Assembly: GCF_003859945.1 (NCBI RefSeq)
Contig: NZ_RQYM01000007.1
Location: forward strand, 62,001-126,000
Reading direction: 5' to 3'
Length of the DNA stretch: 64,000 bases
From: Leucobacter sp. OH1287
Lineage (GTDB): Bacteria; Actinomycetota; Actinomycetes; Actinomycetales; Microbacteriaceae
The notes beneath the pieces were generated by a model. It saw only the letters and a program-made list of their open reading frames with translations, was not told the DNA's origin and ran no database searches. How positions within the stretch are numbered: the first letter of the stretch is position 1; the number at the start of each line of letters is the position of its first letter. Made by a program: the position numbers and the translations under genes. Below are positions 1-64,000 of the stretch, piece by piece.

Positions 1-78
1 GGTTTCTGCATGGCTAAACCCCTATCTGACGGTTACTAAAGTGGCGGGGAGCTCGCGGAAGCTTTGGCCATTCAGCTG

Positions 79-840
79 TTAAACGGTCAGCTGTTTAGCC
101 TCGTGGCCGCGATAAACCCTAAAGCCGAGTTTAACACTCTGAGCTGTTTTTTCGACCAGTAACATCTGTGAGACCGCGCCGATGGCAATGATCACGCCGA
201 GGTACTCAAACAGCTCCTCGAGGTGGATCTCCAACCGCAGGTGCCAGGTTACCTGGCCCATGAAGTGCATCTCGATGTGGCCCCCGATTGTCTCCATCAC
301 AACCGCGCCGAGGAGGAACACGGTGCCGCCAACGATCAAACCCAGCTGCACACCGCGCGGCAGTTTCACAAGCAGCGGCAGCGAGAAAAAGCTCACGATT
401 ATGGCCTGCAAAACCCCGACAATCACCCAGGTGTAGGAGACCATCGTCAGCGGAATATAGGCCCTGATGTAGTCCCCGAGCAGATAGAGTTGCTCGTGCA
501 GGATGGTTGCCTCGTCAAGCGCGGCGTAGGCGGCAACAGCTGAGAAAAAGAACCAGTTGCCTCGTTTCCGATCCGCCAGCACACCGACGAAAGCGGTGAT
601 GGCTGACAGCAGCAGCCAGAGCGTCGCACCGTACATGGAGGCGAAGTTCACCTCGGCGGCAACGTCGAAGCGCTCCCACATCCAGAACCAGGCGGTTGGC
701 GCGAAGTCCTCGGCGTTTGTCAGCGTGTAGAAGATGCCGGAGAGGAGCACTATCGCAACCGCGATAATTGTCAGTGTCTGCACCAGCGCTCTGGTTAGTC
801 CGGTAAGGGCCGCGTATCTCTTAAAAATCTTTGAAACCAT
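79..840 (-). CDS. Multi-pass membrane protein of unknown function
   Basis: This is a 253-residue integral membrane protein that I do not recognise. About six hydrophobic helices can be seen (roughly residues 18-40, 68-88, 96-112, 131-158, 163-184 and 211-228). Acidic and histidine residues cluster at membrane edges: DE at 109-110, HE at 115-116, H188, H192, H200 and HLEE at 206-209. This spacing could bind a metal or form a membrane hydrolase site, but that is inference only. The start ATG has only a weak AAGG upstream. The gene stands alone, divergent from the small membrane protein at 1175 across an AT-rich gap. No homologue with known function came to mind. Confidence 0.75.
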   Translation of the reverse strand: MVSKIFKRYAALTGLTRALVQTLTIIAVAIVLLSGIFYTLTNAEDFAPTAWFWMWERFDVAAEVNFASMYGATLWLLLSAITAFVGVLADRKRGNWFFFSAVAAYAALDEATILHEQLYLLGDYIRAYIPLTMVSYTWVIVGVLQAIIVSFFSLPLLVKLPRGVQLGLIVGGTVFLLGAVVMETIGGHIEMHFMGQVTWHLRLEIHLEELFEYLGVIIAIGAVSQMLLVEKTAQSVKLGFRVYRGHEAKQLTV

Positions 841-1174
841 ACCTTGTTTTCACGAGCGAGGGGCTATTAAAAACAGTTCTCAATAGAGCTTTTAATTTTC
901 TAGCCCCTCCGCCCTAATACATTAGAACGAATCTAAACACACAAGAGTCCGTTGTTTCATAGAAAATTCTTCTCCGCATCTTTACCAGGTTTTTTGCTAT
1001 GTCAACATATTTTTTGTTAATATCCGCGCTCGGGCGCGCCAAAAATTGCTCGCGCAGCCTTTTCACGGCAAAATAGAAGCATAGCAATCTGGCGGTGGGT
1101 TAACCCGTTTAATCCGGCAGCGGGCGGATCCGCTCAGGCAGCCGCTGAAAAGATTTCGACAACAGGAGCAACCG
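841..1174. other. AT-rich divergent intergenic region
   Basis: This 334-base gap separates two divergent genes and is visibly AT-richer than its surroundings up to about 1025. It holds a plausible plus-strand promoter (994-1023) and a small inverted repeat at 922-936 (TTAGA, five bases, TCTAA). The last 140 bases are GC-rich and would form the leader of the gene at 1175. No coding sequence with a convincing start was found. Confidence 0.5.
994..1023 (+). promoter_or_regulatory. Candidate promoter for the His-rich membrane protein
   Basis: TTGCTA at 994-999 is followed, after 17-18 bases, by TTAATA/TAATAT at 1017-1023, a fair match to -35 and -10 elements. It would leave a leader of about 145 bases before the start codon at 1175. 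The call rests on similarity to the consensus only. Confidence 0.35.
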
Positions 1175-1447
1175 ATGGCTTTACGCACCCGAGTAACAAC
1201 TTTCCTTGCCGCTGTCTCAGCAGCTGTGCTGTCACTGTTTAGCGCCACAGCAGCCTACGCGAGCGGCGGGCACGGTGAGGATGAGCACGGCCACGGAGCC
1301 GCTCACAGCCTCGACACACTCGCACCGTTCTCAACCGCGGGCGAGCCGCTGAACATCACAGCGATCCTGATCACCGGCGGTGTGCTGCTGGTGATTATCC
1401 TGGGGCTTAGCACCCTGATCAGCAAAGCTTTCGTGAAGAAAGCATAG
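1175..1447 (+). CDS. Small secreted/anchored His-rich membrane protein
   Basis: This 90-residue protein has an N-terminal signal peptide (about residues 1-29), a short His/Asp/Glu-rich stretch at 31-44 containing GGHGEDEHGHG, and one transmembrane helix at about 61-84 followed by a KK-containing tail. It should sit in the cytoplasmic membrane with the His-rich part outside. The His-rich segment suggests binding of zinc, nickel or copper, which is inference. The start is supported by AGGAG seven bases upstream. It lies 38 bases before the enoyl-CoA hydratase gene and could share its transcript, although no functional link is evident. I do not recognise the family. Confidence 0.65.
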   Translation: MALRTRVTTFLAAVSAAVLSLFSATAAYASGGHGEDEHGHGAAHSLDTLAPFSTAGEPLNITAILITGGVLLVIILGLSTLISKAFVKKA

Positions 1448-1485
1448 CGCGCCGCGCTAAACCAACGCACTCCCGGGAGGGCAAA

Positions 1486-2301
1486 ATGATTAAAACCGAG
1501 CTAACAGACGGCGTTTACACGATTACAGTGTCTCGCCCCGAGGCGTTAAACGCGCTCTCCCCCGACATTATCGAGCAGCTGCGTGAGGTGATTCTCGCGA
1601 TCCAGGAGCGGCTCGGTGTTGGCACTCCCGACTCCGATGCGGGAGACACTGACTGGGGTATCCGCGGTGTTGTTATCACCGGTGAGGGCGATAAATCATT
1701 TGTTGCCGGAGCCGATATTGGGGCGATGCAGCAGATGGACTCGGCAACCGCCGCCGAGTACGCCGAGCTTGCCGACGAGCTCACCGAGTGGATCGCGGAG
1801 CTCCCCGTCCCGGTGTTCGCCGCGGTTAACGGCTACGCACTGGGAGGCGGTCTTGAGCTGGCGATGGCGTGCGATGTTATCTACGCCTCCGAGAACGCTA
1901 TTTTTGGTCAGCCAGAGGTCGCTCTCGGCGTTATTCCCGGCTTTGGCGGTTGTGTGCGACTGCAGCGGTTTATCGGCGCTGCGGGCGCGCGTGAGCTGAT
2001 CCTCACCGGTAAGAAGATTAACGCCCAGGAGGCACTGCGGCGCGGCCTGGTTGCGGCCGTCTACGAGTCACCGGAGGCGGTTCGGCAGGCGGCAACGGAC
2101 GCGGTGAAAGCACTCAGCGCCAACTCACCGCTCGCGATCGCAAAGGCGAAAGAGGTTATCGCCAAGGTGAGCCTGCTGGAGACGCACGAGGCTCTCGCCG
2201 CCGAGCGCGCAGGTTTCGCCGACTGCTTCGACACCGAGGACCAAAAAGAGGGCATGGCGGCGTTCCTCGCCAAGCGCAAAGCAAACTTCACCGGCAAATA
2301 G
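1486..2301 (+). CDS. Enoyl-CoA hydratase/isomerase family protein
   Basis: This is a crotonase-fold enzyme of 271 residues, the usual length for a single-domain enoyl-CoA hydratase. The oxyanion-hole segment AGADIGAM (74-81), GGGLELAMACD (about 120-130) and GQPEVALGVIPG (141-152) are present. Glu124 and Glu144 occupy the positions of the two catalytic glutamates of enoyl-CoA hydratase, so hydration of trans-2-enoyl-CoA in fatty-acid or amino-acid breakdown is the likely reaction. A residue insertion around 45-58 lengthens the first loop. The start has a good GGGAGG ribosome site, and a strong terminator follows at 2363. Crotonase relatives vary in substrate, so the exact acyl-CoA is unknown. 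Confidence 0.9.
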   Translation: MIKTELTDGVYTITVSRPEALNALSPDIIEQLREVILAIQERLGVGTPDSDAGDTDWGIRGVVITGEGDKSFVAGADIGAMQQMDSATAAEYAELADELTEWIAELPVPVFAAVNGYALGGGLELAMACDVIYASENAIFGQPEVALGVIPGFGGCVRLQRFIGAAGARELILTGKKINAQEALRRGLVAAVYESPEAVRQAATDAVKALSANSPLAIAKAKEVIAKVSLLETHEALAAERAGFADCFDTEDQKEGMAAFLAKRKANFTGK

Positions 2302-2362
2302 GCTGTATTCAATAGTCCAATAGCGACTATATATGCGGATCCGTCGAGTTCGCGCCAGAAGC

Positions 2363-2402
2363 AAAAGCTGGGGGCTACCAAGCGGTAACCCCCAGCTTTT
2401 TC
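2363..2402 (+). terminator. Rho-independent terminator after the enoyl-CoA hydratase
   Basis: A stem AAAAGCTGGGGG pairs perfectly with CCCCCAGCTTTT around a short inner stem (2363-2400), followed by TTTTT. The A/T ends make it able to work in both directions, but it lies just after the plus-strand gene and before the end of the convergent decarboxylase gene. Confidence 0.85.
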
Positions 2403-2460
2403 GTTGCGGCGCAGGCCGCTACGCGGCGCTATCGGCGGCGGTGTTGGCAGCTGCGGCACC

Positions 2461-2510
2461 CTTAGCCGCCCTGCCGCGGCGCGCTCTTAGCCGCCCTACC
2501 GCGGCGCGCT
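2461..2510. repeat. Two 25-bp direct repeats at the decarboxylase 3' end
   Basis: The 25-base units at 2461-2485 and 2486-2510 differ at one base and sit head to tail. The second copy runs into the stop codon of the minus-strand decarboxylase gene, so a duplication here touched the end of that gene. No function is known. Confidence 0.8.
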
Positions 2511-4029
2511 ACTCCTTCACAACGCGGTAGTGGCTAACCGCCGCGTCAACCGCGCCGCGCACATAACCGTTCGGGTTGTTTGCAACCGCGGTGAGGAAGC
2601 TCACCAGCTGCTCGGTGATAACCTCTCCCGGCAGCACGTTCGGGATCCCCGGAGGGTAAGAAGCGAGGGAGTCTACCGAGATCCGCCCAACCGCCTCTGC
2701 GGCCGGAACCGTCTCAATCTCAGCGAAGTAGGCGTCGCGCGGCAGCATAGCGAGCTTGCCGGCGTCCGGCAGGGCTGGCAGCTGCGCCTTCTCAGCGGTC
2801 GGGTTATCGCCGAGCAGACCGGCGGCCTGTGCGCACTCGTCAAGCGCTGACATAACCCGGTCAATATCGGGGTGAGCGCCCGCGCCGATCACCGCAACAA
2901 CCACGGTTGCGGTTGACATCTCGCAGTAAACCTTGTGCTTCTTCAGCAGGCGGTTGTGCACCCAGTGGCCGTTCTGCGCGAGCTTTGAAACATCAATAGC
3001 GATGCGCAGCGGATCCACCGCGACAATATCGTCGTAGCCCTCGAAGGTGTCACAGAGCACGCCGAAGCGCGGATCCGCCCGCAGCCTGTCGCGCAGCTCG
3101 TTCGCGATCTGGATCGACTTGGTGATGTCGTCGTAGCCGGTTGCGATGGTGCGGCGAGCAATGTCGAGCGACGCCATCAGAATCGAGCTGGAGGAGGTTG
3201 AGGCAGTCATCGAGTAGGCGCGGTCAACGAGCGGACGCAGCCGCTCCGCAAACTCGCCCTTGCCGAGGTGCAGCATCGCGCTCTGGGTGAGGGACCCGGC
3301 GAGCTTGTGGGTGCTGGAGACGACCAGGTCGGCGCCGAGGCGCGCGGGTGACTCCGGCAGTTCGGCGTGGAAGCCGAAGTGTGCTCCCCAGGCGCCGTCA
3401 ACGATCAGCGCAGCGCCGTTACGGTGTGCGATGTCGGCGAGCGCGGCAACGTCGGCGGTTGCCCCGAAGTAGCTCGGTGAGATGACGTAGACTGCGCCGA
3501 TCTGCTCGGTTGAGTTGGCGAACGCCTCCTCAAGGGCCTGCGGGGTAACTCCGTGGGCGGCGCCATTGTCGTGGTCAATGTTTGGCATGATGAATGACGG
3601 GCTGAGGCCGGAGGCGAGCATACCGTCGATGAAGCTGGAGTGGCTGCTGCGCTGCATCAGGATGTGTTTGCCGAGCCCGCGCACAGCGATTGCGGCGATG
3701 CGGTTCGCCTGTGATGCGCCGTTGGTGAGGAACCAGGTTGTGTCCGCTCCCCATGCCTCGGCTGCGAGTTTGCGGGAGTGGACAAGCGGCGAGTCGGGGC
3801 CGAGATCCACACCGTCGAGCATCAGCGGGAGGTCGTAGTCGGTGATTTCACTCTCGAAGAAGCTGTCGAGCGCGGTTGCGGCGCTGCCCTTGCTGCTGCC
3901 GTGGCCGGGAACCATCAGGCTCAGCTGATCGGTTTTGGCGTGCGCGTAGACCGCGTCAGCGTAGGGTGTTTGCTGCTGCGCTGTAAGATCGTACGCTGGC
4001 TCAGCGTAGCTCCAAACTCGACTTCCCAT
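2509..4029 (-). CDS. Orn/Lys/Arg decarboxylase-family PLP enzyme
   Basis: This 506-residue fold-type-I pyridoxal-phosphate enzyme resembles the bacterial arginine/lysine/ornithine decarboxylases. Visible features are VPGHGSSKG (40-48, equivalent to the family's PGHK motif), LTNGASQAN (101-109), His130 in RSSHSSFIDG, Asp211 in VDGAWGAHF, and Lys242 in SSTHKLAG as the likely Schiff-base lysine. A C-terminal domain follows, as in short-form decarboxylases. The product would be cadaverine, agmatine or putrescine; which one cannot be read from the sequence. It is divergent from a LysR regulator that may control it. A polyamine uptake/oxidation operon lies about 50 kb away, giving a possible metabolic link. 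Confidence 0.82.
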   Translation of the reverse strand: MGSRVWSYAEPAYDLTAQQQTPYADAVYAHAKTDQLSLMVPGHGSSKGSAATALDSFFESEITDYDLPLMLDGVDLGPDSPLVHSRKLAAEAWGADTTWFLTNGASQANRIAAIAVRGLGKHILMQRSSHSSFIDGMLASGLSPSFIMPNIDHDNGAAHGVTPQALEEAFANSTEQIGAVYVISPSYFGATADVAALADIAHRNGAALIVDGAWGAHFGFHAELPESPARLGADLVVSSTHKLAGSLTQSAMLHLGKGEFAERLRPLVDRAYSMTASTSSSSILMASLDIARRTIATGYDDITKSIQIANELRDRLRADPRFGVLCDTFEGYDDIVAVDPLRIAIDVSKLAQNGHWVHNRLLKKHKVYCEMSTATVVVAVIGAGAHPDIDRVMSALDECAQAAGLLGDNPTAEKAQLPALPDAGKLAMLPRDAYFAEIETVPAAEAVGRISVDSLASYPPGIPNVLPGEVITEQLVSFLTAVANNPNGYVRGAVDAAVSHYRVVKE

Positions 4030-4169
4030 AGACGGATACCCCCACTGTTGTTAAATGTGCTGACATGAATAAAACACCAAGTCGTCTCTGCAAGTTGGTG
4101 CACTCAAGTATTCTGTTAGATGTCGGCTGAAAAATCCAGCTGACAGTGAGGTGAGTTTCTTGCCCTGAT

Positions 4170-4182
4170 ATATACTGTATAT
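4170..4182. promoter_or_regulatory. Palindrome in the decarboxylase/LysR divergent region
   Basis: ATATACTGTATAT is a perfect 6-base-arm palindrome centred on one T at 4176. It contains the ATAC/GTAT halves often seen in LysR binding sites and lies 141 bases before the decarboxylase start and 139 before the LysR start. It is also AT-rich enough to overlap a -10 element. Operator function is inferred. Confidence 0.4.
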
Positions 4183-4320
4183 GTATCAGCACCCAGAAAA
4201 ACCGGTTTTGTCCAACTTGCGAGGCCGGTTTGGATCCCCCGCCGCAATCAAAACCCCGATCACGGCGTAATTCCTAACCGCTAACCCCTACCGCAATCCC
4301 CTGTAGAGCAGAGCAAAAAC

Positions 4321-5274
4321 ATGATTGATCTTAGACAGTTCATCGCACTGAAAGCCGTTTCGCAAACCAAATCTATCGCGAGGGCGGCTGAGAACCTCGG
4401 CTGGAGCCAACCGACCGTAAACTACCACCTCAACAACCTGGAGGCGGAGCTCGGCGCACCGCTGCTCAACCGCACTAAGCGCGGCAGTGAGCTCACCCCC
4501 GTCGCACAGCAGCTGGTCCCCAAGATCGAGGAGATTCTGGTGCTGTGTGAGCGGTCCATCAACGAGGCAAAAACCACCGCGAGCGAAACCAGCACCCCCT
4601 TACGCTTCGGCATCTTCCCGACCGCGGCAGCGCACCTGCTGCCCGGCATAACCGCGAGCCTCAGCAAAACCAAGTACAAGGTGCAGGCAACGCTGGAGGA
4701 GGTGGCGCTGCTCGTCTCGAAACTGCAAAAGCGCGAGATCGACGCCGCCCTCAGCTACACAACCCCGAACGTTTCCTTCGCGCTCGACTCAAACTTTGCC
4801 GCGATCGAACTGTTTGACGACCCGGTGCTGCTCGGCGTCCCAAAACAGCACCCGCTTGCCCGCTTCGCCGGCTCCTCCGTCGCCCCTGCGGTGTCTGACG
4901 GTGAGCTGCTGCAGACGGTTAACGACCCGTGGATCGTGGGGGCCGCCCCCGGTGATCCGCTCGACGAGAATCTACTCTCGCTGTTCCGGGCTCACGATAA
5001 ACAGCTCAACACCGCAATCCACACCGACGACTACACGGTTGCGCTCGGGCTGATCGCGGCCGGAGCCGCGATTGGGCTGATCCCGGCGCTCGCGTGCAGC
5101 GCGGTTCCCGCGAACGTTGTGCTGCGGCCGATCGCAAACCCCGTGTTTAAGCGCAAGGTTGCACTTCTGGCACCAAACCCGCGCACCATGAAGCAGCACG
5201 ATCAGCAGCGGCTGAGCGCCCTGGTTGGGGCGGTTAAGGAGTCCGCGACCAGGCAGCGCAGTCTGCAACCCTAA
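4321..5274 (+). CDS. LysR-family transcriptional regulator
   Basis: The 317-residue protein begins with a typical LysR winged helix-turn-helix (residues 1-60, including the pattern SIARAAENLGWSQPTVNYHL and LNRTKRG), followed by a linker helix and a periplasmic-binding-like effector domain (about 90-300). It is cytoplasmic and DNA-binding. Length is normal for the family. The divergent decarboxylase gene 291 bases away is the natural target, with a small palindrome at 4170 as candidate site. Effector is unknown. The ribosome site is weak (GAGCAGAG). The final residues ATRQRSLQP run into a GC-rich repeat zone between convergent genes. Confidence 0.9.
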   Translation: MIDLRQFIALKAVSQTKSIARAAENLGWSQPTVNYHLNNLEAELGAPLLNRTKRGSELTPVAQQLVPKIEEILVLCERSINEAKTTASETSTPLRFGIFPTAAAHLLPGITASLSKTKYKVQATLEEVALLVSKLQKREIDAALSYTTPNVSFALDSNFAAIELFDDPVLLGVPKQHPLARFAGSSVAPAVSDGELLQTVNDPWIVGAAPGDPLDENLLSLFRAHDKQLNTAIHTDDYTVALGLIAAGAAIGLIPALACSAVPANVVLRPIANPVFKRKVALLAPNPRTMKQHDQQRLSALVGAVKESATRQRSLQP

Positions 5275-5297
5275 ACGGGCACGCAGGCGGGCGTAAA

Positions 5298-5351
5298 CGG
5301 GCGCGGGCCCGGCGCAGCAACTGGCGCGCGCCCGGCACCGCAACTGGCGCG
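5298..5351. repeat. GC-rich hairpin and 23-bp direct repeat between convergent genes
   Basis: CGGGCGCG at 5298-5305 can pair with CGCGCCCG at 5327-5334. Two 20-base near-identical copies occur at 5309-5328 and 5332-5351 (period 23, two differences). There is no T-run, so it is a possible stem-loop for transcript ends between the convergent LysR and MFS genes rather than a clear terminator. Confidence 0.5.
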
Positions 5352-5367
5352 GGCTCAGCCAGACAGC

Positions 5368-6840
5368 CTAACTAGACTGCTGTGTCCGCTCCCGCATAAA
5401 CAGCGCCAACAGGAAGCCCGTGAGCGCGAGCCCTGAAGAGGTTAAGAACGCAGCACGGACGGCCGTCACCTCCGCGGCGAGCAGCTCGGCGGTGGCGGTG
5501 CCGGAGGCGGTGGCTGCCGGATCCACCCCCGCAATATCGCCGCTTGCGGCCGCGAACACGAGACTGTAAATGGTTACCGCGACGGCGGTTCCCGCGGCGC
5601 CAGCAACCTGCTGCACCGTTGAGTAGATGGCGGTGCCGTAGGAGGCGAGCTCGCTCTTTAGCGCACCAAGACCGGCGCTGAAGAGTGGCGTGAAACTGAG
5701 TCCGAGCCCGAAGCTCAGCAGCATGTTCGTCAACAGCAGCTGCCAGCCCTGAGTGTTTTCACCGACAACAAACGCGAGCAGCAGCAGCGCGCAGGCGGTT
5801 GTTAACATACCCGGGAGGAGCAGCGGCCTGGACCCGAAGCGATCCACAAGCCTGCCAACAAACAGGCCAAGCACACCCATCAGAATACCGCCCGGCAGCA
5901 GGATCAGACCGATTTGCAGCGGCTCCAACCCGAGCACGCGAACGGCGAAGATTGGCAGCAGGATAACAACAGCAAACAGCGCCATCATGTTGATGCCGAT
6001 AATCGCGAGCGCGATCCTGTAAACGCGCGACTGGAAAACCCTGAGGTCGAGCAGCGGCTGTTTGCCGAGCCGCAGCAGCCGCAACTGTCGCGCACACAGC
6101 AGCGCGATGGTGATAACACCGATCAGGATCGGCAACCACGGCGGGATCGGCTGCTGGTGGGTTGCTGCTTCGCCGAGCTGGCTGAGACCGTAAACCGTCA
6201 TACTGAAACCGAGCGCCGCTAGCACAACCGAGAGCACGTCAATGCTCACCGGTTTTGTTTCCCCGACGTTGCGCAGTAGCACAACACCGAGTATCGCAAC
6301 CACTGTTGCAATCGGCAGCACCACCAGGAACAGCGCGCGCCAGCCGAGCACACTGAGCAGCAGCCCCGAAACCGCCGGCCCGATGGCCGGCGCGAGCGAC
6401 ATAACCGCCGAGATCCGCCCCATAAAACGGCCCCGCACAGCCGCCGGGATGACGGTGACAACAACCGTTAACAGCAGCGGCGAGATAATCGCGGTGCCGA
6501 CCGCCTGCACAATTCGCCCGATCAGCAAGAAAACAAAGCTTGGCGCGAAAGCACACAGCGCGGTTCCAATGAGGAAGGTGCCGGCGGCGAAATAGTAGAG
6601 CCGCTTGGTTGTGACGCGCTGGATGAGGATGCCGGTGATCGGGATAACAACGCTCATTGTCAGCAGGAAACCGGTTGTTAGCCACTGACCTGTGACCGGT
6701 GTGATTTTCAGCTCAGCCATCAGCGTTGGCAGGGCAACACCCATCAGCGTCTCGTTCAGGAACATAATGAACGAGGTGATAACCAGCACCGTGACGGCGC
6801 GGCTGTTTTCGGCAAGCTGGCGATCCGCAGAATTATGCAT
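5368..6840 (-). CDS. MFS drug exporter, DHA2 (14-helix) family
   Basis: This is a 490-residue major facilitator with about 14 hydrophobic helices. It has the antiporter motif C form APAIGPAVSG in helix 5 and RGRFMGRISA before it, matching the DHA2 drug:proton antiporters (LmrB/EmrB-like). It would export hydrophobic compounds using the proton gradient. Substrate cannot be read from the sequence. Its start overlaps the end of the upstream ABC ATPase gene by 8 bases, so it is probably translated from the same message as the amino-acid importer, an unusual partner that might make it an amino-acid or peptide exporter (inference). Confidence 0.85.
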   Translation of the reverse strand: MHNSADRQLAENSRAVTVLVITSFIMFLNETLMGVALPTLMAELKITPVTGQWLTTGFLLTMSVVIPITGILIQRVTTKRLYYFAAGTFLIGTALCAFAPSFVFLLIGRIVQAVGTAIISPLLLTVVVTVIPAAVRGRFMGRISAVMSLAPAIGPAVSGLLLSVLGWRALFLVVLPIATVVAILGVVLLRNVGETKPVSIDVLSVVLAALGFSMTVYGLSQLGEAATHQQPIPPWLPILIGVITIALLCARQLRLLRLGKQPLLDLRVFQSRVYRIALAIIGINMMALFAVVILLPIFAVRVLGLEPLQIGLILLPGGILMGVLGLFVGRLVDRFGSRPLLLPGMLTTACALLLLAFVVGENTQGWQLLLTNMLLSFGLGLSFTPLFSAGLGALKSELASYGTAIYSTVQQVAGAAGTAVAVTIYSLVFAAASGDIAGVDPAATASGTATAELLAAEVTAVRAAFLTSSGLALTGFLLALFMRERTQQSS

Positions 6841-7570
6841 GGTGGATCCGCACTAAAAACTCCCTGGTTGCCGGGTGCTGCGGGTTGTCAAACAGCTGCT
6901 CTGGCGGCCCCTGCTCAACAACTTTACCGTCTTTCAGGTAGACGATTCGGTCGGCAACCTGCCTGGCAAAGCCCATCTCGTGGGTCGCCATCACGATTGT
7001 GATGCCCTGCGATTTTAGCTCGCGGACCAGGTCAAGCACCTCGCCAACCAGTTGCGGGTCGAGCGCGCTGGTGATCTCGTCGAGCAGCAGCAGTTCAGGG
7101 TTGGACGCAATCGCCCGCACAATCGCCACGCGCTGTTGCTGGCCGCCGGAGAGCCGGTCTGGATACTCGCCAGCTTTCTCAGCCAGCCCGATCCGCTCAA
7201 GCAGTTTCCTGCCTCGCCTCTCCGCCTCCCGCTTCTCGATGCCGTGCACGCTGTGCAGCGCGAGCGTCACGTTCTGCAGCACCGACATGTGCGGGAAGAG
7301 ATTGTAGTGCTGAAAAACCACACCGATCCGGGCACGAATCTTATCCTGACTGACGCGCGGATCCGTGATGTCCGTGTCGAGCAGGAAGATCTGCCCGTCA
7401 TCAACCTGTTCAAGCAGGTTGATGGTTTTTAGCAGCGTCGATTTGCCGGATCCGGAAGCACCGATCAGCACAACAACCTCGTGTTCTTTCACTGCGAGGT
7501 CGATGCCCTGCAGCACGGCGTTACCGCCAAAACTCTTTTTTACGCCGGTTACCCGCAATACCTCGGTCAT
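6833..7570 (-). CDS. Polar amino-acid ABC transporter ATPase (GlnQ-type)
   Basis: The 245-residue ATPase has Walker A GASGSGKST (37-45), Q-loop Gln87 (VVFQHYNLFPHM), signature LSGGQQQRV (140-148), Walker B LLLLDE (160-165) and the switch His in MATHEMGF. The DEITSALDP form instead of DEPTSALDP occurs in a subset of polar amino-acid importers. It powers uptake by the permease and binding protein encoded upstream. The start ATG overlaps the permease stop by 4 bases, which indicates translational coupling. Likely substrates are glutamate, glutamine, arginine or cystine; the sequence does not decide. Confidence 0.92.
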   Translation of the reverse strand: MTEVLRVTGVKKSFGGNAVLQGIDLAVKEHEVVVLIGASGSGKSTLLKTINLLEQVDDGQIFLLDTDITDPRVSQDKIRARIGVVFQHYNLFPHMSVLQNVTLALHSVHGIEKREAERRGRKLLERIGLAEKAGEYPDRLSGGQQQRVAIVRAIASNPELLLLDEITSALDPQLVGEVLDLVRELKSQGITIVMATHEMGFARQVADRIVYLKDGKVVEQGPPEQLFDNPQHPATREFLVRIHHA

Positions 7571-8499
7571 ACGATTCCCCCTACCTGTTCACGCTGTCGC
7601 GCCCGCCGGTTAAGCCACTCCGTCAGCCACAGGAACGGCAGCGACATCAGAATAAAGAAGATACCCGCGAGTACATACGGAGTGTAGTTGAAGGTGCTCT
7701 GGTTAATAATCTGCGCGGCGCGGATCGCGTCAACGGCGCCGAGCACAGAAATCAGGCCAACATCCTTCTGCATTGCAACAAAGTCGTTCATCAGCGCCGG
7801 TGTTACCTTCCGCACCGCCTGCGGCATCACAACTTGGCGGAGTGTTTGGCCGTAGTTGAGACCGAGCGCTCGCGCCGCTATTCGCTGCGACGGATGGACC
7901 GATTCAATGCCGGAGCGAAGCACCTCCGCAACATACGCCGAGTAGCAGATGATAATCGCGACAGCGCCCCAGAAGGCGGGATCCAAGCGCGGGGTGATTT
8001 CAAGCGCGGGAATACCGAAACCCACCAGGTAGAGTGTGAGGATAACCGGTACACCGCGCACAAGGTCGACGTAGGCGGTTGCGATAATCCGCAGCGGCAT
8101 AAAGATCGCGCCTCGCAGTGTGCGCATAACCGCCAGCAGCGAAGCAAAGATCGCAACACCGATAATCGCGAAGAACAGCACCTGCAGGTTTAGCAGCAGA
8201 CCCTCAGCAACCCTCGGCAGCGCCTTTGCGAAGTATTCGGGGTTGAAGAAGGTTTTTTGCACCTCGCTCCAACCCTTGCTGTTGATGACCAGGTAGATCA
8301 GCACAGCGGCAACAACAACGGAACTGGCGAGGCTCACCAGAATGGATTTCAGCTGCGCTTTCTTCCTGTACCTGCGCCGATCCAGCTCAACGGCGCTCAC
8401 CTGCTCGGCGGCGCTCACCTGCTCGGCGGCGCTCACCTGCTCGGCGGCGCTCACCTGCTTGGCGGCGCTATCCGCCGCTTTTTCTTTTGTTTCTGCCAC
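7567..8499 (-). CDS. Amino-acid ABC transporter permease with repeated N-terminus
   Basis: This 310-residue HisMQ-type permease has a hydrophobic core of five or more helices from about residue 55 and the EAA-type cytoplasmic loop (ARALGLNYGQTLRQVVMPQA). Its N-terminus is odd: about 48 hydrophilic residues include four copies of the hexapeptide SAAEQV (last copy varied), encoded by an 18-bp tandem repeat. That cytoplasmic tail is absent from ordinary permeases. A hairpin at 8576 separates it from the binding-protein gene. It works with the ATPase at 6833 and the lipoprotein at 8645. Confidence 0.9.
   Translation of the reverse strand: MAETKEKAADSAAKQVSAAEQVSAAEQVSAAEQVSAVELDRRRYRKKAQLKSILVSLASSVVVAAVLIYLVINSKGWSEVQKTFFNPEYFAKALPRVAEGLLLNLQVLFFAIIGVAIFASLLAVMRTLRGAIFMPLRIIATAYVDLVRGVPVILTLYLVGFGIPALEITPRLDPAFWGAVAIIICYSAYVAEVLRSGIESVHPSQRIAARALGLNYGQTLRQVVMPQAVRKVTPALMNDFVAMQKDVGLISVLGAVDAIRAAQIINQSTFNYTPYVLAGIFFILMSLPFLWLTEWLNRRARQREQVGGIV
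8391..8470. repeat. 18-bp tandem repeat, four copies, in permease gene
   Basis: The unit CGGCGCTCACCTGCTCGG repeats at 8391, 8409, 8427 and 8445 (last copy with one change), followed by a partial copy. The period is a multiple of three, so copy-number change would lengthen or shorten the permease N-terminal tail without frameshift. Confidence 0.95.
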
Positions 8500-8575
8500 T
8501 GTTCCCCCGCTTTTGTTTCTAGCCGCCTCGGCCAGCTCCCCCGTGCTGCCGTTTCGGGCCTTTCTTAAGCAGCTA

Positions 8576-8631
8576 AAAGCGCGACAGTAACGACTCGACA
8601 GAGTGTCGTACGTCGTTCGCTGCCGCGCTTT
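8576..8631 (-). terminator. Long hairpin between binding protein and permease
   Basis: AAAGCGCG (8576-8583) pairs with CGCGCTTT (8624-8631), with a further partly paired stem and an inner CGACA/TGTCG loop. It sits in the 145-base gap after the binding-protein gene. It probably acts as a partial terminator or 3' RNA stabiliser that gives more binding protein than permease, a known arrangement for ABC importers. Confidence 0.5.
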
Positions 8632-8644
8632 CTAGCGTTCGCTG

Positions 8645-9499
8645 TTACTCAACCGGCAGGACAGGTGCGTCCTTACCAGCAAGCCACTTCTCAACCAGTT
8701 TGTCGAGTGTACCGTTGTCGCGCAGCTTCTTAAGCGCCTCGTTAACCTCTGGGACAATCTTTGATCCCTTCGGCAGCACAAACGCGAACTCGTCACCGTC
8801 ATCAGCGCTGTCTGGCAGCTGACCGACGATCACACCGTCACCCTCAAGCTGTGCGTCACGCACGTAGAAAGCACCCGGCAGGTCGGTTACCATCGCGTCA
8901 ATGTTGCCGGCCTTCAGCGCAGCAACCACGTCAGCAACGTTGTTAAACACCAGCGGATCCTTGTCAGGGTTGATCTCACGCTTAACGTGATCGAGTGAGG
9001 TTGTGCCCGATGCAACACCGATCTGTGCGCTCTTCAGGTCTTTCACTGACTTGGCGTTTGCCGCATCAGTTCCCTTAGCGGCAACAACAGCCTGGGTGGT
9101 CTTGTAGTAGGGCTCTGAGAAGTCAACAGCCTGCTTACGCTCCTCGGTGATCGAGAACTGCTGAATGTTCAAATCCCACTTCTTCTCACCTGGAGCGATA
9201 GAACCGTCGAATGACTCACGCACCCAGACAACATCGCTGGCGCCGTAACCCATCTCATTCGCAACAGCAAAAGCAACCGCTGCCTCAAAGCCCTCGCCCT
9301 CCTCAGGCTCATCGTTGTAAACCCAAGGCTCGTAGGCAGGCTCGCTGGTTGCGATTGTCAGTTTCCCTGCGGTGATTGTGTTTGAGGTCTCTTCTGTTTT
9401 TGAGCTGTCAGATTCAGCGCTATTTGAGCATCCCGCGAGCACGAGTGTTGCCGCAGCCGCAGCCGCAAACACCGCGCTTAAACGTGAGAATTTTGCCAT
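8645..9499 (-). CDS. Amino-acid ABC transporter substrate-binding lipoprotein
   Basis: The 284-residue protein has a lipoprotein signal with lipobox LAGC at about residues 21-24, a Ser/Glu-rich linker, and a solute-binding fold type 3 domain (SBP_bac_3) including the YEPWVYND, GFEAAVAFAVANEMGY and QFSITEERKQAVDFSEPYY segments. It delivers polar amino acids to the permease encoded downstream. I chose the ATG at 9499 over an upstream start because GAAGGG precedes it and the signal peptide then begins MAKFSRLSAVFAA. A promoter-like TATTAT and an inverted repeat lie just upstream (9533-9563). Confidence 0.92.
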   Translation of the reverse strand: MAKFSRLSAVFAAAAAATLVLAGCSNSAESDSSKTEETSNTITAGKLTIATSEPAYEPWVYNDEPEEGEGFEAAVAFAVANEMGYGASDVVWVRESFDGSIAPGEKKWDLNIQQFSITEERKQAVDFSEPYYKTTQAVVAAKGTDAANAKSVKDLKSAQIGVASGTTSLDHVKREINPDKDPLVFNNVADVVAALKAGNIDAMVTDLPGAFYVRDAQLEGDGVIVGQLPDSADDGDEFAFVLPKGSKIVPEVNEALKKLRDNGTLDKLVEKWLAGKDAPVLPVE

Positions 9500-9532
9500 T
9501 ATTATGCCCTTCGTATGGGTTTCAACAAGAAC

Positions 9533-9563
9533 TGTTGCAAAACGCAACAACTATTCAATAATA
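9533..9563 (-). promoter_or_regulatory. Inverted repeat and -10 upstream of amino-acid importer
   Basis: TGTTGC (9533-9538) and GCAACA (9544-9549) form a perfect inverted repeat with a five-base spacer. A minus-strand TATTAT (9558-9563) places a likely transcription start beside it, so a repressor bound there would block the binding-protein gene. The regulator is unknown. Confidence 0.4.
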
Positions 9564-9601
9564 CGCGAAAACCGCGGTTTCACCACAGTCTTGCGAAACA
9601 A

Positions 9602-10882
9602 TCAGTAACATACTTGACCCGCGATTACGGTCTGTCGGCAGCGACCAGCTCCGTCCTCAACGAGGCACGCGAGGGCATCACGCGGATCCGCGCTCGGCAC
9701 CTCGAAGAAAGCGAGATCCGCCGCAGCACCCACCGCCAACTGGCCGATCCTGCCAAGACCCACCTGCAGACCCAGCGCCGTTGCACCGCCGAGTGTTGCG
9801 GCGTTAAACAGTTTCTGGTGCAGGTCAGTTTCGGTGTATCCCTGTCGAACCGCGATGCGGTATGCTGCGGCAACATCGGCGAGCATGTCGAGGGACGGTG
9901 AGGAGGACAGCGAGTCGGTTCCGACCGCGATCAGATTCCCCTCCCGCAGATAGGCGGAAACCGGTGCCTCATCCAGCCCAATAACCGCGTTTGATCGGGG
10001 GCAAAGCGCAACAGCGCTGCCCCTCGCGCGGAGGATTGCGCGGTCCTTCTCGTTGGCGTAAACACCGTGCGCGATGTGACACTCGGGCCCCAGCACGCCA
10101 AGGTGGTCAACGAACTGGATTGACGAGATCCCGTAACCAACCGGCAGGTGGTTGAAGCTCTCTGGCGCGTGATCCTCCCAGCCGTCAGTGTGCTCGTCAA
10201 GGCTCTGCTCCTCCTCCGATTCGGCGAGGTGAATGTGCAGGCGCAGGCCACGCTCGCGCGCAATATCGGGGATGTCGAGCAGCTGCTCGGTGTTGAGCGA
10301 GTAGGGGGCGTGCGGTGAAACACCGGCGCCCGGTTCTGCAGGCAGCTGTGCGAGCCGCTCCAGCAGTTCGTCACGGCGCTTTGCACCCCAGTCGGACTGG
10401 CCGTAAATCTCCCAGTAGGCGATACCCTTCAAGCCTGCGTCGTGCAGCGCGCTAACCGCGGCGGCGTCGGTTACAACATCGGCTGCTGCCGTCACACCGG
10501 CCGCTTTTGACAGCTTAGCGCCGTCAGCTGCGGCCGCAAACCAGTCGTGGCCGCCCGCGTCATACACCCGGTCAAAGGCGCGACCCCAGTCGTGAAAACC
10601 GTTAAACTGCCCCTGCCCAAGCTCAGCCATGTGCGTGTACTGCAGGTGCGTGTGCGCGTTCACAAGTCCCGGCGTTAGCGCACCAGCGAAGTGGGTTTCG
10701 GTGTATTTAATCCCCGCGTCTTGCAGGTGCCCGAGCAGCCACTTGCGGTCGCCACAGTGCAGGATCTTATCCCCCCGCACCGCAACCGCGCCGTCTTTTA
10801 GTCTCGGACTCGTCACCGGCAGCACAACATCGGCGCTATAAACCTGAACCGCGCTCGTTACTTGATTATCCTCGTTACCCAC
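9602..10882 (-). CDS. Amidohydrolase of the MTA/SAH deaminase (MtaD/TrzA) family
   Basis: This 426-residue metal-dependent hydrolase belongs to the ATZ/TRZ cytosine-deaminase-like group that includes 5'-methylthioadenosine/S-adenosylhomocysteine deaminase. Metal and catalytic residues are visible: His77 and His79 (NAHTHL), His218 and Glu221 (HIHLAES), His272 (AHGVYA), Asp323 (VGTDS), plus PHAPYS at 190-195. It should deaminate an adenine-type base to hypoxanthine. It starts 11 bases after the SAH-hydrolase homologue, so both are very likely made together, which favours SAH or its breakdown nucleosides as substrate. Aminofutalosine or guanine deaminase are alternatives that sequence alone does not exclude. 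Confidence 0.8.
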   Translation of the reverse strand: MGNEDNQVTSAVQVYSADVVLPVTSPRLKDGAVAVRGDKILHCGDRKWLLGHLQDAGIKYTETHFAGALTPGLVNAHTHLQYTHMAELGQGQFNGFHDWGRAFDRVYDAGGHDWFAAAADGAKLSKAAGVTAAADVVTDAAAVSALHDAGLKGIAYWEIYGQSDWGAKRRDELLERLAQLPAEPGAGVSPHAPYSLNTEQLLDIPDIARERGLRLHIHLAESEEEQSLDEHTDGWEDHAPESFNHLPVGYGISSIQFVDHLGVLGPECHIAHGVYANEKDRAILRARGSAVALCPRSNAVIGLDEAPVSAYLREGNLIAVGTDSLSSSPSLDMLADVAAAYRIAVRQGYTETDLHQKLFNAATLGGATALGLQVGLGRIGQLAVGAAADLAFFEVPSADPRDALACLVEDGAGRCRQTVIAGQVCY

Positions 10883-10893
10883 AGCAAACTATT

Positions 10894-12771
10894 CTAGTTT
10901 GTTTTTTTGTACCGGTGAACCCGCCAATGCTGCGCTGCTCCCCCGACACGCTCGGTCGCAGGCAGCTGCGGCAGACTGTAGCCGTAAACCCTCAGCGCCA
11001 TACTCGCAACCCGCTTCACCGCCGCGTCATTCACGGGGTAAACATCCGGCGGAAGGCTTTCACCGCCCGCGCCTTTCTTAACGGTCTCCGTCAGCTGGCT
11101 GAGCGCGGCAACCTGGGTTGCAAAACTCAAATCCATAACCTCTAACGGGTTTCCCTCCCCCGCTGTGTAGTTGATGCCGCCGCCGTCCGCGAGCAGGCGC
11201 AGCCCCGGGGCAACCGGCTGCGCGATCTCGCCGTCGATACCGCCCGCAACGCTCAGAAACGCACCCGGGCGCAGCAGCCCCTGATCGGCATGGCCCACCG
11301 TGTTCCACACCCCGGTTGCGCTGATCACCAGGTCTGCCCGGGGCAGTAGCTGGGCGGATCCGCCCACCGCAAACCCGTCAACAACCGCGCTCAGCGCCCG
11401 CACCGGGTCGGGTTCGATAACGCTGACGGTCAGCCCGAAACTGCGCGCCGCCCTCGCGCACCCCTGCCCAACCGGGCCGTAGCCGTAAACCACCGCCTGC
11501 CGAAGCTCCCGCACCGCGTCACAGCCGTGACTCTGAGCGATCTGGTCAAGCGTTGCAATCACGCAGCTCTCACCGGTTCCCACCCGGTTGTCGAACAGGG
11601 TTTTGGTTGCCGCATCATTCACCGCAATAACCGGCATCCTAAGCTCTCCGGCAGATGCCATCTCATTGAGCGGGCGGATCCCGCTGGTCGTCTCCTCAGC
11701 GGCTCCCCTGAGCGTCTGCAACGCGGCCTCAGCCTCGGTGTGCGCGAGCCGGATCAGGTGCGCACCGTCATCAACCAGCCAGTGCGGCTGCCAGGCGAGC
11801 GCCGCCGCAGCGTTATCGGCGTCAAGCTCGGGATCCGCCAGCTGCGCGTTATCGGTTGCCGCAAACACGTAAACACCCGCGTCCGCGAGCGCCGCCGCAA
11901 TCCCCGGATCGGTTTCAGACGCCGACGCAAAAACCGCGATCTTGGCACCTGTGTCACGCAGTTTCAGGGCGAGCGCCGCCGTTTTCGGTTCGAGCACTAG
12001 ACTAACCAGCACCCTGTCGCCGCTAATGGATCCCCGTTCGGCAAGCTCGCTAATCAGCCCCGCCGTCACGGGCATCCCCCGCGCCGCCCAGGCGATACGC
12101 GCTGCCGGGTCGGCGCTTCGCCACTGGGGGTTAGAGGATAGCAGCAGCGCGATGTTGCGGTTGTCTGCGGGGCTTCCGCCGCTGCCCTGCCCGCCAGCAA
12201 CCGGCAGGCTGAACTCTAGAACACCCGCTCGCTGCTGCTTCTGGGCGAGGAAGTCGCACAGCTCGGGAGCAAGCCGGTCGCGCAGCTCGGGAGCAAGCCG
12301 GTCGCGCAGCTCGGGAATAAACTGGTCGCCCAGGTCAGATTCGAGGCAGTCGCGCGTTTCCGCAGACGGCGCGAACACGCTGCCCACGGCGGTCACTCCG
12401 ACCAGCAGGGGCGGCAGCTGCGCGGGCGATGCGCCGAGCGCGGCGAGCGCCGCCGGGTCTTTTAGCAGTCGCAAAAGCGTTTGCTCGTCCGCGAATATAA
12501 AGTCGGGTGCCGCACCATCCCGGTGCGCACTGAGGTCTCCGTGGGTGGCGAGGGTGACGTGCGCGCCAAGGCCGCGCAGCGGCTGCGCGAGCGCCAAAAC
12601 CGCCTCAGTACCAGCAGCCCCGGCACCAGCAGCCTCAGCGCAAGCAACTCCACTGCCAGCATCAGCTCCCGCCTCGGCACCGACACTATCACCGCCGATG
12701 ACCAGCAGGGTGCGTGATCCCGCGAGCATTCGGTTTCCGGCTTTTGCGGCGGCGATTAAAACCTCAAACAA
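10894..12771 (-). CDS. Divergent S-adenosylhomocysteine hydrolase homologue
   Basis: The C-terminal two thirds of this 625-residue protein match SAH hydrolase in order: DDG (334-336), AEETTSG (358-364), VNDAATK (384-390), FDN (393-395), the NAD fold GYGPVGQG (430-437) and NYTAGEGNP (534-542). The catalytic Glu359, Lys390 and Asp394 equivalents are kept. By my hand alignment the adenine/ribose contacts His55, Thr57, Gln59 and His353 of the human enzyme read Arg, Met, Val and Asn here, and Cys195 reads Thr. The first 220 residues are Ala-rich, poorly conserved and carry a 24-bp tandem repeat. It is co-transcribed with an SAH/MTA-type deaminase, so it may cleave a deaminated substrate such as S-inosylhomocysteine (inference). 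Confidence 0.75.
   Translation of the reverse strand: MFEVLIAAAKAGNRMLAGSRTLLVIGGDSVGAEAGADAGSGVACAEAAGAGAAGTEAVLALAQPLRGLGAHVTLATHGDLSAHRDGAAPDFIFADEQTLLRLLKDPAALAALGASPAQLPPLLVGVTAVGSVFAPSAETRDCLESDLGDQFIPELRDRLAPELRDRLAPELCDFLAQKQQRAGVLEFSLPVAGGQGSGGSPADNRNIALLLSSNPQWRSADPAARIAWAARGMPVTAGLISELAERGSISGDRVLVSLVLEPKTAALALKLRDTGAKIAVFASASETDPGIAAALADAGVYVFAATDNAQLADPELDADNAAAALAWQPHWLVDDGAHLIRLAHTEAEAALQTLRGAAEETTSGIRPLNEMASAGELRMPVIAVNDAATKTLFDNRVGTGESCVIATLDQIAQSHGCDAVRELRQAVVYGYGPVGQGCARAARSFGLTVSVIEPDPVRALSAVVDGFAVGGSAQLLPRADLVISATGVWNTVGHADQGLLRPGAFLSVAGGIDGEIAQPVAPGLRLLADGGGINYTAGEGNPLEVMDLSFATQVAALSQLTETVKKGAGGESLPPDVYPVNDAAVKRVASMALRVYGYSLPQLPATERVGGAAQHWRVHRYKKTN
12256..12327. repeat. 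24-bp tandem repeat, three copies, in SAH-hydrolase homologue
   Basis: Three 24-base units start at 12256, 12280 and 12304. The first two differ at one base, the third at four. They encode ELRDRLAP-type octapeptides (about residues 154-171) in the non-conserved N-terminal part of the protein. The period keeps the reading frame. Confidence 0.9.
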
Positions 12772-12856
12772 CTAATACCCCAAACAACTAGATCGTCAGA
12801 CAACTGTGCACTCTGTTCCGCGAGCGTTTTCGGGCAGCCGGCAGTTACCCCGCCGG

Positions 12857-13513
12857 CTAGTCCTTGCTCTGTCTGCGCCCCCAAAATTTCTTTGTGGGGG
12901 TTTCGGTTTTGGGGCCGCGCTGCAGTTCGGCGAGGTCGTTAGCGATCAGGTCCTGGATCCGAGAATCCCGCTCCCGCTGATACTCCTCGCTGTTGCCGCC
13001 CGCGTAGTAGGGGTGGCTGGCTTTGTTCTTCAGTGACTCGGCGATCTCCTGCCAGGCGAGCTCGGTTGCTCGCGTCGCGGTTTTCACAACGTACTCGTCG
13101 TCCTCGATCCACCGCTCAAGCGCCGCCGAAACCCCCTCGTAAACCTCCTGCCGGTGTTTCAGGGTGTCATTGTCGCCGGTGCCGTAATCAGACTCTGACC
13201 ACTCGCTGCGGCCGGTGCGGCGGATCTCGGTGCGCATCCGCTCAATGTGTTCGGCGTCTGCCTCCCGCTCTGCGGACAGGTCAGCGAGCGCGTCACGCAC
13301 TTTCTGTTTAATCGCTTCCTCGTCATAGTTGACGTCGTGCGCGAGCGCGTTCATAATAATCTCGTTTTTAACGCTCATCCGCACGGCAACGTCAGCAACC
13401 AGCAGGCCCTGTTCAACAATCTCGGCGACGGGTGCTAACACTCGGGGTTGGCGTCTGCGGGCAGGGTTCTGACGCGCTGGTTGCCCACCAAAAAGACGCT
13501 TTAACCAACCCAT
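12857..13513 (-). CDS. Conserved hypothetical protein, soluble and helix-rich
   Basis: This 218-residue protein has no signal peptide or membrane helix. After a basic, Pro/Arg-rich start (residues 4-26) it is acidic and mostly predicted helical, with coiled-coil-like stretches around 70-110 and 125-170, and ends in a basic KKFWGRRQ tail. I recognise no catalytic motif and assign no function. It lies between a terminator after metS (13543) and the SAH-hydrolase homologue, same strand, 85 bases upstream of the latter, so it may be the first gene of that transcript. Confidence 0.7.
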   Translation of the reverse strand: MGWLKRLFGGQPARQNPARRRQPRVLAPVAEIVEQGLLVADVAVRMSVKNEIIMNALAHDVNYDEEAIKQKVRDALADLSAEREADAEHIERMRTEIRRTGRSEWSESDYGTGDNDTLKHRQEVYEGVSAALERWIEDDEYVVKTATRATELAWQEIAESLKNKASHPYYAGGNSEEYQRERDSRIQDLIANDLAELQRGPKTETPTKKFWGRRQSKD

Positions 13514-13542
13514 TTAACACCCCTCCCACTAAGCAATATACA

Positions 13543-13575
13543 CGTTAGTGCCGGGGTTTTCGCCCGGCACTAACG
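13543..13575 (-). terminator. Strong hairpin terminator after metP-metS
   Basis: A perfect 13-base stem CGTTAGTGCCGGG / CCCGGCACTAACG with a seven-base loop lies 35 bases after the metS stop on the minus strand. The following minus-strand sequence is only modestly T-rich (TGTATATT). It probably ends the metPS transcript before the hypothetical gene at 12857. Confidence 0.7.
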
Positions 13576-13609
13576 GTTTATTAAACGGATATTAACCTAG
13601 CTTACTAGA

Positions 13610-13750
13610 TCAGTGATCGTTGTTCTCGTATCCGCCCTCTGGATAGTAGTCCACCTCTGGTTTGCGCAGCAGAAAGACGGTGCTCGCTGCCAGGCCTCCC
13701 CAGACCAGACCGATAGAGATCAACAGGAATGCGATTGAGATGCCGGTCAC
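13610..13750 (-). CDS. metS: MetS, small subunit of methionine/alanine importer
   Basis: This 46-residue, one-helix membrane protein reads MTGISIAFLLISIGLVWGG, then a cytoplasmic tail with RKPEVDYYPEGG. That is the pattern of the MetS small subunits that partner MetP in corynebacteria and relatives. It starts with GTG, and the start overlaps the metP stop as GTGA (4 bases), with AAAGGAG upstream, so translation is coupled to metP. It is needed for Na+-driven methionine (and alanine) uptake by MetP in Corynebacterium glutamicum. The gene is short and easily missed. Confidence 0.9.
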   Translation of the reverse strand: MTGISIAFLLISIGLVWGGLAASTVFLLRKPEVDYYPEGGYENNDH

Positions 13751-15390
13751 TGTGCTACTCCTTTACTCTGTGCTGCGGCCTCTGACTGTGAGGCGGCGGC
13801 TTCTGCTGACGGTGCTTTGGCGGATCCGCTGCCCGCGATTGGACGCTGCCCCTCAACCGATGGCCACGGGGTGAGAGCGTGTGGATCACGACGCCACTTA
13901 AAGAACGACAGGGCGAACGCCACAACCAGCATCACCGCGACAACGCCCCAGCCTGCGACAGCAACAAACCATCCCGGATAATCTTCGTAACCATCTGTAA
14001 CCAGACCAATGAATGATTGGACAAACATGTACCCGATGACGATTGGCGCAAAGATGCCGGCAAAGAACCACCAGATTTTACCGATCTTAAAGGTTGAGAT
14101 AGCAGACATGTGGTTAGCGTACTCTTTGCCGCGACGGTTTACCCACAGCAGCAGCACCGAGGCGATAACCGCGGAGCTGACAACACCAACATTGTTGACG
14201 AAGTTGTCCATTGTATCGAGCACGAACAGACCACTGGTTGTGCCAAACAGCATAATCGAGATCGCCGCCAGTGGCAGACCGAACGCCCAGCTGGCAACCC
14301 CACGGTTCACCTGGAACTTGTCCTGTACTGCACCAAACACAACCTCGAGGATTGACAGCAGTGAGGTGAGAGCTGCAACCAGCAACGAACCGAAGAACAG
14401 AGCACCAAACAGCCACGGAATAGGCATCTGTGACACAATCGCCGGGAAAGTAACAAACGCCAGGCTCACGCCTTTAATGCCCTCAATCTCAGCGACAGTG
14501 ATCTGCTGCTGTGAGGCAAAGAAGCCGAGAGCCGCAAACACACCGATTCCGGCAAGGATCTCAAACGAGCTGTTCGCGAAAGCAACAACCAGGCCGGAGC
14601 TGGTCAGGTTGGAGCGGCGACGCTGGTATGAGCTGTAGGTGATCATAATGCCGAATGCGATCGACAGTGAGAAGAAGATCTGGCCGAAAGCCGCGATCCA
14701 CACGCTCGCGTCTGTCAGCACCTCAAAGTTCGGGGTGAACAGCGCGCCAATACCGTCGAACGCGCCAGGCAGGAACAGCGAGCCGATAACCAGCGCGAGG
14801 AAGCTGACAACCAGCACCGGCACACCGATCATGTTCGCGGTCTGCACGCCCTTAGCGACGCCGCGTGACATCAGGAAGAGCGCAACCAGCCAGAAAATAA
14901 CCAGCGGGATCAGAACAGCCGGAACAAAGTCGAGGCTGAAACCGGGCTCTGAAAGCTTCAGGTAGTCGCTGAAGAAGAAGGTGCCGGTTTCGCCGTCCTC
15001 GCTGCCCTCCCACGCAGAGTTGAACGAGAACACGAAGTAGCTTGCCGTCCAAGCAACAACCGCGGTGTAGTAGATTGCGATAAACACGCAGATCATCACC
15101 TGGAACCAACCGAGCACCTCACCCGGTTTACGGGCGGCGCGACGCAGTGAGAGCGGCGCGGATCCACGGAAGCGGTGACCCGTTGCCCAGTCAAGGAAGA
15201 GGATTGGAATACCGGCGCAGAACAGCGCAATCAGGTAGGGCACCATAAAGGCGCCGCCGCCATTCTCGTAGGCAACTCCCGGGAAACGCCAGATGTTACC
15301 CACACCAACTGCTGAACCAATCGCGGCAATAATAAAGCCCGACTGGGATGTCCACGCGCCGCGAGGCTTCGGCTGCGGTTGTTGTGTCAT
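13747..15390 (-). CDS. metP: MetP, Na+-dependent methionine/alanine transporter (NSS family)
   Basis: This is a 547-residue neurotransmitter:sodium symporter family protein with about 12 helices. The NSS signature is clear in helix 1: GFIIAAIGSAVGVGNIWRFP followed by YENGGGAFMVPYL. The adjacent metS gene supports methionine/alanine as substrate. I chose the ATG at 15390 (MTQQPQPKPRGAW) because it lies just after the upstream gene's stop at 15399 and an AGG precedes it; the longer reading would overlap that gene. The C-terminal tail is Ala/Ser/Gln-rich. Its fusion into a unit with a 3-hydroxyisobutyryl-CoA-hydrolase-like gene is unusual. Confidence 0.92.
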   Translation of the reverse strand: MTQQPQPKPRGAWTSQSGFIIAAIGSAVGVGNIWRFPGVAYENGGGAFMVPYLIALFCAGIPILFLDWATGHRFRGSAPLSLRRAARKPGEVLGWFQVMICVFIAIYYTAVVAWTASYFVFSFNSAWEGSEDGETGTFFFSDYLKLSEPGFSLDFVPAVLIPLVIFWLVALFLMSRGVAKGVQTANMIGVPVLVVSFLALVIGSLFLPGAFDGIGALFTPNFEVLTDASVWIAAFGQIFFSLSIAFGIMITYSSYQRRRSNLTSSGLVVAFANSSFEILAGIGVFAALGFFASQQQITVAEIEGIKGVSLAFVTFPAIVSQMPIPWLFGALFFGSLLVAALTSLLSILEVVFGAVQDKFQVNRGVASWAFGLPLAAISIMLFGTTSGLFVLDTMDNFVNNVGVVSSAVIASVLLLWVNRRGKEYANHMSAISTFKIGKIWWFFAGIFAPIVIGYMFVQSFIGLVTDGYEDYPGWFVAVAGWGVVAVMLVVAFALSFFKWRRDPHALTPWPSVEGQRPIAGSGSAKAPSAEAAASQSEAAAQSKGVAQ

Positions 15391-15398
15391 TGTTTTAC

Positions 15399-16487
15399 CT
15401 ATCGTTCGAATCTTGCTATCTGCTGACGCTGCAGCTGCTCGGTTTTCGCTGTTTGCCACTGGGGATCGCCGGTTTTTGTGATTAACCGAGCGGTGACGCC
15501 GGCCTGAAAGTCTGGGGTTTTTGCAAACAGATTAAACACCCGAAAATCCTCTGCCAACACAGCTTCAAGCGGTTGGGGGTTTCTACGCTGGACGGCTATA
15601 CGCTGTAACGTTACCGCTGCCGCGAGCGGGCTGGCCTGCGCTAGGTCTTGCGCAAAACGCGCCGCTCGTGGCTCTGCCCGCAACTCAGATTCGAGTTGTC
15701 TAAGCGCCACCTCTGGATATTCTACTGCTAAACCGCGCGGATCCGCACTATCTCCGAGCGCTTTTGTTAGCAGCGGATCCAACCACTCCAGCTCAGCAAG
15801 CAGCTGAGATTCGGGCTGCTTGGGGTTCGGGTGTGGATCCGCAGCCCGCCTGCTAAGCTCCCCCACCAGCTGATCGGGGTGCTCTGTCAGGTGCTTTCTT
15901 ACCTCCTCCGGGAGGAAATGGTCGGCAAATCCGAGGGCGAGCGCATCACCAGCTGTGATCGCGGTGCCGGTCACACCGAGCAGCTCACCGAGCTGCGACG
16001 GGGTGCGGGCAAGCAGCAGGGTGCCGCCAACGTCAGGGACGGAGCCGATCTTGGTTTCGGGCATTGCAAGCCTCAGCGTCTCCGTAACAAAACGCTTCCC
16101 CGCGTGACAGCCAACGCCGACACCGCCGCCCATTGTGATGCCGTGCATAACGGTGATAACAGCGGGGTTTTTCGCAACGGCGAGGTCCATCGCGTACTCC
16201 GCGGTTAAAAACTCAGCGGTCGCCTCCGGGCTGTCGCAGATCTGCCGGACATCGCCGCCCGCGCAAAAACCCCTGTCGCCCTCACCGTCGATCACAATCG
16301 CAGCGGTCGGATCCGCCCCAGCCGCCCCGGTAGCCCCGGCCAACTCGGCAGCCTCGGCAGCCGCGCTCGCCTCGGCAACCGCCCGCGCAATCTCCTGACA
16401 CATCGACAGCGTCAGAGCGTTAAGCTTCTCGGGGCGCGCCAGCGTGATCCGCGTGCCGCCCAAAATCTTTGTCACCGCGATACTCAC
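15399..16487 (-). CDS. 3-hydroxyisobutyryl-CoA hydrolase-like protein
   Basis: This 362-residue crotonase-superfamily protein has the HIBYL-CoA hydrolase layout (ECH_2). Features are GDRGFCAGGDVRQI (about 70-83), MGGGVGVGCHAGKRF, the diagnostic MPETKIGSVPDVGG segment, and a helical C-terminal extension absent from plain enoyl-CoA hydratases. In valine catabolism it would release 3-hydroxyisobutyrate from its CoA ester. An Ala/Gly-rich insertion around residues 40-58 interrupts the first part of the fold. It is followed 8 bases later by metP, so the two are probably co-transcribed. Other enoyl-CoA hydratase/isomerase roles are possible. Confidence 0.82.
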   Translation of the reverse strand: MSIAVTKILGGTRITLARPEKLNALTLSMCQEIARAVAEASAAAEAAELAGATGAAGADPTAAIVIDGEGDRGFCAGGDVRQICDSPEATAEFLTAEYAMDLAVAKNPAVITVMHGITMGGGVGVGCHAGKRFVTETLRLAMPETKIGSVPDVGGTLLLARTPSQLGELLGVTGTAITAGDALALGFADHFLPEEVRKHLTEHPDQLVGELSRRAADPHPNPKQPESQLLAELEWLDPLLTKALGDSADPRGLAVEYPEVALRQLESELRAEPRAARFAQDLAQASPLAAAVTLQRIAVQRRNPQPLEAVLAEDFRVFNLFAKTPDFQAGVTARLITKTGDPQWQTAKTEQLQRQQIARFER

Positions 16488-16548
16488 CTAAAACCCCCAA
16501 CCGTGGTTCTGCCGGAACTTTGTTTCTAACCAGGCTACTACTCGGTGT

Positions 16549-16572
16549 GGCTGGTTTGCCAGCCCTGTTTTT
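16549..16572 (+). terminator. Small hairpin with T-run in the divergent region
   Basis: GGCTGG (16549-16554), TTTG, CCAGCC (16559-16564) then CTGTTTTT. This is a short terminator-like hairpin on the plus strand, directly before the likely promoter of the DUF3097 gene. It could insulate that gene from upstream transcription. Stem is only six pairs. Confidence 0.35.
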
Positions 16573-16576
16573 CAGC

Positions 16577-16591
16577 TATGGTGCTTAATCA
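16577..16591 (+). promoter_or_regulatory. Candidate leaderless promoter for DUF3097 gene
   Basis: TATGGT at 16577-16582 ends eight bases before the ATG at 16591, with TTTGCC 16 bases upstream as a weak -35. No ribosome site precedes the ATG. Transcription starting at or next to the A of ATG would give a leaderless message, common in actinobacteria. Confidence 0.4.
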
Positions 16592-17421
16592 TGTGGGATG
16601 ACAGATACGGCGAAGATGTGCTCGCTAACAACAAGCCGCGGCGTGCACCGCTCGAACGGCGAGCGGTAACGCTCGCGCGCGGCCAAATAATCGAGCACTC
16701 CGAAACCGAGTTCTGCGGCGCCGTGGTTGGTGCGGGCCAGGGGTTTGTACACCTGGAGGACTGGCGCGGCACCGTCCGCCAGTTCCGGCTTGACGACTTT
16801 TTTATGATCGAGGGTGAGTCGGTGACCCTGCAGCTGCCGAAGGCGGCAAAGCGCCCAGCACGCACCGCTTCCGGATCCTTCGCCGCCCCCGCCTCTCGCG
16901 CCCGCGTCGCCCGAGCGAGCCGCATTTTTGTTGAGGGCCGCCACGACGCCGAACTGGTTGAGCGCATCTGGGGTGACGACCTTCGCGAGGTTGGCGTTGT
17001 TGTTGAGCTGCTTGAGGGGGCGGATCATCTCGCCGCCGTACTCCGCGACTTCCAGCCCGGCCCTTCCCGCCGCGCCGGTGTGCTGCTCGATCACCTGGTG
17101 ACCGGCAGTAAAGAGTCTCGGCTCGCCGCCGCCGCAGTCACCCCCGATATGGCTGATTTTGTGCGGATCACCGGCCACCCGTTCATTGATATTTGGCAGG
17201 CGGTAAAACCCGAGCGACTGGGAATGGCGGCGTGGCCTGAGATCCCCTACGGAACCGACTGGAAGGTTGGGATCTGTAAGCACCTCGGGCTGCCGCACGC
17301 AGAGCAGGCGGATATCGCGGACGCTTTCGCCCGGATCCTGTCGCGGGTTAGGGACTACCGGGATCTGGATCCGCGCCTGGTCGGCCCGGTTGAGATGCTG
17401 ATCGATTTTGTAACAGCCTAG
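16591..17421 (+). CDS. DUF3097 family protein
   Basis: The 276-residue cytoplasmic protein matches the actinobacterial DUF3097 family: an N-terminal segment beginning MWDDRYGEDVLANNKPRR, a beta-rich part (about 28-85), then a conserved stretch with FVEGRHDAELVERIWGDDLR (around 110-130), VLLDHLV and HPFIDIWQAVKP. The second half resembles a TOPRIM-like fold in its EGRHDAELV pattern, which is inference. Function is unknown. An Ala/Arg-rich linker (about 88-106) joins the halves. The last codons lie in a 20-base sequence repeated 60 bases downstream. Confidence 0.85.
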   Translation: MWDDRYGEDVLANNKPRRAPLERRAVTLARGQIIEHSETEFCGAVVGAGQGFVHLEDWRGTVRQFRLDDFFMIEGESVTLQLPKAAKRPARTASGSFAAPASRARVARASRIFVEGRHDAELVERIWGDDLREVGVVVELLEGADHLAAVLRDFQPGPSRRAGVLLDHLVTGSKESRLAAAAVTPDMADFVRITGHPFIDIWQAVKPERLGMAAWPEIPYGTDWKVGICKHLGLPHAEQADIADAFARILSRVRDYRDLDPRLVGPVEMLIDFVTA

Positions 17422-17481
17422 CTGCCGTCGGCCACACCGCAGAGTCTGCTCTGCCGCGGTGTCGATTTTGTAACAGCCTAG
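17402..17481. repeat. 20-bp direct repeat, 60 bp apart, at DUF3097 gene end
   Basis: TCGATTTTGTAACAGCCTAG occurs at 17402-17421 and again at 17462-17481. The first copy codes for the last residues and stop of the DUF3097 protein. The second is non-coding and lies just before the next gene. A GCAGAG/CTCTGC hairpin (17439-17454) sits between them. It looks like a remnant of a tandem duplication. Confidence 0.9.
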
Positions 17482-17550
17482 TTTGCTAGAGTTATTGCGC
17501 CGCGAGGGATCCCGCGGTGACCACGTCGATCGGGTTGGAGCGAGAACAGA

Positions 17551-17919
17551 ATGAACCGCTACAGTGAGCTGAAACCGCTGCCGTTCGCGCGCCTCGGATA
17601 CTGGTACGCAACCGCTGTCGGCTTCACCTGGGGTCTGCTGCTCAGCACCGGTGAGGTGAAACGGCACGGCAAACTGTGGGTGTTTAGCGGGATGCCGCGC
17701 TGGGCGTTCGGCCGCGGCGGCAGCTGCATCGGCGCGTGCTATCTCACCCGCGTCAACATCAGCGACAGGGTTTTGCAGCACGAGGATGTTCACCGTCAAC
17801 AGTGGCGGCATTATGGGCTGCTGTTGCCGTTCCTCTATTTTCGGGCGGGGGCGGATCCGCTAAAAAACCGCTTCGAGGTTGAGGCGGGTCTCGCAGACGG
17901 CGGCTACACACGCGACTAG
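17551..17919 (+). CDS. Small protein with HExxH-like motif, unknown
   Basis: This 122-residue protein carries LQHEDVHRQQW at about residues 73-83, giving the zinc-metallopeptidase pattern HExxH, followed by YGLLLPFLYF and FEVEAGLADGG, where the later Glu could be a third ligand. A hydrophobic segment occurs at about 20-34. The short length and motif recall minimal metallopeptidase-like proteins, but enzymatic activity is inference. The start ATG is preceded by GGAGCGAGAAC. It lies between the DUF3097 gene and an oppositely oriented gene with a candidate iron box; no operon partner is evident. Confidence 0.6.
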   Translation: MNRYSELKPLPFARLGYWYATAVGFTWGLLLSTGEVKRHGKLWVFSGMPRWAFGRGGSCIGACYLTRVNISDRVLQHEDVHRQQWRHYGLLLPFLYFRAGADPLKNRFEVEAGLADGGYTRD

Positions 17920-17923
17920 CGCG

Positions 17924-18298
17924 TTAGATTGCGGCAAACTCCAGTTCAACGCCCTCGAAACGGCTCTGCTGCTTCAGCTCCTCAGCAACCGCTGGCTGCT
18001 CGTCGATACAGGCGATAATGCGGCTCGGGCTGCCGCACAGCATCTCTGCCGCCCAGGCGTTAACCGCCTCAGCCACCCGCTCGCTGGAGTGGACGGTGAC
18101 ACAGAATCTCGCGGGTGCCCCAACAACCGGCACCTCCGCTGGCGAGTCAGCGAAAACAAAAACCCTGCCGTGTGCACAGAGCGGCATCGTTTCCAGCGTC
18201 AGCTGCAGCTGCGAAAGCTTAGCTGCTGGCACAACAAACAGGTAGCACGGAACCCCGCGCTTTGTTGCGCGTCGCTGTTTTCTGGTTTTTGTGCTCAT
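17924..18298 (-). CDS. Possible stand-alone SIP-like (siderophore reductase C-terminal) protein
   Basis: This 124-residue soluble protein starts with a basic stretch (TKTRKQRRATKR), then a strand-helix alternation. Segments SQLQLTLETMPLCAHGRVFVF and SRIIACIDEQPAVAEELKQQ resemble, in order, the two halves of the NAD(P)H-binding C-terminal domain of siderophore-interacting proteins. The match is weak and no FAD domain is present. A candidate DtxR/IdeR iron box 22 bases before the start (18320-18338) supports a link to iron. It is convergent with the gene at 17551, four bases away. Treat the family call as tentative. Confidence 0.5.
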   Translation of the reverse strand: MSTKTRKQRRATKRGVPCYLFVVPAAKLSQLQLTLETMPLCAHGRVFVFADSPAEVPVVGAPARFCVTVHSSERVAEAVNAWAAEMLCGSPSRIIACIDEQPAVAEELKQQSRFEGVELEFAAI

Positions 18299-18319
18299 CT
18301 CAGTTCTATTTTAGCTATT

Positions 18320-18338
18320 TTAGCTCAGGTTTACCTTA
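18320..18338 (-). promoter_or_regulatory. Candidate DtxR/IdeR iron box
   Basis: TTAGCTCAGGTTTACCTTA matches 14 of 19 positions of the IdeR/DtxR consensus TTAGGTTAGSCTAACCTAA. It lies 22 bases upstream of the minus-strand SIP-like gene, where a bound iron repressor would block transcription. It is a hand match to a remembered consensus. Confidence 0.5.
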
Positions 18339-18408
18339 CGAAGATACTACAAAAATCACGCGGACCTAAAACCTTGCCTGGCAGCCCTGGTTGGCTAGGA
18401 TTAAAGCT

Positions 18409-19338
18409 ATGAACATATTGCGAGCTGAGCAGCCTGATCCGTCACTCACCCGCTATTTAGCCGCCGACGCTGAAGCGGTTAACCACCGGGGACCGCTGCC
18501 AAACCTCACCCGCAGCTCATTTTCCACCCCTGACGGCCGGGTTTCTGCCCTCAACTGGTCTGATTTTGCGGGGGCGGATCCGCTCCCACCGATCACCGTG
18601 CTGCACGGAATGGGCTTAAACGCGCACAGCTTTGACCGTTTCGTGCTCGCGCTGAAACATCCCGCAACCGTGTTTGATCTGCCCGGTCACGGCGAGAGTG
18701 ACTGGCGGGACGACGCAGACTATTCACCGCGGCAGCTCGCCGCCACAATCACCCCGCTGATCGCGGCCGAAAAGCAGGTGCTGATCGGGCACTCCCTAGG
18801 CGGACTAACCGCGAACCTGGTTGCGCAGCGCGTCCCAGAGAGAATCGAGCAGCTGATCCTCATCGACATCACCCCGGCGGTCAGAAACGGCAAAGCCTCA
18901 AGCACGGTGATGGAGTTTATTACCGGCCAGCGGGTGTTTGAGTCGCGTGAGCAGATGGTGGATCGGGCGATCGAGTTCGGCATCGGCAGTGACCGCGAGG
19001 CGCTTAGCCGCGGCGTGTTCTTCAACAGCAGACAGCGGCCCGACGGCGGTTTTGAGTGGATCCACCACTTCGCCCACCTGCCCAGCCTCGGCCTTAACAG
19101 CGACTCGCTGGAGCCGACCGAGAGTATCGCCGACGGTTGGCGAGCGCTCGCAGAACACAGCATGCCCGTGCACCTGATCGCCGCCTCCTCAGGGATGGTG
19201 GACGCGGAGATGATCGACGAGTTTCGTGAGCGGGTGCCGGGCGCGAGCGTACACAGGATTGCAGGCACCCACAATCTACAGGAGAGTAACCCTTTGGAGC
19301 TCGCGCGCGTTATCGCCGAGATCGTCAGCGGATCCTAG
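18409..19338 (+). CDS. Alpha/beta hydrolase
   Basis: The 309-residue protein has an alpha/beta-hydrolase fold: oxyanion region VLHGMGLNAHSFD, FDLPGHGES, nucleophile elbow GHSLGG (Ser about residue 131), an acid from LIAASSGMVDAEM and the catalytic His in GTHNLQES. It is cytoplasmic with no signal. I chose the ATG at 18409 (AGGA eight bases upstream) over an in-frame TTG at 18391. It could be an esterase, lipase or C-C hydrolase; the substrate is not evident. It stands alone before the anti-sigma/sigma pair, which runs in the other direction. Confidence 0.88.
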   Translation: MNILRAEQPDPSLTRYLAADAEAVNHRGPLPNLTRSSFSTPDGRVSALNWSDFAGADPLPPITVLHGMGLNAHSFDRFVLALKHPATVFDLPGHGESDWRDDADYSPRQLAATITPLIAAEKQVLIGHSLGGLTANLVAQRVPERIEQLILIDITPAVRNGKASSTVMEFITGQRVFESREQMVDRAIEFGIGSDREALSRGVFFNSRQRPDGGFEWIHHFAHLPSLGLNSDSLEPTESIADGWRALAEHSMPVHLIAASSGMVDAEMIDEFRERVPGASVHRIAGTHNLQESNPLELARVIAEIVSGS

Positions 19339-19392
19339 CCCGCCGCCGAAAATCAGCGCCGCAGGCACACTCCCGACGATGCCCGCCGGATC

Positions 19393-19662
19393 CTAGTCGC
19401 TGTGGAAGTTTCGGATCTTATTGACGATCAGATCCCGCAGCTCGCCCGGCGCGGATTCACCGCAGGCACGCTTCACCGCAACGGTTAGGCGGTTTAACAC
19501 ATCCGCCTCGTCTTTACAGTCGGGGCAGTGCGCGATGTGGTCGTTTAACCGTTTCGCCTCGGCGGCGCAGAGCTCATTGTGCAGCAGCTCCTCGACTTTG
19601 GCTCGCAGGGTTGCGCAATCACAGGGCTCTGTTGCTGTTTCCTTGATTGTTTCTTCTGTCAT
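19393..19662 (-). CDS. rsrA: Zinc anti-sigma factor, RsrA/mycothiol type
   Basis: This 89-residue protein has the zinc-binding anti-sigma pattern HIAHCPDCKDE (HxxxCxxC, about residues 45-54) plus an upstream cysteine pair near CDCATLRAKVEELLHNELC. It is the redox sensor that holds the partner ECF sigma factor inactive until its cysteines are oxidised. It begins 2 bases after the sigma gene's stop, the usual sigR-rsrA order. The length and gene order fit the mycothiol-system anti-sigma-R family of actinobacteria. Confidence 0.9.
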   Translation of the reverse strand: MTEETIKETATEPCDCATLRAKVEELLHNELCAAEAKRLNDHIAHCPDCKDEADVLNRLTVAVKRACGESAPGELRDLIVNKIRNFHSD

Positions 19663-19664
19663 GT

Positions 19665-20288
19665 TTACCCTCTTGCCTGATATCCGACACCGATGCCCTG
19701 CTCACTCGCGTACTCCGCGAGCATGCTGCGCAGTTGTTTTCTGCCGCGGTGGAGGCGGCTCATAACCGTGCCGATTGGCACCTCCAGCATGTCGGCGATC
19801 TCCTGGTAGCTAAACCCCTGCACGTCGGCGTAGAGCACAATCAGCCGGTAGTCGTCACGCAGTTTCGCGAGCGCGTCGGTGACAATCTGCGCCGACAGCC
19901 CGTCCAGCGCTTCCGCCTCAGCCGATTTGGAGGGCGACGCGGTTGCGGACTCCGCTCCCCCGAGCTGCCAGTCTTGCAGGTCATCAACCGTCCCAATGAA
20001 CGGCTCCCGCTGATTCTTCCGATAGTTGTTAATGTATGTGTTCGTTTGGATGCGGTAGAGCCAGGCGCGCAAGTTTGTGCCGGGTTTAAACGAGTCGAAG
20101 GCACGGTACGCCTTCAAAAAGGTTTCCTGCACCAGATCCTGTGCGTCCTCGCGGTTGCGAGTCATCTTCACCGCAGAGCCGTAAAGCTCGTCAAGATACT
20201 GCAGCGCCTCCGCCTCAAACCGCTCTCGCGCAATCGGCGATTGCTGCTCGGTTTGCGGATCCTGAGCTGCCTGCGTGTTATTTCTCAT
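19665..20288 (-). CDS. sigR: ECF sigma factor SigR/SigH type
   Basis: This is a 207-residue group 4 sigma factor. Region 2 is visible as [35 protein letters not shown], with [10 protein letters not shown] after it. Region 4 is seen as [26 protein letters not shown]. It directs RNA polymerase to thiol-oxidative-stress genes in the SigR family, released by the RsrA-type factor encoded next. The exact start is uncertain: ATG at 20288, GTG at 20291 and TTG at 20297 share one GGGGG stretch. I saw no clear GGAAT/GTT autoregulatory promoter upstream. It is divergent from aroA, the common arrangement in Microbacteriaceae and relatives. Confidence 0.92.
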
Positions 20289-20480
20289 CACCCCCAATTC
20301 TACTGTGTCCGGCTACCCCGGTCGGGTCTCTCACCCGCGCGGCCGGCTGGCAGCGCAGCTGGCTTTAACCGCAGCATTCGGGCGGGCGGATCCACCAGCC
20401 AGCCGCTCTAAAAGGGTAAACACCGTCGTGGGCACAGCTATTCCCGAAAGCCGCTGTGAGTAAAAAGAGGTAGGCTTGAG

Positions 20481-21929
20481 ATGATGTTTATCGCAAAAAA
20501 CACCAGAGGCAACACGGATCCTTTAAGCAGCGCGGATCCGCTAACCGGCGAGTCTGATTCGGCCGCTACCGACTGGCTGGCGCCGACGTGGCATGATCCG
20601 CTCGGGGCGACAGTGCACCTGCCCGGTTCGAAGTCGCTGACCAACCGGGAGCTGATTCTGGCCGCGCTAGCAAACGGCGAGAGCACGCTTGTTGCGCCGC
20701 TGAAGTCGCGTGATTCGGAGCTGATGATCGCGGGCTTAAAGAGTCTCGGTGTCGCCTTTAGCGAAGAAACAGACCCGGTCAGCGGGGTTTTAGAGGTGCG
20801 TGTGACACCGCCCGCGGAGCTGACCGGATCCACCAGCGTGCACTGCGGTTTGGCTGGCACGGTTATGCGTTTTCTGCCGCCGGTTGCCGCGCTCGCGCTC
20901 GGCCCAACCGCCTTCGACGGCGACCCTTACGCGCGCAAACGCCCGATGGCGCCGATAATTGCGGCGCTGCGGGAGCTCGGCGTTGATATTTCGGATGACG
21001 GACGCGGTGCGCTGCCGTTTACCGTGCACGGTTTTGGGGAGGTTGCGGGCGGCAGCATCGAGATCGACGCCTCCTCGTCAAGCCAGTTTGTTTCCGGGCT
21101 GCTGCTGGCGGCCGCGCGTTTCCGGGACGGCATCACCGTCACCCACAGGGGTGAGAGCCTGCCGAGCCTGCCGCACATCGAGATGACACTGCAGGTGCTA
21201 GCTGAGCACGGTGTCACCGCCTCATCGCCAGCGCCCGGAAAGTGGACGGTTGAGCCGAGCAAGATTGCCGCTCGCCGCGTGGTTATCGAACCCGATCTCT
21301 CGAACGCTGCGCCGTTCTTGGCGGCCGCGCTCGTCTGCGGCGGCAGCGTCAGCATCCCCAACTGGCCGGCGGAAACAACCCAGGTGGGTGACCAGCTGCG
21401 CAAGATTATGCCCGAGTTTGGCGCGGAGGTGAGTCTCGAAAACGGTACGCTGACGGTGAGCGGCAGCGGCGAGATCCGCCCCGTAAACCTGCATCTGTCG
21501 CACGCCGGAGAGCTCGCCCCAACCCTGATCGGGCTCGCGGCCCTCGCCGACGGCACCAGCAAAATCACTGGAATCGGGCATATCCGCCACCACGAAACCG
21601 ACCGGATTGCGGCGCTTGTCACCGAGCTGAACCGACTCGGCGGTAACGCCTCCGAGTTGCCCGACGGAATCCAGATCGACCCCGCCCAACTGCACGGTGG
21701 CACCTGGCAGAGCTACGCCGATCACCGGATGGCGACAACCGGCGCGCTTCTCGGGCTGCGCGTGCCTGACGTGACCGTGCAGGACATCGGCTGCACCACA
21801 AAAACCCTGCCCAACTTCACCGAGCTGTGGGGACAGCTGCTGCAGGCACCATCGAACAGCGGCGTTGGCGGATCCACCCCACAAAGCACCGTGGGCCCCG
21901 GCAGCCTGCCCGCTATTTTTGGAGTTTAA
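20481..21929 (+). CDS. aroA: EPSP synthase AroA
   Basis: The 482-residue enzyme makes 5-enolpyruvylshikimate-3-phosphate in the shikimate route to aromatic amino acids. Signature segments are LPGSKSLTNRELILAAL (about 44-60), GLAGTVMRFLPP (the LAGTxMR motif), DASSSSQFVSGLLLAA, EPDLSNAAPF and SYADHRMA near the C-terminus. It is cytoplasmic. About 40 extra N-terminal residues (NTRGNTDPLSS onward) and a Gly/Ser/Pro-rich C-terminal tail make it slightly longer than usual. The start has GAGG nine bases upstream. The next gene, rsgA, begins immediately after its stop codon. Confidence 0.95.
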   Translation: MMFIAKNTRGNTDPLSSADPLTGESDSAATDWLAPTWHDPLGATVHLPGSKSLTNRELILAALANGESTLVAPLKSRDSELMIAGLKSLGVAFSEETDPVSGVLEVRVTPPAELTGSTSVHCGLAGTVMRFLPPVAALALGPTAFDGDPYARKRPMAPIIAALRELGVDISDDGRGALPFTVHGFGEVAGGSIEIDASSSSQFVSGLLLAAARFRDGITVTHRGESLPSLPHIEMTLQVLAEHGVTASSPAPGKWTVEPSKIAARRVVIEPDLSNAAPFLAAALVCGGSVSIPNWPAETTQVGDQLRKIMPEFGAEVSLENGTLTVSGSGEIRPVNLHLSHAGELAPTLIGLAALADGTSKITGIGHIRHHETDRIAALVTELNRLGGNASELPDGIQIDPAQLHGGTWQSYADHRMATTGALLGLRVPDVTVQDIGCTTKTLPNFTELWGQLLQAPSNSGVGGSTPQSTVGPGSLPAIFGV

Positions 21930-22967
21930 ATGCGCTGGAGCACTGACGCTGACCGGTACGAAGACTACTCCGACAGGGTGCGGGTGCGCCCCAACCCGAA
22001 GGCGAACCGCCCGCGAACCAAAATCCGCCCAGACTACAGCAACGCCGTCACCGGCATGGTAATCGGGGTGGATCGCGGCAGATACCGCCTCGTGGTCGGC
22101 GCCGACACCGCCGACGAGCACACCGTTGTTGCCGCCCGCGCCCGCGAACTGCGCGGCGAGGCGATCGTCAACGGCGATATTGTTCGGCTGACCGGTGACA
22201 CCTCCGGGAATCCCGGATCCCTCGCCCGCATCGTCGGAATTGAAAAACGCAAAACCCTGCTGCGCCGTAGCGCCGACGACAGCGACAGGGTTGAGCGGAT
22301 TATGGTCGCGAACGCAACCCAGATGCTGATCGTGGTCGCCGCAGCCCGCCCCGAACCGCGCGTCGGGCTCGTCGATCGCTCACTGGTTGCCGCCTACGAT
22401 GCCGGGATTAAGCCGCTGTTGTGCGTCACAAAAACCGATCTCGCAGACCCGTCAGACTTCCTCTCCCACTTTGCGGGCCTTGACATCCCGGTGTTCCTCT
22501 CCGCACCCGGCAAAGAACCACTCGCCGAACTGCGTGAGGCGCTGGTGGGTAACACAACCGTGTTTATCGGCCACTCCGGTGTCGGCAAGTCAACCCTGAT
22601 TAACGCGCTCGTCCCCGAGGCACAGCGCGCAACCGGCTACGTTAACGAGGTCACCGGCCGCGGCAGGCACACCTCGTCGTCGGCTGTGACAATGCGGGTG
22701 ACCAGCGGATCCGAAAGCGGCTGGGTTATCGACACCCCGGGTGTGCGCTCCTTCGGGCTCGGGCACGTCACCTCCGACAGTGTGCTCGCCGGTTTCACCG
22801 AGCTGGGCAGCTTCACCGCCGACTGCCCCCGCGGCTGCACCCACCTCGACACCGCAATCGGTTGCGCCCTCGACACCGCGCTTAATGAGGGGGTTTTGAG
22901 CGGATCCGCCGCCGCCCGCGTAAGCTCGCTGCGCCGCCTGCTCTCAGCAACAAAACAGCCGTTCTAA
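21930..22967 (+). CDS. rsgA: Ribosome small-subunit GTPase RsgA
   Basis: This 345-residue circularly permuted GTPase has an N-terminal OB-fold (about 50-95), then the G4 motif TKTDL before G1 GHSGVGKST, switch residues, G3 DTPGV, and a C-terminal zinc knuckle (CPRGCTHLDTAIGC). It helps late maturation of the 30S subunit. Its ATG follows the aroA TAA with no gap, and the GGAG in the aroA tail serves as ribosome site, so the two are translationally linked. The N-terminus MRWSTDADRYEDYSDRVR is typical of actinobacterial RsgA. Confidence 0.95.
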   Translation: MRWSTDADRYEDYSDRVRVRPNPKANRPRTKIRPDYSNAVTGMVIGVDRGRYRLVVGADTADEHTVVAARARELRGEAIVNGDIVRLTGDTSGNPGSLARIVGIEKRKTLLRRSADDSDRVERIMVANATQMLIVVAAARPEPRVGLVDRSLVAAYDAGIKPLLCVTKTDLADPSDFLSHFAGLDIPVFLSAPGKEPLAELREALVGNTTVFIGHSGVGKSTLINALVPEAQRATGYVNEVTGRGRHTSSSAVTMRVTSGSESGWVIDTPGVRSFGLGHVTSDSVLAGFTELGSFTADCPRGCTHLDTAIGCALDTALNEGVLSGSAAARVSSLRRLLSATKQPF

Positions 22968-22982
22968 GCTAAACTTGAGGCT

Positions 22983-23465
22983 ATGAACGCATCAACAAAC
23001 GAGCTGGTAGAGGGCGATATCGCCCCCGATTTTACGCTGCAGGATCAGCACGGCAACGACGTTTCGCTCAGTGATTTTCGTGGCGAATCGGTGATTATTT
23101 TCTTCTACCCCGCCGCGATGACGCCCGGCTGCACCAAGCAGGCGTGTGATTTCCGCGACAGTGTTGCGTCGCTGCAGGCTGCCGGCTACCGCGTTTTGGG
23201 CATCTCCAAAGACAGCGTAGCGAAACAGCTCAAGTTTGCCGAGCGTGACGGCCTCAGCTACCCGCTGCTCAGCGACACCGAGCTGACCGTGCACCGCCTC
23301 TACGGTGCCTACGGCAAGAAGAAGCTCTACGGCAAACTGGTTGAGGGCGTTATCAGGTCAACCTTTATCGTGGACGGCGACGGCAAACTGACCACTGTGC
23401 TGCGCAACGTTAAAGCGACAGGGCATGTGGCGCGGATCCGGAAGCTCGTCGGTCTCGACGCTTAA
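22983..23465 (+). CDS. bcp: Thioredoxin-dependent thiol peroxidase Bcp
   Basis: This 160-residue peroxiredoxin of the BCP/PrxQ class has FYPAAMTPGCTKQACDFRD, with the peroxidatic Cys followed five residues later by the resolving Cys. It reduces hydrogen peroxide and organic peroxides using thioredoxin. It is cytoplasmic. The gene lies 15 bases after rsgA with an AACTTGAGG region as ribosome site, probably in the aroA-rsgA transcript. The location near the SigR system fits an oxidative-defence role. Confidence 0.93.
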   Translation: MNASTNELVEGDIAPDFTLQDQHGNDVSLSDFRGESVIIFFYPAAMTPGCTKQACDFRDSVASLQAAGYRVLGISKDSVAKQLKFAERDGLSYPLLSDTELTVHRLYGAYGKKKLYGKLVEGVIRSTFIVDGDGKLTTVLRNVKATGHVARIRKLVGLDA

Positions 23466-23536
23466 ACTGCTACCTTCCCCCCGCGGCGGCGCACCCGAGC
23501 TCTGCTAACCGCTCTGTGCCTGCGCTCTCCCGTGCG

Positions 23537-24001
23537 CTATTCTGTGCGACGCTCCTGGTCGCTGGCGCGCATCTTCAGCGCAGCGACAAAGCCGATAATC
23601 GCGAGTCCGATCAGCACATAGCCGAGCCAGCGCGGAGCGATAAGCCCCTGGAAGGCACCGAGTCCGAGCGCGAGCGCCACAAACTGCAGCATCACGGTTG
23701 CGGCGCGCGCCCAACCCTTGCGGGTGAAGACCCCAACGAGCGCGCCCAAAACGGCGAGCAGTCCGAGCAGTGTCATCAGCACGAGACCGAGCAGGTCGGC
23801 GAGCGGCTGCTCCGGGCTAACCGCTGGAGAGTTGGCGACTGCACCATTCGTCGCAGCGCCCTGCACCGCAACCCACAGCATCACACCGGCACCGATCAGC
23901 TCAATAAACAGCACAGCTGTTGCAACCAGCCAGGCTGTTCTGCTGAGCTGCTCGGGAGTTGCCGCTGAACCGCTGTTTTTGCTGTCTTCGTGGGTGTTCA
24001 T
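23537..24001 (-). CDS. Four-helix membrane protein with an iron-box promoter
   Basis: This 154-residue protein has four hydrophobic helices (about 22-44, 66-88, 93-112 and 118-140) and short polar ends. I recognise no functional motif. It is likely a conserved actinobacterial membrane protein of unknown role. A 16-of-19 match to the DtxR/IdeR consensus sits 20 bases before its start (24021-24039), so expression is probably repressed by iron. It is convergent with bcp and divergent from whiB1. Confidence 0.7.
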   Translation of the reverse strand: MNTHEDSKNSGSAATPEQLSRTAWLVATAVLFIELIGAGVMLWVAVQGAATNGAVANSPAVSPEQPLADLLGLVLMTLLGLLAVLGALVGVFTRKGWARAATVMLQFVALALGLGAFQGLIAPRWLGYVLIGLAIIGFVAALKMRASDQERRTE

Positions 24002-24020
24002 CCGATGTTATCCGTTCTAT

Positions 24021-24039
24021 TTATGTTAGGCAAAGCTAA
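24021..24039 (-). promoter_or_regulatory. Strong candidate DtxR/IdeR iron box
   Basis: On the minus strand the sequence reads TTAGCTTTGCCTAACATAA, matching 16 of 19 positions of TTAGGTTAGSCTAACCTAA. It lies between start codon and likely promoter of the four-helix membrane protein. The site is 118 bases from the whiB1 start on the other side and need not affect it. Confidence 0.6.
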
Positions 24040-24101
24040 GAAAAAAGTTCTATAAAATGCTTGAAACTTTAGCCCATGCGTGCAATTATATATGTCATCG
24101 A

Positions 24102-24136
24102 GTTTTGCCAAAGATAGCTTCGATAACCGGCAAAAC
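24102..24136 (+). other. Hairpin in the whiB1 leader
   Basis: GTTTTGCC (24102-24109) pairs perfectly with GGCAAAAC (24129-24136) across a 19-base loop, just before the whiB1 ribosome site. A TATATATG at about 24087-24094 is a possible -10. It may be a protein-binding site or an RNA element; there is no T-run. Confidence 0.4.
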
Positions 24137-24156
24137 AGAAGAGGGATGTGAAGATC

Positions 24157-24411
24157 ATGGATTGGCGAGAAAACGCGGCCTGCTTAACGGCAGACCCAGA
24201 ACTATTCTTCCCGGTGGGTAACACCGGGCCGGCTGTTGACCAGATCGAGCGCGCAAAAGCGGTTTGCGCTCGTTGCACTGTAACCGACATGTGCCTGCAG
24301 TACGCAATGGATTCTAATCAGGATCACGGCGTCTGGGGTGGTCTCAGCGAGGATGAAAGACGTGCGCTGAAGAGGCGCGCGGCACGTGCGCGGCGTGCGA
24401 CCGCGCACTAA
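24157..24411 (+). CDS. whiB1: WhiB1-type iron-sulfur regulator
   Basis: This 84-residue protein starts MDWRENAACL and has DPELFFPVGN, four cysteines (about 9, 37, 40 and 46, the latter three in CARCTVTDMC), the GVWGG turn and a basic DNA-binding tail (RRALKRRAARARR). It matches WhiB1, a 4Fe-4S protein that binds the major sigma factor and senses nitric oxide. I prefer ATG 24157 over GTG 24148 because mycobacterial WhiB1 also begins MDWR. A strong terminator follows at 24478. Confidence 0.93.
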   Translation: MDWRENAACLTADPELFFPVGNTGPAVDQIERAKAVCARCTVTDMCLQYAMDSNQDHGVWGGLSEDERRALKRRAARARRATAH

Positions 24412-24477
24412 ACTATCAACGATGGTTGACTGCTGTGAAAGCAGCAGCAAGTATTCATGATAGCTCCTTTGAATAGA

Positions 24478-24520
24478 CTGTGGCGGCTACGGGTCTAACC
24501 CGTAACCGCCACAGTTTTTT
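24478..24520 (+). terminator. Rho-independent terminator after whiB1
   Basis: CTGTGGCGGCTACGGGT pairs with the CCCGTAACCGCCACAG arm (24478-24514, one mismatch) around a CTAA loop, followed by six T. It lies between whiB1 and the convergent argG end. Confidence 0.9.
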
Positions 24521-24583
24521 GTTGAAAGCAACCTGCCTGGCGAGGCCGCTTAACCGCTAGCTACTCCGGCCTCGAAACAGCCG

Positions 24584-26023
<1,440 letters not shown>

Positions 26024-26080
26024 TCAGCGCCGATACACCCCAACGTTTTCAGGCAGCGGGTGGATCCGATCCGCCCCGCT

Positions 26081-26932
26081 CTAGCCGTTCATGTCGTAAG
26101 GGCTGATGCTGCTCTCCCCCAGACCCTCCAGCGCGTCAATCGCCTCGATTTCGGCGGCGGTCAGCTCAAAGTCGAAGATGTCGAGGTTTTCTCCAAGCCG
26201 GGAAGCGGTCGCGGTTTTCGGGAACACAACAAAGCCCTTCTCCAGGTGCCAGCGCAGCACAATCTGCGCGGGTGATTTGCCGTGTGCTTTGGCTGCGTCG
26301 GCGACTGCCGGATCCGCAAACAGCTGCTTGCGCCCCTGCGCGAGCGGGCTCCAAGATTCGATCACAATGTTGCGCTGTTTGCAGTATTCAACGAGTTCGC
26401 GGTGCTGGTGGTGCGGGTGCAGCTCGATCTGGTTAACCGACGGGGTTGCGCCGGTGTCACCGATGATGCGCTCAAGGTGTTCGATCTCGAAGTTTGAGAC
26501 ACCGATTGAGCGGGTGAGGCCGAGCTCCCGCGCCTCAATCAGACCCTCCCACGCCTGCCAGGCGGTGCCAAGCTTCGGGGTTGGCCAGTGGATCAAGAAC
26601 AGGTCAACATAATCGAGCTGCAGCCGGTCAAGGCTCGCGCGCAGGCCGCCGAGCGGATCCCCGTGGTCGGTGTGCCAGAGTTTCGTTGTCACCCAGACAT
26701 CGGAGCGGTCAAGCCCGGATGCGGCAACCGCCTTGCCGACGCCCTCCTCGTTCTTGTAGAGCGAAGCAGTGTCAATGTGACGGTAACCCAGTTCGAGACC
26801 GGCGGCAACAATCGCCTCCGCCTCGTCGTTTGGCAGCTGATAGGTGCCGATACCGAGCTGCGGGATCACAAACCCGTCACTTAATTGCACACCGGGAATT
26901 GCGTTTGCGTTTTTCTGAGCGTTAACAGTCAT
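26081..26932 (-). CDS. Aldo/keto reductase
   Basis: The 283-residue (beta/alpha)8 barrel oxidoreductase has the AKR tetrad: Asp54 and Tyr59 (HIDTASLYKNEEGVG), Lys84 (VTTKLW) and His115 (FLIHWPTP), with the NADPH-binding PKTATASRLGENL near the end. It resembles the 2,5-diketo-D-gluconate reductase group (DkgA-like), which reduces aldehydes and ketones broadly. Cytoplasmic. It lies downstream of no obvious partner and is divergent from hrpA. Confidence 0.92.
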   Translation of the reverse strand: MTVNAQKNANAIPGVQLSDGFVIPQLGIGTYQLPNDEAEAIVAAGLELGYRHIDTASLYKNEEGVGKAVAASGLDRSDVWVTTKLWHTDHGDPLGGLRASLDRLQLDYVDLFLIHWPTPKLGTAWQAWEGLIEARELGLTRSIGVSNFEIEHLERIIGDTGATPSVNQIELHPHHQHRELVEYCKQRNIVIESWSPLAQGRKQLFADPAVADAAKAHGKSPAQIVLRWHLEKGFVVFPKTATASRLGENLDIFDFELTAAEIEAIDALEGLGESSISPYDMNG

Positions 26933-27019
26933 ATAAACAACAATAACCAGCCAGCATGTAAATTTAATCTGAACGCCGGGGAACGGTAAGCTGTATGGAC
27001 AAGCACTAAAACAGAGAAT

Positions 27020-30000
27020 ATGTCAGCAGAAAATAACCAGAGCGCACAGCCGCTAAGCGAAATCAGCTTCAACCCTGGGCTGCCGGTTTCCAAGCAGCGT
27101 GACGAGATCGCCGAGGCGATAAAAAACAACCAGGTTGTGATCGTCGCCGGTGAAACGGGTTCGGGTAAAACCACCCAGCTGCCGAAGATCGCTCTGACTC
27201 TTGGCCGCCGGAAGATTGCGCACACCCAGCCGCGCCGCATCGCAGCGCGCTCGGTTGCGGAGCGGATCGCGGAGGAGCTCGGCACTAAAGTCGGTGAGCG
27301 TGTCGGCTACCAGGTGCGGTTTACGGATCGGGTTAGTGAGAGCACCGAGATCCGCCTGATGACGGACGGCATCCTGTTGAACGCGATCCACCGCGACAGA
27401 CTGCTTAGACAGTACGACACAATCATTATTGATGAGGCGCACGAGCGCAGCCTCAACATTGATTTTCTACTCGGTTATCTGCGGACGATTCTGCCGAAAC
27501 GCCCCGATCTCAGGGTGATTATCACCTCCGCGACGATTAACCCGGAGGCGTTTAGTGAGCATTTTCACGGCGCACCGATTATCACCGTTTCCGGGCGCAC
27601 CTACCCGGTTGAGGTGCGGTATCGACCGCTTGACACGGCCGCGGGTGAGGACCTCTACGACGGTATAACCGCCGCACTCACCGAGCTGAAAGCGGACACC
27701 TCCGGCGATATGCTCGTGTTCCTCTCAGGTGAGGGTGAGATTCGGGATGCCGCGGAGGCAATCTCTGGGCGTTTCAACCCCGCAAGCTTCGAGGTGCTCC
27801 CCCTCTACGGCAGGCTCTCGGCGGCGGATCAGCACCGGGTTTTTGCCCCGGTAGCTTCCGGGAAGCGACGAATCGTGCTGGCAACCAACGTTGCCGAAAC
27901 GAGCATCACCGTGCCCGGTATCACCGCGGTTGTTGACGCGGGAACGGCCAGGATCAGCCGCTACTCCAGTCGCAGCAAGGTGCAGCGGCTACCGATTGAG
28001 GCGATCTCGAAGGCGAGCGCAACCCAGCGTTCCGGGCGAGCTGGCAGGCTCAGCCCGGGTGTTGCGATCCGCCTCTACAGCGAGGAGGATTTTAACGCCA
28101 GGCCAGAGTTTACGGATCCGGAGATTCTCCGCACGGGTCTTGCCGCGGTGCTGCTGCAGATGTACTCGCTCGGGCTTGGCGCGGTCAAAAAGTTCCCGTT
28201 CTTAACGCCTCCAGACGCGAAGGGTGTGCGGGACGGTGTTGCGCTTTTGGAGGAGATTGGCGCGGTTAGCGGCGGGAAAATAACCCGCACCGGTCGCGCG
28301 ATTGCGAGGCTGCCGCTGGAGCCTCGCTACAGTCGCATGGTTTTAGAGGGGGCAAAACAGGGAATCGCGCCTGAGATTATCGCGTTGACAGCCGGTTTAA
28401 CTATCCCCGATGTGCGGGAGTATCCGACCGAGCAGCGTGAGCAGGCGAAACAGAGCCACAGCAGGTTTAACGATCCGCAGGGCGATTTAATCACCCTGCT
28501 AAACCTCTGGAACTACCTGAACGAGCAGCAGCGTGAGCTCAGCGGCAGCGCTTTTCGGCGGCTGTTAAAACGCGAGTTTTTGAATGTGCTGCGGGTGCGC
28601 GAGTGGTTAGACCTGAATCGGCAACTGACTCGGGCGCTGCAGGAGGTGCCGGAGCGGGAGAAAACCGGATCCGCCGCGAAACTGGTGAGTGGAAAATACG
28701 AGCTGATCCACTTTTGTGTGCTCTCCGGTCTCCTCTCCCACATCGGCCTGCGGGATGACGTGGGGTCACCGAAGCCAGGTGGCAGTCAAAAGGGCGGATC
28801 CACCAAGCAGCGTGCATACGGGCAGCCTCGCGAGTATATTGGGGCGCGCGGCAGACGGTTTGTGCTGCACCCGAGCAGTGTTTTGAAGGGGAAGAACCCG
28901 GAGGCGGTGATGAGCGTTGAGCTCGTTGAAACCTCTCGCCTGTTTGGGCGGTTAAACGCGCAGTTGCGGCCGGAGTGGGCTGAGCAGCTCGCACCCCAGC
29001 TGCTGCGTCGCAGCTACAGTGACCCGCACTGGCAGGCGTCGCGTGGGCAGGCGAGCGGCTACGAGCGGGTGCTGCTCTACGGGGTTCCGATCGTTGAAAA
29101 ACGCCGTGTCAGCCTCGCAAAATATGATGCGACGCTGGCCAGGCAGCTGTTTATTCGGCACGCGCTCGTAAACGGCGAGTGGGCCGAGTCGCACAGTTTT
29201 ATGCGACACAATCAGCAGCTGCGCAAACAGCTGGAGCAGCTGGAGGAGCGCACCCGGCAGCGCGGCCTGGTTGGTGACGAGGAGACGCTCTGCGAGTTCT
29301 ACGATGAGCGGATCCCGAAACAGGTTGTGACCGCGCAGGATTTTACGGCGTGGTGGACGAAGACGGTGAAGCAGACACCGAAGCTGTTAAACGCGACAAA
29401 AGAGGATCTGCTGTTGCAGGACACCGCCGCCGCGGAGAGCGATTCGGCGGAGTTCCCGCGCGTTTGGAGCTTTGGTGAGCAGCGGCTGCAGTTGCGGTAC
29501 CGTTTTGATCCGCGCGCGGACGATGACGGTGTGACGGTGACGGTGCCGCTGCCGCTGCTGCAGTCACTGCCGGAGGGGTCGTTTGAGAGTCTTGTGCCGG
29601 GGCTCCGCTTGGAACTGATTGCCGCGCTGATTAAAACGCTGCCGAAACCGATCCGCAAACACGTTGTGCCCGCGAACGACTGGGCGAAAACACTGCTCGC
29701 GAGTGTGCAGGATGAGCTCGGTGACGACGCCCACACACCCGAGGATACGCCGCTTTTGCGTGAGCTTTTGGCGAAGCAGATTAGGCGGCTCGCCGGGGTT
29801 CCGGTAACCGCCGAGGATTTCGCGGTTGAGCGACTGCCCGCGCACCTGCGCCCCAATTTCCGGGTTGTTGACGGCGGCGGCAAAACCGTTGGCACAGGCA
29901 AGGACCTTGGCGAGCTGCAGCAGCGCCTAAAACGGGTTGCGGAGACAAAAACCGCGGCCGCCTACACAAGCGCTGTGCCGAAGCACACGATAACGCAAAC

Positions 30001-31003
30001 GGGGTTAACCGACTGGCCGGTGCTCGACGGGGGTGGATCCGGCGGTGGGGCGGATCCCGCTGGTTTAGGCCCCGGCGGCTCAGGCCCCGGCGGCTCAGGC
30101 CCCGGCGGCGCGAGCCTCGCCGAGCCCGGTGCCGACGTCATCCCGCAGCAGCTGCGCGCGAACTACGCGCAGCCGAAAAACCGCAGTCAGGGCTCTGTTC
30201 GGGTGTATCCGGCGCTGGTTGATAAGCGCGGCAGCGTCGATTTGCAGCTGTTGACGGATCCACTAGCGCAGGCGGCGACCCACCGGCTCGGTGTGCGGCG
30301 GCTGGTTGCGCTGTCGAGCCCGCCGCTGCAGAGCTATGTGCGTGAGCATCTCACCCAGCGGGAGAAGCTGCTGCTCGGCGCCGGCCCCTACCGCGGGTTG
30401 GACGATGTGATCGCCGATATTGCGCTCGCGGTTGCCGAGGAAACCGTCCGGGAATTAGACGCTGACGGCCTGATTTGGCAGCGCAGCGAGTTCGCGGAGG
30501 CGTGCAGCCGCTTCCAGGACCGGATCCTCGATAAGACCTATCAGACGATCGCGCTGGTTGTGACCGTTTTAGAGGAGCTAAAAACCGCAAGGCAGGCGAT
30601 TGCGAGCGTTAAATCGCTCGCGGTTTTAAGCCAGGTTGCTGACGCGTCCGCGCAGCTTGACGCGCTCGTCTGGGCGCCCGCTTCCGGAACCGGTTTTATC
30701 GCCCGCACCGGACTAAAACAGCTTGCCAGGCTGCCGGTTTATCTGCGAGCTGTCACCCACCGGATGCAGCAGCTGCAGCAGCAGGCGGGCCGCGACCGCG
30801 TCGCCATGCAGGAGATTTCAACCCTCACCGCCGCCTATCAGGAGCGGGGCGGATCCCTCCCCCACAGCGCGACCGCCGATCCGCAGCTAACGCGGGTTAG
30901 GTGGCTTTTGGAGGAGCTGCGGGTTAGCCTGTTTGCGCAGCAGCTGGGCACCGCCGAGAAGGTTTCGGGGCAGCGGATCCGCAAAGCCCTCACAGAGGTT
31001 TAA
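27020..31003 (+). CDS. hrpA: DEAH-box RNA helicase HrpA
   Basis: The 1327-residue protein matches full-length bacterial HrpA. Motifs are I GETGSGKTTQ (about 44-53), DEAH (about 138), SATIN, the helicase C-terminal part ending with TQRSGRAGR, then HA2, OB-fold and the long DUF3418 region. It unwinds RNA and rescues collided ribosomes in E. coli. Around residues 1000-1030 is an inserted Gly/Pro/Ser-rich linker with a 15-bp tandem repeat (GPGGS copies). The gene is cytoplasmic and monocistronic, followed by a tiny membrane protein gene 17 bases later. Confidence 0.95.
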   Translation: MSAENNQSAQPLSEISFNPGLPVSKQRDEIAEAIKNNQVVIVAGETGSGKTTQLPKIALTLGRRKIAHTQPRRIAARSVAERIAEELGTKVGERVGYQVRFTDRVSESTEIRLMTDGILLNAIHRDRLLRQYDTIIIDEAHERSLNIDFLLGYLRTILPKRPDLRVIITSATINPEAFSEHFHGAPIITVSGRTYPVEVRYRPLDTAAGEDLYDGITAALTELKADTSGDMLVFLSGEGEIRDAAEAISGRFNPASFEVLPLYGRLSAADQHRVFAPVASGKRRIVLATNVAETSITVPGITAVVDAGTARISRYSSRSKVQRLPIEAISKASATQRSGRAGRLSPGVAIRLYSEEDFNARPEFTDPEILRTGLAAVLLQMYSLGLGAVKKFPFLTPPDAKGVRDGVALLEEIGAVSGGKITRTGRAIARLPLEPRYSRMVLEGAKQGIAPEIIALTAGLTIPDVREYPTEQREQAKQSHSRFNDPQGDLITLLNLWNYLNEQQRELSGSAFRRLLKREFLNVLRVREWLDLNRQLTRALQEVPEREKTGSAAKLVSGKYELIHFCVLSGLLSHIGLRDDVGSPKPGGSQKGGSTKQRAYGQPREYIGARGRRFVLHPSSVLKGKNPEAVMSVELVETSRLFGRLNAQLRPEWAEQLAPQLLRRSYSDPHWQASRGQASGYERVLLYGVPIVEKRRVSLAKYDATLARQLFIRHALVNGEWAESHSFMRHNQQLRKQLEQLEERTRQRGLVGDEETLCEFYDERIPKQVVTAQDFTAWWTKTVKQTPKLLNATKEDLLLQDTAAAESDSAEFPRVWSFGEQRLQLRYRFDPRADDDGVTVTVPLPLLQSLPEGSFESLVPGLRLELIAALIKTLPKPIRKHVVPANDWAKTLLASVQDELGDDAHTPEDTPLLRELLAKQIRRLAGVPVTAEDFAVERLPAHLRPNFRVVDGGGKTVGTGKDLGELQQRLKRVAETKTAAAYTSAVPKHTITQTGLTDWPVLDGGGSGGGADPAGLGPGGSGPGGSGPGGASLAEPGADVIPQQLRANYAQPKNRSQGSVRVYPALVDKRGSVDLQLLTDPLAQAATHRLGVRRLVALSSPPLQSYVREHLTQREKLLLGAGPYRGLDDVIADIALAVAEETVRELDADGLIWQRSEFAEACSRFQDRILDKTYQTIALVVTVLEELKTARQAIASVKSLAVLSQVADASAQLDALVWAPASGTGFIARTGLKQLARLPVYLRAVTHRMQQLQQQAGRDRVAMQEISTLTAAYQERGGSLPHSATADPQLTRVRWLLEELRVSLFAQQLGTAEKVSGQRIRKALTEV
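30068..30110. repeat. 15-bp tandem repeat in hrpA linker
   Basis: GGCCCCGGCGGCTCA starts at 30068 and 30083, with a partial third copy at 30098. It encodes GPGGS repeats in a flexible linker of HrpA. The frame is preserved. Confidence 0.9.
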
Positions 31004-31020
31004 CCGGTTAGGATGGGTGT

Positions 31021-31209
31021 ATGCGTCGAGATGCCGTAATCTATTTTGTTCTCGCCTTCGTGGCCGCCTCAATCGGCGTTGCCACGATCAGTTTCTTACC
31101 GCGTGATCCAGCGTGGATCCGCATCGCCGCCAATCTGCTGTTGCTGGCGCTGCTGATCGGCGCCACGGTTCTGATTATTAACCGAAACCGCGGCGCCGGG
31201 AAGCGCTAG
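31021..31209 (+). CDS. Small two-helix membrane protein, unknown
   Basis: The 62-residue protein has two hydrophobic helices (about 6-26 and 34-54), a charged turn (LPRDPAW) and a basic tail RNRGAGKR. It starts ATG with AGGATGGG upstream. It sits 17 bases after hrpA on the same strand and may be co-transcribed. No family or function is recognisable. Confidence 0.55.
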   Translation: MRRDAVIYFVLAFVAASIGVATISFLPRDPAWIRIAANLLLLALLIGATVLIINRNRGAGKR

Positions 31210-31220
31210 CGAGTGGCGCA

Positions 31221-31259
31221 GGGCTCGGGGCGGGCCGGCAAACCGACCCTGCCGAGCCC
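31221..31259. terminator. GC-rich hairpin between convergent genes
   Basis: GGGCTCGG (31221-31228) pairs with CCGAGCCC (31252-31259), with more G-C pairs inside. There is no T-run. It lies between the small membrane protein and the convergent peptide ABC transporter ATPase and probably serves as a transcript end. Confidence 0.5.
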
Positions 31260-31273
31260 ACGAGCCGCCGATC

Positions 31274-32869
31274 CTAGAGCCCGAGGTTGAGCATCCCGTC
31301 CCGGAAGCGGGCGCCGGGAATTGCGGCGATCAGCTGCTTAGTGAACGCGTGTTGCGGATCCGCAAACACCCGCTCGGTCACCCCGGATTCAACCTGCTCG
31401 CCGTTTTGCAGAACCGACACCGTGTCTGAGATCTGCCGCACAACCGCGAGGTCGTGGGAGATAAAGACGTAGGTGATGTCGCGTTCCCGCTGCAGGCGGG
31501 TGAGCAGCCGCAGAATCTGCGACTGCACGGTCACGTCAAGCGCTGAAACCGCCTCATCAAACACAACCACCTCGGGTTCGAGGATTAGCGCGCGAGCGAT
31601 CGCAACACGCTGACGCTGACCGCCGGAGAGCTCAGCGGGGCGACGGCTCGCAAGCTGCGGGTCGAGCGCGACAAGCTGCAGATACTCCGAAACCTTCTCA
31701 GCGATCTGCTGTTTGTTTGCGAGCTTGAAGTTGCGCAGCGGCTCCCCCACAATCTGCGCGATTGTTTGCCTCGGATCGAGTGACGAGTACGGGTTTTGGT
31801 AGACCAGCTGAATCTGTTTGCGCAGCTGCCGATCGTGCGCCCGCACCAGTTTCCCATCGAGTAGGATCTGCCCGGCGGTTGGCTTGCTGAAGCCGGCAAT
31901 CGCGCGCCCGGTTGTGGTTTTACCGGAGCCGGACTCCCCCACAATCGCGTGCGTTGTGCCGCGCTTCACCGTGAAACTGATGTCCTCTGCGGCGGTGAAG
32001 TCACCAAACCGCTGGGTGAAGCCGTCGACGGTTAAAAGCGTCTCAGTGTCGCGCTGCACCCGCTTGGGCACATCGTTCAGGTTGAGCGATGGCACGTCGC
32101 TGAGCAGACGCTTAGTGTATTCGTGCTGTGGCGCGTCCAAAACCGCCGCCGCGTAACCGGTCTCCCGGACAACACCGTTCTGCATCACAACCACCCGGTT
32201 GGCGCGGTCACCCGCAACCGCCAGATCGTGTGTGATCAGCAGCACACCAACGCCGAGCTCCTTACGCATTTTGTCAATTAAATCGAGGATCACCCGCTGC
32301 ACTGTCACATCAAGCGCGCTGGTTGGCTCGTCGGCGATAATAAACTCGGGTTCGAGCGCGAGCGCCGCCGCAATCAGGCAGCGCTGTTTCATACCGCCGG
32401 ATAGCTCGTGCGGGTACTGCCGGTAGCGTCGCTCCGGCTCGCTGATTCCCACCCTGTCGAGCAACTCAATCACGCGTTTTTTCCGTTCCGCGCCACTGAT
32501 TCGCCCGTGGATCGCAAGCCCCTCACCAACGGACTCGCCGATTGTCTTCACTGGGTTGAGTGAGTTGTTTGGATCCTGCGGGATTAAGGCGATGCGTTTT
32601 CCGCGGACACTCCTCCAGGCGCGACCCTTCAGCTTGGTCAGGTCGAGATCACCGAGGGTGATACTGCCAGCGGTCACCTCCGCGTTGCCGGGAAGCAGCC
32701 CGATAATCGCGCTCGCGGTCGTTGATTTGCCGGATCCTGACTCACCCACAATCGCGGTGATCTGCCCCGGTTCCACCTCCAGCGAAACCTCCTGCACAGC
32801 CTGCACAATGCCGTGTGTGCCACGGTAGGCAACCGCGAGATTGTTAACCTTTAAAGCTGCCCTGCTCAC
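31274..32869 (-). CDS. Peptide ABC transporter, fused double ATPase (DppD-DppF)
   Basis: The 531-residue protein joins two ATPase halves. Half 1 has GESGSGKST, IPQDPNNSLNP, LSGGMKQRC and ADEPTSALD. Half 2 has GESGSGKTT, QNPYSSLDPR, LSGGQRQRV and FDEAVSALD. It powers oligopeptide/nickel-type uptake with the two permeases encoded upstream. I chose GTG at 32869 because AAGGAGG precedes it and it overlaps the permease stop as GTGA. The longer reading upstream begins inside the permease gene. The variant FDEAVSALD, seen in fused peptide ATPases, is noted. Confidence 0.93.
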   Translation of the reverse strand: MSRAALKVNNLAVAYRGTHGIVQAVQEVSLEVEPGQITAIVGESGSGKSTTASAIIGLLPGNAEVTAGSITLGDLDLTKLKGRAWRSVRGKRIALIPQDPNNSLNPVKTIGESVGEGLAIHGRISGAERKKRVIELLDRVGISEPERRYRQYPHELSGGMKQRCLIAAALALEPEFIIADEPTSALDVTVQRVILDLIDKMRKELGVGVLLITHDLAVAGDRANRVVVMQNGVVRETGYAAAVLDAPQHEYTKRLLSDVPSLNLNDVPKRVQRDTETLLTVDGFTQRFGDFTAAEDISFTVKRGTTHAIVGESGSGKTTTGRAIAGFSKPTAGQILLDGKLVRAHDRQLRKQIQLVYQNPYSSLDPRQTIAQIVGEPLRNFKLANKQQIAEKVSEYLQLVALDPQLASRRPAELSGGQRQRVAIARALILEPEVVVFDEAVSALDVTVQSQILRLLTRLQRERDITYVFISHDLAVVRQISDTVSVLQNGEQVESGVTERVFADPQHAFTKQLIAAIPGARFRDGMLNLGL

Positions 32870-33663
32870 TTTGCCTCCTTCTGCAAAACCTGGCTGAGAT
32901 AGTTGGTTGCGACAACCACCGAGACGATGACAAGACCGGGCAGCACTGTCAGCCACCAGCTGCTTGCGATGTAGTCGCGGGCGTCGCTGATTAATAGGCC
33001 CCACTCAGGTGTTGGTGGCGGGGCCCCGTAGCCGAGGAAGCCGAGCATTGACAGCTGCAGGATCGCGGATCCAAACTGTAAAGCGGCGAGCGCAAACACC
33101 GGGGTTAGCGAGTTGGGCAGAATGTGTTTGCAGAGCACATTGATTTTGCTGCCACCGGATCCGTATGCCGCCTCAACAAAATCGTATGCGGCGACCGCTA
33201 GCACCCGTGAGCGGGTGAGTCTCGCGAAGGTTGCTACGGAGGTGACACCGACCGCGATTGCGGCGTTAACCGTGCCGAAACCGAGGAGGATAATCACGCT
33301 CAGTGCGAGCAGCAGTGACGGAATGCTGAGCAGCACATCAACCAGGCGCATCAGCACCGCGTCAACGACGCCGCGCAGGGATCCTGCGAGCAGGCCGATC
33401 AGGGTGCCGCCGACCAGGCCGACGCTGACGGCGATGAGTGCGCCGAGCAGCGACTCTCTGGCACCGTAAACAACCCTGGTGTAGAGGTCACGGCCGACCG
33501 CGTCGGTTCCAAACCAGTGGTCAAAGCTTGGGCTGAGCAGCGGTTCTGCAACGCTCTCGAGCGGATCCCCCTGGCTGAACAGCTGCGGGATTAGCGCGGC
33601 GAGAATCGCCACCGTCACAACCAGCGCAGAGATAATAAAACCGGGCTTTTTTAGCTGTTTCAT
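32866..33663 (-). CDS. Peptide ABC transporter permease (DppC-type)
   Basis: This 265-residue membrane protein has an N-terminal helix, SFDHWFGTDAVGRDLYTRVVYGARESL, and six helices, the DppC layout, with the cytoplasmic loop GSGGSKINVLCKHILPN. It pairs with the DppB-type permease encoded just upstream (start overlaps its stop by 4 bases as ATGA). Both form the channel of the importer with the lipoprotein at 34766. Confidence 0.92.
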   Translation of the reverse strand: MKQLKKPGFIISALVVTVAILAALIPQLFSQGDPLESVAEPLLSPSFDHWFGTDAVGRDLYTRVVYGARESLLGALIAVSVGLVGGTLIGLLAGSLRGVVDAVLMRLVDVLLSIPSLLLALSVIILLGFGTVNAAIAVGVTSVATFARLTRSRVLAVAAYDFVEAAYGSGGSKINVLCKHILPNSLTPVFALAALQFGSAILQLSMLGFLGYGAPPPTPEWGLLISDARDYIASSWWLTVLPGLVIVSVVVATNYLSQVLQKEAK

Positions 33664-34595
33664 GCTGCTGCCCTCCTGCGAAGACGTGGATCAATGATTG
33701 GGTAGAGCAGATCCACGATCAGGTTGATAAGCACGTAGACGGTTGCGGCGATAACCACGACCGCCATCAAAACCGGGGTGTCTCGGTTGGCAACCGCGTT
33801 AACGGTCAGGTTGCCGATGCCGGTGCGGGAGAACACGGTTTCGGTAACAACCGCGCCGCCGACCAGTTCACCAAACAGCACACCCGCGATGGTGAGGCTC
33901 GGCAGGGCGGCGTTGCGCAGAATGTTGCCGAAGAAGACTCTCGCTTCGCTCGCTCCGCGCGCCCGCACAACTGGCACAAACGACTGCTGTTTTGCTTCGT
34001 TGATCGCCCTGATAAGCACCTGCGAGAGGGTTGCTGCAACCGGGATTGACAGGGTTATAACCGGGAGGATCAGCTCCTCCACCGGCCCGGGGTTGATGAT
34101 GCTGATCCACCCGAGCTGGAATGACACAACCTGGATGAGGATGATCCCGATCCAGAAGGTTGGCACCGCGATTAGCAGCGACGGCAGCGACTGGAAGAAA
34201 CTGTTGACGCGGCCGGAGAAGTTTGCGAGGGTTGCGATCAGGAACGCCAGAACCACACCCAGCAGGAACGCCAGACTGGCGAGCGTCAGGGTTGACGGTA
34301 GCGCCTCACCGAGCAGCACAGTCACCGCCGCACCGCTCTGCACAGAGTAACCAAGGTTACCGGTGAAGAAGGCGACAAGGGAGGTGAAATACTGCACAAT
34401 CAGTGGCTTGTCGACGCCGTATGAGGCGCGTATTTCTGCGATCTGTTCGGGGGTGAGCCCGAGATCGGGGCTGCCGTATCGAGCCATGACTGCGTCAGAG
34501 GGCAGAATCTGCAGCAGCACAAAAGCGAGTGTGTAGGTTGCCAGCAGCACAATCACTGCCTGACCCACTCGCAAAAGTAGCTGTTTTAAACTCAT
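33660..34595 (-). CDS. Peptide ABC transporter permease (DppB-type)
   Basis: The 311-residue protein has the DppB pattern: an N-terminal helix, QILPSDAVMARYG with IRASYGVDKPLIVQYF, about six helices, and the EAA loop VRARGASEARVFFGNILRNAALP. It is a channel half of the peptide importer. Between it and the binding protein gene upstream lies a 13-bp-stem hairpin (34617-34653). Location and overlaps show one operon with the genes at 31274 and 32866. Confidence 0.92.
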   Translation of the reverse strand: MSLKQLLLRVGQAVIVLLATYTLAFVLLQILPSDAVMARYGSPDLGLTPEQIAEIRASYGVDKPLIVQYFTSLVAFFTGNLGYSVQSGAAVTVLLGEALPSTLTLASLAFLLGVVLAFLIATLANFSGRVNSFFQSLPSLLIAVPTFWIGIILIQVVSFQLGWISIINPGPVEELILPVITLSIPVAATLSQVLIRAINEAKQQSFVPVVRARGASEARVFFGNILRNAALPSLTIAGVLFGELVGGAVVTETVFSRTGIGNLTVNAVANRDTPVLMAVVVIAATVYVLINLIVDLLYPIIDPRLRRRAAA

Positions 34596-34616
34596 GCTTT
34601 TTACCTGCTATCAAAA

Positions 34617-34653
34617 TTTGCTGGTGTGGCGCACTTAGCACCACACCAGCAAA
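34617..34653 (-). terminator. Hairpin between peptide-binding protein and permease
   Basis: TTTGCTGGTGTGG (34617-34629) pairs perfectly with CCACACCAGCAAA (34641-34653); the minus strand then reads TTTTGA. This partial terminator between binding protein and permease would lower permease expression relative to binding protein. Confidence 0.7.
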
Positions 34654-34765
34654 CTGTGCGATCAACTTTGGACGGCTAACGCCATCGGATTGTCTCGAGA
34701 GTAATCTAGCTAGTTAACCCTCGACACACTCTTTTCGTTGCCTGTTTTGGTTTTACCCCGTGAGC

Positions 34766-36409
34766 TTATTTTTCGATGCTGACGTTGTAGAACCATGGCC
34801 GGGCAACAGCCTCACCGCGGAAGCCTTTAACGTATGGCTGCACACCATACACCTGTGGCTCCTCAAACAGTGGCAGCACGTAGTAGTTGTCGGTGAGGTA
34901 GTGCTGTACCTCCTGTGCGGCTGCGATTCGATCCTCCTCGGCCGCGCTCGATGAGATCTTCTCTAGCAGGCTCTCCAGGTGTGGATCGCCGATCTCACCG
35001 GTTGCTGCGTTGTAGTTGAGCAGCTGGTTGCGGTTCTTTGAGTAGTAGAGTGACTTGATGACGTCGTAGTCAGCGCGGCCAACCATGGTGTGACGGATCT
35101 GCACCTGGTTGATGTCCTTCGATGCCTCGTCCTGTGCGGCGAAGTCACCGGCGAAGATGTTTACCTTAATACCGATCTTGCCGAGCTGCTCCTGCACCTT
35201 GGTTATAACCTCTTTGGAGCGTGGCTGTGGCAGTGCCTCGTTGAAGGTGATCTCCAGCTTAGCGCCGTCTTTTTCACGGATGCCGTCGCTGCCGAGCTTC
35301 CAACCGGCCTCGTCAAGCAGTTTCTCTGCCTGCTTTGGATCGTACTTGTAAGCCTTGCTGACATCAACGTGTGCTTTTGAGCGTGAGTCAACCGGGCTGG
35401 TTGCCAGCGGGTATGACTCGGTGAACAGTGACTTCACGATGCCCTCACGGTCGATGCCGGCGAAGATTGCCTGACGCACCTTAATATCGCTGAGCAGCGG
35501 GTGGAGGAAACGGAAGTCGAGCTGGTTGGTCATACCACCGGTTGAGTAAGACTTAATCTCCGCGCCTGAGGCCTTCACCTCTTTTTCTTTCGGAGCTGAA
35601 ATCTCACGCACAACATCTGCCTGACCGGAGGTTAGCGCACCGATTCGCACTGACTCCTCGGCGGCAAGAATGTACTTAATGCCATCGATCTGGGCGCGAC
35701 CCTGGTGCTTGTTAGCTGGAGGAGCCCAGTCGTAGTCTTCACGCGCGGTGAGGGTGAGCTCGGATCCAACCTTCTCGTCAGAGATCACGAACGGACCTGA
35801 GCCGATAATGGTTGTTGCGTTTCCTGGACCAAACTCTTCGCTTGTTTTGTCGAGTGTTGCGTCAGATAGCAGACCAGCGTTGTAAACGCTAACCGCCTGC
35901 GCAAAGCCAGGAGCTGGGGCGGTGAAGTAGAACTTGACGGTGTCCTCGTCTACCACCTCGCCGCGCTCAAAGTTGCTGATCTGCTCAGACGGGCTGAGCT
36001 TCCGCTCTGGGTCACCCAGCGCGAACAGGCTGATGTTCTTGACAACGTTCTCTGAGGTCAGCGGGGTGCCGTCTGAGTAGGTGACATCGGTACGAATATC
36101 GAAGGTGTACTCAGTTGCGTCCTCGTTCACCTCTGGCAGTGAGGTTGCGATCCACGGTGACAGCTCGAAGGTTTCTGGGTCCTGGAAGAGCAGTCGGTCG
36201 GTGATCTGGTTTACAACACCACCGTTTGGATAGTAGCCAGCGGATGCCGGGTAGAGGGTTGTGAAGGTGTTTGGCTCCAGGTAGGTGAGGATCTTCTCTC
36301 CGCCCTCGCCCGAGCTGTTCGCCTTGTCTGAGTCACCGGCACCTCCTGCGCAACCCGCGAGCAACGCAACGGTTGCGGCGGCGGCACCAAGTTTCACAAT
36401 GTTCTTCAT
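34766..36409 (-). CDS. Peptide ABC transporter substrate-binding lipoprotein
   Basis: This 547-residue SBP_bac_5 protein has a lipoprotein signal ending LLAGC (about residues 16-20), a Gly/Ser/Glu linker, and a DppA/OppA-like binding domain including SDGTPLTSENVVKNISLFALG, DTVKFYFTAP and the long C-terminal lobe. It captures oligopeptides or related solutes at the cell surface. I chose ATG 36409 over GTG 36415 (AGG five bases upstream of it). It is divergent from the FAD/NAD(P) protein; the shared gap is about 145 bases. Confidence 0.93.
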   Translation of the reverse strand: MKNIVKLGAAAATVALLAGCAGGAGDSDKANSSGEGGEKILTYLEPNTFTTLYPASAGYYPNGGVVNQITDRLLFQDPETFELSPWIATSLPEVNEDATEYTFDIRTDVTYSDGTPLTSENVVKNISLFALGDPERKLSPSEQISNFERGEVVDEDTVKFYFTAPAPGFAQAVSVYNAGLLSDATLDKTSEEFGPGNATTIIGSGPFVISDEKVGSELTLTAREDYDWAPPANKHQGRAQIDGIKYILAAEESVRIGALTSGQADVVREISAPKEKEVKASGAEIKSYSTGGMTNQLDFRFLHPLLSDIKVRQAIFAGIDREGIVKSLFTESYPLATSPVDSRSKAHVDVSKAYKYDPKQAEKLLDEAGWKLGSDGIREKDGAKLEITFNEALPQPRSKEVITKVQEQLGKIGIKVNIFAGDFAAQDEASKDINQVQIRHTMVGRADYDVIKSLYYSKNRNQLLNYNAATGEIGDPHLESLLEKISSSAAEEDRIAAAQEVQHYLTDNYYVLPLFEEPQVYGVQPYVKGFRGEAVARPWFYNVSIEK

Positions 36410-36555
36410 TTTCACCTGTTCTTGTGTAGGGGTTGGTTACGACAATGTATTCGAATCTATCACAAAATATGATACGACTTATTAGCTAATGTAATAATTT
36501 GTTATATTTAGAAGCTGAAGAGATTAAACCACCCTTAACCCCACGGGAGCAACAG

Positions 36556-38523
36556 TTGAGTTCTGCTATCGCAGTTGTTGGAGCCGGTCCTCGAGGAATC
36601 TCAATTATCGAGCGGATCGCGGCAATTTCACCAGAAAAACCCTTGCGGATCCACATTATCGACGACTCAGAAATCGGTGCCGGACGGATCTGGAACACCG
36701 CCGCAACCTCGCAGCTGTGCATGAACACGCTCGCCGGCGCGGTGACACTGTTCACCGAACCGGGCTCCTCCGTGAAGGCGCCGGTTGTTGAGGGACCGAC
36801 CATGTTCGAGTGGCTGAGGAGCCTCCGCGGTGAGCGGATCGAGAATCCCGCTAAACAGGCTGTGCTCGACGAACACCCGCCAACTATCCCCGCCGAGTTC
36901 CTGACCGAGATACGGGTCTCCGAACCGTGGTCTAACCCGTCACGCCCGCTCTACGGCCACTACCTGAGCTGGGTTTACCGCGTGGTGAAGGGCTGGCTCC
37001 CCGAGCACATCGAGCTGGTAGAGAACAACAGCAGGGCGGTGCGGATCCACCCGGGTAGAGGCCACGATGAGATAACCCTCGCAAACGGCAAGACCGTGAG
37101 GGCTGACGCGACCGTGCTCGCGATCGGCTGGCAGAAACCCGCCGCAACCGCCGCGGAGACATCGCTCGCGAAAACAGGGCTTAAGTGGGTTGGCCCGGAC
37201 AACCCGGTCGAACAGGACCTCAGCGGTATTAAGCCCGGTCAGAGTGTGCTTGTGCGCGGTCTGGGGATGGGCTTCTTTGATGTGATGGCGCTGCTGACAA
37301 TCGGGCGCGGCGGTCGTTTCGTGCCCGTCGATAACGCTGGTGAGACCGGCGAGGCTGGCGGAGCTAACGCGGTGAATGCCAGCGAGCCGGGAGACAACGG
37401 CGCCTGGGTGCGCCCAACCCCGGCCAGACTGCGCTACATCCCGAGCGGCGAGGAACCGCGCCTGTTTGTTGGCTCGGGCCGCGGCTACCCGTTCCTCCCG
37501 AAGAGCGACTACCAGAGCCTGCCCCCGAAGGCGGTGCAGCGGCGGTTTAGAGAGCGTGTCGCCGAGCTGCGGGACGCCGAGCGCATCGACTTTACGAGCG
37601 AGGTTTATCCCGCGCTGATCCAAGATGCTTTTGAGGCGTACTACACAGCCCTGGCTGCGGAAAACCCCGCCGCGTTAAACGCCGATCTGTCTGAGATTGT
37701 CGCCGAGATTGACACGCTAAACCCGTTGGATTTAACCGCGTTTGAGGAAACGCTCGCGCGCTTTGTGACGAGCGACGGTGAGGCTTTTTATCTCAGCTAC
37801 TGGCTGGATCCGCTCGCAGGCATAAAACTCAGTTTTGCTGAGCTACAGCAGCACCTGCAAGGTGAGCTCGCAAACGACATCGACGAGGCGATTAGGGCGA
37901 TTAAAAGCCCGGTCAAACAGGCTCTCTGGGCGCTGAGTTCGGCGCGCGCACGAACCGCGATTTTAGGCGCAAAGGGTAAGTACACTTGGGAGTCGCGCAG
38001 CGGTGAACTGTCGGAGTTTATGGCGTTTGGGCAGATGGTTGGATCCGGCCCGCCACTGTTTCGATCACAGCAGCTGCTCGCGCTCGCCGAGGCGGGAATT
38101 GTCAGCTTCATCGGCGCGAAACCTGAGATTACTGCGACACCCGCTGGCTATATTACCAGCTCACAGTCGCTCAGCGACGAGGTGGGCGCCGAGGTGCTTG
38201 TTGATGCTTGGATGCACAGCCCCGATGTGCGAAGGCCCGGCGATCCGCTCGCGATTTCACTCGGGGACCGGGTGCGACCGTGGAGCGAAACCAGCGAGAT
38301 TGGCTCGCGCGTTGAAACCGGGTCGCCCGAGGTTGAAGCTGAGACCGGCAGGCTGCTAAATAAGGCAGGGGGTGCGGATCCGCGCCTGCACATGGTCGGT
38401 ATTCCGCTCTATGCGCAGCTGCCAGACACCACTATCTCCCCGATTCCGGGCTCTGACGCGCAGCTTTTGCAGGAAACCGACCGGGTTGCTGCAAGCGTGC
38501 TGCGCCAGGCCAGGGTCGGGTAG
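36556..38523 (+). CDS. FAD/NAD(P)-binding protein (NAD_binding_9 type)
   Basis: This 655-residue cytoplasmic protein has a Rossmann start AIAVVGAGPRGISIIERIA (about 4-22), RIWNTAATSQLCMNTLAGAV, a large middle domain and further glycine motifs. It fits the large FAD/NAD(P)-binding family that Pfam calls NAD_binding_9, whose substrates are mostly unknown. The best start is TTG 36556, with GGGAG six bases upstream; a TTG at 36499 is less likely because it has no ribosome site. It is divergent from the peptide-binding lipoprotein, which suggests a role in processing an imported compound (inference). A Gly/Asn/Ala-rich insertion occurs near residue 285. Confidence 0.85.
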   Translation: MSSAIAVVGAGPRGISIIERIAAISPEKPLRIHIIDDSEIGAGRIWNTAATSQLCMNTLAGAVTLFTEPGSSVKAPVVEGPTMFEWLRSLRGERIENPAKQAVLDEHPPTIPAEFLTEIRVSEPWSNPSRPLYGHYLSWVYRVVKGWLPEHIELVENNSRAVRIHPGRGHDEITLANGKTVRADATVLAIGWQKPAATAAETSLAKTGLKWVGPDNPVEQDLSGIKPGQSVLVRGLGMGFFDVMALLTIGRGGRFVPVDNAGETGEAGGANAVNASEPGDNGAWVRPTPARLRYIPSGEEPRLFVGSGRGYPFLPKSDYQSLPPKAVQRRFRERVAELRDAERIDFTSEVYPALIQDAFEAYYTALAAENPAALNADLSEIVAEIDTLNPLDLTAFEETLARFVTSDGEAFYLSYWLDPLAGIKLSFAELQQHLQGELANDIDEAIRAIKSPVKQALWALSSARARTAILGAKGKYTWESRSGELSEFMAFGQMVGSGPPLFRSQQLLALAEAGIVSFIGAKPEITATPAGYITSSQSLSDEVGAEVLVDAWMHSPDVRRPGDPLAISLGDRVRPWSETSEIGSRVETGSPEVEAETGRLLNKAGGADPRLHMVGIPLYAQLPDTTISPIPGSDAQLLQETDRVAASVLRQARVG

Positions 38524-38592
38524 CGGTTAGGGACACCACCGCCCCGCAGGCCAGGTCAATCCGTTCGGCGGCGGCTAGCGCTTAAGCCGCGG

Positions 38593-39531
38593 CTAGCGCT
38601 TCTTTTTGCCGCTCTTCGCGCGTTTCTTAGCCTCGTTCTTGGCGCGCTTTTCGAGCCGTTTCCGAAGCTTCTTGCCGCGTTTTCTGGTGCGTTTCGTCAT
38701 CTCATTGAGTACCTGCTGCCACTCGGTGAGGTCTCTGATTCGCCCCTGCCACCTCTCGGTTGTCTCGGTTGTCTCGCCTGTCTCAGCTGTCTCGGGTTTT
38801 AACAGCGGCTCTTTCAGCGTGCCGTCTTTGCCGATCCAGGGTTTCAGCGCGAGCGCGTCTTTCGCCTGCAGGCTCGCATCGATCAGCTGCCTAAACGGTG
38901 TCGCAACATCCCTGCCGCGATAGCTGAGCGGCTCCCCCGCGGCATAGTATTTTTCGAGGGCGAGATCCCAATAATCGCGGGTTTTAGGGATCCTGGCCGC
39001 GTTAAAACCGTCTGGCACAACAATCAGGTTGCCCAGCGTGCACGCCGAGCGAATAAACTCGTGCAGCGCCGGGTCGCCCCAAAACTCGTGCAGTTTCGGT
39101 TCGGGCGATGCCATGTCCTGCAAAAGCACGGGTGCGTAGCTTGCGATGCCGCCGATTCTGCCGTCCCGGAAACAGCTGCGCAGCACGGGCGACGCCGCAA
39201 CCGTGTACAGCAGCCCGGTGCTGAGGATCGTGGGGATCGAGCAGATCCAATCACCCTGCAAATATTTTTGTGGATCGCCGCTGCCACGTAGGGGGTGCGG
39301 CCGGAGCTCAAAACCGCCGAGGCCGTCCCAGAGATGTCGGAAGAAACTCTGACTGAGGTAGCCCGCCTCAATGGGCAGTCGCTGCCCGGGCGGGAGTGTT
39401 TGATAGATCAGCCAGGCTTTTAGATGGTCGGCGCTCGCCTCACCCTGCAGGCTCAGCCCCTCGCGAAGCTCAGCTGGAATCGCGTCCTCCAAGAGGAAGC
39501 GGTCAAGATCAAAAACTACGTTCTCCTCCAT
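38593..39531 (-). CDS. Conserved hypothetical protein with Lys/Arg-rich tail
   Basis: This 312-residue protein has a central conserved block with FWGDPALHEFIRSACTLGN and PKTRDYWDLALEKYY (about 155-215), suggesting a real family I cannot name. Residues 248-265 are a Thr/Glu-rich linker from a 9-bp tandem repeat, and the last 35 are almost all Lys/Arg, so the tail may bind nucleic acid or the cell envelope. I chose ATG 39531 (MEENVVFDLD): a minus-strand TATAGT lies six bases before it, indicating leaderless transcription. No partner is evident. Confidence 0.7.
   Translation of the reverse strand: MEENVVFDLDRFLLEDAIPAELREGLSLQGEASADHLKAWLIYQTLPPGQRLPIEAGYLSQSFFRHLWDGLGGFELRPHPLRGSGDPQKYLQGDWICSIPTILSTGLLYTVAASPVLRSCFRDGRIGGIASYAPVLLQDMASPEPKLHEFWGDPALHEFIRSACTLGNLIVVPDGFNAARIPKTRDYWDLALEKYYAAGEPLSYRGRDVATPFRQLIDASLQAKDALALKPWIGKDGTLKEPLLKPETAETGETTETTERWQGRIRDLTEWQQVLNEMTKRTRKRGKKLRKRLEKRAKNEAKKRAKSGKKKR
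38755..38790. repeat. 9-bp tandem repeat in a hypothetical gene
   Basis: Four 9-base units start at 38755, 38764, 38773 and 38782 (CTCGGTTGT and two variants), encoding ETT-type tripeptides. The frame is preserved. Confidence 0.9.
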
Positions 39532-39579
39532 GACCAGACTATAGCAAAACAAACCGATCAAAGACTGAAAACAGGCGGG

Positions 39580-39948
39580 CTAGCCGCTGTAGTTGAGTGA
39601 CAGGAAAGCTACCGCCGCGAGCGTCACAACCAGCCCGACGGTCTGGGTTATGCTCGGTTTTTCTTTCCAAAAAATCAGCGCCAACAGGATCGTCACCGTC
39701 CAGTACGGGTCCGCCTGACTTGCCTCTTTCGAGAGGATGAAACAGGCGCCAACCATAACCGAGGCGATCAGCGCGTATGGCAGCACCGCGATGGCCGGGC
39801 CGATAGCAACTGCCCGATAGATGAACACGAGCGAGGCAACAGACCAGAACACCGCTGCCGCAACAGCGAAAAGTATTCCGAGATCATACGCCACACCTCT
39901 GTTAGCCGGTTTGTCGGTCTTGCAGGATTGCGGGATCCGCACAAGCAC
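39580..39948 (-). CDS. Short EamA/SMR-like membrane protein
   Basis: The 122-residue protein has four hydrophobic helices (about 23-44, 50-72, 80-92 and 99-118) and the DMT-family look: YRAVAIGPAIAVLPYA and IFWKEKPSITQTVGLVVTLAAVAFLSL. Full EamA proteins are about 300 residues with ten helices, so this is either a single-domain small transporter or a shortened remnant. The GTG start at 39948 has no clear ribosome site; another GTG lies 54 bases downstream after AGAGG. A strong -35 and a palindrome precede it (39969-40014). Confidence 0.55.
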   Translation of the reverse strand: MLVRIPQSCKTDKPANRGVAYDLGILFAVAAAVFWSVASLVFIYRAVAIGPAIAVLPYALIASVMVGACFILSKEASQADPYWTVTILLALIFWKEKPSITQTVGLVVTLAAVAFLSLNYSG

Positions 39949-39968
39949 CTGATTATCTTTTCGCCAGA

Positions 39969-40014
39969 GTTATCTGTCTAAAGCTATATTGCCCCCCAGA
40001 TAACCGATTGTCAA
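39969..40014 (-). promoter_or_regulatory. Strong -35 and inverted repeat upstream of EamA-like gene
   Basis: A minus-strand consensus TTGACA lies at 40009-40014 with CAATATA-type sequence 17-18 bases on. Flanking it, GTTATCTG (39969-39976) and CAGATAAC (39997-40004) form a perfect inverted repeat around the -10. This looks like a repressed promoter, with an unknown repressor. Confidence 0.5.
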
Positions 40015-40044
40015 GTGTTTCCACAGGTGCTTTTACAATCCGAA

Positions 40045-40371
40045 CTAGGCACTCCCGTCGCGCTGCACCTGGTGATCGACAATATACTGTTTACCCACAC
40101 CAACGGCGACCCCACCGAGGATCGCGTCAAACTCAGGCGCCAGTCGATCCCGCTGTGGATGCTCCAACCACTCAAGATAGCCTTTCTCATCTGGCCAGTT
40201 TGCGGTCACCAGAATCTCACCGCTGCCGTCAGCCGCAACCGCAATATCGCTGCTGACCTGCCTGGTCAGACGCAGCGACTCGCGCAGAATCTCCTCATCA
40301 CGATACAGCTGCAGCAGCTTCTCCGCCTGCTCCGGATTCGTTTTAATCACCAGAATTGACCGATATATCAC
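40045..40371 (-). CDS. ABM-domain monooxygenase-like protein
   Basis: This 108-residue ferredoxin-like fold protein belongs to the antibiotic-biosynthesis monooxygenase (ABM) group: MIYRSILVIKTNPEQAEKLLQ, a middle strand ILVTANWPDEKGYLEWLEHP, and FDAILGG near the end. Relatives oxidise quinols or other aromatics, or sense them, as dimers. It starts with GTG directly after the ATPase stop TAG, with GGGGAAG upstream, so it is the last gene of the peptide importer operon. Its role there is unknown. Confidence 0.75.
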   Translation of the reverse strand: MIYRSILVIKTNPEQAEKLLQLYRDEEILRESLRLTRQVSSDIAVAADGSGEILVTANWPDEKGYLEWLEHPQRDRLAPEFDAILGGVAVGVGKQYIVDHQVQRDGSA

Positions 40372-41181
40372 CTAAATCTTCCCCTCAGTTACAGTGTTAA
40401 CGCCGGGCAGTCTCCCCATCCCGTCAACGGCTGGAATCGCCGCCAAAAGCCGCTTAGTGTATTCTCGCTGCGGATCCTCCCACACCTGTGCCGCGGAACC
40501 CTGCTCAACCAGACTCCCCCGCTGCATAACCGCTATCTGGTCCGCGATAATCCGCACAACAGCCAGGTCGTGACTAATAAACAGTAGCGCCGCACCGGAC
40601 TCTAACGCGAGTTTACGCATCAGTGTCGCAACCTTCGCCTGCAAACTAGCGTCGAGGGAAGCAATTGGCTCATCACCGATTAGCAGCTCGGGTCCGGCAG
40701 CAATGGCGCGGGCAATCGCGATCCGCTGCCGCTGCCCACCCGAGAACTGGTGAGGGTAACGGCTTTGAGTCTCGGTGGGTAATTCGACCTGTTGCAGCAG
40801 ATCCGCGACACTCCAGCTGTCTTTCACCGGGTTTGCGCGCAGCCCGTCAGCAATTTGACTGCCGATGGTGCGGCGAGGGTTGAGTGAGGCGTACGGGTTT
40901 TGGAAAACCATCTGGATACGCATTAGTTCACGCGGGCGCCGTCGCATGCCAAGCGGCGCGACGGGGTTGCCCTTAAACAGAATCTCACCGCCCGAAACAG
41001 GCACTAGCCCACAAACCGCTTTAGCGAGGGTTGATTTACCGCAGCCAGATTCACCAACGAGTCCAACCACGCTAGCCGGTTCAACAGCGAGGTTAACGCC
41101 TTTAACAGCCTCAAAACTGCCGCCGCTCGGGAGCTTATAGCGCACACTCGTCTCTTTTATTTGCAGTAGTTGCTGTGCCAT
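40372..41181 (-). CDS. Peptide ABC transporter ATPase (DppF-type)
   Basis: The 269-residue ATPase has GESGCGKST, QNPYASLNPRRT, FSGGQRQRI and LLIGDEPIASLD in order. It pairs with the upstream DppD-type ATPase at 41181. The ATG overlaps that gene's stop codon by one base. The last stretch VDGMGRLPGVNTVTEGKI is typical of a DppF-like C-terminal end. It energises uptake with the permeases at 42110 and 42988. Confidence 0.92.
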   Translation of the reverse strand: MAQQLLQIKETSVRYKLPSGGSFEAVKGVNLAVEPASVVGLVGESGCGKSTLAKAVCGLVPVSGGEILFKGNPVAPLGMRRRPRELMRIQMVFQNPYASLNPRRTIGSQIADGLRANPVKDSWSVADLLQQVELPTETQSRYPHQFSGGQRQRIAIARAIAAGPELLIGDEPIASLDASLQAKVATLMRKLALESGAALLFISHDLAVVRIIADQIAVMQRGSLVEQGSAAQVWEDPQREYTKRLLAAIPAVDGMGRLPGVNTVTEGKI

Positions 41182-42110
41182 TACAGCTCACCGTCCCTCT
41201 TATCTGTCAGCTCCTGCACCGTTATCACTTCGGTGCTCGATGATTCAACAGCGCCCGGCAAAAACGGCTCATGGTTTGGCAAAGCCTGCACGAGCGCTCT
41301 TGTGTAAGCGTGCTGTGGCCGACGCAGCACCTCAAAACGTTCACCCTCCTCGACGATAACGCCCTCACGCATAACCGAGATACGTGTGGCAAGGGAGCTC
41401 ATAACGCCGAGATCGTGGGTGATGAGCAGCACCGCGAGATCAAGTTCATCACAGAGGCTGCGCAAAAGCTGCAGCACTCCAGCCTGCACGGTGACGTCCA
41501 GAGCGGTGGTTGGTTCGTCCGCGATCAGAATCTCGGGATCGCAGATAATCGCGATCGCAATGGCGATCCGCTGCAGCTGCCCACCCGAGAACTGGTGAGG
41601 GTACTTCTTGAGCGCGATCTCTGGGTCAGGCACCTGTACCAGCCGCAGCGTCTCAATTGCTTTCTGTCGCGCTGCGGCTTTACTGATCCCGGTGTGCACC
41701 CGCAGGTGGTCGGTGAGTTGCCTCCCAATACTCAGCATCGGGTGCAGGCTCGCGGTTGGATCCTGAAACACCATCGCGATCTTGCTACCACGCAGCCTGT
41801 TCTGCGCTTTCTCCGAATTGTGCAGCAGGTTTTGCCCCTGAAACAGCACCTCACCCGTCGCCTTGGATCCCTCTGGCAAAACCCCGCAGATGGTCAGCCC
41901 GGTGAGCGATTTACCGGAACCGGATTCACCCGCTAGCCCGGTGATCTGGCCGGGTGTGAGCGTCAGGTCGATGCCCTTAATAACCTCCTTGCCGCGAATG
42001 CTGAGCCGCAGGTCACTGATCTGCAACCCCTGTTTCAGGTTGGTTTCAGCAACATCTTGATGCTGTGCCCGCTGCTGTGGATCATGCTGGGCAGTGTTCT
42101 GATTGCGCAT
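41181..42110 (-). CDS. Peptide ABC transporter ATPase (DppD-type)
   Basis: This 309-residue ATPase has GESGSGKSL (Walker A), QDPTASLHPM, FSGGQLQRI and ILIADEPTTALD, and the oligopeptide C-terminal region ALPNHEPFLPG near the end. A 20-residue Gln/His-rich start precedes the fold (NQNTAQHDPQQRAQHQDVAE). Its first base overlaps the last base of the DppC permease gene. It belongs to the second peptide importer of the window. Confidence 0.92.
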   Translation of the reverse strand: MRNQNTAQHDPQQRAQHQDVAETNLKQGLQISDLRLSIRGKEVIKGIDLTLTPGQITGLAGESGSGKSLTGLTICGVLPEGSKATGEVLFQGQNLLHNSEKAQNRLRGSKIAMVFQDPTASLHPMLSIGRQLTDHLRVHTGISKAAARQKAIETLRLVQVPDPEIALKKYPHQFSGGQLQRIAIAIAIICDPEILIADEPTTALDVTVQAGVLQLLRSLCDELDLAVLLITHDLGVMSSLATRISVMREGVIVEEGERFEVLRRPQHAYTRALVQALPNHEPFLPGAVESSSTEVITVQELTDKRDGEL

Positions 42111-42991
42111 TAAACAGCCCTCCCCTGTACTGCATCTTGGGTGCGTGGATCCAGCGAGTCACGCAGTGAGTCGCCGATGAAGTTGAACGCCATCACCACG
42201 GTGAAGATCGCTAGGCCGGGGAATGCCGCGATCCACCAGGCAGAGAAGTTTTCAAGCCCGGCAGAGACCATGGCGCCCCAGTCTGGTGCGGGTGGAACCG
42301 CGCCAAGCCCGAGGAAGCTGAGACCGGCAAGCAGCAGAATCGCGGTGCCGACATCGAGCATCGCGAGCACAAACACCGGAGCCAGCACGTTCGGCAGCAC
42401 ATCTCGACGCAGCGAAGTGAAGGCGCTGGCGCCGAGCAGCCTGCCAGCGATCACATACTCTTGACCTCGTGCCGCAACCACGAGCGAGCGGGTCACCCTG
42501 GCGTAGGCTGGCCAGCTGACGATCAGCATGGCGATAACAGCGTTCGTGAGGCTTGGACCGAGCGCCGCGGTGATAACCATGGCGAGGATGATGGTTGGGA
42601 AGGCGAAAACGAGATCCGCAACACGCATAATCACCTCGTCGACAACGCGCCCAAAATAACCCGCGATAGCGCCAAGCAGCCCGCCGATGCACATTGCCGC
42701 GAGAACAAGCCCGAGCGCGAGCGGCAGTGAGATACGGCTACCGTGAATAACACGACTGAGCACGTCACGCCCAACCTGGTCGGTGCCGAACAGGTGCTCG
42801 GCGCTCGGTGGCTGCAGCCTGTCATAGGCTTGGGCGAGCGGATCCGCCGGGGCAATGAACGGTGCGAACAGGATCAGCACCACCCAGAAAAGCACAATAA
42901 CAGCGCCCGTGATTGCCAGTGGTGTGCGGAAGCTCGCGGGGAGGCCGAGCCTGCGGCGGCGTTTGGTTTGCTGTGTTAAAACATCAGTCAT
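42110..42991 (-). CDS. Peptide ABC transporter permease (DppC-type)
   Basis: The 293-residue permease has the DppC N-terminal helix, AEHLFGTDQVGRDVLSRVIHGSR, and six helices with the loop AGRLLGASAFTSLRRDVLPN. It forms the channel with the DppB-type subunit; its ATG overlaps that gene's stop by 4 bases. The basic start (QTKRRRRLGLP) is normal for orientation. Confidence 0.92.
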   Translation of the reverse strand: MTDVLTQQTKRRRRLGLPASFRTPLAITGAVIVLFWVVLILFAPFIAPADPLAQAYDRLQPPSAEHLFGTDQVGRDVLSRVIHGSRISLPLALGLVLAAMCIGGLLGAIAGYFGRVVDEVIMRVADLVFAFPTIILAMVITAALGPSLTNAVIAMLIVSWPAYARVTRSLVVAARGQEYVIAGRLLGASAFTSLRRDVLPNVLAPVFVLAMLDVGTAILLLAGLSFLGLGAVPPAPDWGAMVSAGLENFSAWWIAAFPGLAIFTVVMAFNFIGDSLRDSLDPRTQDAVQGRAV

Positions 42992-44085
42992 GATACCCTC
43001 ACTCGGGGGTCGATAACTCCGTAGAGCACGTCAACGAGGAAGTTGAGTCCGATGTAGACAATGCCCACGATCAAACCCACACCCATAATCGCTGGCAGAT
43101 CCAGCTTGGTTGCGGCGGCGAATGAGTACTGCCCGATCCCGTTCCAGTTGTACACCTTCTCAACCAGCACTGTGCCGGAGAGAAGTGAGCCGAACGCGAG
43201 ACCCAGAACCGTGATAATCGGTACCGTTGCCGCACGCAGCACATACCCGAAGGTGACGGTGCGTTTCGGCAGACCTTTTGCTTTTGCTGCACGCACAAAA
43301 TCAAGGTCGAGCACCTCAAGCACCGCGGAGCGAGCAAACCGGGTGAGCAGTCCGATCGTGTAGAGCGCCAAAACCGATGCGGGCAGCACCAGGTGGTAGA
43401 TAGCGTCCCAGAACACATCAAACTGACCGGTGAGCAGCGCATCAACCGTGTAGAGGCCGGTTATGTGCGGCGGTGGGATTAGCACCGGATCAAGCCGACC
43501 GGATCCGGGGAAAATCCCGAGCAGGAAGAAGAACACGTAGTAGACAACCAGCGCGAGCCAGAACGTTGGCCAGGATAGCCCGATCAGGCTGACCACGCGG
43601 ATAATCTGGTCCGCCAAGCGCCGCCTGCGCAGCGCCGCCCAGAGGCCCAAACCAACCCCGACAAGAGCCGAGAAAACGATCGCTGCGAGCGCGAGCTCAA
43701 TGGTTGCGGGGAATGCTTCGGCAAGCTCCTCAGCAACCGGCTGTCGAGTCTGGTTTGACTCCCCCAGATTGCCCTGGACCAGGTTGCCGAGGTAGGTTGC
43801 GTACTGCACCGGTAGCGGCTGGTCGAGGCCGCGATCCGCTCTGAATTTGGCAACGATTTCGGGATCCGCTGCCGCCTGCTCACCCAGAGCTGCCTGCACC
43901 GGATCGGCAGGCACCAGGTTGGTGAGCGAGAATGTGACGAGGGTAACCCCGAACACCAGCAGAATTGAAAGCCCCAAGCGCACACCGATGTATCGCAGCA
44001 GCGGTGGAATACCGCGTCGCTGTTTTTCTGGTGTGCGCTCTAGGGTTTCAAGCGCAACTGTGTCAGTTGATGAGCGCAAGGTCAA
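42988..44085 (-). CDS. Peptide ABC transporter permease (DppB-type)
   Basis: This 365-residue permease has TNLVPADPVQAALG, FRADRGLDQPLPVQYATYLG and the loop RAAKAKGLPKRTVTFGYVLRAA. The start is a TTG at 44085 that overlaps the end of the binding-protein gene by 23 bases, so translation is coupled. About 30 extra N-terminal residues (STDTVALETLERTPEKQRRG) precede the first helix. It is the first permease of the operon. Confidence 0.88.
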   Translation of the reverse strand: MTLRSSTDTVALETLERTPEKQRRGIPPLLRYIGVRLGLSILLVFGVTLVTFSLTNLVPADPVQAALGEQAAADPEIVAKFRADRGLDQPLPVQYATYLGNLVQGNLGESNQTRQPVAEELAEAFPATIELALAAIVFSALVGVGLGLWAALRRRRLADQIIRVVSLIGLSWPTFWLALVVYYVFFFLLGIFPGSGRLDPVLIPPPHITGLYTVDALLTGQFDVFWDAIYHLVLPASVLALYTIGLLTRFARSAVLEVLDLDFVRAAKAKGLPKRTVTFGYVLRAATVPIITVLGLAFGSLLSGTVLVEKVYNWNGIGQYSFAAATKLDLPAIMGVGLIVGIVYIGLNFLVDVLYGVIDPRVRVS

Positions 44086-45640
44086 TGTTCCAAACCGGGT
44101 TGGTTACCACGTTCTTGATTGACTTGCTTGAGACAACGCTCTGCGCTGGCTGCAACAGTGGAATGAACGGTCCTGACTCGCTCTGGTAGCGCTGCCATTC
44201 CTGGAACGCTGCCTCACGACCGTCGTCGCTTGCGCTTTGCGCTGCGGTTGCGAGCTCAACAGCCTTAACGTCGGCTGTCTCAGCCCAGCCTGCGCGCAAG
44301 CCCACTAGCTGCCCTGGAGAGAACACCAGGTAGTTTGATGGGTGAGGGAAGTCTGGTCCCCAGTACCACAGGCCGATTGTTTCGGTGCCGCCGCGGTATG
44401 CGTCAAGCTCGGTTGCAACCGGTGCTGGCGCGAGTTTAATCTCGATGCCAACCTCTTTCAGCTGTGCCTGCGCACTCTCTGCGATGCTGGTGAATGATAG
44501 ACCCTGCACGGTGACATCGTTCGGGAAGTTGAGGGTAACAGGTTCACCCTTGTAGCCGGATTTAGCTAGCGCTGCTTTGGCGCCGTCAAGGTCTCGCTTG
44601 TTGCCGTCAGAGGCGTCGAGCGCGCCGAGGAAGATGGACGGGATCGGCCCTCCTGGGCGAGCTGCTCCCTCTCCCGCGAGCGCAACGATCTTGTCGTAGT
44701 CGATGCCGAGCTTCACGGCCTTAAGGAAGTCAGGGTTGCTTGTCCACTGGTTGATTTCACTGTTCTGGTTGAGGAACAGGAAGATCATGTACTGTGAAGC
44801 TTCACTTGTGATGTTAACGTTGGCGTTAGCGAGTTCCGCAACCTGATCGGGGTTCAGGTCGAGTGCCACCTGGGATTCACCCTTCTCAATGTTTAGTTTC
44901 TGGGTTGGTCCTTCGACGTTGCGCAGCACGATCCGCTCGTATGCTGGTTTATCACCGCTGTATTTTGGATTGGCGGTGAGCACAACCTGTTTAGTGGCGT
45001 CGAATGATTCCAGCAGATACGGGCCGGATCCGGCTGATTCACCGTTGAGGAACTTCTCTGCCGCGTCTGACTCGTCTGTTGTGCCGCCTGCCTCAGTGAC
45101 CACTTTCATGTTAACGACGCTGAGCGCCCCGTTTGGCAAAATGTACGGCAGCTCTGGTTTCGGCGTCTCACTTGTCAGCGTGAGCGTTTTGTCGTCAACC
45201 TTCTCTACAGTCACGCCATCAAGCAAGAATGACGGGTTGCCCTTGATCCCCTGCAGTCGCTGCAGCGAGAACACTGCGTCATCAACCGTCACCGGGCTGC
45301 CGTCAGAGAATACGTTGCCGTCTTTCATTGTCAGGGTTAGCACGGTGTTGTCTTCGTTCATCTCATAGCTAGCGAGGCCGTCAACCGGCTTCGTCACGTC
45401 GGATCCCTCGAAGGTGAGCAGGGTTTGGTAGAGCGCCTTCACCAGGATCTGCCCGGTTGGCTCGTATGAGCGGTTGGGGTCAGCGGTTTTCAGGTCGAAT
45501 GAGGTGTCGACCACGAGTGATTTACCTGAGGCGGATCCACCACCGCCGTTGTTCGCGGTGCCGGCGCAGGCGCTGAGCGCGAGACTACCCGCCAGCAGCA
45601 GCCCGAGTGTTGCAAGTGAGCGTTTTAACGAAAACCTCAT
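44063..45640 (-). CDS. Peptide ABC transporter substrate-binding lipoprotein
   Basis: The 525-residue SBP_bac_5 protein starts MRFSLKRSLATLGLLLAG with lipobox LSAC (about 22-25), a Gly/Ser linker and an OppA/DppA-like domain (SFDLKTADPNRSYEPTG, FSDGSPVTVDDAVFSLQRL). A GGGAG ribosome site lies six bases upstream. It heads a minus-strand operon of binding protein, two permeases, two ATPases and an ABM protein. The divergent Lrp/AsnC regulator at 45967 likely controls it. Confidence 0.93.
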   Translation of the reverse strand: MRFSLKRSLATLGLLLAGSLALSACAGTANNGGGGSASGKSLVVDTSFDLKTADPNRSYEPTGQILVKALYQTLLTFEGSDVTKPVDGLASYEMNEDNTVLTLTMKDGNVFSDGSPVTVDDAVFSLQRLQGIKGNPSFLLDGVTVEKVDDKTLTLTSETPKPELPYILPNGALSVVNMKVVTEAGGTTDESDAAEKFLNGESAGSGPYLLESFDATKQVVLTANPKYSGDKPAYERIVLRNVEGPTQKLNIEKGESQVALDLNPDQVAELANANVNITSEASQYMIFLFLNQNSEINQWTSNPDFLKAVKLGIDYDKIVALAGEGAARPGGPIPSIFLGALDASDGNKRDLDGAKAALAKSGYKGEPVTLNFPNDVTVQGLSFTSIAESAQAQLKEVGIEIKLAPAPVATELDAYRGGTETIGLWYWGPDFPHPSNYLVFSPGQLVGLRAGWAETADVKAVELATAAQSASDDGREAAFQEWQRYQSESGPFIPLLQPAQSVVSSKSIKNVVTNPVWNIDLALIN

Positions 45641-45966
45641 TGATTTCTCCCATCAGCGGGGCACCTGCGGCTGCGGGCACCCGTGGTTAAAGTGATGAAA
45701 CACCTGACACGCTGCCTGCTCCGTCTGGTTGAGCGGAGAGCCGCTGTTTAGCGCCTCATTACACTCCCCGTAGTTGTTCTACGGATTGTTCTAAAATTAG
45801 CAATTCTTCGGCAAAGCTGTCAAAGAAAAGTCGTAATTTGGAACTGTTTGTTTGCAATATGGGCTAAAACCGGCAGAAAGTTCCATTATTATTGGTTTAG
45901 ATGCCGGCTTGCTGGACTGATTGCCGGGTCTGGATTGATTGCCGTAAGTCGAAGGAGATAACCACA
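45641..45966. other. Divergent regulatory region, binding protein / Lrp gene
   Basis: This 326-base gap holds the shared control region. The half nearer the Lrp gene is AT-rich. TGGAACT (45839-45845) and AGTTCCA (45879-45885) form a perfect inverted repeat 40 bases apart, and CTAAAATTAG occurs at 45791. Lrp-family proteins bind such loose, multi-site regions, so these are candidate sites. No coding sequence with a good start is seen. Confidence 0.5.
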
Positions 45967-46488
45967 GTGGAACTGGATGACACCCACATTAAAATGCTTG
46001 ACCTGCTGCGCCAGGACGCTCGGCTCTCAATAGCCGCGCTTGCAAAGCGCCTCAACATTTCCAGGTCCAACGCCTATCAGCGATTTGAGGCACTAAGAAC
46101 CGCTGGTGTACTGATGGGCTCAACCGTTGACATTAACTTCGGTGCAGCAGGTGTCGGCGTTGCAGCACTGATTTTTATTTCACTGGATCAAACCCGGTGG
46201 GACGAGTTCCGTGAACGGATCTATGAGCTACCAGAGCTGGAGTATTACGCCGTGACTAGCGGTCAGTACGACTGTATGCTGCTCGTTCGCACCGCCAACA
46301 TCGCCGGAATCCACAAGCTCACCACGGAAACAATCCCCCGCTGGAGTGTGATCCGCGAAACCGAGACTGTGTTCCTGCTCGACGAGGGCTGGTCCCGCGT
46401 CGACATTGAAGGCAGCATCAAGAACGCCGCTGCTGCGCAGCTGCAAACCAACACCACCGGGATGATGCGGTTTAGGCGGACGCGGTAG
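45967..46488 (+). CDS. Lrp/AsnC-family transcriptional regulator
   Basis: This 173-residue protein has the Lrp/AsnC helix-turn-helix (VELDDTHIKMLDLLRQDARLSIAALAKRLNISRSNAYQRFEAL) and the ligand-binding RAM/ACT-like domain, containing YAVTSGQYDCMLLVRT. I chose GTG 45967, preceded by AAGGAGATAACCACA; the upstream ATG at 45901 lacks a ribosome site. It is divergent from the peptide importer operon, which it probably regulates in response to an amino acid. Confidence 0.9.
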   Translation: MELDDTHIKMLDLLRQDARLSIAALAKRLNISRSNAYQRFEALRTAGVLMGSTVDINFGAAGVGVAALIFISLDQTRWDEFRERIYELPELEYYAVTSGQYDCMLLVRTANIAGIHKLTTETIPRWSVIRETETVFLLDEGWSRVDIEGSIKNAAAAQLQTNTTGMMRFRRTR

Positions 46489-46543
46489 GTCGGATTACAC
46501 CAAATCAGCGAACAGCTTGATTAATCCTCGAAAGACCGCCGTA

Positions 46544-47503
46544 TTAATATGGCCCGAGGAATCTCTCTCCGTTGTAGTGGATCATGTGGGTTGGGTGGTC
46601 CGCACACCAAACCTCAGACTCCCAAGCGATTTCATCAACGTACTTTCTAAAAGTTCTTCTGTCCGGGAAGCAAGAGACATACACTAATCCGGCTGAAGAG
46701 TTCTCAAAAAGTCTTGCTAATTCAAGCTGACGTTTTGAGTCCACAGGGCCATGCGAGCTAGCTGCTTCGAGTAGAACAAGCCAGTTTTTATCGGGCATGT
46801 AGACAATTAAGTCAGGCATCTTGCCGTGCTGATCAACGACTACTCCAAGCTTCGATAACGCTTCTTCTTCAAACAACGCCCACTTGCTGTCAGCATCGCC
46901 AATATAGAGCACCTGTCCCCCAGGTGTGAAACGCGGGCAGAAATTATCGACCATCTCTTTCAAAAGCACATTTTGGCCACCCGGAGACAGCGTCAAATTC
47001 TTTCCACCTGGCAGTACCAGCGGGATTCGATCCATTTGCCTTTCGGCGGCAAAAATTGTTTTCAATCCCGGAAGCTCTCTAGTGTAAATAGGGAGTCCGG
47101 CTTCCCATTCTTCCCTGCCATAACTTCTAAGCAGGCTCAACGCTTTGTCAGCGATCTTATAGTTTGTTTTAGGTGAATTGGTAGGGCGTGATGGATCATC
47201 CGCATTCTGCAAAACTAAGTGAGCCTCTACAAATTGATGCAGCGTGTATCTTCTAATTATTTCTCGCGTATTAGGCTTATAGTCTTTTCCGTATTCATCA
47301 CGGATGAAATCCATAATTGCACGAGTTCCAACCAGCTGGTTTGATGACAGCTCCCATGAAGCGCCGGGGCTCAAATTCAGCAGCGCAAGCAAAACAAGCG
47401 CTGATCTCTCATTGCACCTTTCTTGATCCATTCCCAGCATCTCAAGAACATAGCGAGCATTTTCAACCTGTTCATGTGCTAAATCAGGATTATTTGTTTT
47501 CAC
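46544..47503 (-). CDS. Type II restriction endonuclease, BsuBI/PstI family
   Basis: The 319-residue protein matches the BsuBI/PstI endonucleases. The C-terminal half has KMPDLIVYMPDKNWLVLLEAASSHG (about 235-260), the family's modified PD-(D/E)xK core, with GPVDSKRQLEL after it, and GDADSKWALFEEE upstream. Characterised members cut CTGCAG, so that is the likely target. Its ATG overlaps the methylase stop by 4 bases. The gene and its partner are AT-richer than the rest of the window and carry no GGATCC, which fits acquisition by transfer. Confidence 0.9.
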   Translation of the reverse strand: MKTNNPDLAHEQVENARYVLEMLGMDQERCNERSALVLLALLNLSPGASWELSSNQLVGTRAIMDFIRDEYGKDYKPNTREIIRRYTLHQFVEAHLVLQNADDPSRPTNSPKTNYKIADKALSLLRSYGREEWEAGLPIYTRELPGLKTIFAAERQMDRIPLVLPGGKNLTLSPGGQNVLLKEMVDNFCPRFTPGGQVLYIGDADSKWALFEEEALSKLGVVVDQHGKMPDLIVYMPDKNWLVLLEAASSHGPVDSKRQLELARLFENSSAGLVYVSCFPDRRTFRKYVDEIAWESEVWCADHPTHMIHYNGERFLGPY

Positions 47504-48981
47504 GCGATCAACTCCATCAGTTTTACGCTGGGTTCTTCTGCCCGCGTCAGAGACTGTGCTCCGAGCGACCTCAAAGTTTCCAGGTCGGGAAACCGCATGT
47601 TTCTGATATCAGTTGCGTTCACTTGGGTATGCCCGGAGAAGGTTCTAAAGAATTTGTCCACAACTTCCGAATTAAGCCAAACGCCCAAACCCTTAGCCAG
47701 CAACTCATCTAGCGGCTGACCTTTCTGATGAAAAACGTTCAAGTGGTTTTCAAAAGCTACCGGATCAGGGTTTTCGGTTGGGTTCCAGATAGAGGCAACT
47801 ATCCGACGCTTTTCTTCTTTGGAGCTAAACCTTTTAACAAGTGTGTACCAGCCAGAGGGCATAAGCAAGGTTTCAGCCTTGGCATCGGCTGGCAAGAACC
47901 ACTGTGGCTTTTTGGATACAACTGGCCAAACAACACCACTGCTCTTCATATTGGATGGGTATATAAGCGGTTTCCCGCCCTCGACGGGACGGTGAAATGT
48001 AGATTCACGCAGACGGAAATCCACTACTTTTCCGGTTGAAACCTCAATGCCAAGATCGTTCAGCGTGCATGGCTGCGAAAGCATTATCTCAGCAACCTTG
48101 GTGTCTTCCCCGTTAGTTGCCAGACGAATAAACTGGTGCGGGTCTCCTGGATGAACGACCTCGCTAAAAGGTACCACTCTCTCACGCGGAACGTCAATTT
48201 GGCTTTCACTGACTGACAGGGTTACAGAATCTCGAGTCTGGTTTTTTATGCCGGAAAAAATAATATTTTCTTGTAGAACTCCTGTATCAGAAAACACCGT
48301 TGACCTTGAATCAAAAACGTGAATTCTCGATAATCCGAGATGCTTCAAAAAGTGTCTACGAAAATCAACAAAATACGGTCCGTTGAAGAATGACCTTGGG
48401 GTAATAGCCACTAGCTGGCCACCAGTTTTAAGAGAGGCCAGTGATAGCGTCAGAAATGCTGCATACAGGTTAGGAGCGTCTACCCCAAAAATACGCATTG
48501 CTTTTCTGTGGGCACTGTTTACAGGGAGCTTTCCGTACGGTGGATTCTGTATTACGACATCAAAAGAGGAATCCAGATTCAGCTTAGGCATCAGCCCAAC
48601 CGTTTCAAGAATGAAATCAGCAGAGACCAACTGCGTGCGTATTCTGCCATTCGAGGAATCCTCAATGTGACGGAGTGTTTCAGATAGAAAAGGAACTACG
48701 TCATCATCCCGCTCAACGGCAACAAAGTCGGCTGCCAAGTCAGGGTAGTCATTAATAATTCGGGCAGCAAGTGCTGCTGTGAGCACTCCTGTTCCTGCGC
48801 CGGGATCAAGGATCTTGATGTGCCCTGAGTCAGGCAAAACCACCATCGAAGCAATCAGAGATGCTGCACTAGCGGGCGTGAAGAATTGCCCCAGGTCAGA
48901 CTGGGTTTTGGGGTCAAGAACCGTTAACGCCTCTTGCCTCAACCTTTCAGCGGCATCTAAAAGACTGACTTTCATAGCCAT
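47500..48981 (-). CDS. N6-adenine DNA methyltransferase of the same R-M system
   Basis: The 493-residue methyltransferase has motif I ILDPGAGTGVLTAAL (about 57-71) and motif IV NPPYGK, the adenine-N6 NPPY type, with a following target-recognition domain. It would modify the adenine of CTGCAG and protect the host, upstream of and coupled to the endonuclease. Its order (M before R, both minus) lets methylase appear first. No controller gene was seen, although the leader may hold one. AT-rich composition suggests recent arrival. Confidence 0.9.
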   Translation of the reverse strand: MAMKVSLLDAAERLRQEALTVLDPKTQSDLGQFFTPASAASLIASMVVLPDSGHIKILDPGAGTGVLTAALAARIINDYPDLAADFVAVERDDDVVPFLSETLRHIEDSSNGRIRTQLVSADFILETVGLMPKLNLDSSFDVVIQNPPYGKLPVNSAHRKAMRIFGVDAPNLYAAFLTLSLASLKTGGQLVAITPRSFFNGPYFVDFRRHFLKHLGLSRIHVFDSRSTVFSDTGVLQENIIFSGIKNQTRDSVTLSVSESQIDVPRERVVPFSEVVHPGDPHQFIRLATNGEDTKVAEIMLSQPCTLNDLGIEVSTGKVVDFRLRESTFHRPVEGGKPLIYPSNMKSSGVVWPVVSKKPQWFLPADAKAETLLMPSGWYTLVKRFSSKEEKRRIVASIWNPTENPDPVAFENHLNVFHQKGQPLDELLAKGLGVWLNSEVVDKFFRTFSGHTQVNATDIRNMRFPDLETLRSLGAQSLTRAEEPSVKLMELIA

Positions 48982-49019
48982 TCAATCGTACCCCACCTAG
49001 TCAGGCAAGAAGGTAAAAA

Positions 49020-49073
49020 ACACAGCCCTAACACTGCCAGTTTCACCGCGGTTAATCGACTAAGAAGCTGTGT
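49020..49073. other. Imperfect inverted repeat at the R-M block edge
   Basis: ACACAGC (49020-49026) and GCTGTGT (49067-49073) are inverted copies flanked by A-runs on both sides (TAAAAAA and TAAAAAA). The loop is long (40 bases). It may be a weak bidirectional terminator or relic of insertion. No matching repeat was found at the other end of the block. Confidence 0.35.
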
Positions 49074-49104
49074 AAAAAAGGCCTCAACAGACTATCCTTA
49101 AACC

Positions 49105-50313
49105 ATGAGCATTTTCACTCCGTTGCAGCTGCGTGATGTTTTGCTTCCGAACAGGATTTGGATGGCTCCGATGTGCATGTACTCGGCGAATCCAGCAAAC
49201 CCAGAGCAACCCACGGAGGCTATCCCCCAGGTTACTCAACACGCTGCTGATGCACCAAACACCCCAAACGATTTCCACATCGCCCACTATTGGAGCCACG
49301 CTGCTGGCGGTGCCGGAATGGTGATGGTTGAGGCGACCGCGATAACCCCCGCTGGCAGGATCACCCCGTTCGATTTGGGGCTCTGGAGTGAAGAACAAAT
49401 CCCTGCGCATCGCCGTCTCACCGAGGCGATCAAAGCAGCAGACGGGGTTCCTGCGATCCAACTCTCACACGCTGGCCGCAAGGCCAGCACCGCACCCCCA
49501 TTGCACGGTGGAAAGCCGCTGCGGCCGGGCAGCGGGGATCCGCTAAGCGAGCTTGGCTGGCAAACCGTTGCGCCGAGCCCGGTTCCCTTCGCGAACTTCC
49601 CCACCCCACAGGCGCTAGATAAAGCAGCGATTAACGACGCGATCGCCGATTTTGTGAAGTCAGCAGAGTATGCGATCGCCGCGGGCTACGAGGTGCTTGA
49701 GCTGCACGGCGCGCACGGATACCTGCTGCACCAGTTCCTCTCACCGCTCAGCAACCACCGTGATGACGAGTTCGGCGGCTCGCTCGAGAACCGGATGCGC
49801 TTCCCGCTCGCGGTTGTTGAGGCGGTGCGCCAGGTGATGCCCGAGGGCATGCCGCTGCTGCTCCGGGTTTCCGCAACCGACTGGGTAAACGACCGGCCAG
49901 CGTGGGATTTGCCGCAAACCATCGAGTTCGTCACCGCCGCACACAAGCTCGGCGTCGACCTCGTCGACGTGTCAAGCGGCGGGCTCGAAATCATCCCCAT
50001 CCCGTCCGACGAAGACTACCAAACCTCGCTCGGCCTGAAACTACGCGCGGCAACGCCCGACAGTCTGCTCGTCAGCAGCGTCGGCAGAATCGACACAACC
50101 GAGACTGCCACACGGCTGCTCGCTCACGCAGGCGAGGGTGCCACTGACTTCGTGGGGCGCGGATCCGCCAACGACGATTCAACCCTCGATGCGGTCTTTA
50201 TTGGTCGCCAACTGCTGCGTGATGCCTGGTGGCCGAACCGGATCGCAGCGGAGCTCGGCGAGCCAGCCCGCAACATTGTGCAGTATCAGCAAGGGATCGG
50301 GCGGCCGCGCTAA
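49105..50313 (+). CDS. Old yellow enzyme family flavin oxidoreductase (YqjM-like)
   Basis: This 402-residue TIM-barrel flavoprotein has APMCMYS (about 20-26) with the YqjM-type Cys and Tyr, QLSHAGRK (about 115-122), HGAHGYLLHQFLSPLSNHRDDEFGGSLENR and FVGRGSANDD near the end. It uses NADPH and FMN to reduce activated alkenes. It has an insertion of about 20 residues near 30-50 (EQPTEAIPQVTQHAADAP). Plus-strand and alone; it precedes the phased-repeat operator region. Confidence 0.92.
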   Translation: MSIFTPLQLRDVLLPNRIWMAPMCMYSANPANPEQPTEAIPQVTQHAADAPNTPNDFHIAHYWSHAAGGAGMVMVEATAITPAGRITPFDLGLWSEEQIPAHRRLTEAIKAADGVPAIQLSHAGRKASTAPPLHGGKPLRPGSGDPLSELGWQTVAPSPVPFANFPTPQALDKAAINDAIADFVKSAEYAIAAGYEVLELHGAHGYLLHQFLSPLSNHRDDEFGGSLENRMRFPLAVVEAVRQVMPEGMPLLLRVSATDWVNDRPAWDLPQTIEFVTAAHKLGVDLVDVSSGGLEIIPIPSDEDYQTSLGLKLRAATPDSLLVSSVGRIDTTETATRLLAHAGEGATDFVGRGSANDDSTLDAVFIGRQLLRDAWWPNRIAAELGEPARNIVQYQQGIGRPR

Positions 50314-50323
50314 GCCCGCGAAC

Positions 50324-50424
50324 ATACACAACTTACACGTCAAAATACACAACTTACATACCAACATGCACATTAAGCAGTCAAACATACATACAACATG
50401 CGGCTCAAAGTGTAAGATAGATGT
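50324..50424 (+). promoter_or_regulatory. 21-bp phased repeats before the AlbA_2/ATPase gene
   Basis: ATACACAACTTACACGTCAA at 50324 recurs at 50345 (ATACACAACTTACATACCAA) and, weaker, at 50366 and 50387, a period of 21 bases or two helical turns. An inverted form (TGTAAGATAGATGTATGTTG) overlaps the start codon at 50425. This is a strong candidate operator; the AlbA_2 protein encoded next may bind it. Confidence 0.6.
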
Positions 50425-52089
50425 ATGTTGCAGTTATCAGGTATCCCCGACCGTTCAGAACTCAAGGCAGTTATTGATCATCTGCGCAAAGTTGGAGCAG
50501 ACACTAGAGATGTCGAGGTAAAAGCTGCCGGTGGTGGCTTCCCGAAGAGCCTGCTGCACACCATCTCAGCCTTCTCAAATACTCAGGGGGGATTGATCAT
50601 CCTCGGCCTCGACGAAAAGACCAATTTTGAGCCAACACCTGATTTTAAAGCTGGCGCAACTCGCAAAGCATTGGAGGATGCTTGCTCCAACAAGATCCAC
50701 CCAGCAGTAAACGCTGAAATAGTTGAGGCGCCGTTCGCAGACACTGTTCTACTGCTTGCTTGGATTCCTGAGCTGCCCATAAACCTCAAACCCGCTTATA
50801 TTGTCACCGCTGGCCAGTACGCTGGTTCATATAAGAGGCTGGGTGACGGCGATCACAAACTCAGCAACTACGAAATTGATCGCCTGCTTGAAAACCGCAG
50901 CCAACCCTTCTGGGATCGGGAGGTTGTACCGCGGGCAACACTCACGGACCTTGACAGCCAGCTGCTGGAGCAACTGTTGGAGCGTGAGCGCCGACTCAAG
51001 CCTCGCAACTTTGCGAGCCTGTCTGACGAGGATTGCCTGCGCAGGCTCAACATCATCGACTTTGACATGGTTGGCGAGTTGCGTCCAACGCTCGCAGGTT
51101 TGCTCGCGCTCGGCAGCTACCCGCAGCAGTTCTTCCCGCGGCTTAACATCACCTTCACCGCATACCCAGGAACTGACAAAGCATCCGCCCCGGGATCACC
51201 GCGATTTCTCGATAATCGAAGAATCGACGGCTCGATCCCGGTAATCCTAGAAGAAACCCTCTACGCTGTCGCCCGCAACAGTCGCACCGGCGCAGTCATC
51301 GTGGACGGCTTCCGCCAAGACCTGCCCGATTTTCCTCACGATGCCGTGCGCGAGGCAGTGGTTAACGCGCTAATGCACCGCGACTACTCCCCCGAGGCTC
51401 GCGGCAGCCAGGTGCAGGTTAATCTCTACACTGACCGCCTCGAAATCCTCAACCCTGGCGGACTATACAGCATTGTCACCCTCGAAGCTCTCGGTGCCAC
51501 AGGGCTCAGCGCAACCCGCAATCAGGCGCTCTCCAACATCCTAGAGAGCACGCCGTTTGAAAATGGGTTTGTCGCCGAAAATCGTGGATCCGGCTACTCC
51601 GCGATCCTCACCGAACTACAGCGCGCAATCCTCCCACCGCCGATCCCCGAATCAACACTCACCTACTTCTGCCTCACTTTCCCACGCCGCGGAGCAGCAA
51701 GCCCAGAGCCGCCGCAAGAAACCAGCGCGGCTAAGGATCGGATCCTAACACACCTCGCAAAAGTCCCCAGCGCCACGGCTAAAGATGTCGCAGCCTCTGC
51801 AGATATCGCCGTCAGTACCGCCCGGGCGACGCTGAGTAAACTTGTGAAGGCGGGGCAGATTGAGATGCTCGAACCGCCGAAAAGCCCGAAACAGCGTTAC
51901 CGTCTAACCAGGCGCCCGCCTAGCACCGAACCCGCAACAGCACCCAGCCGACCACCCCGCAGCAACTCACCAGCCGACCACCCCGCGGCAGCACCCCAGC
52001 CGACCACCCCGCAGCAGCTCACCCGCGGCTGCTCCCGCGAAATCCCAGTTTCGCAAGGTGCCGGCTCGATAGGCTTGAAGCATGAGTGA
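50425..52089 (+). CDS. AlbA_2-domain ATPase-like transcriptional regulator
   Basis: The 554-residue protein starts with an AlbA_2 (schlafen-type) domain (DVEVKAAGGGFPKSLLHTISAFSNTQGG, about 33-60), continues with a GHKL/HATPase-like part (DFPHDAVREAVVNALMHRDYS, FENGFVAENRGSGYSAILTELQ), and then a winged-helix region (about 440-490, KDRILTHLAKVPSATAKDV). Such proteins are usually DNA-binding regulators. The C-terminal 65 residues are Pro/Ala/Thr-rich and come from a 26-bp repeat that is not a multiple of three. The start is fixed by the overlapping operator; next gene overlaps its end by 8 bases. Confidence 0.85.
   Translation: MLQLSGIPDRSELKAVIDHLRKVGADTRDVEVKAAGGGFPKSLLHTISAFSNTQGGLIILGLDEKTNFEPTPDFKAGATRKALEDACSNKIHPAVNAEIVEAPFADTVLLLAWIPELPINLKPAYIVTAGQYAGSYKRLGDGDHKLSNYEIDRLLENRSQPFWDREVVPRATLTDLDSQLLEQLLERERRLKPRNFASLSDEDCLRRLNIIDFDMVGELRPTLAGLLALGSYPQQFFPRLNITFTAYPGTDKASAPGSPRFLDNRRIDGSIPVILEETLYAVARNSRTGAVIVDGFRQDLPDFPHDAVREAVVNALMHRDYSPEARGSQVQVNLYTDRLEILNPGGLYSIVTLEALGATGLSATRNQALSNILESTPFENGFVAENRGSGYSAILTELQRAILPPPIPESTLTYFCLTFPRRGAASPEPPQETSAAKDRILTHLAKVPSATAKDVAASADIAVSTARATLSKLVKAGQIEMLEPPKSPKQRYRLTRRPPSTEPATAPSRPPRSNSPADHPAAAPQPTTPQQLTRGCSREIPVSQGAGSIGLKHE
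51945..52022. repeat. 26-bp tandem repeat, three copies, frame-shifting
   Basis: CAGCCGACCACCCCGC-led units of 26 bases start at 51945, 51971 and 51997. Since 26 is not a multiple of three, each copy is read in a different frame in the tail of the AlbA_2 protein. Gain or loss of one unit would change the protein's end. Confidence 0.9.
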
Positions 52090-52909
52090 AATCACCCGCA
52101 AAGACTACGAAACCTCGCACGGCAAAATCGCATACTGGGTCACCGAGAACATCGACCCCGCCCGGCCGTTCCTGGTGTTTTTGCCTGGTCTCACGCTTGA
52201 CGCACGCCTGTTCGCAGAGCAGATCGCCCACTTTCGCGGATCCACCAACATCCTCGTCTGGGACGGCCCCGCTCACGGCAAATCACGCCCTTTCAAACTG
52301 GGTTTCTCGCTCGAACAGGCAGCGGACTGGCTGGTCGCGATCCTCACCCGCGAAAAGTTTACAAACCCGGTGCTGATCGGGCAATCCTTCGGCAGCTATG
52401 TATCGCAGACGGTGCTCAGGCGGCATCCACGCCTCGCCCGCGGCTTCATCAGCATCGACGCCGCACCGGTCCAACACCGGTACTACACTAATTTTGAGCT
52501 GTGGCAGCTGCGCAACACCCGCGTGCCACTGCAACTAATCCCGTGGCCTGCACTGCGCTGGTTAACCGCCCGCTCCGGCTCAAACACCCGCGCCGGCCGG
52601 AAAACGGTTCACGAGATCACCGGCAGCTACAGCAAGCAAGATTTTGTGCGGATCAGCGCCCACGGCTACCGAATCTTCGGCACCGCCACAGCCAGCAACT
52701 TCGACTTCACACTCCCCTGCCCAACACTACTAATCTGCGGCGTCGAGGACCATTTCGCCTCAGTCAAAAACTATAACCGCCGCTGGGCAGAGACCGCTAA
52801 CCTACCAATCGTTTGGGTGCGAAACGCGGGACACAACGCCAACAGCGACAACCCCGAGGTGGTCAACCGGGCAATCGCCGAGTTCGTGGAGTCCCTCCCG
52901 CACGACTAG
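52082..52909 (+). CDS. Alpha/beta hydrolase
   Basis: This 275-residue protein has the alpha/beta hydrolase order: FLPGLTLDARLF, WDGPAHGKSRP, nucleophile GQSFGS, acid in LLICGVEDHFASV and His in RNAGHNANSD. It resembles small-molecule hydrolases and lysophospholipase-like proteins. The ATG overlaps the end of the AlbA_2 protein gene by 8 bases, indicating co-expression and perhaps regulation by it. It is convergent with the polyamine operon. Confidence 0.88.
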   Translation: MSEITRKDYETSHGKIAYWVTENIDPARPFLVFLPGLTLDARLFAEQIAHFRGSTNILVWDGPAHGKSRPFKLGFSLEQAADWLVAILTREKFTNPVLIGQSFGSYVSQTVLRRHPRLARGFISIDAAPVQHRYYTNFELWQLRNTRVPLQLIPWPALRWLTARSGSNTRAGRKTVHEITGSYSKQDFVRISAHGYRIFGTATASNFDFTLPCPTLLICGVEDHFASVKNYNRRWAETANLPIVWVRNAGHNANSDNPEVVNRAIAEFVESLPHD

Positions 52910-52946
52910 CCAAGCAATTTAGCAGGATTAGACCCGTACAGATCAG

Positions 52947-54350
52947 CTACAGCATTTTTCGCAGTCGGGTTGCTTCACGCAATCCGCTCTCAATAGCCCC
53001 ATCAATAAACCCGCCCCATAGATTAGCGTTATCAGTTGTTGCAAATCTCACCAGCCCGAATGACTGCTGCAACTCCTCAAGGTCACGGCTTAGCTGTCCC
53101 GGTTTATTGATAAGCCAGGTACTTTGGCTAAGTTCATCACCCATCCAGTCGTGTAGCGTGTAATCCAACACTTTAATACCCGGCCGCAACTGGTCAACGA
53201 TCTCTTGCAACTGCATGAAATCAATCCCAGCTATAGCGCCGTGATCCGACCCAAATCCTACAAGCAGACTGTAGTCCCCTGTTTCATCTTTCCCGTAAAA
53301 CTCAGCCTTTAAAACTGAAATTGGGTGATACTGGTGAGCATAGGCAAAGAAACGTGGCAGGTGCCCGGCCGCCTTGATCCATACCTTAACACCCTGAGAT
53401 GCGACTCGCTCTTGATTTTGTCTCACCCACGCTGCAGGTAGCGGAGGATCAAAACTGATCTCGCGGATCGCGTTAACAGGTAGTGTTGAGACAACATAGC
53501 GTCCCTCCACAACTGCCCCGTCACTGCACTCAACAGTAACCAATTGCGGATCCGCACAGGAATCTGCAACGGATCCAGCGGGTCGATCACTAGCAGAAGC
53601 ATTACTTACCCTAGCCAAAGACGGTTGAATAATCCTCTCCGCTCGCACTCCGAGTCGAATCTCGCCCCTAATATCTGCTGATATCGCGGAAGCTAACGCC
53701 CTCGTTCCACCCTTAATGCGATAGGTGGCCGAAGCCTCGTGCATCAGCTCCCAGTGACCACCACACGCTGCAACCCATCTAAGCGCGCTAGACAGGGCAA
53801 CCCTGTCAAGAGGAGCGTTAGCGTGACCCACCCAAACTGCCTCGTTAGCTCGTTTCGCTTCGGGTTCAAGGTCGAGCGAGTCAATCCGCTGTTGCAGAGA
53901 CAACTGGTCAATCTCTAGAATGTCAGCTATTGCATCCCCGCTGTCTGAGGCTCCACGAGTGTAAAGCGGATTAAACCCGCGAGGCATAACTCTCGCCACA
54001 TCAGCAACAATCGCAGCCTGTCCTGGTGTGATCAAATCCATAAACTGTTGCAGCGTACCCTGCTTAGGAGTGCCATCAGCATCATGCCACCACGCTTCAA
54101 CGGCTCGATCACTGCTCTCTACTGTAAAACCATAGCGGCTTAATTCCGCCCAAACATGAGGTTGGCACCAGTGCACCCAGTTAGCCCCCATTTCAAGCTC
54201 ATGGCCGAATCGGTTATCAGTCCAGGTTCTACCACCAATTCTGTCTCGTGCCTCCAGCACCAGCACCTGATGTCCCGCAGTACTAAGTTCCCTGGCAGTG
54301 GTTAATCCAGCAAAACCAGCGCCAATAACAATTACGTCATAGGGTTCCAT
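52947..54350 (-). CDS. Flavin monoamine oxidase family protein
   Basis: The 467-residue FAD protein has the MAO N-terminus VIVIGAGFAGLTTARELSTAG, LEARDRIGGRTWTD and a late GGFIDGAIESGLREA (about 450). It would oxidise a primary or polyamine to an aldehyde, ammonia and H2O2, as putrescine oxidase does. I chose the ATG at 54350 with GAGGAAG upstream; the earlier in-frame start gives a 14-residue basic addition. It is the last gene of the polyamine operon, downstream of a second FAD oxidase. Confidence 0.85.
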   Translation of the reverse strand: MEPYDVIVIGAGFAGLTTARELSTAGHQVLVLEARDRIGGRTWTDNRFGHELEMGANWVHWCQPHVWAELSRYGFTVESSDRAVEAWWHDADGTPKQGTLQQFMDLITPGQAAIVADVARVMPRGFNPLYTRGASDSGDAIADILEIDQLSLQQRIDSLDLEPEAKRANEAVWVGHANAPLDRVALSSALRWVAACGGHWELMHEASATYRIKGGTRALASAISADIRGEIRLGVRAERIIQPSLARVSNASASDRPAGSVADSCADPQLVTVECSDGAVVEGRYVVSTLPVNAIREISFDPPLPAAWVRQNQERVASQGVKVWIKAAGHLPRFFAYAHQYHPISVLKAEFYGKDETGDYSLLVGFGSDHGAIAGIDFMQLQEIVDQLRPGIKVLDYTLHDWMGDELSQSTWLINKPGQLSRDLEELQQSFGLVRFATTDNANLWGGFIDGAIESGLREATRLRKML

Positions 54351-54399
54351 CTTCCTCACCCCTCTACCAAATCTGCGTTGGCTCCGTGTCATTCACGCG

Positions 54400-55773
54400 C
54401 TAATGTGCTCGGCCAGTTATCAGATCAGCAACCCGCGCAAGCATTGATGTGCTCGTTTTCCCTGCGTCCTCTGCTCTATCGGCAATCCCGTATGCGCCGT
54501 ATAGTCCACGTGTAGCTAGCCACCGCAGCGGTTCCGGCTCCCACTTACGAACTCTGTGATTAACCCAGGGAAGAGAAACCAGATCGCTGTTGTTACCAAG
54601 AATTAGATCTCTGAGCGTGCGACCAGCAAGGTTGGTGCTTGTCACACCTGTCCCCACATATCCACCCGCCCAAGCAAGCCCTGTACGCTTATCCAACCCC
54701 ACAGTCGCTGACCAGTCTCGTGGAACCCCAAGAACCCCAGACCAAACATGATCGATTGCTGCGTCGCGAGTGCATGGAAAGAATCTGTGCAGAATATCGC
54801 TCAGTGTTTTAACCGTGACATCAGGAGTCCGCCCGTCCTGGTCAGTTCGCGAGCCATATTTATAAGGCACTCCCCTACCACCGATCGCAATGCGGTCGTC
54901 AGCAGTTCGCTGAGCATACATATAGATGTGGGCAAAATCTCCGAGCACCTCACCCTCATCCCAACCGATTTCATCCCAAATCTGTCGTGACAACGGCTCA
55001 GTGGCGATAATCGAAGAGTTCATTGGCAGCCAAAGTCTACGTAGACCGCGCAGTCTTGCTGTGAACCCCTCAGTCGCTCTAACCACATACTGTGCAGCGA
55101 CTGTACCACGGTTAGTGATTACCCTGTTTGGTTGAATTTCCCGCACGTGCGTATGCTCATAGATCCGCACACCTAGACCGTCACAAGCCGCTGCTAATCC
55201 AGACGCTAATTTAGCAGGCTGAATCCTAGCTGCATGCGGATGCCAAACTGCCGCTCGAGTGCCAGCAATGTTGATCTTTTCACAGGCAGCTTTCGCATCT
55301 AGTAATTCGACGTCCGTATACCTGTAGCGCTGTTCATTTGCGACAAACTCTCGCAGTCTTATCTCCTGTGCTGGGGTGTACGCAACATTGAACTCTCCGC
55401 CCTGTTTAATATCAGCAGAGATTTGTTCTTCTTCAGCAACACGAATGACCTCACGAACACTGTCGTTTACGGCCAGCTGAAAACGCTCAACAGCATCCTT
55501 CCCGTGTGTGCGTAAATACTGCTCACGACCGCCAGTGATACTGTTTGTCAGCCAGCCACCGTTACGACCACTGGCACCGTAACCAGCGTGTTTCTGTTCT
55601 AGCACCGCTATTCGCAAGTCAGGTTGCGCCTGTTTAAGATAGTAGGCTGTCCAAAGCCCTGTGTACCCTGCCCCAACAATTGCGACGTCAACCGCCATGT
55701 CTCCGGGGAGTGGATCGCGCAAGGCAGGTTTCCCCACCTGCTCCCACCAGTGCGATGTCTTTCCGTTAAGCAT
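54400..55773 (-). CDS. DAO-family FAD oxidase, PuuB-like
   Basis: The 457-residue flavoprotein has WWEQ near residue 9, VDVAIVGAGYTGLWTAYYL (about 28-46), QKHAGYGASGRNGGW and a C-terminal TGLAWAGGYVGTGVTSTN. The ASGRNGGW motif is typical of gamma-glutamylputrescine oxidase (PuuB) and related D-amino-acid-oxidase-type enzymes. It would oxidise a polyamine or gamma-glutamyl polyamine. No gamma-glutamylputrescine synthetase (PuuA) was found in the window, so the substrate may be the free amine. It lies between the transporter ATPase and the MAO. Confidence 0.85.
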   Translation of the reverse strand: MLNGKTSHWWEQVGKPALRDPLPGDMAVDVAIVGAGYTGLWTAYYLKQAQPDLRIAVLEQKHAGYGASGRNGGWLTNSITGGREQYLRTHGKDAVERFQLAVNDSVREVIRVAEEEQISADIKQGGEFNVAYTPAQEIRLREFVANEQRYRYTDVELLDAKAACEKINIAGTRAAVWHPHAARIQPAKLASGLAAACDGLGVRIYEHTHVREIQPNRVITNRGTVAAQYVVRATEGFTARLRGLRRLWLPMNSSIIATEPLSRQIWDEIGWDEGEVLGDFAHIYMYAQRTADDRIAIGGRGVPYKYGSRTDQDGRTPDVTVKTLSDILHRFFPCTRDAAIDHVWSGVLGVPRDWSATVGLDKRTGLAWAGGYVGTGVTSTNLAGRTLRDLILGNNSDLVSLPWVNHRVRKWEPEPLRWLATRGLYGAYGIADRAEDAGKTSTSMLARVADLITGRAH

Positions 55774-55813
55774 CCTAAAGTCTCCTGAATCTTATCTACA
55801 TTGACAACGTGTT

Positions 55814-56827
55814 TTAGGCTGGTAACTCTGGAGCCACCGCAGGAGCCCAAGTCAGAAAGGCTCTGTTTTCAGCTTCGCCTAACCATTCCAAGCCAGTATT
55901 GCTGCGGATAACTCCCGGTGTCCCATCCGGCAGAACTATCTCGAATTTCCACCCTGACCCAAGGTAGATTGCTTGTCTAACTGTCACAGGAACCGTTGGC
56001 ATCCCTGGTTTCGCTGATGATTCATCTGCTAGGAGCTGACCGCGTTCTGGTCGAACAATGGTTACCGTGTTCGAACTGTCATTTTTGATAACCGTCGAGT
56101 CTCCAATGAACTCGGCAACAAACCTGGTTTTGGGAGTGTCATACAATTCCTGAGCTGTTCCGACCTGTTCAATCTTGCCACTGTTAAACACCGCGATCCT
56201 ATCTGACAAAGTCAGCGCTTCCTCTTGATCGTGAGTCACAAACACGAAGGTTCTACCGACTTCTCTGTGGATCCTTCGCAGCTCAAGTTGCAGATCCTCT
56301 CGCAGCTTCTTGTCCAGTGCTCCCAAAGGCTCATCCAGCAGCAACACTCGCGGCTCAAACACTAACGCTCGGGCGAGTGCCACCCGCTGCTGCTGACCTC
56401 CAGAGAGCTCAGCTGGTAGTCGAGACTCAAATCCATGCAATCCTGCAACCTCAAGTGCGGCTGTAACTCGCTGAGCAATTTCTGCCTTATCAACCTTTCG
56501 CTGTTGCAGCGGAAATGCCACGTTTGCGGCAACAGACATGTGCGGGAATAGCGCATAGTGTTGAAACACTATTCCGAGTTCGCGCTTGTGCACTGGCACG
56601 TCATTCATCAGCTTGTTGTCAATATAGACATCCCCTGTAGTTAACGAAGCAAAACCAGCGATTAGGTTGAGCGTGGTTGTTTTGCCGGAACCACTTGGAC
56701 CAAGCAGTGTCATAAACTCGCCCGCTTTAATGTCCAGGCTGACGTCATCAAGCGCAATCGAGTTTGGGTAGTGTTTCGAAATTCCTTCTAGGCGGATCTG
56801 AGCTCCCGCCGTTGTTTCTTTAGCCAC
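55814..56827 (-). CDS. potA: Polyamine ABC transporter ATPase (PotA-type)
   Basis: This 337-residue ATPase has GPSGSGKTT (about 43-51), FQHYALFPHM, LSGGQQQRV, LLLDEPLGALDKKLRE and a C-terminal TOBE-like domain (about 260-330), the PotA layout. It energises spermidine/putrescine uptake. Its ATG lies within the end of the PotC gene (8-base overlap). The gene is AT-richer than neighbours outside the operon. Confidence 0.92.
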   Translation of the reverse strand: MAKETTAGAQIRLEGISKHYPNSIALDDVSLDIKAGEFMTLLGPSGSGKTTTLNLIAGFASLTTGDVYIDNKLMNDVPVHKRELGIVFQHYALFPHMSVAANVAFPLQQRKVDKAEIAQRVTAALEVAGLHGFESRLPAELSGGQQQRVALARALVFEPRVLLLDEPLGALDKKLREDLQLELRRIHREVGRTFVFVTHDQEEALTLSDRIAVFNSGKIEQVGTAQELYDTPKTRFVAEFIGDSTVIKNDSSNTVTIVRPERGQLLADESSAKPGMPTVPVTVRQAIYLGSGWKFEIVLPDGTPGVIRSNTGLEWLGEAENRAFLTWAPAVAPELPA

Positions 56828-57617
56828 GTTTCTTCCTTCCTGTGGCGAGCAGAGCGGTTATAACCAGCACGGTTGTCAGCACTAGAATCACCGTTGCTGC
56901 AGCTGCGAGCGTTGGGTCTGTGTCTCTGGTGACACTCGAATACATCAGCACCGGCAGCGTTTCAAAATAGGGACTCTTGATAAACAGAGAGAGCATCACC
57001 TCATCAAACGAGGTTACAAAAGCAAACAGCGCGCCTGATACCAGGCTCGGCAATATTCCTGGGAGAGTTACTCGGAAGAATGTTACGAGTGGACTCGCCC
57101 CCAGGCTCTTTGCTGCTAACTCCAGCCTTTCATCAAAGTTTGCGAGACCAGCAGTGATTGCTACAACTGTGAAAGGCAGTGCCAAGACGGTGTGCGCAAA
57201 CAGGAAGCCACTCAGTGTCCCGAGTAAGCCCAGTTGCAGATACACTGCGTAAATACCAATCGCGAGTACAATCCCCGGAACGACCATAGGAGCTAGAAGC
57301 CCAGCTGAAAGGCCAGCCGTTAACCGCTTGTTTGAAACACTCCGTAGTCCAAGCGCTGCTAGCAGACCAAGGACTGTTGCCAGTAAAGCAACAAGTAACC
57401 CGAGTAAAAGCGAGTTACCCAGCGCTGTGGTCCACTGCGGGTTAGTGAAAAATGATTCATACCACTGTGTAGACCAACCACGCGGCGGGAACACCAACGA
57501 GGTTTTGTCTGTAAAGCTAAGAGGTATAACAACAAGCGTTGGTGCAATTAGCCAAACTGCGACAAGCAGGGCTAACAACCAAAGCAGTATCTTAGTGATG
57601 GGATGTGGTTTAAGCAT
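56820..57617 (-). CDS. potC: Polyamine ABC transporter permease (PotC-type)
   Basis: The 265-residue permease has about six helices and the loop ELAAKSLGASPLVTFFRVTLPG with SFDEVMLSLFI, typical of PotC. It forms the inner-membrane channel with PotB, whose stop and this start share one base (57617). It imports polyamines captured by the lipoprotein at 58510. Confidence 0.9.
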   Translation of the reverse strand: MLKPHPITKILLWLLALLVAVWLIAPTLVVIPLSFTDKTSLVFPPRGWSTQWYESFFTNPQWTTALGNSLLLGLLVALLATVLGLLAALGLRSVSNKRLTAGLSAGLLAPMVVPGIVLAIGIYAVYLQLGLLGTLSGFLFAHTVLALPFTVVAITAGLANFDERLELAAKSLGASPLVTFFRVTLPGILPSLVSGALFAFVTSFDEVMLSLFIKSPYFETLPVLMYSSVTRDTDPTLAAAATVILVLTTVLVITALLATGRKKRG

Positions 57618-58501
57618 TAGAACAGTTTCACCGCCATCCCACGCTTGGCTCCCAGCTTAGAGAGGAACGAAACCAACAACAGCACAAGGAGCGTGCAAAA
57701 CAGGAGAATAACCCCCAAAGCTCCCCCGCGGCCCCACTCGAGCAATCCGCTGACCTGAGTGTAGATAGCCTGCGCAAGCATACTGTCAGATGGGGACCCA
57801 AGCAACGCTGGGGTTACGTAAAAGCCAAGTGCTTGAATAAAAACCAGCAGACTGCCCGCTGCCACACCGGGCAGAGAGAGCGGCACAAAAACTCGCCAGA
57901 ATGCAGTAGCAGGTGATGCACCCAGCGAGCGCGCTGCTGTAACTAACCGGTGATCAATACCGTTCATCGCAGCGTACAATGGTAGAACCATGAAGGGCAT
58001 TAGCACCTGGGTAAGGCCGATCAGAACACCCGTGTTCGTGCGGATAAGCTGAACCGGGCCAACCCCGAAGAACTGCAGCAGTGAGTTGATAACGCCGCTG
58101 TCTTGCAAAAGCACGATCCACGCAAAGGTTCGAATCATCAGCGATGTCCAGAAAGGCACCAACGCTATAACAATCAAAGCGATTTTCGCCTTCTTGCCGA
58201 CTATCGTCATCAGGTAGGCGTAGGGGTATGCTAGCAACAGACAAATAATCGTTGCCAAGGCAGCATTCCCGAACGTGCGACCAATGACCTCAAGGTTCTT
58301 TGCATCGCTGAAAACCCAGTTGTAATTTTCAATACCTGGCTGCGGATCGGTGAAACTCCGCATAATACTCTCGATTAGCGGATAAGCGAAGATCCCAAGC
58401 AATAACGCATACGCGGGCAGGAGCAGCAGAGCCGCCCTGAACCGGGCGCGCGGTGTTTTACTGCGATCCGCACGCCCGATCGGAATATTGGTGGTAGTCA
58501 C
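57617..58501 (-). CDS. potB: Polyamine ABC transporter permease (PotB-type)
   Basis: The 294-residue permease has a basic start (NIPIGRADRSKTPRARF), six helices and the loop TAARSLGASPATAFWRVFVPLSLPG. It is the PotB-type half. The start is GTG at 58501 with AGGATGAGCC upstream. It follows the binding-protein gene by 8 bases. Confidence 0.9.
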   Translation of the reverse strand: MTTTNIPIGRADRSKTPRARFRAALLLLPAYALLLGIFAYPLIESIMRSFTDPQPGIENYNWVFSDAKNLEVIGRTFGNAALATIICLLLAYPYAYLMTIVGKKAKIALIVIALVPFWTSLMIRTFAWIVLLQDSGVINSLLQFFGVGPVQLIRTNTGVLIGLTQVLMPFMVLPLYAAMNGIDHRLVTAARSLGASPATAFWRVFVPLSLPGVAAGSLLVFIQALGFYVTPALLGSPSDSMLAQAIYTQVSGLLEWGRGGALGVILLFCTLLVLLLVSFLSKLGAKRGMAVKLF

Positions 58502-58509
58502 GGCTCATC

Positions 58510-59634
58510 CTAACCCTGCAACCACTTCACCCAGCGATCCAGCTCTGCGTCGTAGTTTTCTGCCCACCACTTGCTGTCCGTTGGAACAATCTGCTCACTA
58601 ATCTCTGGCTCTGTGATTAGATACTGCTTACCGAGATCAGACAGTTGTGGCTTCGAGTCACGATGTACTGGGGAGTAAGCGGTTTTCTCGGTAACCATTG
58701 CCTGAGATTCTGCACCCAGGTAGTAGTTAATCAGAGCCATGGCAGCCTCAGGATTCTTCGCACCTTTAGGCACGCCCAGCGCGTCTGCGATTAGCAGTGC
58801 TTGGTTCCAGATTGGTTTGTAGTTCGCACCGTTTTCAACAGCTGTAAAACCACGACCGGACCAAACCAGTGCCATATCGGCCTCACCTGATTCGATCATC
58901 TGCTGCGACTCGGCACCAGTCTTCCAGTAGATCAAACTGTCTCGAATGGTGTCTAACTTCTTGTAGGCTCTATCCATATCAAGCGGGTAGAGCTCATCCG
59001 GGGAAACTCCCTCAGCTAGCAGCGCTCCCTCATAAACGCCAGGCCCAACATCCTCAAACCCGGCTATTGCACGTTTGCCCGGGAATTTCTTGGTGTCAAA
59101 GAAATCTGCCCATCCGGCTGGAGCAGTCGGATACTTATCAACGTTATACATGATCACGTATCCGTACTGCATCGCTGGAACGTAACAGTCACCTACAAGC
59201 TCTTCGTGCTCGATGTTTGATGTGTCAATGATGTCGAAATCCAGGTCCATAAACAGGCCGTCCTCACCACAGTTCATCTCGGCCCAGATAATGTCTGTGT
59301 CGACGACATCCCAGGTAACGTTTCCGCTATCGACCTGCGCCTTTACCTTTGAGTATTCCGTTGGTCCGTCACCGAGCACACGAGCTCCCGAGGTGGTTGC
59401 AAAATCCTCCAACGAGCTCAGCTGCGCATCCTGATAGACACCTCCCCAAGAGCTGAATGTCAGGTTGATGCCTTTCAGTGCATCTTTCTTAACCTCACCA
59501 GCGACCGCGGGTCCGTCTCCAAGGTCTACCTTTGCTCCTTGACCAGACCCTGCACACCCGCCCAGCGCGACAGCTGCCGCTGTGCCGAGCACTAGGGCAC
59601 TAAATGTCTTACGTGCGCCTGCTGCAGTTTTCAT
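58510..59634 (-). CDS. potD: Polyamine-type extracellular solute-binding lipoprotein (PotD-like)
   Basis: The 374-residue SBP_bac_8-type protein has a lipobox LGGC (about 25-28), NLTFSSWGGVYQDAQ, WDVVDTDIIWAEMNCG, MALVWSGRGFTAVENG and VNYYLGAESQ-like segments (NYYLGAES). This is the PotD/PotF layout. It would bind spermidine or putrescine outside the cell. I chose ATG 59634, with AGGAG seven bases upstream, over the GTG one codon earlier. The regulator gene precedes it by 54 bases, same strand. Confidence 0.9.
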   Translation of the reverse strand: MKTAAGARKTFSALVLGTAAAVALGGCAGSGQGAKVDLGDGPAVAGEVKKDALKGINLTFSSWGGVYQDAQLSSLEDFATTSGARVLGDGPTEYSKVKAQVDSGNVTWDVVDTDIIWAEMNCGEDGLFMDLDFDIIDTSNIEHEELVGDCYVPAMQYGYVIMYNVDKYPTAPAGWADFFDTKKFPGKRAIAGFEDVGPGVYEGALLAEGVSPDELYPLDMDRAYKKLDTIRDSLIYWKTGAESQQMIESGEADMALVWSGRGFTAVENGANYKPIWNQALLIADALGVPKGAKNPEAAMALINYYLGAESQAMVTEKTAYSPVHRDSKPQLSDLGKQYLITEPEISEQIVPTDSKWWAENYDAELDRWVKWLQG

Positions 59635-59688
59635 CACTATCTCCTTCGATATTGTGGCTGCTGGTGTTCTGGTTATTTGCTCTCTTAA

Positions 59689-60303
59689 CTAAGGGTGCAA
59701 ACTTGAGGCTCCGTTTGAAACAGCCACTGCCTCTGACGTTGGCGGGGTGTTAATCCACAACACCTCCGCCTTTTGTTTAAACGGGTTGTATACCCGGTGT
59801 GGAACACTGCTGCGGTACTCTATAGAATCGCCTTCAGACAGCGTATATTCGTTATCACCGAGCTGCAAAACAACTCTGCCGCGAGTAACGATGAACATCT
59901 CCTGTGCGTCACCATGAATATACGCATCCGGACCAGTGCTTGACCCCGGGGAAAAATGCCCCGCGTATACTTCTAAACTCCGTACGGGAGGTGTTGACAA
60001 TACATATTTTGTGGCACCGTCTAGTTCAATTGTTGGTCGGTCACTTGCTTTTAACACCCCAGCGGTGTGTGTACTGCGTGACTCTAGCAAATGCACCGGG
60101 GTAATCCCCAAAGCTGTTGCCAGTTTCCTTAGTGTTGCAATACTTGCGTTAGTGCGCCCGTTTTCAAGCTGGCTTAAAAAGCTGACGCTGACACCAGCGC
60201 TTGCAGCTAGTTGCCGTAGCGATAGCCCTCGCAACTGACGGAATTCAGCCACCCGAATACCGAGCTGCTCGGTTGCGTCCACATCAGACCCTTTAGTCTT
60301 CAT
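59689..60303 (-). CDS. XRE-type HTH with C-terminal cupin, PuuR-like regulator
   Basis: The 204-residue protein has a helix-turn-helix (residues 12-66, RVAEFRQLRGLSLRQLAASAG), then a cupin (about 110-185) with the glycine and histidine-rich strand YIHGDAQEMFIVTRGRVVLQLGD and PHRVYNPF. This is the PuuR arrangement: DNA-binding plus small-molecule sensing. It leads the operon potD-potB-potC-potA-oxidase-MAO. An ideal palindrome lies 67 bases upstream of its start. It likely represses the operon until polyamine binds (inference). Confidence 0.9.
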   Translation of the reverse strand: MKTKGSDVDATEQLGIRVAEFRQLRGLSLRQLAASAGVSVSFLSQLENGRTNASIATLRKLATALGITPVHLLESRSTHTAGVLKASDRPTIELDGATKYVLSTPPVRSLEVYAGHFSPGSSTGPDAYIHGDAQEMFIVTRGRVVLQLGDNEYTLSEGDSIEYRSSVPHRVYNPFKQKAEVLWINTPPTSEAVAVSNGASSLHP

Positions 60304-60369
60304 TTAACTGTGCCGTCTCGTAATCTTTACTGGTTAGCTCTCACTGTGGTTATCACCACCCTGTAGTTT

Positions 60370-60388
60370 ACTGAACAGTTTGTTCAGT
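60370..60388. promoter_or_regulatory. Perfect palindrome operator, polyamine operon
   Basis: ACTGAACAGTTTGTTCAGT has perfect 8-base arms around a GTT centre, with two more matching bases beyond a one-base break. It lies 67 bases before the regulator start and 214 before the LGFP protein start. It is the best candidate binding site for the PuuR-like protein. No second copy was seen in the window. Confidence 0.6.
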
Positions 60389-60513
60389 TAAATACAACAC
60401 TAGCACGCAGTTAGATGTTTACCAAATCGTTGTGCGCATACTAACCCCAGTTGGTTTCGGCCACGCTTTTCACTATTATTTAAAGAGGGTGTGAATGCTG
60501 GAAGGGAATAACT

Positions 60514-60606
60514 ATGCAAACTGTGGGTTTTGTTGCGACTCTACAGCGCCGCCTTTTCACAACAGACACAGGGTTACAGCTTTATGCAGCAGATGAAACG
60601 TTCTAA
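60514..60606 (+). CDS. Possible 30-residue upstream ORF overlapping the LGFP gene
   Basis: An ATG with GAAGGG seven bases upstream opens a 30-codon frame (MQTVGFVATLQRRLF, then a polar tail) ending at TAA 60604-60606. It overlaps the LGFP-protein start in another frame (ATG at 60584). The long gene's own starts have no good ribosome site. The small frame may be translated first and control the main gene by reinitiation. It could be chance. Confidence 0.4.
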   Translation: MQTVGFVATLQRRLFTTDTGLQLYAADETF

Positions 60607-63010
60607 TTCCAGGCAGCTTCAAAAACAGTCCCGTGCCCGCAAGCAGCGTCGCGGCCTCGCCGGGCTGGTTGCGCTCTCAACAGCTTTCGGTGTGCTCGTT
60701 AACGCGACACCCGCGACCCCCGCAGCCGCCGCGAACATCACCGACGGTTTCAACCCCGGCAACATCATCGAGGATGCCGAGTTCTACAACGGTTACGGCA
60801 TGAGCGCACAGCAGGTGCAAGACTTCCTCAACCAGCGTGTCCCCCAGTGCACAATCGGCAGGGCGGGCAGGCAGCCCGGCACCGCCGCCCGCGGCAGTCA
60901 GGTGGCGGATCGCTGCCTCCGCGATTTTGTGATGGCAACAACCAGCAAACCAGCGACCCAATATTGCAGGGCATATAGCGGATCCACCAGCGAAAGCGCT
61001 GCTTCGATTATCGCCAAAGTGGGTGAGGCGTGCAGCATCAACCCGCGCGTGCTGCTGGTGATGCTTGAAAAAGAACAGTCGCTTGTCACCCACTCGTGGC
61101 CGACCCGCAGACAGTTGAACGTTGCGATGGGGTATGCCTGCCCAGATTCGGGGCCGAACTTTGGCGCGAACTGTGACGCCAGCTACTATGGTTTCTTCAA
61201 CCAGGTGTATAACGCAGCGCAGCAGCTGCAACGCTACAAGCAGCACCCGGAGCGGTGGCGGTATCGTCCGCACGTGGTTAACACCGTGCAGTATCACCCG
61301 AATCCGGCGTGCGGCACTTCCCGGTTTGTGATCGAGAACTCGGCGACCGCTGCGCTCTACATTTACACGCCGTATCGGCCTAACGCGGCGGCGCTCGCTG
61401 CCGGCTGGGGCACCGGTGACAGCTGCTCCGCATACGGCAACAGGAACTTCTTCAACTTCTACAAGAGCTGGTTCGGCTATGTTGCCGGGCGCGGTAATGG
61501 ATCCCCGACCGGTTACTATCCGACGGGTGGTTTCGCGATCATCTGGAACGCGGCCGGCGGCGCAAACAGCGTCTACGGCTACCCGACCGGCCCCGAGTAC
61601 CGTTTCCCGAACGGCACAGTAACCCAGCAGTTCCAGAACGGCGCAGCTGTTTGGTCTGAAGCAACCGGTGCGTTCTTCGTCAGTGGCGCTATCCGCTCCC
61701 GCTACATCGCTGAGGGCGGCGTCACCGGCAAGCTCGGTCTGCCAATCAGCGCCGAATACGACACCGCAACCGGTCGCGGTCAGCAGTTCCAGAACGGTGA
61801 GATTCGCTGGTATCGAGGCGGCGGCACAACCGTTCACGTTAACACCCCGGCAACAACTCCGGGCTACACCCGCCACTCAAACGGTTTTGAGACAGGCGGC
61901 GCAATCGGTACGCTCTGGTCGAGCCTTGGCGGAGCAGGCAGCATTTACGGGCTGCCAACCGGCAACGAACAAAACAGCAACGGCACAGTCACCCAGGACT
62001 TCCAGAACGGTGTTGCCGTCTGGTCTAACGGCACGGGTGCGCACTTTGTGAGCGGCGCGATCCGCTCCCGCTACATCGCCGATGGCGGCATCACCGGCAA
62101 GCTCGGCCTGCCAATCAGCGCTGAGTATGACACAGCGACCGGCCGCGGCCAGAAATTCCAGCATGGCGAGATCCGCTGGTACCGCAACGGCGGCACCACA
62201 GTACACACTAACGACGCATCTTCAGCTCCGACAACGCCAACGACCCCAGCACCTCCCGCCGCGGTAACCCCGGGATACACCCGCCACGCAAACGGTTTTG
62301 AAACCGGCGGCGCGATCGGTGGTTTGTGGACCAGTCTCGGCGGCGCCAAGAGCATCTACGGCATGCCAACCGGCAACGAGCAAAACAGCAACGGCACCGT
62401 CACCCAGGAGTTCAAGAACGGTGTCGCTGTCTGGTCCAACAAGACCGGCGCATTCTTCGTCAGCGGCGCGATCCGCTCCCGCTACATCACCGAGGGCGGC
62501 GTCACCGGTAATCTTGGCCTACCAATCAGCGCCGAATACGACACCGCAACCGGCCGCGGCCAGAAGTTCCAAAACGGCGAGATCCGCTGGTACCGCAACG
62601 GCGGCACAACCGTGCACACAAACGGCGCACCTTCGGCCCCGGCGGCACCGTCTACTCCGGCGGCACCGTCTACTCCGGCGGCCTCAACCCCCGGCTACAC
62701 CCGCCACGCAAACGGTTTTGAAACCGGCGGTGCGATCGGTGGCTTGTGGACCAGTCTCGGCGGCGCCAAAAGCATCTACGGCCTGCCAACGGGTAACGAA
62801 TACCACAGCAATGGCGTGGTTACACAGCAGTTCCAGAACGGTGCCGCTGTCTGGTCTAGCCGCACGGGTGCGTTCTTCGTGAACGGCGCGATCCGCGGCC
62901 GCTACCTCGCCGAGGGCGGTGTCACCGGTAGGCTCGGACTGCCAATCAGCGCCGAGTACGACACCGCAACCGGTCGCGGCCAGAAGTTCCAGCACGGTGA
63001 GATCCGCTGA
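60584..63010 (+). CDS. Secreted LGFP-repeat protein with an early stop
   Basis: This 808-residue protein has a basic start, a signal peptide ending around TPAAAA, and an N-terminal domain (about 70-330 of the ORF) with VLLVMLEKEQSLVT and AMGYACPDSGPN...YYGFFNQVYNAA. That domain recalls secreted actinobacterial wall-acting proteins, possibly lysozyme-like (inference). Four blocks of LGFP repeats follow (IYGLPTGNE, GLPISAEYDTATGRG), used for envelope attachment. In the last block the codon equivalent to Trp in WYRNGGTT is TGA (63008-63010); nine more sensible codons follow before TAG at 63040. The start is not certain (60530 TTG, 60584 or 60593 ATG). Confidence 0.85.
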   Translation: MQQMKRSNSRQLQKQSRARKQRRGLAGLVALSTAFGVLVNATPATPAAAANITDGFNPGNIIEDAEFYNGYGMSAQQVQDFLNQRVPQCTIGRAGRQPGTAARGSQVADRCLRDFVMATTSKPATQYCRAYSGSTSESAASIIAKVGEACSINPRVLLVMLEKEQSLVTHSWPTRRQLNVAMGYACPDSGPNFGANCDASYYGFFNQVYNAAQQLQRYKQHPERWRYRPHVVNTVQYHPNPACGTSRFVIENSATAALYIYTPYRPNAAALAAGWGTGDSCSAYGNRNFFNFYKSWFGYVAGRGNGSPTGYYPTGGFAIIWNAAGGANSVYGYPTGPEYRFPNGTVTQQFQNGAAVWSEATGAFFVSGAIRSRYIAEGGVTGKLGLPISAEYDTATGRGQQFQNGEIRWYRGGGTTVHVNTPATTPGYTRHSNGFETGGAIGTLWSSLGGAGSIYGLPTGNEQNSNGTVTQDFQNGVAVWSNGTGAHFVSGAIRSRYIADGGITGKLGLPISAEYDTATGRGQKFQHGEIRWYRNGGTTVHTNDASSAPTTPTTPAPPAAVTPGYTRHANGFETGGAIGGLWTSLGGAKSIYGMPTGNEQNSNGTVTQEFKNGVAVWSNKTGAFFVSGAIRSRYITEGGVTGNLGLPISAEYDTATGRGQKFQNGEIRWYRNGGTTVHTNGAPSAPAAPSTPAAPSTPAASTPGYTRHANGFETGGAIGGLWTSLGGAKSIYGLPTGNEYHSNGVVTQQFQNGAAVWSSRTGAFFVNGAIRGRYLAEGGVTGRLGLPISAEYDTATGRGQKFQHGEIR
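62639..62674. repeat. 18-bp tandem repeat in an LGFP linker
   Basis: CCGGCGGCACCGTCTACT occurs at 62639-62656 and 62657-62674 and then partially, encoding PAAPST repeats in the linker before the last LGFP block. Frame-preserving. Confidence 0.9.
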
Positions 63011-63040
63011 TACCGAAACGGCGGCACCACGATCCACTAG
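63011..63040 (+). pseudogene. Lost C-terminal tail of the LGFP protein
   Basis: After TGA 63008-63010 the frame stays open for nine codons reading YRNGGTTIH and then TAG. In the earlier blocks the same place has TGG, giving WYRNGGTT. A single G to A change therefore cut the last ten residues. It may also be a leaky stop. Confidence 0.7.
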
Positions 63041-63049
63041 CGAGCGGGG

Positions 63050-63574
63050 CTAGTCGCCAACTGTGCCGTCGATGTGCTCGCGCAGCAGATCGACGTGACC
63101 CAGGTGGCGACCCCACTCCTCGACCAGGTGCACCGCGATCCACCGCCCCGCAAAACGCTCACCGGCGCGTGTCTCACCCGCGCTCAGGGCATCCCAATCG
63201 GCGGCGGCGAGCGCTGCGTGGGTTTTCGCCATGCTCTCGCGCAGCGCGGCAACAATCTCGTGGATCGGTTTATCGCTGTGCCAGTCAGTATCCCTGTCAG
63301 CGTCCCAGTCCGCGGAAAGCCACGGCTCCGGCAGCTCACGACCGAGCAGGATCTTCTCGCGCCAGTAGTCTTCAACAAACCAGAGGTGTGAGGCCATGCC
63401 CTTCAGCGTCATCGAGCTGGGCGGTAGCTGTTTTGTCAGCTGCTCTTCGGGGAGCAGGTTACCGTTTTTGTCCTCCAGTTTGCGCAGGAAAACCCGCTGC
63501 TGAAAGTCGATAAAGCCGAGGATAATATCCCGCTCAGAACCAGAGAGGGGCGGATCAAGCAACGCTGTTTGCAT
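63050..63574 (-). CDS. DinB-superfamily DUF664 protein
   Basis: This 174-residue protein has the DinB/DUF664 helical bundle: ILGFIDFQQRVFLRKLE, LPPSSMTLKGMASHLWFVEDYW, and WIAVHLVEEWGRHLGHVDLLRE with histidines that often bind a metal. Members are small thiol-dependent (mycothiol) enzymes or unknown. The repeated Asp residues at about 90-100 (DWDADRDTDW) are unusual. It is convergent with the LGFP gene, only ten bases from its ancestral stop. Confidence 0.9.
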   Translation of the reverse strand: MQTALLDPPLSGSERDIILGFIDFQQRVFLRKLEDKNGNLLPEEQLTKQLPPSSMTLKGMASHLWFVEDYWREKILLGRELPEPWLSADWDADRDTDWHSDKPIHEIVAALRESMAKTHAALAAADWDALSAGETRAGERFAGRWIAVHLVEEWGRHLGHVDLLREHIDGTVGD

Positions 63575-63608
63575 AGGCTCTATCCTAGCACTGGCTGGGC
63601 AGGCTCTG

Positions 63609-63644
63609 GCACCGGCCAGGCTCTACCCTCAGCACCGGCCAGGC
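63609..63644. repeat. 13-bp direct repeat between DUF664 and YiaAB genes
   Basis: GCACCGGCCAGGC occurs at 63609-63621 and 63632-63644 (period 23) in a GC-rich, CCAGG-laden stretch. No function is seen. Confidence 0.6.
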
Positions 63645-63678
63645 CAGGCCAGCTCTGCCCTGGCTAGGCTCTAGCCCG

Positions 63679-63978
63679 CTACAGCTGCCGGTTTGCGGGG
63701 TCCCACTCCTCCGCCTGCTGACGGTGCTCAATCTCGTCCACCTCTTTGAACGCTTCCAGGTCGCGCACGTTCTTTTGCACCGCGATCACAGCGAAAATCG
63801 AGAGCGCCATCGAGATGCCGTAGAAGCCTTTCTCGGAGAGCAGCAGGTTCGCGTTCCACAGACCGATCAGGTAGCAGGTCACGCCCAGCAACAGTGCTGC
63901 CCATGAGGCGCCGATAAACGCGGCGGTCGGTTTTTGCGGTTCGAGTTTACGTTCAACTGTGAGTGTTTCGTGTGACAT
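63679..63978 (-). CDS. YiaA/YiaB family inner-membrane protein
   Basis: The 99-residue protein has two helices (about 19-40 and 52-70) with GLWNANLLLSEKGFYG and QKNVRDLEAFKEVD, the YiaAB two-helix signature. It is a small membrane protein of unknown function, though E. coli relatives are stress-related. It has a short charged tail DPANRQL. The gene begins close to the window end. Confidence 0.88.
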   Translation of the reverse strand: MSHETLTVERKLEPQKPTAAFIGASWAALLLGVTCYLIGLWNANLLLSEKGFYGISMALSIFAVIAVQKNVRDLEAFKEVDEIEHRQQAEEWDPANRQL

Positions 63979-64000
63979 GGTTCTTCCGTTCTCTGTTGAA

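Follow-up and report, generated by a model that had tools for sequence, protein, structure and literature searches.

Why would an actinobacterium carry a divergent member of the S-adenosylhomocysteine (SAH) hydrolase family directly beside an amidohydrolase of the nucleoside deaminase type? The question is raised by a window of 64,000 nucleotides from Leucobacter sp. OH1287, that is, the whole stretch of DNA analysed here. Two minus-strand open reading frames in the window, which we call AHCL and DEAM, lie 11 bases apart (Table 1), exactly as a sequence-only reading of the stretch had reported. According to that reading, the two enzymes possibly serve to recycle SAH, deaminating it and then hydrolysing S-inosylhomocysteine (SIH) as methanogens do, or act on another deaminated nucleoside thioether. 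Our analysis retains the pair and the deaminated substrate, and suggests a different use for them.

Table 1. Genes of the AHCL-DEAM locus and their positions in the window
Feature	Position	Strand	Characteristics
AHCL	10894..12771	minus	divergent SAH-hydrolase-family protein, 625 aa, TTG start
DEAM	9602..10882	minus	amidohydrolase, 426 aa, GTG start; HxH, HxxE, H and D of purine/nucleoside deaminases
Solute-binding lipoprotein, polar amino acid ABC importer (SBP family 3)	8645..9550	minus	PF00497, 93.3 bits
ABC importer permease	7567..8499	minus	PF00528, TIGR01726; order conserved in the cassette
ABC importer ATPase	6833..7570	minus	PF00005, GlnQ/TcyN-like; about 62-79% identical across cassettes
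Unknown 218-residue protein	12857..13513	minus	upstream of AHCL; only in Canibacter and most Leucobacter

The active site of AHCL

The family assignment of AHCL stands. The protein matches PF05221 (AdoHcyase, 73.9 bits) and PF00670 (AdoHcyase_NAD, 56.9 bits), an AdoHcyase fold with NAD-binding domain that places it with AHCY, and it falls below the curated AHCY equivalog cut-offs (TIGR00936, 226.5 versus 497.6; NF004005, 271.2 versus 275). The SAH-hydrolase fold spans residues ~218-620 and is preceded by an extension of ~200 residues with a Rossmann-like domain, which is encoded separately in some relatives, namely Cryobacterium and apparently Nonomuraea, where the Rossmann-like matches are weak. 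At one locus the domain is a separate gene with a 4-base overlap and weak Rossmann/NAD-binding matches (L144:7402-7956). The closest structures to the predicted AHCL model (mean pLDDT 79.9) are the SAH hydrolases of Thermotoga (Z 43.9), Methanococcus (43.5) and Pyrococcus (43.5), with the human enzymes scoring lower (38.6); the Thermotoga, Methanococcus and Pyrococcus enzymes prefer SIH. In a 56-sequence tree the AHCL clade has 100/100 support and is separated from the canonical and archaeal-type SAH hydrolases as well as from other actinobacterial relatives of the family; with midpoint rooting, the alphaproteobacterial sequences form its first branch.

What has been kept of the catalytic machinery? 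To map the residues, AHCL was aligned by phmmer and MAFFT with the enzymes of human, Thermotoga, Pyrococcus and Methanococcus, the last three sequences being taken from PDB alignments. Human E156, K186 and D190 correspond to E360, K390 and D394 of AHCL, and the T157, N191, D131 and N346 equivalents are likewise present, so that the 2'-OH/3'-OH and C4' residues of AHCY (E156, T157, K186, D190, D131) are all in place. The earlier assignment of the redox residues was right for Lys390 and Asp394 and one off for Glu359, which is the equivalent of E155. In the mammalian enzyme Glu156/Asp190 are assigned to the 2'-OH and Thr157/Lys186 to the 3'-OH, Asp131 acts at C4', His55 is the base for water addition at C5' and His301 stabilises the intermediate (Kusakabe et al. 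2015, PMC4647836). The candidate proton abstractor at C4' in AHCL is D335.

The base-binding region is where AHCL departs from canonical enzymes. Here the alignments place the segment LVLEPKTA, in which V259, E261 and K263 stand for human H55, T57 and residue 59; the replacement by Arg, Met and Val that had been read by hand came from a misalignment onto an upstream ARGMPV, and residue 59 of the mammalian enzyme is in any case Glu and not Gln (mouse Glu59, PMC4647836). Where AHCY has its adenine motif HxTxQ(E), AHCL has VLEPK, and it possesses the Glu and Lys of the HxExK motif of SIH hydrolases, both invariant within AHCL, but not the catalytic His. HxExK enzymes prefer SIH, the Glu bonding N1 and the Lys O6 of hypoxanthine (Koeppl et al. 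2024, PMC10978960). The combination E57 plus K59 is thus a published SIH fingerprint and supports the idea of a deaminated substrate by a route other than the one first proposed. The exchange of H353 for Asn (N541) had been correctly identified; it may matter less, because His353 contacts the base through main-chain atoms (Kusakabe et al. 2015, PMC4647836). Two further features had been overlooked: human H301 is G511 in AHCL, and all members of the clade, and they alone, have an Arg (R341) at position 137.

Both catalytic histidines are missing from every aligned AHCL. E57, K59, D131, K186 and D190 do not vary across ~100 relatives, nor do the Gly at 301 and the Asn at 353, and position 55 holds V, I, L, T or F. 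E156 is nearly always kept (Gln in a single member, L195), and STQD, the motif on the homocysteine side, is replaced, mostly by ETD. Judged from these alignments, the pattern is one in which the hypoxanthine side, the redox side and the C4' base are retained and the C5'/water side is gone.

The deaminase, the importer and the spread of the cassette

DEAM matches PF01979 (Amidohydro_1, 118 bits). Its metal and catalytic residues H77, H79, H218, E221, H272 and D323 are invariant in 18 relatives and have the arrangement of metal ligands and HxxE/H/D seen in purine-type amidohydrolase deaminases. The nearest structures to its model are the MTA/adenosine deaminases 4gbd (Z 39.0) and 4f0s (38.5) and the aminofutalosine deaminase 7lkk (37.6), and guanine deaminases score nearly as well (Z about 36). 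DEAM shares the amidohydrolase fold and metal/catalytic residues with DadD, MTA/SAH and aminofutalosine deaminases, but its identity to the solved MTA/adenosine and aminofutalosine enzymes is ~18-21% in structural alignment and it lies far under the curated cut-offs (NF012037, 67.6 versus 779; NF005557, 103.9 versus 522). As no equivalog cut-off is reached, deamination of an adenine nucleoside by DEAM is graded as no more than likely.

Next to the pair, binding protein, permease and ATPase match the models of a polar amino acid ABC importer (SBP_bac_3). The binding protein keeps an Arg, and in most cassettes an Asp, which in GlnBP-type proteins hold an alpha-amino acid; its pocket has QQ in place of AG. 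The upstream 218-residue protein has zero matches in Pfam or NCBIfam and possibly lies outside the function of the cassette. Elsewhere in the window, a 408-residue protein (16585-17811) is likewise without Pfam and NCBIfam matches. A proposed link to MetPS methionine import did not hold beyond close relatives, since only the window and Canibacter zhoujuaniae have the Na+ symporter next to the cassette.

Scanning of named genomes yielded 385 relatives, and the neighbourhood was inspected at the best 80 loci. DEAM lies beside AHCL in 80/80, which bears out the pairing as a conserved one, and an importer is present at 77 of these best 80: 72 of the amino-acid ABC type, three ECF and two sugar-type ABC. 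The other three are a Schaalia locus with no importer in the stretch and two short contigs. The ECF importers, with a riboflavin-type S component, replace the amino-acid type in Nonomuraea and Cryobacterium, and the sugar-type ABC importer does so in Aestuariivirga/Rhizobiales. As importers are exchanged around a constant enzyme pair, both enzymes would act on the imported compound. A DUF985 cupin is encoded at 59 of the best 80 loci. Its gene (DUF985/Cupin_5; L077:6083-6520 and equivalents) sits between deaminase and importer; Canibacter and most Leucobacter lack it. According to a table in PMC11594714, crystal 3LZZ shows a relative of DUF985 with bound GDP, which would fit an oxopurine ligand and is only suggestive.

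Carriers of the cassette include Canibacter, Leucobacter, Curtobacterium, Demequina, Bifidobacterium, Nonomuraea and Alphaproteobacteria. Class-wide sampling of 395 genomes identified just three carriers (G000, G520, G469), so the cassette is sporadic. Class-wide HMM matches of 250-350 bits, found in ~100 genomes, were not AHCL in any of the 12 checked, of which 11 are HxTxE SAH hydrolases that retain both histidines and the twelfth, L191, is divergent; plasmid matches in Paenibacillus and Rubrobacter were rejected, the cassette genes being absent nearby. The alphaproteobacterial form is complete on plasmid NZ_CP084754.1 (L200:2273-12329; a 'Roseateles' record flagged UNVERIFIED_ORG), in the order divergent LacI regulator, two 'adenosylhomocysteinases', binding protein, two permeases, amidohydrolase, ATPase and nucleoside hydrolase. 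One of the two 'adenosylhomocysteinases' is an HxExK enzyme with both histidines and the other is AHCL, and the importer is of the sugar-type ABC kind. Downstream of this set lies a DNA alkylation-repair gene cluster (Ada, AlkB). An inosine-uridine nucleoside hydrolase occurs in or beside the cassette in Alphaproteobacteria, and one Microbacteriaceae genome has AHCL and deaminase with such a hydrolase nearby and a sugar-type binding protein.

A proposed scavenging role for the pair

What might such a cassette do? We tentatively interpret AHCL and DEAM as the catabolic half of a scavenging cassette for a tailed 5'-substituted adenosine, which would be deaminated and then cleaved, a reading that in our judgement comes close to being probable. 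The importer, here of the amino-acid ABC type, would take up a 5'-substituted adenosine with an alpha-amino-acid tail, of which SAH is the simplest. DEAM would convert it to its hypoxanthine form by removing the 6-amino group, and AHCL would hold the hypoxanthine via E261 and K263 while its bound NAD+ oxidises the 3'-OH (K390, D394, E360), D335 takes the C4' proton and the 5' substituent is expelled; from SAH this would be homocysteine, available to MetE or for other purposes. A nucleoside hydrolase or phosphorylase would take over the nucleoside product. The grounds for this reading are the constancy of the AHCL-DEAM pair, the invariant E57 and K59, the retained redox and C4' residues and the SIH-preferring structural neighbours of AHCL; the nearness of the DEAM model to MTA/adenosine and aminofutalosine deaminases and the nucleoside hydrolases near some cassettes; and the Arg/Asp of the binding protein, a MetE that could use homocysteine and a LuxS with an MTAN-like neighbour that would serve for the cell's own SAH. 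The residues, the conservation of the cassette, the importer swaps and the independent SAH routes of many carriers are read from sequence; the identity of the substrate, deamination ahead of cleavage and a C5' chemistry that dispenses with the H55/H301 pair are inferred, as is every functional step. Several observations count against it: the ECF importers of some cassettes, with their riboflavin-type S component, and the sugar-type ones of others give no hint of an amino acid, DEAM is below the curated cut-offs with guanine deaminases near, and a SAM/SAH-type riboswitch was not found (in 21 sources nothing in Rfam scored above the gathering threshold).

The main doubt concerns the chemistry: ordinary hydrolysis to homocysteine by AHCL is uncertain, because H55, which activates the water, and H301 are lost and STQD is replaced. 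The loss of both histidines points to stand-in residues, or to a different leaving group or reaction. It is a distinct possibility that the same logic of import, deamination and NAD-dependent attack is applied to a cargo other than SAH, such as 5'-deoxyadenosine, MTA, SAM or an unknown amino-acid nucleoside, with AHCL carrying out an elimination, or some other 3'-keto-dependent reaction in which water is not activated at C5'. Such a cargo would be consistent with the selective loss of the residues that handle the 5' group and water alongside retention of those for base, 3'-OH and C4', with the altered homocysteine side and the AHCL-specific R341, with the variety of importers and with the second, HxExK enzyme carrying both histidines in the alphaproteobacterial set. 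It accords less well with the common importer, which is of the alpha-amino-acid type with Arg/Asp kept, and SAH is itself a widespread amino-acid adenosine. AHCL might even, with some doubt on our part, found a catalytically new branch within the SAH-hydrolase fold and work in a dedicated uptake pathway for an as yet unrecognised extracellular adenosine derivative. An enzyme of this sort would use NAD to oxidise a deaminated nucleoside at 3' and would deprotonate it at C4', all without water-activating histidines, and could be a lyase, or a hydrolase whose leaving group needs no protonation.

SAH disposal in the host genomes and known relatives

Could the pair simply recycle the cell's own SAH, as first proposed? 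The window genome (1.9 Mb, 99% complete), whose same-genus relatives are Canibacter species (L063-L065, identical to the stretches L091, L095 and L096), contains no other SAH-hydrolase family protein (PF05221), which speaks for that view. The same genome encodes MetE and a LuxS adjoining an MTAN-like PNP_UDP_1 gene, however, so AHCL and DEAM are ruled out as its sole route of SAH disposal. LuxS is also found in G150, G028 and two bifidobacterial genomes, and canonical AHCY accompanies AHCL in nine Demequina-type genomes and two other Microbacteriaceae (G156, G168), Demequina and Frondihabitans among the carriers of an ordinary AHCY; most other AHCL carriers examined have one or the other. Two Canibacter genomes (G149, G151) have neither, and there the cassette could also serve the cell's own SAH. 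Recycling is hence not the main job of a pair that is sporadic and tied to an importer, a position that scavenging fits better, and we consider methanogen-type recycling of endogenous SAH improbable; the deaminating part of the earlier proposal, with its enzyme pair and hypoxanthine-type pocket (E57 plus K59), survives. A non-catalytic, regulatory AHCL, as the two absent histidines might suggest, is highly improbable given an NAD motif, K186, D190, N191, D131 and nearly always E156 kept in ~100 sequences from several lineages, and actinobacterial cassettes that contain no further SAH-hydrolase relative.

How does the scavenging cassette relate to known systems? With the euryarchaeal and Thermotoga HxExK SIH hydrolases (PMC10978960; PDB 7r37, 7r38, 7r3a, 3x2e) AHCL shares the fold, the NAD/ribose residues, E57, K59 and a partner deaminase in the same genome; it differs in the motif His (V/I/L/T/F), H301 (Gly), H353 (Asn) and the altered STQD, and in having an extra N-terminal domain, an importer operon and a clade of its own (100/100). 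With canonical Actinomycetota AHCY (HxTxQ, TIGR00936) it shares the family and the redox chemistry residues, whereas base motif, H55, H301, H353 and C-terminus differ, and both coexist in several genomes. Methanocaldococcus is known to metabolise SAH by deamination, the same has been proposed for Thermotoga, and a SAH deaminase and SIH have been reported from Streptomyces, in work cited in PMC10978960. By that cited precedent the deaminating concept is not new even in Actinomycetota. In the searchable literature, which leaves subscription journals mostly outside, we found no description of the AHCL clade, its missing histidines, the importer cassette or SAH import.

SAH hydrolase is among the most conserved enzymes, and conserved loss of two catalytic histidines throughout a widespread clade, with the redox centre kept, is unexpected. 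The cassette suggests that bacteria of plant, soil, sea, mouth and gut scavenge adenosine-type methylation by-products via a dedicated importer and by way of deamination, a route known until now mainly from archaea and Thermotoga. AHCL relatives can be labelled plain 'adenosylhomocysteinase', as in the NZ_CP084754.1 record, a label that would lead reconstructions of the methyl cycle astray. A second divergent actinobacterial SAH-hydrolase group (L081:7809-9020, L082:8126-9430, L197:7983-9158, L198:8392-9600; clade 100/100) has an HLEPK motif, H301 kept, D131 changed to Asn, D190 to Glu and GNS replacing GHP, and in L081 and L082 a divergent inosine-uridine nucleoside hydrolase gene adjoins it.
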